12,634 bases of DNA from Elusimicrobiota bacterium. Lineage in GTDB: Bacteria; Elusimicrobiota; Elusimicrobia; UBA1565; UBA9628. The notes beneath the pieces were generated by a model that saw only the letters and a list, made by a program, of their open reading frames with translations, was not told the origin of the DNA and did not search any database. Made by a program: the position numbers and the translations under genes. Positions 1 through 12,634 of this stretch are shown piece after piece; the first letter of the stretch is position 1, and the number at the start of each line of letters is the position of its first letter. The stretch covers positions 1 through 12,634 of the forward strand of contig JACQBB010000134.1 of NCBI GenBank assembly GCA_016194625.1, in the 5' to 3' direction.

Positions 1-117
1 AGCCTGCGCATGGGCCAGCTCTCGAACGCGTTCTTCGACCGGATGGCCCAGCGCGGCCTGTGCCCGGGCGCGAACGCCGCCATGATGTCGTCCCTCGCGG
101 AGAAGAACGTTGCCTGA
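1..117 (+). CDS. C-terminal end of an unidentified protein (5' part outside window)
   Basis: An open frame enters at base 1 and ends at TGA 115-117, giving the last 38 residues of a protein. The tail is short and polar and has one Cys in a GLCPG context. I see no motif that identifies the family. It is accepted as real because its stop lies inside the start region of the next gene (8-bp overlap with TTG 110), the same tight packing seen through the rest of the run, and because the base composition matches its neighbours. Given the context, another radical SAM or cofactor-related protein is possible, but nothing visible proves this. Confidence 0.6.
   Translation, partial: SLRMGQLSNAFFDRMAQRGLCPGANAAMMSSLAEKNVA
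99..102 (+). promoter_or_regulatory. Ribosome binding site deciding the TTG start at 110
   Basis: GGAG sits 7 nt before TTG 110. The in-frame ATG at 137 has no comparable purine run at a useful distance, so the TTG is preferred. Confidence 0.5.
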
Positions 118-1966
118 GCGGCGGTCCCTGCTGTTGATGGCGTCGCGCCGGTGCGCGCTCGACTGCGCGTACTGCCCGGTCGTCCGCGAGGGGCGGGAGA
201 TGGGCCTGGGGACGGCGGCGCGCGCCGTCGAGTGGCTGGCGACCTCGCGCGCGCCGGAGCTGGAGCTGGGCTTCATGGGCGGCGAGCCGCTGCTGCGCCG
301 CGACTGGGTCGACGCGGTCGTGCGCCGCGCGCGCGCGGCCGCCGGGGGGCGCCCGCTGCGGCCGTTCGTCGCCGCGAGCGGCCGGCCGCTGAGCGACGCC
401 GACGCGCGCTGGCTCGCCGCGACCGGCGCGACGGTGCTGCTCGGGCTCGACGGGGGGCCCGAGCACTGCGCCGCTCGCTTCGGCCGGGACCGCGCGTCGT
501 GGGACGCGGCCGCGGCGGCGCTGGGCCGCCTGCGCGCCGCCGGCGTCGAGCACGCGGTGAACTGCGTGGTCGGACCCGGCGAGGCCGAGAGCCTGCCCGC
601 GCGCCTGGCGGCGCTGAAGGCGCTGGGCGCGCGCCGCGTGCAGGTCTCCTACATGATCGGTCCGCTGTGGTCCCCGGACGAGACCGACTCGTTCACGCGC
701 GCGCTCGCGGCGGCGGTCCGCGGCGGCGGGCTCGAGTTCTCGAACGCGCGCGGCGAGATCGAGCCGGTCCTGCTCAAGAACGGCCTGATCGTCGACGAGG
801 ACGGCGTCGTCTGGCTGGACAACGCGGTATTCCTCGAGAAGGCCTTCCCGTCGCTGCGGCGGTCGCACCGCGTCGGGCGCCTGGGCTCCCTGCCGCCGCG
901 CGACGAGGCGGAGGTCGCTCCGGCCGGCCAGCTCGCGCGGGCGGCGCGCGTCCTCGCGAAGGGCTCCGACGAGGGTCGGCGCTGGCTCAGCGCGGTCGGC
1001 GTCGGCCGCCGCGTCGCGCGGGCCCTCGCCGGCGGCTTCGACCCGCGCGACGGCGCCGAGGACCCCGCGCTGCGCCGCGGGGTCGTCGGGGCGGGGCTGG
1101 CCGAGCAGGACCGGTTCCTGAAGGAGCGCCTGCCGGGGCTCGACCGCGTGTTCCTGTTCGTCGCCGGCGGCTGCGACCTCGACTGCGCGTTCTGCCGCCG
1201 CAAGCCCGAGGCGGCGTCCGAGACGCTGGAGGCGCTCGACGCGCGGCTGGCCGAGAACGTCCCGGGCCGGCGCCGCGTCGCGCTGGTCGGCAACGAGCCG
1301 CTCGCGCATCCGCGCATCGTCGACCTGGTCCGGCGCTGCCGGGCGCGGGGCTTCGCCGACGTGGAGATCATGACCTCGGGCCTGCGCCTGGAGGCGCTGG
1401 CGCCGGAGCTGGCGGAGGCCGGCGCGTCGGCGTACGCGGTCGCGCTGCACGGCTCGCGCGCCGAGGTCCACGACGCGGTGACGCGGACGCCGGGGAGCTA
1501 CGACGCCGCGGTCCGCGGCCTGGGAGCCGCGCGCGCACGCGGCGCGCGCGTGTACGTGCACGCGAACGCCTGCCGCGCGAACCTGGCCGACCTGCCGGCG
1601 CTCGAGCGCCTGGCGCGGGAGCGCGGCTGGCCGTTCAGCATCCACCCCCTGCGTCCCAAGGACCCCGACGGGATGAACGAGCCCTACGAGCGCGCGGCTC
1701 CCGGCTACGCGGAGCTGCGCGCGGCGCTGACCGGGCGCGTGAGCTCGCTGACCGGCTTCCCGGCCTGCGTGGCCAAGCGCGTGCAGGGGCGCGTCTCCGC
1801 TCCCGCGGAGGCGGTCGCCGACTCGGTGAAGCTGTACCTGCTGCACCAGGCGTTCGCCAAGCCCGAGGCCTGCGCCTCCTGCGCCGACCGGACGCGCTGC
1901 ACCGGGACCTTCGACGCGCACCTGCGCCTGCGCCCCGGCGACCGCGAGGAGCTGGTCCCGTGCTGA
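110..1966 (+). CDS. Tandem double radical SAM protein
   Basis: This 618-residue protein carries two complete radical SAM modules. Module 1 has C15-x3-C19-x2-C22 for the [4Fe-4S]/SAM cluster and GGEP at 57-60. Module 2 has C355-x3-C359-x2-C362 and a variant GNEP at 394-397. Module 2 ends in the auxiliary-cluster pattern shared by several neighbours: C553 in a P-A-C context, then C588-x2-C591-x5-C597. The last residue is C618. Module 1 has no such cluster. Its C-terminal part instead resembles the rSAM protein at 9469, with a matching NGL-x-VD-x-DG stretch, so this gene looks like a fusion of a 9469-type protein and a 3099-type protein. TTG 110 is chosen over ATG 137 because of GGAG at 99-102. 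The reading frame overlaps the next gene by 7 bp. The reaction is unknown; peptide or cofactor modification are the usual roles of related families. Confidence 0.88.
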   Translation: MPERRSLLLMASRRCALDCAYCPVVREGREMGLGTAARAVEWLATSRAPELELGFMGGEPLLRRDWVDAVVRRARAAAGGRPLRPFVAASGRPLSDADARWLAATGATVLLGLDGGPEHCAARFGRDRASWDAAAAALGRLRAAGVEHAVNCVVGPGEAESLPARLAALKALGARRVQVSYMIGPLWSPDETDSFTRALAAAVRGGGLEFSNARGEIEPVLLKNGLIVDEDGVVWLDNAVFLEKAFPSLRRSHRVGRLGSLPPRDEAEVAPAGQLARAARVLAKGSDEGRRWLSAVGVGRRVARALAGGFDPRDGAEDPALRRGVVGAGLAEQDRFLKERLPGLDRVFLFVAGGCDLDCAFCRRKPEAASETLEALDARLAENVPGRRRVALVGNEPLAHPRIVDLVRRCRARGFADVEIMTSGLRLEALAPELAEAGASAYAVALHGSRAEVHDAVTRTPGSYDAAVRGLGAARARGARVYVHANACRANLADLPALERLARERGWPFSIHPLRPKDPDGMNEPYERAAPGYAELRAALTGRVSSLTGFPACVAKRVQGRVSAPAEAVADSVKLYLLHQAFAKPEACASCADRTRCTGTFDAHLRLRPGDREELVPC

Positions 1967-3120
1967 ACCGCGTCCCCTCGCCGGTCGCGGTGGACGCGCT
2001 CGAGCTGATGCTGAGCCTGCGCTGCGACCTCGCCTGCTCCTATTGCCGCCGCCACGACCAGGCGGAGGAGATGAGCGGCGCGACCGCGCGCGCGGCGCTC
2101 GACCTGCTGTTCGCGCGCCCCGCGGAGCGCAAGGACCTGACCTTCACCGGCGGCGAGCCGCTGCTGCGCCGCGAGCGCGTCGAAGGACTGTCGGACGAGG
2201 CGCGCGGGCGCGCCCGGCGGCTGGGAGCGCGCCTGCGCCTGAACGTGCTCACCAACGGCGCGGGGCTGACCCCGGCCGCGCTCGACTTCCTCTCCGCCGA
2301 CGACGTGCGCGCGGTGGTCACCGCCGCCGGCGAGCCCGCCAGCCACGACCGCTTCCGCCGCGGGCCGGACGGGCGCGGCTCCTGGGCGCGCGTCGCCCGA
2401 GGCCTGGACGCGCTGGTCGCGCGCCTGCCGCCGGAGCGCCTGCTCGTCACCGTCCCGGTGCACCCCGAGCTGGCGCGCCGCCTGCGCGACGACGTGCGCT
2501 TCCTGATGGCGCGCGGCGTCCGGAACCTGAACCTGTGCGCGGTGTTCGGCGTCCCGTGGACGGCCGCGCAGGCCGCCGACCTCGCGCGCGAGTACGCGGG
2601 CGTGCTGGCCGACGCCGTCGCCGCCGCGCGCGCCGGCGCGCCGGTCGCGATCCAGGCTCTCGGCGCCAGCCTGAAGCGCTGGACCGGCACGACGCCGCAC
2701 TACGACTACCGCGACGAGGGCGGCACGCACTGCCCGCTGGCGTTCCGTCTCGTCGCCTGGCCCGACGGCGTCCTCTCGCTGAACCCGTTCCGCTTCGGCC
2801 CGGAGGCCGCGGACTTCGCGGTCGGCCGCCTGGGCGAGGGCTTCCGCGCCCCGTTCGGCGCCTGCGCGCCCGACGGCTCGGCCTGCCCCGCCTGCCGCAA
2901 GCGCGTCGTCGGCGTGGACCGCGCGTACGGCGCGGCCTACATGGCGGCCGCGGGCGGCGGCGAGGCCGAGTTCCGGCGCGCGTGGCGGGCGAACGTCCTG
3001 CTGTGCGACGGCGCGCTGAACCGCGCGGCCGCGGACCGGGTCTGGCGGCGGGCGGCGCAGGAGCCGGCGCTCAAGCGCTTCGTGGAGGTCAACGACTCGT
3101 GCTGCGACCTGGTGGGCTGA
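1960..3120 (+). CDS. Radical SAM protein with degenerate SPASM-like C-terminus
   Basis: The product has 386 residues. C22-x3-C26-x2-C29 binds the SAM cluster and GGEP is at 64-67. The C-terminal half looks like a SPASM domain with a changed ligand: C258 is followed 12 residues later by G270, and the position where SPASM has its second Cys is N275. It continues with C302-x6-C309-x2-C312, C349 and a Cys pair C381-C382 close to the end. SPASM or twitch domains hold auxiliary Fe-S clusters in peptide-modifying and cofactor-forming rSAM enzymes. GTG 1960 is chosen because GAGGAG (1946-1951) lies 8 nt upstream, it sits in a 7-bp overlap with the previous gene, and it puts the first Cys at residue 22. 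Further upstream the same frame is open only by composition. The substrate is unknown. Confidence 0.88.
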   Translation: MLNRVPSPVAVDALELMLSLRCDLACSYCRRHDQAEEMSGATARAALDLLFARPAERKDLTFTGGEPLLRRERVEGLSDEARGRARRLGARLRLNVLTNGAGLTPAALDFLSADDVRAVVTAAGEPASHDRFRRGPDGRGSWARVARGLDALVARLPPERLLVTVPVHPELARRLRDDVRFLMARGVRNLNLCAVFGVPWTAAQAADLAREYAGVLADAVAAARAGAPVAIQALGASLKRWTGTTPHYDYRDEGGTHCPLAFRLVAWPDGVLSLNPFRFGPEAADFAVGRLGEGFRAPFGACAPDGSACPACRKRVVGVDRAYGAAYMAAAGGGEAEFRRAWRANVLLCDGALNRAAADRVWRRAAQEPALKRFVEVNDSCCDLVG

Positions 3121-4043
3121 GCGCGGCGCCGCGGCGCCTGGAGCTGCACCTGTCCTACGCCTGCGCCCAGCGCTGCGCGTTCTGCTCGGAGAGCGACCGC
3201 ATGGCGCGCTGGCGCGGCTCGCCCGTGCGCGGCGACGAGGCGGCGCGCGTGCTGGTCGAGAAGCGCCGCGAGGGCTTCGACCACGTGACCTTCACCGGCG
3301 GCGAGCCGACCGCGCACCCGCGACTGCCGGCGGCGCTGGAGGCCGCGCGGCGGCTCGGCTACAAGACCTACCTGACGACGAACGGCGGCCGCTTCGCCGA
3401 GGAGGGCTACGCGCGCGCGGTCCTCCCGTTCGTCGACGAGCTGTGCGTCTCGGTCCACGGTCCCGACGCCGCGACCCACGACGCCGCTGCGCGCACGCCC
3501 GGCTCCTTCGAGCGTGCGCTGCGGGCGCTCGCGCACGCGGGGCGCTTCGGCCGTCCGTACCTGCTCACCAACACCGTCGTCACCCGCGAGAACTGGGACG
3601 CGCTGGAGGCGACGCTGGCGCTGACGCGGCCGCGGGCACGCCACTGCCTGGTCTCGAACGTGGCGCCGGAGGGGCGCGCCGCGCGCGCCTACCGGCGCCT
3701 CGCGGTGCGCCTGTCGGCCTGGCGCGAACGCGTGGACGCGCTGGCCGCCTCGTTCGCGGGGTCCGGCACGGTCCTGCGCTTCTTCGGCCTGCCGCTGTGC
3801 GTCCTCGGCGGGCGCGCGGAGCTCTCCAACGACGCGCACTTCTCGCCGCGCGTCACCGTCGAGCGCCGCTCGTCCGGCGGCCGCGCCGCGCTGGCCGGCT
3901 TCCTGAGCGCCGACGCCGGCCGCGGGCGCGTGCGTCCCGCGCCGTGCGACGGCTGCTCCGCGCGCGGCGCCTGCGCGGGCGTGTTCGCCCGCTACGCCGC
4001 CGAGTTCGGCGACGGCGAGCTGAGACCCCGGAGGGACGCCTGA
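3099..4043 (+). CDS. Radical SAM protein with auxiliary Cys cluster
   Basis: The product has 314 residues. C22-x3-C26-x2-C29 is the SAM-cluster motif and GGEP lies at 67-70. The C-terminus carries the pattern shared with its neighbours: C234 in a GLPLC motif, then C283-x2-C286-x5-C292 followed by AG, probably an auxiliary Fe-S cluster. Of the rSAM proteins here it most resembles module 2 of the 110-1966 protein; both share a VHG or LHG stretch followed by a TRTPGS- or ARTPGS-type segment. GTG 3099 is chosen because GGAGG (3084-3088) lies 10 nt upstream and other in-frame starts are absent or poor. The result is a 22-bp overlap with the previous gene. The stop overlaps the next ATG by one base (TGATG), which suggests coupled translation. 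The reaction is not identifiable. Confidence 0.87.
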   Translation: MLRPGGLSAAPRRLELHLSYACAQRCAFCSESDRMARWRGSPVRGDEAARVLVEKRREGFDHVTFTGGEPTAHPRLPAALEAARRLGYKTYLTTNGGRFAEEGYARAVLPFVDELCVSVHGPDAATHDAAARTPGSFERALRALAHAGRFGRPYLLTNTVVTRENWDALEATLALTRPRARHCLVSNVAPEGRAARAYRRLAVRLSAWRERVDALAASFAGSGTVLRFFGLPLCVLGGRAELSNDAHFSPRVTVERRSSGGRAALAGFLSADAGRGRVRPAPCDGCSARGACAGVFARYAAEFGDGELRPRRDA

Positions 4044-4912
4044 TGGCCACGCTCGCCTACCTGCAGGTCGCGCGCGTCTGCAACCAGAAGTGCCTGTTCT
4101 GCTCGAACCCGGAGAACGGCCGCGTGATCACTTGGAAGGAGGCGACGGCCCTGCTCGACGCGTTCGCCGCGCAAGGGGCCGCGGGCGTGATCTTCACCGG
4201 CGGCGAGCCGACGCTGTTCGAGCGCCTGCCCGAGTTGGTCGCCTACGCCCGCAGGAAGGGCCTGCCGCCGAGGCTGATCACCAACGGCCAGAAGGCCGGG
4301 GGGGCCGGCTACCTGAAGTCGCTCGCCGACGCCGGACTCGACCACATGCACGTCTCCGTCCACTCGGCGAAGCCCGAGGTGCAGGGGGAGCTGACGGGCA
4401 ACAAGAACTCGCTGGCCAACATCTACCGGGCGCTGGAGAACGCCGGCAGGCTCGGCATCCGCGTGGACGTCAACACCGTCATCAACAGCCGCAACGCCGG
4501 CCACCTGAGCCTGACGCCGCGGACCTTGGTCGGCAAGTTCCCGTTCCTGCGCCACTTCGTGTGGAACAACATGGACCCGCTGATGAACACGGCCTCGCTG
4601 AACCCGGAGCTGGTGCCGACCCTGCGCTCGTTCGAGGTGGAGCTGCACCTGGCGATGGCCTGGCTGGCCTCCGTCGGGCGCACCTTCCGCGTCGAGCGCG
4701 TGCCGCTGTGCTACATGTCCGACTTCGCGCACTTCTCCACCGAGACGCGCAAGTTCGTCAAGGACGAGGGCCGCGACATCTACTTCCTCGACGAGAAGGG
4801 CCGGCGCACGCAGGGCGTCAGCTCCTGGACCTACGGGAAGGCGCCGCGCTGCAAGGCGGACTGCGCGGTGGAGAAGATCTGCGCCGGGCTGTACCAGATG
4901 GACGTCTACTAG
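4043..4912 (+). CDS. Radical SAM protein, 3' end truncated by a 25-bp duplication
   Basis: As the sequence stands the product has 289 residues. C13-x3-C17-x2-C20 and GGEP at 53-56 define the rSAM core, and C223 (VPLC) with C270-x3-C274-x5-C280 forms the auxiliary-cluster pattern. GGAGGG (4030-4035) sits 7 nt before ATG 4043. The stop TAG 4910-4912 spans the junction between two copies of a perfect 25-bp tandem repeat. With one copy removed the frame continues to TGA 5010-5012, gives 314 residues, and overlaps the next start as GTGA. The restored tail (YYSSDEL and onward) aligns with the tail of the paralog at 11269-10334 (GRYDAAEL and onward; 311 residues, roughly half identical by eye). The catalytic core is intact, so the short form may still work, but the ancestral gene was almost certainly longer. 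Confidence 0.85.
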   Translation: MATLAYLQVARVCNQKCLFCSNPENGRVITWKEATALLDAFAAQGAAGVIFTGGEPTLFERLPELVAYARRKGLPPRLITNGQKAGGAGYLKSLADAGLDHMHVSVHSAKPEVQGELTGNKNSLANIYRALENAGRLGIRVDVNTVINSRNAGHLSLTPRTLVGKFPFLRHFVWNNMDPLMNTASLNPELVPTLRSFEVELHLAMAWLASVGRTFRVERVPLCYMSDFAHFSTETRKFVKDEGRDIYFLDEKGRRTQGVSSWTYGKAPRCKADCAVEKICAGLYQMDVY

Positions 4913-4936
4913 GCTGTACCAGATGGACGTCTACTA
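4887..4936 (+). repeat. Perfect 25-bp tandem direct repeat (2 copies)
   Basis: Bases 4887-4911 and 4912-4936 are identical and adjacent; each begins GGCTGTACCAG and ends GTCTACTA. The unit length is not a multiple of three, so the second copy shifts the frame and creates the TAG at 4910-4912. No other exact tandem repeat of this size was seen in the window. It could be replication slippage in the organism or an unmerged overlap left by assembly. Confidence 0.97.
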
Positions 4937-5012
4937 TTCGTCCGACGAGCTGTGCCCGCTGCCGACGCCGGCCGCGGCCGTCGCGGCGAAGGTCCGAGGG
5001 GAGGGCGCGTGA
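4913..5012 (+). pseudogene. Displaced 3' tail of the 4043 radical SAM gene
   Basis: This 100-bp stretch would be the only true gap in the plus-strand run. In the frame ending at TGA 5010-5012 it encodes a second copy of LYQMDVY followed by the 25 residues missing from the rSAM protein upstream. An ATG at 4923 could in principle open a 29-residue frame, but it has no ribosome binding site. I read it as remnant coding sequence cut off by the duplication, not as an intergenic regulator. Confidence 0.75.
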
Positions 5013-5917
5013 GCGACCGGATCGACCTGAAGGTCGGCTTCCGCTGCAACAACTTCTGCCACTTCTGCGTGCAGGGCGACAAGCGCGAGCGGCTGCCCGC
5101 CAAGGGCGAGGACGAGCTGCTGCGCTCGCTGGAGGAGGGCCGCGCGGAGGGCGCGACCGGCGTCGTCATCACCGGCGGCGAGCCGACGCTCCACAAGAGC
5201 ATCGTCACGATCGCGAAGAAGGCGCGCGCGCTCGGCTACACGCTCGTCCAGGTGCAGAGCAACGGGCGCACCTTCTGCTACGAGGACTTCTGCCGCCGCC
5301 TGATCGACGCCGGCGTCAACGAGTTCGGCCCGTCGCTGCACGGCTCGACGCCGAAGATCCACGACTACCTGACCGGAGCGCCGGGCGCCTTCCTGCAGAC
5401 GGTGTCCGGCATGCGCCTGCTCAAGAAGCTGGGCCAGCGCGTCATCGTGAACTCGGTGATCACGAAGCACAACTACCGCGACCTGCCGGACCTGGCGCGC
5501 CTTCTCGTCTCGCTGGGCGCGGACCAGTACCAGCTCGCCTACATGCACATGAGCGGCCGCGCCGGCGAGAACCGGAAGTGGCTGGCCGCGCGCAAGACGC
5601 TGATCGAGCCGTACGTGAAGAAGGCGCTCGACGTAGGCCTCCGCGCGGGGAAGACCGTGATGACCGAGGCGATCCCGTACTGCCGGATGGCCGGCTACGA
5701 GCATTGCGTCGCCGAGCGCATCATCCCGCGCACCCGCATCTACGACGCCGACTGCGTGATCCCCGACTACACGCGCACGCGCGTGGACGAGGGCAAGTGC
5801 CGCGGGCCGCGCTGCGGCGAGTGCCGCTGGAGCGCGGAGTGCGAGGGGCCGTGGCGCGAGTATCCGGAGCTGTTCGGCTGGGACGAGTTCGTCCCGGTCG
5901 CCAAGGGGGCGGCATGA
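5009..5917 (+). CDS. Radical SAM protein with Cys-rich C-terminus
   Basis: The product has 302 residues. C13-x3-C17-x2-C20 and GGEP at 56-59 mark the rSAM core. The C-terminal third is the most Cys-rich of the set: C225 (IPYC), C233, C249, then C264-x4-C269-x2-C272-x5-C278, enough for one or two auxiliary Fe-S clusters. GTG 5009 is preferred because GAGGGG (4996-5001) lies 7 nt upstream and because it overlaps the ancestral stop of the previous gene as GTGA. The frame stays open further upstream, but that stretch reads as arginine- and glycine-rich shadow sequence. The stop overlaps the next ATG as ATGA, so this gene is directly coupled to the nitrogenase-like subunit and may act in the same pathway step or in its maturation. 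The substrate is unknown. Confidence 0.88.
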   Translation: MSDRIDLKVGFRCNNFCHFCVQGDKRERLPAKGEDELLRSLEEGRAEGATGVVITGGEPTLHKSIVTIAKKARALGYTLVQVQSNGRTFCYEDFCRRLIDAGVNEFGPSLHGSTPKIHDYLTGAPGAFLQTVSGMRLLKKLGQRVIVNSVITKHNYRDLPDLARLLVSLGADQYQLAYMHMSGRAGENRKWLAARKTLIEPYVKKALDVGLRAGKTVMTEAIPYCRMAGYEHCVAERIIPRTRIYDADCVIPDYTRTRVDEGKCRGPRCGECRWSAECEGPWREYPELFGWDEFVPVAKGAA

Positions 5918-8205
5918 ACCGCATCGCGGTCTTCGGCAAGGGCGGCATCGGCAAGTCCACGTTCTCGGCGAACCTGGCCGCGGCCTACGCGCGCCGCGGC
6001 CTGCGAGTCCTGCTGGTCGGCTGCGACCCGAAGCACGACACGACGAACGCGCTGACCGAGGGCGCGCCGATCCGCACCGCGATCGAGCACTCGGCGTTCA
6101 TGGACTCCGGCAAGGGCGGGGTCGAGGGGCTGGTCGTGCGCGGCCGGCTGGGGGTGGACTGCGTCGAGGCGGGCGGGCCGGAGCCGGGCATCGGCTGCGC
6201 GGGGCGCGGCATCTCGCGGATGATCGAGATGCTGGAGGAGGCGGGCTACCTGCGGCCGGGGCGCTACGACGCCGCGGTCTTCGACGTGCTGGGCGACGTG
6301 GTGTGCGGCGGCTTCGCCGCGCCGCTGCGCGAGGGGATGGCCGACAAGATCGTCATCGTGACCTCCGAGGAGCTGATGTCGCTGTACGCGGCCAACAACA
6401 TCGCGCGCGCGGTCCGGAACTACTCGGCCAACGGCGCCGTGCTGGCGGGCCTGGTCGCCAACCTGCGCGACCCCGACGCCGACCGCGAGGCGGTCGCGCG
6501 CTTCGCCGGCCTCATCGGGACGAAGGTGCTCGCCTGGATGGACCGCGATCCGGCCGTGCGCCGCGCCGAGTACCGCCGCGAGACGGTGGTCGAGTCCGCC
6601 CCGGCCTCGGGCTTCGCGAAGGCCGTCGAGGCCCTGGCCGACGCGCTGGCGGCCGAGGCGGAGGCGCCGGTCCCGACGCCGCTGTCCGACGAGCGCTTCG
6701 GCCTCCTGTCGCGCGTCGGCTTCACCGCCGCGGAGGCCGTGCCGGAGAAGGCCGCGTCCGCGCCGCCCCCGGAGGCGCCGCGCCCGGCGCCGGCCGAGAA
6801 GAACGGCGGGCGCGCCCGCGTCGCGCGCGAGCACGAGCGCCTGGAGGAGGAGCTCGCCGCCGCGCGCCCGCCCGAGGCCGGCTCGAACGCCGAGCAGTGG
6901 GGCGGCGCCGACCAGTGGCGGGTCTTCTTCTGCGACCGCGAGGCCAAGCGCAACGGCCGCGCCGGCCTGGAGCTGCGCGCGCCGGTCCTGCACATCTGGC
7001 ACCAGGACCTGGAGTGCAGCTACGCGTCGCCCGACTGGGGCCTGAACGAGCCGTGCTTCTTCAACTTCCCGTGGACGCGCAAGACCTCCGCGGGCGGCGC
7101 CCCGCGCGACGAGGCCGAGCCCGGCGCGCCGATGCCGCCGATGATGATGACCGACCTGCGCGACCTGGACGTGATCAACGGCGGCGAGGCGAAGCTGCGC
7201 GAGGCGCTGGAGGCGGGGCTGGCCCTGCCGATGACGATCGAGGCGGTCGTCGTGAACTCGACCTGCGTGCCGACGGTGATCGGCGACGACGTGCCGAAGA
7301 CCCTGCGCGCGGTCGCCAACCCGAAGGGCACGCCGCTGATCTTCAACAACTCCGCCAACAACCAGGACGTCGACGTGGGGCGGCTCCTGCTCGACAAGGT
7401 CCGCGCCGAGCCCGGCTTCGCGGACCGGCCGAAGGTCCCCGGCTCGGTGAACCTGGTCGGCTTCCCCGAGGGCCCGGCGCTGGGCGAGCTCAAGGAGCTG
7501 CTCGAGCGCTCGGGCGTGACGGTGAACGCGGCGGTGATGCCGGCGCTGACGCTGGAGCTGGCGCGCTCGCTGTCCGCGGCGTCGGCGCAGGTGTTCCTGC
7601 CCAACGCCGCCTATCAGCCCGTGTACGACGAGGTGTTCCGCCCGCTGGCCTCCGAGAACCGAGAGTTCGACCCGCCGTACGGCATGGAGGGGACGCGGCG
7701 CTGGCTGAAGGAGGTCGCCGGCCTTTTCGGCCGCGCGGCCGCCGCGGAGAAGGCGTTCGCGGCGGCGTTCGCCCCGTGGTCGCGGCGCTGGGACGACCTG
7801 CGCCGGCGCGCGCTGGACCTGCGCTTCGCGTTCGTGGTGGACCGGGCGCGGATGGCGCGGCTCACCGACGCGCGGCTGATGTGGGGCGTGCCGGTCCTGC
7901 GCGTCCTGCGCGAGATGGGCGCGCGCGTCGAGGTCCTGCTGTACCAGGGCGAGGACCGCGGCCCGCTCAAGGGCTTCAAGGACCCCGCGGAGCTGGAGCG
8001 GCGGCTGGCCGAGGGCCGCTACGACGCGGTGTACTCGGAGTACTTCTTCGACGAGCGCCTGGTCCGCGCGGGCGCCGCGCAGTTCTCGCTGGCGCCGTTC
8101 GAGCCGGGCGTGCGCGGCGCGGTCGCCACGCTCGAGCGCCTGCTCGCGGTCGGGCGCTGGGACTTCTACCGGCGCTACGCCGAGCACCTGAAGGGGGAGC
8201 GATGA
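5914..8205 (+). CDS. Nitrogenase-like NifH-NifD fusion protein
   Basis: The product is one 763-residue polypeptide. Residues 1 to about 255 are a NifH/BchL-type iron protein: P-loop GKGGIGKST at 8-16, GCDPKHDTT at 36-44, [4Fe-4S] ligands C95 (GCAGRG) and C131 (DVLGDVVCGGF), and RDPAVRRAEYRR as in NifH. A linker (about 256-325) follows, Ala/Pro-rich and then charged with coiled-coil character. The NifD-like part (about 330-763) aligns around C340, C368 (HIWHQDLECSYA, compare NifD HISHGPVGCGQYS) and C451 (STCVPTVIGDD), the expected P-cluster ligands, and keeps a DPPYGMEGTRRWL segment. No Cys follows C451, so the FeMo-co ligand Cys275 of NifD has no counterpart. Known family role: ATP-driven electron transfer for a difficult reduction. 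The substrate is unknown. ATGA overlaps join it to both neighbours. The fusion shows no frame break. Confidence 0.92.
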   Translation: MNRIAVFGKGGIGKSTFSANLAAAYARRGLRVLLVGCDPKHDTTNALTEGAPIRTAIEHSAFMDSGKGGVEGLVVRGRLGVDCVEAGGPEPGIGCAGRGISRMIEMLEEAGYLRPGRYDAAVFDVLGDVVCGGFAAPLREGMADKIVIVTSEELMSLYAANNIARAVRNYSANGAVLAGLVANLRDPDADREAVARFAGLIGTKVLAWMDRDPAVRRAEYRRETVVESAPASGFAKAVEALADALAAEAEAPVPTPLSDERFGLLSRVGFTAAEAVPEKAASAPPPEAPRPAPAEKNGGRARVAREHERLEEELAAARPPEAGSNAEQWGGADQWRVFFCDREAKRNGRAGLELRAPVLHIWHQDLECSYASPDWGLNEPCFFNFPWTRKTSAGGAPRDEAEPGAPMPPMMMTDLRDLDVINGGEAKLREALEAGLALPMTIEAVVVNSTCVPTVIGDDVPKTLRAVANPKGTPLIFNNSANNQDVDVGRLLLDKVRAEPGFADRPKVPGSVNLVGFPEGPALGELKELLERSGVTVNAAVMPALTLELARSLSAASAQVFLPNAAYQPVYDEVFRPLASENREFDPPYGMEGTRRWLKEVAGLFGRAAAAEKAFAAAFAPWSRRWDDLRRRALDLRFAFVVDRARMARLTDARLMWGVPVLRVLREMGARVEVLLYQGEDRGPLKGFKDPAELERRLAEGRYDAVYSEYFFDERLVRAGAAQFSLAPFEPGVRGAVATLERLLAVGRWDFYRRYAEHLKGER

Positions 8206-9479
8206 GCCACGGGACCCCGACGAACTTCCCCAGCATGCTGGGCGTGTACCTGGCCGTCAACGCGGTCCCGGACGCCTACGTGCTGGTGGACGGCCCGGAC
8301 TGTTCCTTATATAAGGCGCATTTCATCCACGGCCGCCATGATTGGGAATCCACCCTCCTGCGCGTGGACGGCCGCCATCGCGTCGCCTTCACCAACGTGT
8401 GCGCGCGCGGCGTGGTGAAGCAGCACGACGAGGAGCTGGCGGCCGCGGTCCTGCGCCTGGACGCCCTGCCCGACTGCGCGGCCGTCCTGCTCACGGCCCT
8501 GCCGATGTGCTCGATCACCGGCGTGGACTACGGACGGGTGACCCGCGCGCTCGCGCCGCGGCTCAAGGGGACGGCGCTGGACGTCCCGCCCGGGTCGCTG
8601 ATGGGGGACTGGCTGGACGGCTACGCGCAGACGCTGACGGCGCTGGCCAAGTCTCTGAAGCTCGGGCCCGGCCGGACGCGGCCCGGGACCGTCGCCGTCG
8701 TCGGCCACCTGATGGACCGCAACGAGGCCGACCGCCGCGCCGACGTGGCCGAGCTGGAGCGCCTGCTGGCGGGCGCGGGGCTGGAGTGCGTCTCGGTGTG
8801 GCTGGCCGGGCGCCCGTACGCGGAGCTGAAGCGCGTCGAGGAGGCGGAGACCGTCGTGTCCCTGCCCTACGCGCGCGGCGCCGCGCGCCTGATCGCCGAG
8901 AGGACCGGCGCGCGGCTCGTCGAGGCGCCGCTGCCGTTCGGCCTGCCGAAGACGGCGGGCTTCGTGACGGCGGCGGCCGAGGCGGCCGGCGGCGCGGCGC
9001 CGGCGCGCGCGCGGACGTTCGTCGCGGCCGAGCTCAAGCGCCTCCTGCCGCGCCTGCGCTGGGTGTTCCCGCACCTGACCGTGGGCAAGCGCGTCGCCTA
9101 CGCGGGCGACCCGCACCTGTTCGGCGGCTTCCTCGACATCGCGGCCGACGCGGGCCTGGAGACGGCGAGCGCGGTGCTGACCGCGCGGCGCGCGCACGGC
9201 GGCGCGGTCGAGGGGCTCACGGTCCTCCACGAGCCGCCGGAGGAGGACGCGCTGACCGGGCGCCTGCTCACCGAGGGCGTGGACCTGCTGGTCTCCTGCT
9301 CCCTGCGCATCTTCTCCAACGGCTGGCGCGGCGACGCGCCGGTGATGACCTTCGGCTTCCCCAGCAACGGCCACCACGCGTTCTTCGAGCGGCCGACGCT
9401 GGGCTTCAACGGCTACGCGGGCGTGGTGGACCGGCTGGCGGGCGCGCTGTCGTCGGCGGGGAGCGGGCGTGCGCGCTGA
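8202..9479 (+). CDS. NifK/NifN/BchB-like partner subunit
   Basis: The product has 425 residues and probably pairs with the D-like domain encoded just upstream (ATGA overlap). The family is recognised from several segments: an N-terminus resembling the P-cluster region, with VLVDGPDC placing C34 like NifK Cys95; TALPMCSITGVDY placing C103 like NifK Cys153; GRPYAELKRVEEAETVVSLPY; GKRVAYAGDPHLFGG; and a C-terminal TFGFPSNGHHAFFERP...GFNGYAG block like the GFP...GY.GA end of NifK, NifN and BchB. The NifK Cys70 position appears to be non-Cys (near N8-P10). C67 and C92 are extra. A reduced or altered cluster site is therefore likely, as in BchB, where an Asp replaces a Cys. Codons 34 to about 52 use unusual AT-ending codons. 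It is not a functional molybdenum nitrogenase subunit. Confidence 0.85.
   Translation: MSHGTPTNFPSMLGVYLAVNAVPDAYVLVDGPDCSLYKAHFIHGRHDWESTLLRVDGRHRVAFTNVCARGVVKQHDEELAAAVLRLDALPDCAAVLLTALPMCSITGVDYGRVTRALAPRLKGTALDVPPGSLMGDWLDGYAQTLTALAKSLKLGPGRTRPGTVAVVGHLMDRNEADRRADVAELERLLAGAGLECVSVWLAGRPYAELKRVEEAETVVSLPYARGAARLIAERTGARLVEAPLPFGLPKTAGFVTAAAEAAGGAAPARARTFVAAELKRLLPRLRWVFPHLTVGKRVAYAGDPHLFGGFLDIAADAGLETASAVLTARRAHGGAVEGLTVLHEPPEEDALTGRLLTEGVDLLVSCSLRIFSNGWRGDAPVMTFGFPSNGHHAFFERPTLGFNGYAGVVDRLAGALSSAGSGRAR
8305..8316. other. 12-bp AT-rich perfect palindrome inside the NifK-like gene
   Basis: CCTTATATAAGG is a perfect inverted repeat. It covers parts of codons 35-39 (Ser-Leu-Tyr-Lys-Ala) and includes TTA and TAT, which are rare in this window. 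It is embedded in a short patch (about 8301-8360) with TGT, CAT, GAT and GAA codons. It may be chance, a protein binding site or an internal promoter-like element; nothing else supports a function. Confidence 0.5.
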
Positions 9480-10392
9480 GGCCCTGCTCGTCCTGGTCCT
9501 GACGCGGCGCTGCGACCGGCGTTGCCGCCACTGTCCGCAGGCGTTCGCCGACTCGGACATGGCCGAGGCGACGCTGGACGCGGCGCTGACGGGCCTCCTG
9601 CCGCTCCTGGCCGCGCCCGCGCGCCTGAAGCTGTTCGGCGGCGAGCCGCTGCTGCGCCCCGACCTCGTCGAGCGCGCGCTGGATTTCGTGAAGGAGCGCG
9701 CGCCCGGGACGGCGGTCGAGCTGCCGACGAACGGCAACGGCCTGCGCTGGGCGGCGCCGATGCTCGCGCGCCATCCGGGCGTCGAGGTGTTCGCCAGCCG
9801 CCCGCACCCGGCGGCCGGGCGCCTGCCCGGCGCGGTCCACAACCTGCTGCTCGCGCCCGGGGAGTCGGCCGCCTCCGCCGCGCGCCGCCTGCTCGAGGCG
9901 CGCCGCCGCGGCTTCCGCCGCGTCAACGTCCTGCCCGCCTACTTCGCCCGCTGGAGCCCCGCGCAGGCGGCCGGGCTGGAGGACGCCTTCACGGCCCTGC
10001 GCGCGGCGCTCGCGCGCCTGGCCGCGGCGGGCCGGCCCGTCGAGCTGGTCAACCTCTCGCGCCGCGGCTCCACGCCGCTCTACAACGACGGGCTGACCGT
10101 GGACGCCGACGGCGAGGTGTACGCGTCGAACCTGGTCCTGGCCGCGGCGGTCGCGCCGCATCGCGCGCGCCTGCGCCTGGGGAGCGTCGCCGACCCCGGC
10201 GGCCTGGCCGCGCGTCCGGCCGCCGAGCCCGAGCGGGTGCTGGAGGACTCGTTCCCGCCGGAGATACTGGAGTGCACGCGCGCGGCGGACGCGGCGCTGA
10301 CGCGGTTCTGCCGCGCGGTCGCCGCGGACGGCGTCAGTCCCGCGCGGCCAGGACCCGGCGCGCGATCCGGCGGGGGTCTTTCGCTTGCGTGA
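9469..10392 (+). CDS. Radical SAM protein lacking the auxiliary Cys cluster
   Basis: The product has 307 residues. C15-x3-C19-x2-C22 and GGEP at 57-60 define the rSAM core. In the C-terminal half an NDGLTVDADGEVYASN segment looks like the first strand of a SPASM domain, with Ser where the Cys ligand should be. The only later Cys are C269 and C281, so a full second cluster is unlikely. It is clearly related to module 1 of the 110-1966 protein: same Cys spacing, same GGEP position and matching C-terminal strand. GTG 9469 has GGGGAG (9458-9463) 5 nt upstream and overlaps the NifK-like stop by 11 bp. The last 19 residues are low in complexity and are encoded within a 59-bp convergent overlap with the minus-strand rSAM gene. 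The substrate is unknown. Confidence 0.87.
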   Translation: MRAEALLVLVLTRRCDRRCRHCPQAFADSDMAEATLDAALTGLLPLLAAPARLKLFGGEPLLRPDLVERALDFVKERAPGTAVELPTNGNGLRWAAPMLARHPGVEVFASRPHPAAGRLPGAVHNLLLAPGESAASAARRLLEARRRGFRRVNVLPAYFARWSPAQAAGLEDAFTALRAALARLAAAGRPVELVNLSRRGSTPLYNDGLTVDADGEVYASNLVLAAAVAPHRARLRLGSVADPGGLAARPAAEPERVLEDSFPPEILECTRAADAALTRFCRAVAADGVSPARPGPGARSGGGLSLA

Positions 10393-11269
10393 CCAGCTCC
10401 GCCGCGTCGTAGCGGCCGCCCATGTCCCACAGCCCGGCGCAGATCGCCGCGAGCGTGCAGTCCGCGCAGGCGGCGCCCTTCCCGTAGCGCCACTCGTCCT
10501 CGCGGTGGAAGCGCCGCTCGTCGAGGAACTCGACGGAGCGCTGCTCGCCCTTGACCAGCGCGCGCGTCTCGGTCGCGCAGTGGGCGAACTCGCCCATGTG
10601 GCACAGCGGGACCTTCTCGACGCGGAAGGTGCGCCCGGTGCGCGCCAGCCAGCGCATCGCGCGGCGCAGGGCGGGGCCGCTCGCCGTCAGCGTCGGGACG
10701 GTCTCCGGGTGCTCGGCGACGCGCTCGACGAGCGGGTCGAGATAGGTCCAGGAGAAGTGGCGCAGGTACGGGAAGCGCTCGCACAGCCAGCGCGCGGTCT
10801 GGTCCAGGTGGCCGGCGTTCTGCGCGCAGATGGTCTGGTTCACCGCGACGGTCGCGCCGCGGCGGCCCAGGCGCGCGAGCGTGCGCACGATGTTCGCCAG
10901 CGACTCGGGGTTGCCGGTCAGGAACGCCTGCACGGCCTTGCGGTGGCTGTGCACGCTGACGTGGACGTGCTCCAGGCCCGCGGCGAGCAGGCGGTCCAGG
11001 TACGCGGGGTCGGCCGTGCGCTGGGCGTTGGTGATCACGCGGCAGGGCACGCCGCGGCGCGCGGCGTAGGCGATCAGCTCGGGCAGCGGCTCCCACAGCG
11101 TGGGCTCGCCGCCGGTCAGGATGACGCCGTCGTAGCCGCGCCGGCGGTAGCGGTCGACGAGCCTCCGGGCCTCGGCGAGCGGGAGCTCGCGCTCGTTGAC
11201 CGGGTTCGAGCAGAACCGGCAGCGCTGGTTGCACCGCCGCACGACTTGGATGTAGCCGAGGTTCGCCAT
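10334..11269 (-). CDS. Radical SAM protein, paralog of the 4043 gene
   Basis: The product has 311 residues from the ATG at 11269-11267. The core motifs are C13-x3-C17-x2-C20 and GGEP at 53-56, and the auxiliary pattern is C223 (VPLC) with C268-x2-C271-x5-C277. These positions coincide almost exactly with the 4043 protein, and long blocks match (RTFRVE-[RK]-VPLC, HVSVHS, NAGHL, FP-[FY]-LRHF). An upstream in-frame ATG at 11293 would add 8 residues (MRATARPP). I prefer 11269 because its first residues line up with the paralog, although neither start has a visible Shine-Dalgarno sequence, so leaderless translation is possible. The gene faces the plus-strand run, overlaps its last gene by 59 bp and diverges from the carbamoyltransferase gene. 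It is probably a duplicate of the 4043 gene that has taken a related substrate or step. Confidence 0.87.
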   Translation of the reverse strand: MANLGYIQVVRRCNQRCRFCSNPVNERELPLAEARRLVDRYRRRGYDGVILTGGEPTLWEPLPELIAYAARRGVPCRVITNAQRTADPAYLDRLLAAGLEHVHVSVHSHRKAVQAFLTGNPESLANIVRTLARLGRRGATVAVNQTICAQNAGHLDQTARWLCERFPYLRHFSWTYLDPLVERVAEHPETVPTLTASGPALRRAMRWLARTGRTFRVEKVPLCHMGEFAHCATETRALVKGEQRSVEFLDERRFHREDEWRYGKGAACADCTLAAICAGLWDMGGRYDAAELVTQAKDPRRIARRVLAARD

Positions 11270-11295
11270 CGGAGGACGGGCCGTCGCTCGCATTC

Positions 11296-11302
11296 TATGA
11301 TA
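11296..11302. promoter_or_regulatory. Candidate bidirectional -10 element (TATGATA)
   Basis: The 44-bp gap between the two divergent genes is the only AT-containing intergenic patch in the window. TATGAT (11296-11301) is one base from the bacterial -10 consensus on the plus strand, and TATCAT reads on the minus strand from the overlapping bases 11302-11297. No convincing -35 was found for either direction. The minus-strand site lies so close to ATG 11293 and 11269 that the transcript would have little or no leader. Confidence 0.35.
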
Positions 11303-11303
11303 T

Positions 11304-11309
11304 GGGGGG
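11304..11309 (+). promoter_or_regulatory. G-run serving as ribosome binding site for the ATG at 11314
   Basis: Six consecutive G residues end 4 nt before ATG 11314. This is a weak but usable Shine-Dalgarno match, and the only one available in the short leader. Confidence 0.4.
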
Positions 11310-11313
11310 CCGC

Positions 11314-12634
11314 ATGAAGACGGCGCGGGCGCCGCTGACCGACTTCTTCGGCACGCGCCTGGAGCCCGACGCGCTCGCCGCGGGCCTGCGCGCCCAGGGC
11401 CTGACGCGCTTCGCGCTGGTCCTGACCGACGCGGGCCCCGTCCTGCGCCTGCCCAAATCCGCGCTGGGCGGCGACGCCGCCCAGCGCGCGGAGACCTGGC
11501 TGCGAGGCGCCTTCTCGCCGTTGGTGGCGGTCCGGGTGGACGGCATCCGGCCCGTCCGCGGGCTCGACGGCCGCGTCGCCGACCGCCGCCGCCGCCGCGT
11601 CGCGGTCGTCGCGCTGGCCGAGGTCTTCGACGAGCGGGAGCGTCCTTCGGCCGAGGCCGCCCTGCGCGCGCGCGTCGGCGGGCGCGTCCACGAGGCGTCG
11701 TGGCGCCGTCCCGGCGGCCCGTCCGGCGTCCGTCCGGCGACGCTGCTCGCGGCCTCGCGCGACGCGCGCGCGCTGGCCTGGCTGAAGGCGGCGCTCGCCG
11801 ACGAGCGCGGCTTCCCGGCGCCGCCGTCCGAGGTCCTGCTCGACGGCCTGGAGTGGGGCGTCGCGCGCCGGCCGACCGTCGCCGCCGACGCGCCCGCGGG
11901 CGCGCCGCCGGTGCTCGCCGACGACGCGCGCTGCGGCGGCTGCGGGACGTGCGCGGCCGCGTGCCCGGCGGCGTGCCTGGACGGGCGCGGGCGATTCCTC
12001 GCCGGGGCGGCCGAGCGCTGCCTGTCGTGCTTCGACTGCGTCGAGGCCTGCCCGCAGGACGCGCTGCGTCCGAAGCGCACGGCCGCCAGCGCGACGACGA
12101 GCCGCTCGCTGGCGCGGCGGCCGGGCTGGCTGTCGCGCCTGCGCGGCGCCTCGGGCCCGCCGCTGCCGGCGCCGTTCCCGCCGTCCTTCCTCCTGCCGAA
12201 GGCCGACGACGCGCCGCCGCGCCTGATCCTGGGCCTGGCGGTCGCGACCCGCCAGGAGCACGCCGCCGCGCTGGTGGACGGCGGCGCGGTCGCGGGCGCG
12301 GCCGAGGAGGAGCGCTTCTCGCGCGTCCGCCACCAAGGTTGGGAGTCGCCGGCGCGGCCGGGCTCGACGCTCGCCTCGGACCCGACGCTGTGCCTGGAGG
12401 AGGTCCTGTGCCGCCGCGCGCTCGGCGCCCTGCTCGCGCCGCGCGGGCTGACGCTCGACGACATGGACCTGCTCGCGGTCAACGGCCTGCCGGCGCGCTA
12501 CCGCCGCGCGTTCTCGGCGACGGCCGCGGACTCCGCCCCGCCGGCCCTGCGGGCCGGGCGCGTCCTGTTCCTGCCCCACCACCGGTGCCACGCGGCGTCG
12601 GCCTGGCGCGCGTCGGGCCTGCGCGACGCCCATG
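11314..12634 (+). CDS. Ferredoxin-carbamoyltransferase (NodU/CmcH-like) fusion, 3' partial
   Basis: The frame is open from ATG 11314 to the window end (440 residues, C-terminus missing). Residues 1 to about 200 form a domain I do not recognise. Next is a two-[4Fe-4S] ferredoxin module: C207-x2-C210-x2-C213-x3-C217-P and C236-x2-C239-x2-C242-x3-C246-P. After a Pro-rich linker, residues from about 303 (LILGLAVAT...HAAALVDGG) begin an ASKHA-fold carbamoyltransferase of the NodU/CmcH/Kae1 type, including AAEEERFSRVRH and the metal-binding HHxxHA pattern (H422, H423, H426). Family members transfer a carbamoyl group from carbamoyl phosphate to an O or N atom of a small molecule; HypF uses a related domain to make the CN ligand of NiFe hydrogenase. 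The acylphosphatase, zinc-finger and YrdC parts of HypF are not seen here. Placement beside the reductase locus suggests a shared cofactor or metabolite, which is inference. Confidence 0.8.
   Translation, partial: MKTARAPLTDFFGTRLEPDALAAGLRAQGLTRFALVLTDAGPVLRLPKSALGGDAAQRAETWLRGAFSPLVAVRVDGIRPVRGLDGRVADRRRRRVAVVALAEVFDERERPSAEAALRARVGGRVHEASWRRPGGPSGVRPATLLAASRDARALAWLKAALADERGFPAPPSEVLLDGLEWGVARRPTVAADAPAGAPPVLADDARCGGCGTCAAACPAACLDGRGRFLAGAAERCLSCFDCVEACPQDALRPKRTAASATTSRSLARRPGWLSRLRGASGPPLPAPFPPSFLLPKADDAPPRLILGLAVATRQEHAAALVDGGAVAGAAEEERFSRVRHQGWESPARPGSTLASDPTLCLEEVLCRRALGALLAPRGLTLDDMDLLAVNGLPARYRRAFSATAADSAPPALRAGRVLFLPHHRCHAASAWRASGLRDAH

Follow-up and report, generated by a model that had tools for sequence, protein, structure and literature searches.

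A nitrogenase-like protein with fused NifH-like and NifD-like domains in a radical-SAM-rich gene cluster of Elusimicrobiota

Proteins that join a NifH-like domain (H) and a NifD- or NifE-like domain of nitrogenase component 1 (D) in a single chain are already in print for lineages other than the one studied here. Dos Santos et al. (2012; PMC3464626) mention, in a remark with data not shown, fused nifH/nifE open reading frames followed by a nifN-like gene, which were filtered out of their tree, and fused nifH/nifE genes are also described in the Methanomassiliicoccales (PMC4153887). The premise of the initial annotation of the window (the whole stretch of 12,634 nucleotides analysed here), namely that H is always a separate protein, is therefore wrong, and the surprise of the present case is limited, since an H-D-type fusion is in itself no first. 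As far as the short remark of 2012 describes them, those fusions share the architecture of the window, with H and D/E in one open reading frame and a K/N-like gene next. No H-D fusion in Elusimicrobiota was found among the titles and abstract beginnings searched, a scope outside which Meheust et al. (2020) falls, and the passages with fusion wording in PMC9391474, PMC4246453 and PMC3733012 describe none either.

Several described systems resemble the locus in part. CfbC is the best NCBIfam match of the fused protein, at 279 bits and thus under the cut-off of 402, and CfbCD, like the window, combines a NifH-like reductase with a component 1. However, CfbC is encoded by a separate gene, whereas H is fused in the window; the window protein lies outside the CfbC clade and apart from Cfb in both trees described below, and CfbD is reported, in the part of the source available, as a homodimer (PMC12176620), whereas the window D has a K-like neighbour. 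In DPOR and COR (BchLNB, BchXYZ), H is likewise separate; the window protein reaches 189.5 of 345.15 bits for BchL and 171.8 of 331.2 bits for BchX, both under cut-off, and stands apart from Bch in both trees. The Mo-, V- and Fe-nitrogenases have the H fold, the D fold and the C...IGDD motif (which includes C451) in common with the window, but they use six P-cluster ligands, for which the window has too few conserved cysteines, and the curated models for nifH (274.9 of 394.35 bits) and nifD (19.8 of 653.55 bits) stay below their cut-offs. In methylthio-alkane reductase (MarHDK), the available part of the source gives Cys270 and His429 as cluster ligands of MarD (PMC12552129), whereas the window D has no cysteine past residue 451.

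A further relative has been described from Elusimicrobiota, namely a group VI nitrogenase homologue with a possible role in tetrapyrrole metabolism, which the available part of a later paper cites to Meheust et al., 2020 (PMC11257099). This paralogue consists of nitrogenase-like component proteins and comes from the phylum of the nearest named relatives of the window, and the fused protein probably belongs to the same family. The group VI paralogue of Meheust and colleagues is also said to lie beside many radical SAM genes. Occurrence in Elusimicrobiota outside the Endomicrobia would be expected of a group VI member.

The window carries a tight, overlapping run of five radical SAM genes (one of them double), the fused H-D gene, the gene for the K-like partner (K) and another radical SAM gene (Table 1). 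The last 4 bases of H-D are shared with the start of the K gene, and eight radical SAM domains are found in the window altogether. The convergent radical SAM gene contains a match to PF00590 that stays below the cut-off (25.5 of 27.8). At the window end, the tail of the 4Fe-4S dicluster frame resembles the start of a carbamoyltransferase; it has no Pfam match here and has one in the longer frame of locus L135.

Table 1. Features of the window, with coordinates counted from its first nucleotide.
Feature	Coordinates	Strand	Remarks
Double radical SAM protein	110..1966	+	Pfam and own profile
Radical SAM protein	1960..3120	+	Own profile only
Radical SAM protein	3099..4043	+	Own profile only
Radical SAM protein	4043..4912	+	Own profile only
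Radical SAM protein	5009..5917	+	Start perhaps upstream at 4952; Pfam; overlaps H-D start by 4 bases
Fused H-D gene (P0001), 763 aa	5914..8205	+	ATG at 5914, stop 8203-8205
NifH-like domain, residues ~1-269	5914..6720	+	
P-loop GKGGIGKST, residues 8-16	5935..5961	+	Seven positions (8-11, 13-15) identical in 82/82 fusions
C95, by homology a ligand of the [4Fe-4S] cluster in the H dimer	6196..6198	+	82/82 fusions
C131, second ligand position for the [4Fe-4S] cluster in H	6304..6306	+	82/82 fusions
Linker, residues ~270-330	6721..6903	+	End fixed by the cut of our own D profile
NifD/E-like component-1 domain, residues ~331-763	6904..8205	+	Pfam and own D profile
C340	6931..6933	+	51/82 fusions, not family-wide
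C368 in HQDLEC	7015..7017	+	82/82 fusions
C451 in STCVPTVIGDD	7264..7266	+	82/82 fusions
K-like component-1 partner (P0002), 425 aa	8202..9479	+	Pfam E 8.1e-36
Radical SAM protein, overlaps K end	9469..10392	+	Pfam 29.4 bits, just below cut-off 29.5; own profile
Radical SAM protein, convergent	10334..11269 (or 11293)	-	Pfam
4Fe-4S dicluster protein	11302..12633	+	Runs into window end

The initial annotation had read H and D motifs in one uninterrupted frame of 763 codons joined by a linker of about 70 residues. The frame, which has no internal stop, and the Pfam matches confirm this reading and its coordinates. Fer4_NifH (PF00142) covers residues 3-262 (E 7.5e-82; 275.3 bits against a gathering score of 25) and Oxidored_nitro (PF00148, nitrogenase component 1) residues 406-702 (E 4.8e-26; 92 bits against 28.6), leaving residues 263-405 outside both domains. 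With both domains above their gathering scores, and with the P-loop and both [4Fe-4S] cysteines of H in place, the protein belongs to the nitrogenase-like superfamily. How long the linker is depends on the start assigned to D; our own figure (~61, or about 60-70 residues) is partly set by the cut of the D profile at residue 330, and the earlier value is a fair one. Codon preference follows frame 0 throughout the linker, as judged with a table trained on domain regions that include those of this gene, and GTG at codon 276 is the sole in-frame ATG, GTG or TTG within residues 226-406. In the structural model, the linker is least sure at residues 277-295 (pLDDT below 50) and forms a helix at 296-314. 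Since Fe proteins and related ATPases took up the fold matches listed for the whole model, the D part was also modelled separately (pLDDT 91.4), and its predicted fold matches the nitrogenase family.

Conservation was assessed over 82 aligned fusions. Among the motif residues named initially, C95, C131, C368 and C451 are retained in every one of them, whereas C340, kept in just 51, was rejected as a family-defining ligand; T16 of the P-loop is also listed as invariant. C368 and C451 are the only invariant cysteines of the D part. By our count, C451 aligns with residue 158 of the methylthio-alkane reductase structure 9fmg_A, a P-cluster ligand according to the available part of its description (PMC12552129). 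The cysteines of the window H-D protein are limited to residues 37, 83, 95, 131, 340, 368, 381 and 451, and a cysteine present at position 747 in 64/82 fusions is absent from the window D. A counterpart of the FeMoco ligand Cys275, which would fall well past that of C451, was looked for in the window D and not found, which makes N2 fixation unlikely. On the side of K, C34 is conserved in 42/42 sequences, C67 in 34/42 and C103 in 36/42.

A search for other H-D fusions, which the initial annotation had proposed, yielded many. Among the best 119 relatives of the window protein, taken from 2711 proteins and listed with the window's own as the best 120, 106 are H-D, nine H-H-D, three D only and one H-H only; because the search accepted lengths of 0.55-1.75 of the query and thereby leaves out free H, these numbers are no census of fused versus split forms. 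H and D thus share one chain in 115 of the 119, at identities of 29-79% (best local alignment), which contradicts the suggestion that close relatives might all carry separate genes. In the listed relatives, the H and D profile matches are 49 to 327 residues apart, with a middle value of 68. An organism is named in 29 listed rows, 27 of them Elusimicrobia or Elusimicrobiota, one Pseudenhygromyxa and one "bacterium". Across 29 fused rows, distances in the H tree and the D tree correlate (r 0.841, a value reached in 0/2000 permutations), and the two parts have therefore evolved together. Outside this set, a species-genome scan drawn by two NifH words found a single frame with both H and a component-1 domain in 4/80 loci (L001, L025, L045, L079), and none of 264 plasmid records with a match covers 80% of the query.

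These data bear directly on the concern that an assembly or sequencing error has merged separate H and D genes. The three D-only relatives lie on contigs of 1,986 bases (P0062), 5,567 bases (P0068) and 58 kb (P0060), and P0060, with 68% D identity, is a possible true split in a close relative of the window protein that an artefact reading could point to. Two further candidates for split relatives, G206:C98 (80% identical D, frame of 476) and G213:C393 (65%, frame of 463), were dropped, since both D frames reach the contig end and are uninformative on splitting. Against an artefact stand the 115 fused relatives from independent assemblies, which exclude an assembly error, and the codon preference carried on across the linker; the artefact reading is refuted on these grounds and its probability is practically nil. 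The H-D fusion is real and old, with neither chance nor a missed stop behind it.

The initial annotation had also proposed a distinct branch of the family, and separate trees of H (72 rows) and of D and K (100 rows, quick method with SH-aLRT support only) agree with it for both parts. The window H falls in a branch of 41 rows (96/96), apart from the CfbC, Nif, other nitrogenase-like and Bch rows; the window D falls in a branch of 43 rows (SH-aLRT 99), likewise apart from the Nif, Bch, Cfb and other nitrogenase-like references used, and the window K in one of 18 rows (100). The trees took in no named Mar rows, and in the D tree 22 rows have an unusual composition and the long row of Sporomusa (L146 D) adjoins the branch of the window. 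The H-H-D proteins and the archaeal H-E fusions (L025, L079) form another branch in both trees, without the window; a single H clade of all fusions is nevertheless not rejected (AU p 0.13). Unfused H and D rows from Elusimicrobiota are interspersed with the fused ones in both trees, and the H tree requires at least four changes between the fused and split states, with sE_G200, a row cut by a contig end, left out. Either gene fission or repeated fusion may lie behind this pattern, since the nearest neighbours of the split rows differ (F_G126/F_G004 in the H tree, 94/75; F_P0109/P0111 in the D tree, 99), the trees are unrooted and long Bch branches meet in the H tree.

Taken as a whole, the locus probably encodes a tethered, nitrogenase-like, ATP-driven two-component reductase that works in a radical-SAM-rich biosynthetic pathway and acts on an organic substrate rather than on N2. 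H would be leashed to D through the flexible linker, and D would pair with K, whose gene overlaps the end of H-D. A pair of H domains, contributed either by two H-D chains or by one H-D chain and a free H, would dimerise around one [4Fe-4S] cluster; docked on the D-K face, this dimer would use ATP hydrolysis to transfer electrons one at a time to an Fe-S cluster lying between D and K, putatively held by C368 and C451 of D and C34 of K and, in near relatives, also by C67 and C103 of K. The electrons would then reduce the organic substrate. The tether would raise the local concentration of H, and the reductase would serve a pathway in which the radical SAM enzymes encoded next to it do most of the work.

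The nature of the product is less certain. A place in a tetrapyrrole pathway, which published work proposes for the group VI homologue of Elusimicrobiota, with a double-bond reduction like that of DPOR, COR and CfbCD, is possible but doubtful. The lack of a FeMoco ligand suits a reductase that has no large cofactor, and a PF00590 methylase gene lies directly 3' of K in L134 and is also present in L132 and L137; such a gene occurs within about 7 kb of the D domain in 6 of the 27 genomes searched out of 36 with D matches, but the remaining 21 have none near D. The methylases of L134, L132 and L137 moreover have their best match in the RsmI-like model TIGR00096, where they score 46.5-62.8 bits and the cut-off is 167.9, and the PF00590 gene was accordingly downgraded as proof of a tetrapyrrole pathway. 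Apart from the PF00590 match below cut-off in the convergent radical SAM gene, known tetrapyrrole enzymes are represented in 0/10 predicted window genes (seven scanned with Pfam, three with our own radical SAM profile), and neither tree places H or D with Bch or Cfb, which also speaks against this pathway. The methylase and carbamoyltransferase neighbours would be compatible with a tetrapyrrole, with a peptide or with some other natural product.

A modified peptide or other natural product is likewise possible but doubtful. In such a pathway, a scaffold would be modified by radical SAM enzymes and tailored further by the methylase and the carbamoyltransferase, with the tethered reductase reducing at least one of its bonds. 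This reading would agree with the resemblance of the radical SAM neighbours to the peptide maturases HxsC4, HxsC and PapB (four of seven genes scanned), although these matches are below cut-off and generic, none being shown at cut-off; with the Carbam_trans domains in L130 and L135, where the NodU model remains far under cut-off; and with the many parallel D-K pairs per cluster. The overlapping and abutting genes of the window, however, leave little space for a precursor peptide, as judged from the gene layout. It is improbable that the D-K pairs hold a large Fe-S cofactor built through NifB-like chemistry by neighbouring radical SAM enzymes, some of the pairs being NifEN-like scaffolds. Several D-K pairs do adjoin radical SAM genes, and a 2025 paper, in its available part, treats L- versus M-cluster binding by group VI as undecided (PMC12176620), but the window D lacks cysteines beyond C451, its family retains two invariant ones and K has one.

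D-domain matches (E 1e-10 or better) were found in 36/340 genomes of the phylum of Elusimicrobia bacterium RBG_16_66_12 (G001) and in 23/282 genomes sampled from the G002 phylum, labelled Myxococcota; these searches with the D query covered these two phyla, some of the weak matches may represent other branches, and D copies are undercounted because at most five or six candidates were scored per genome. Domains were counted on seven larger contigs, leaving out those of G206 and G213 (each below 10 kb). The ratios of D to H were 7:4 (G198), 5:2 (G201), 6:4 (G200), 3:3 (G001), 2:1 (G217), 2:2 and 1:1 (two stretches of G218) and 2:2 (G239), and the contigs hold ten fused H-D frames, each with an adjoining K. 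In G200, one H is cut by the contig end and probably belongs to a fused copy, and in G001 one pair is broken by a frame change. Some D-K pairs probably borrow an H, since they have none of their own on the stretch. Together with the unfused H and the unfused rows amid the fused ones, these pairs suggest that the tether is dispensable. The clusters also mark a little-studied pathway of Elusimicrobiota, with relatives in Myxococcota, that combines many parallel nitrogenase-like reductases with radical SAM enzymes.

The binding, ATP use and release cycle of the nitrogenase Fe protein is a central question, and natural fusions would allow docking to be studied without diffusion. The initial annotation had predicted a fixed 1:1 ratio of H to D and a new docking cycle, an idea that is weakened by related clusters with free H and more D than H. 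A bolder version, which we consider unlikely, holds that the tether acts in cis: an (H-D)2K2 assembly would keep one resident H dimer that swings between two D-K halves without diffusion of a free Fe protein, the H-H-D proteins would be another solution with a complete H dimer per half, and clusters encoding as many as seven D chains and at least 12 radical SAM domains would thereby build a novel molecule. A 407-residue neighbour gave no Pfam match (L143), no NCBIfam match (L141, L143) and no convincing solved relative (L141). A search for hosts of the H-H-D proteins found none: five genomes reached via loci gave shorter matches, and a scan at E 1e-100 produced a match in 1/297 genomes of the phylum of G006, a frame of 748 residues that is 40% identical to the second H and the D of H-H-D.

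Among the best 120 of the 2711 proteins retrieved with the fused window protein, nine of 948-1104 aa (P0103, P0108, P0110, P0112, P0113, P0116, P0117, P0119 and P0120) carry a pair of NifH domains ahead of the D domain (H-H-D), and the P-loop and both cysteine motifs are retained in each of their NifH halves. Longer fusions were also found (P0083, P0084, P0090, P0093 and P0097), in which more than 100 additional residues, without a Pfam match, separate H from D. The relative P0060, located on a 58-kb contig, comprises D only, shares 68% identity with the window D and may represent a true split of H and D close to the window.

At the end of the window, the tail of a 4Fe-4S dicluster protein resembles, on visual inspection, the beginning of a carbamoyltransferase, and the longer counterpart frame at locus L135 matches Fer4, Carbam_trans and, weakly, radical SAM. 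A neighbouring protein of about 340-407 aa is conserved across six genomes, with no family match in the scanned copies (L141, L143). At three loci, an additional, shorter K-like gene lies upstream of a D-K pair (K-D-K order).

Coordinates of the genes described, local to each locus
Feature	Locus	Position
4Fe-4S dicluster protein	window	11302-12633
Neighbour, about 340-407 aa	L141	9997-11220
	L143	8810-10033
	L139	5461-6684
	L137	12543-13745
	L132	3463-4683
	L125	18469-19488
Shorter K-like gene	L130	13373-14299
	L141	2734-3879
	L139	12762-13868
NifH-like/radical SAM frame	L062	4825-6882
Free H and two component-1 genes	L146	3949-11273

Other nitrogenase-like arrangements include a single open frame of a Ruminococcaceae MAG, which joins a NifH-like domain to a radical SAM domain, and a Sporomusa termitida plasmid, on which the genes for a free nitrogenase-like H and two component-1 proteins are immediately preceded by an iron ABC transporter operon and lie close to TonB-dependent receptors.
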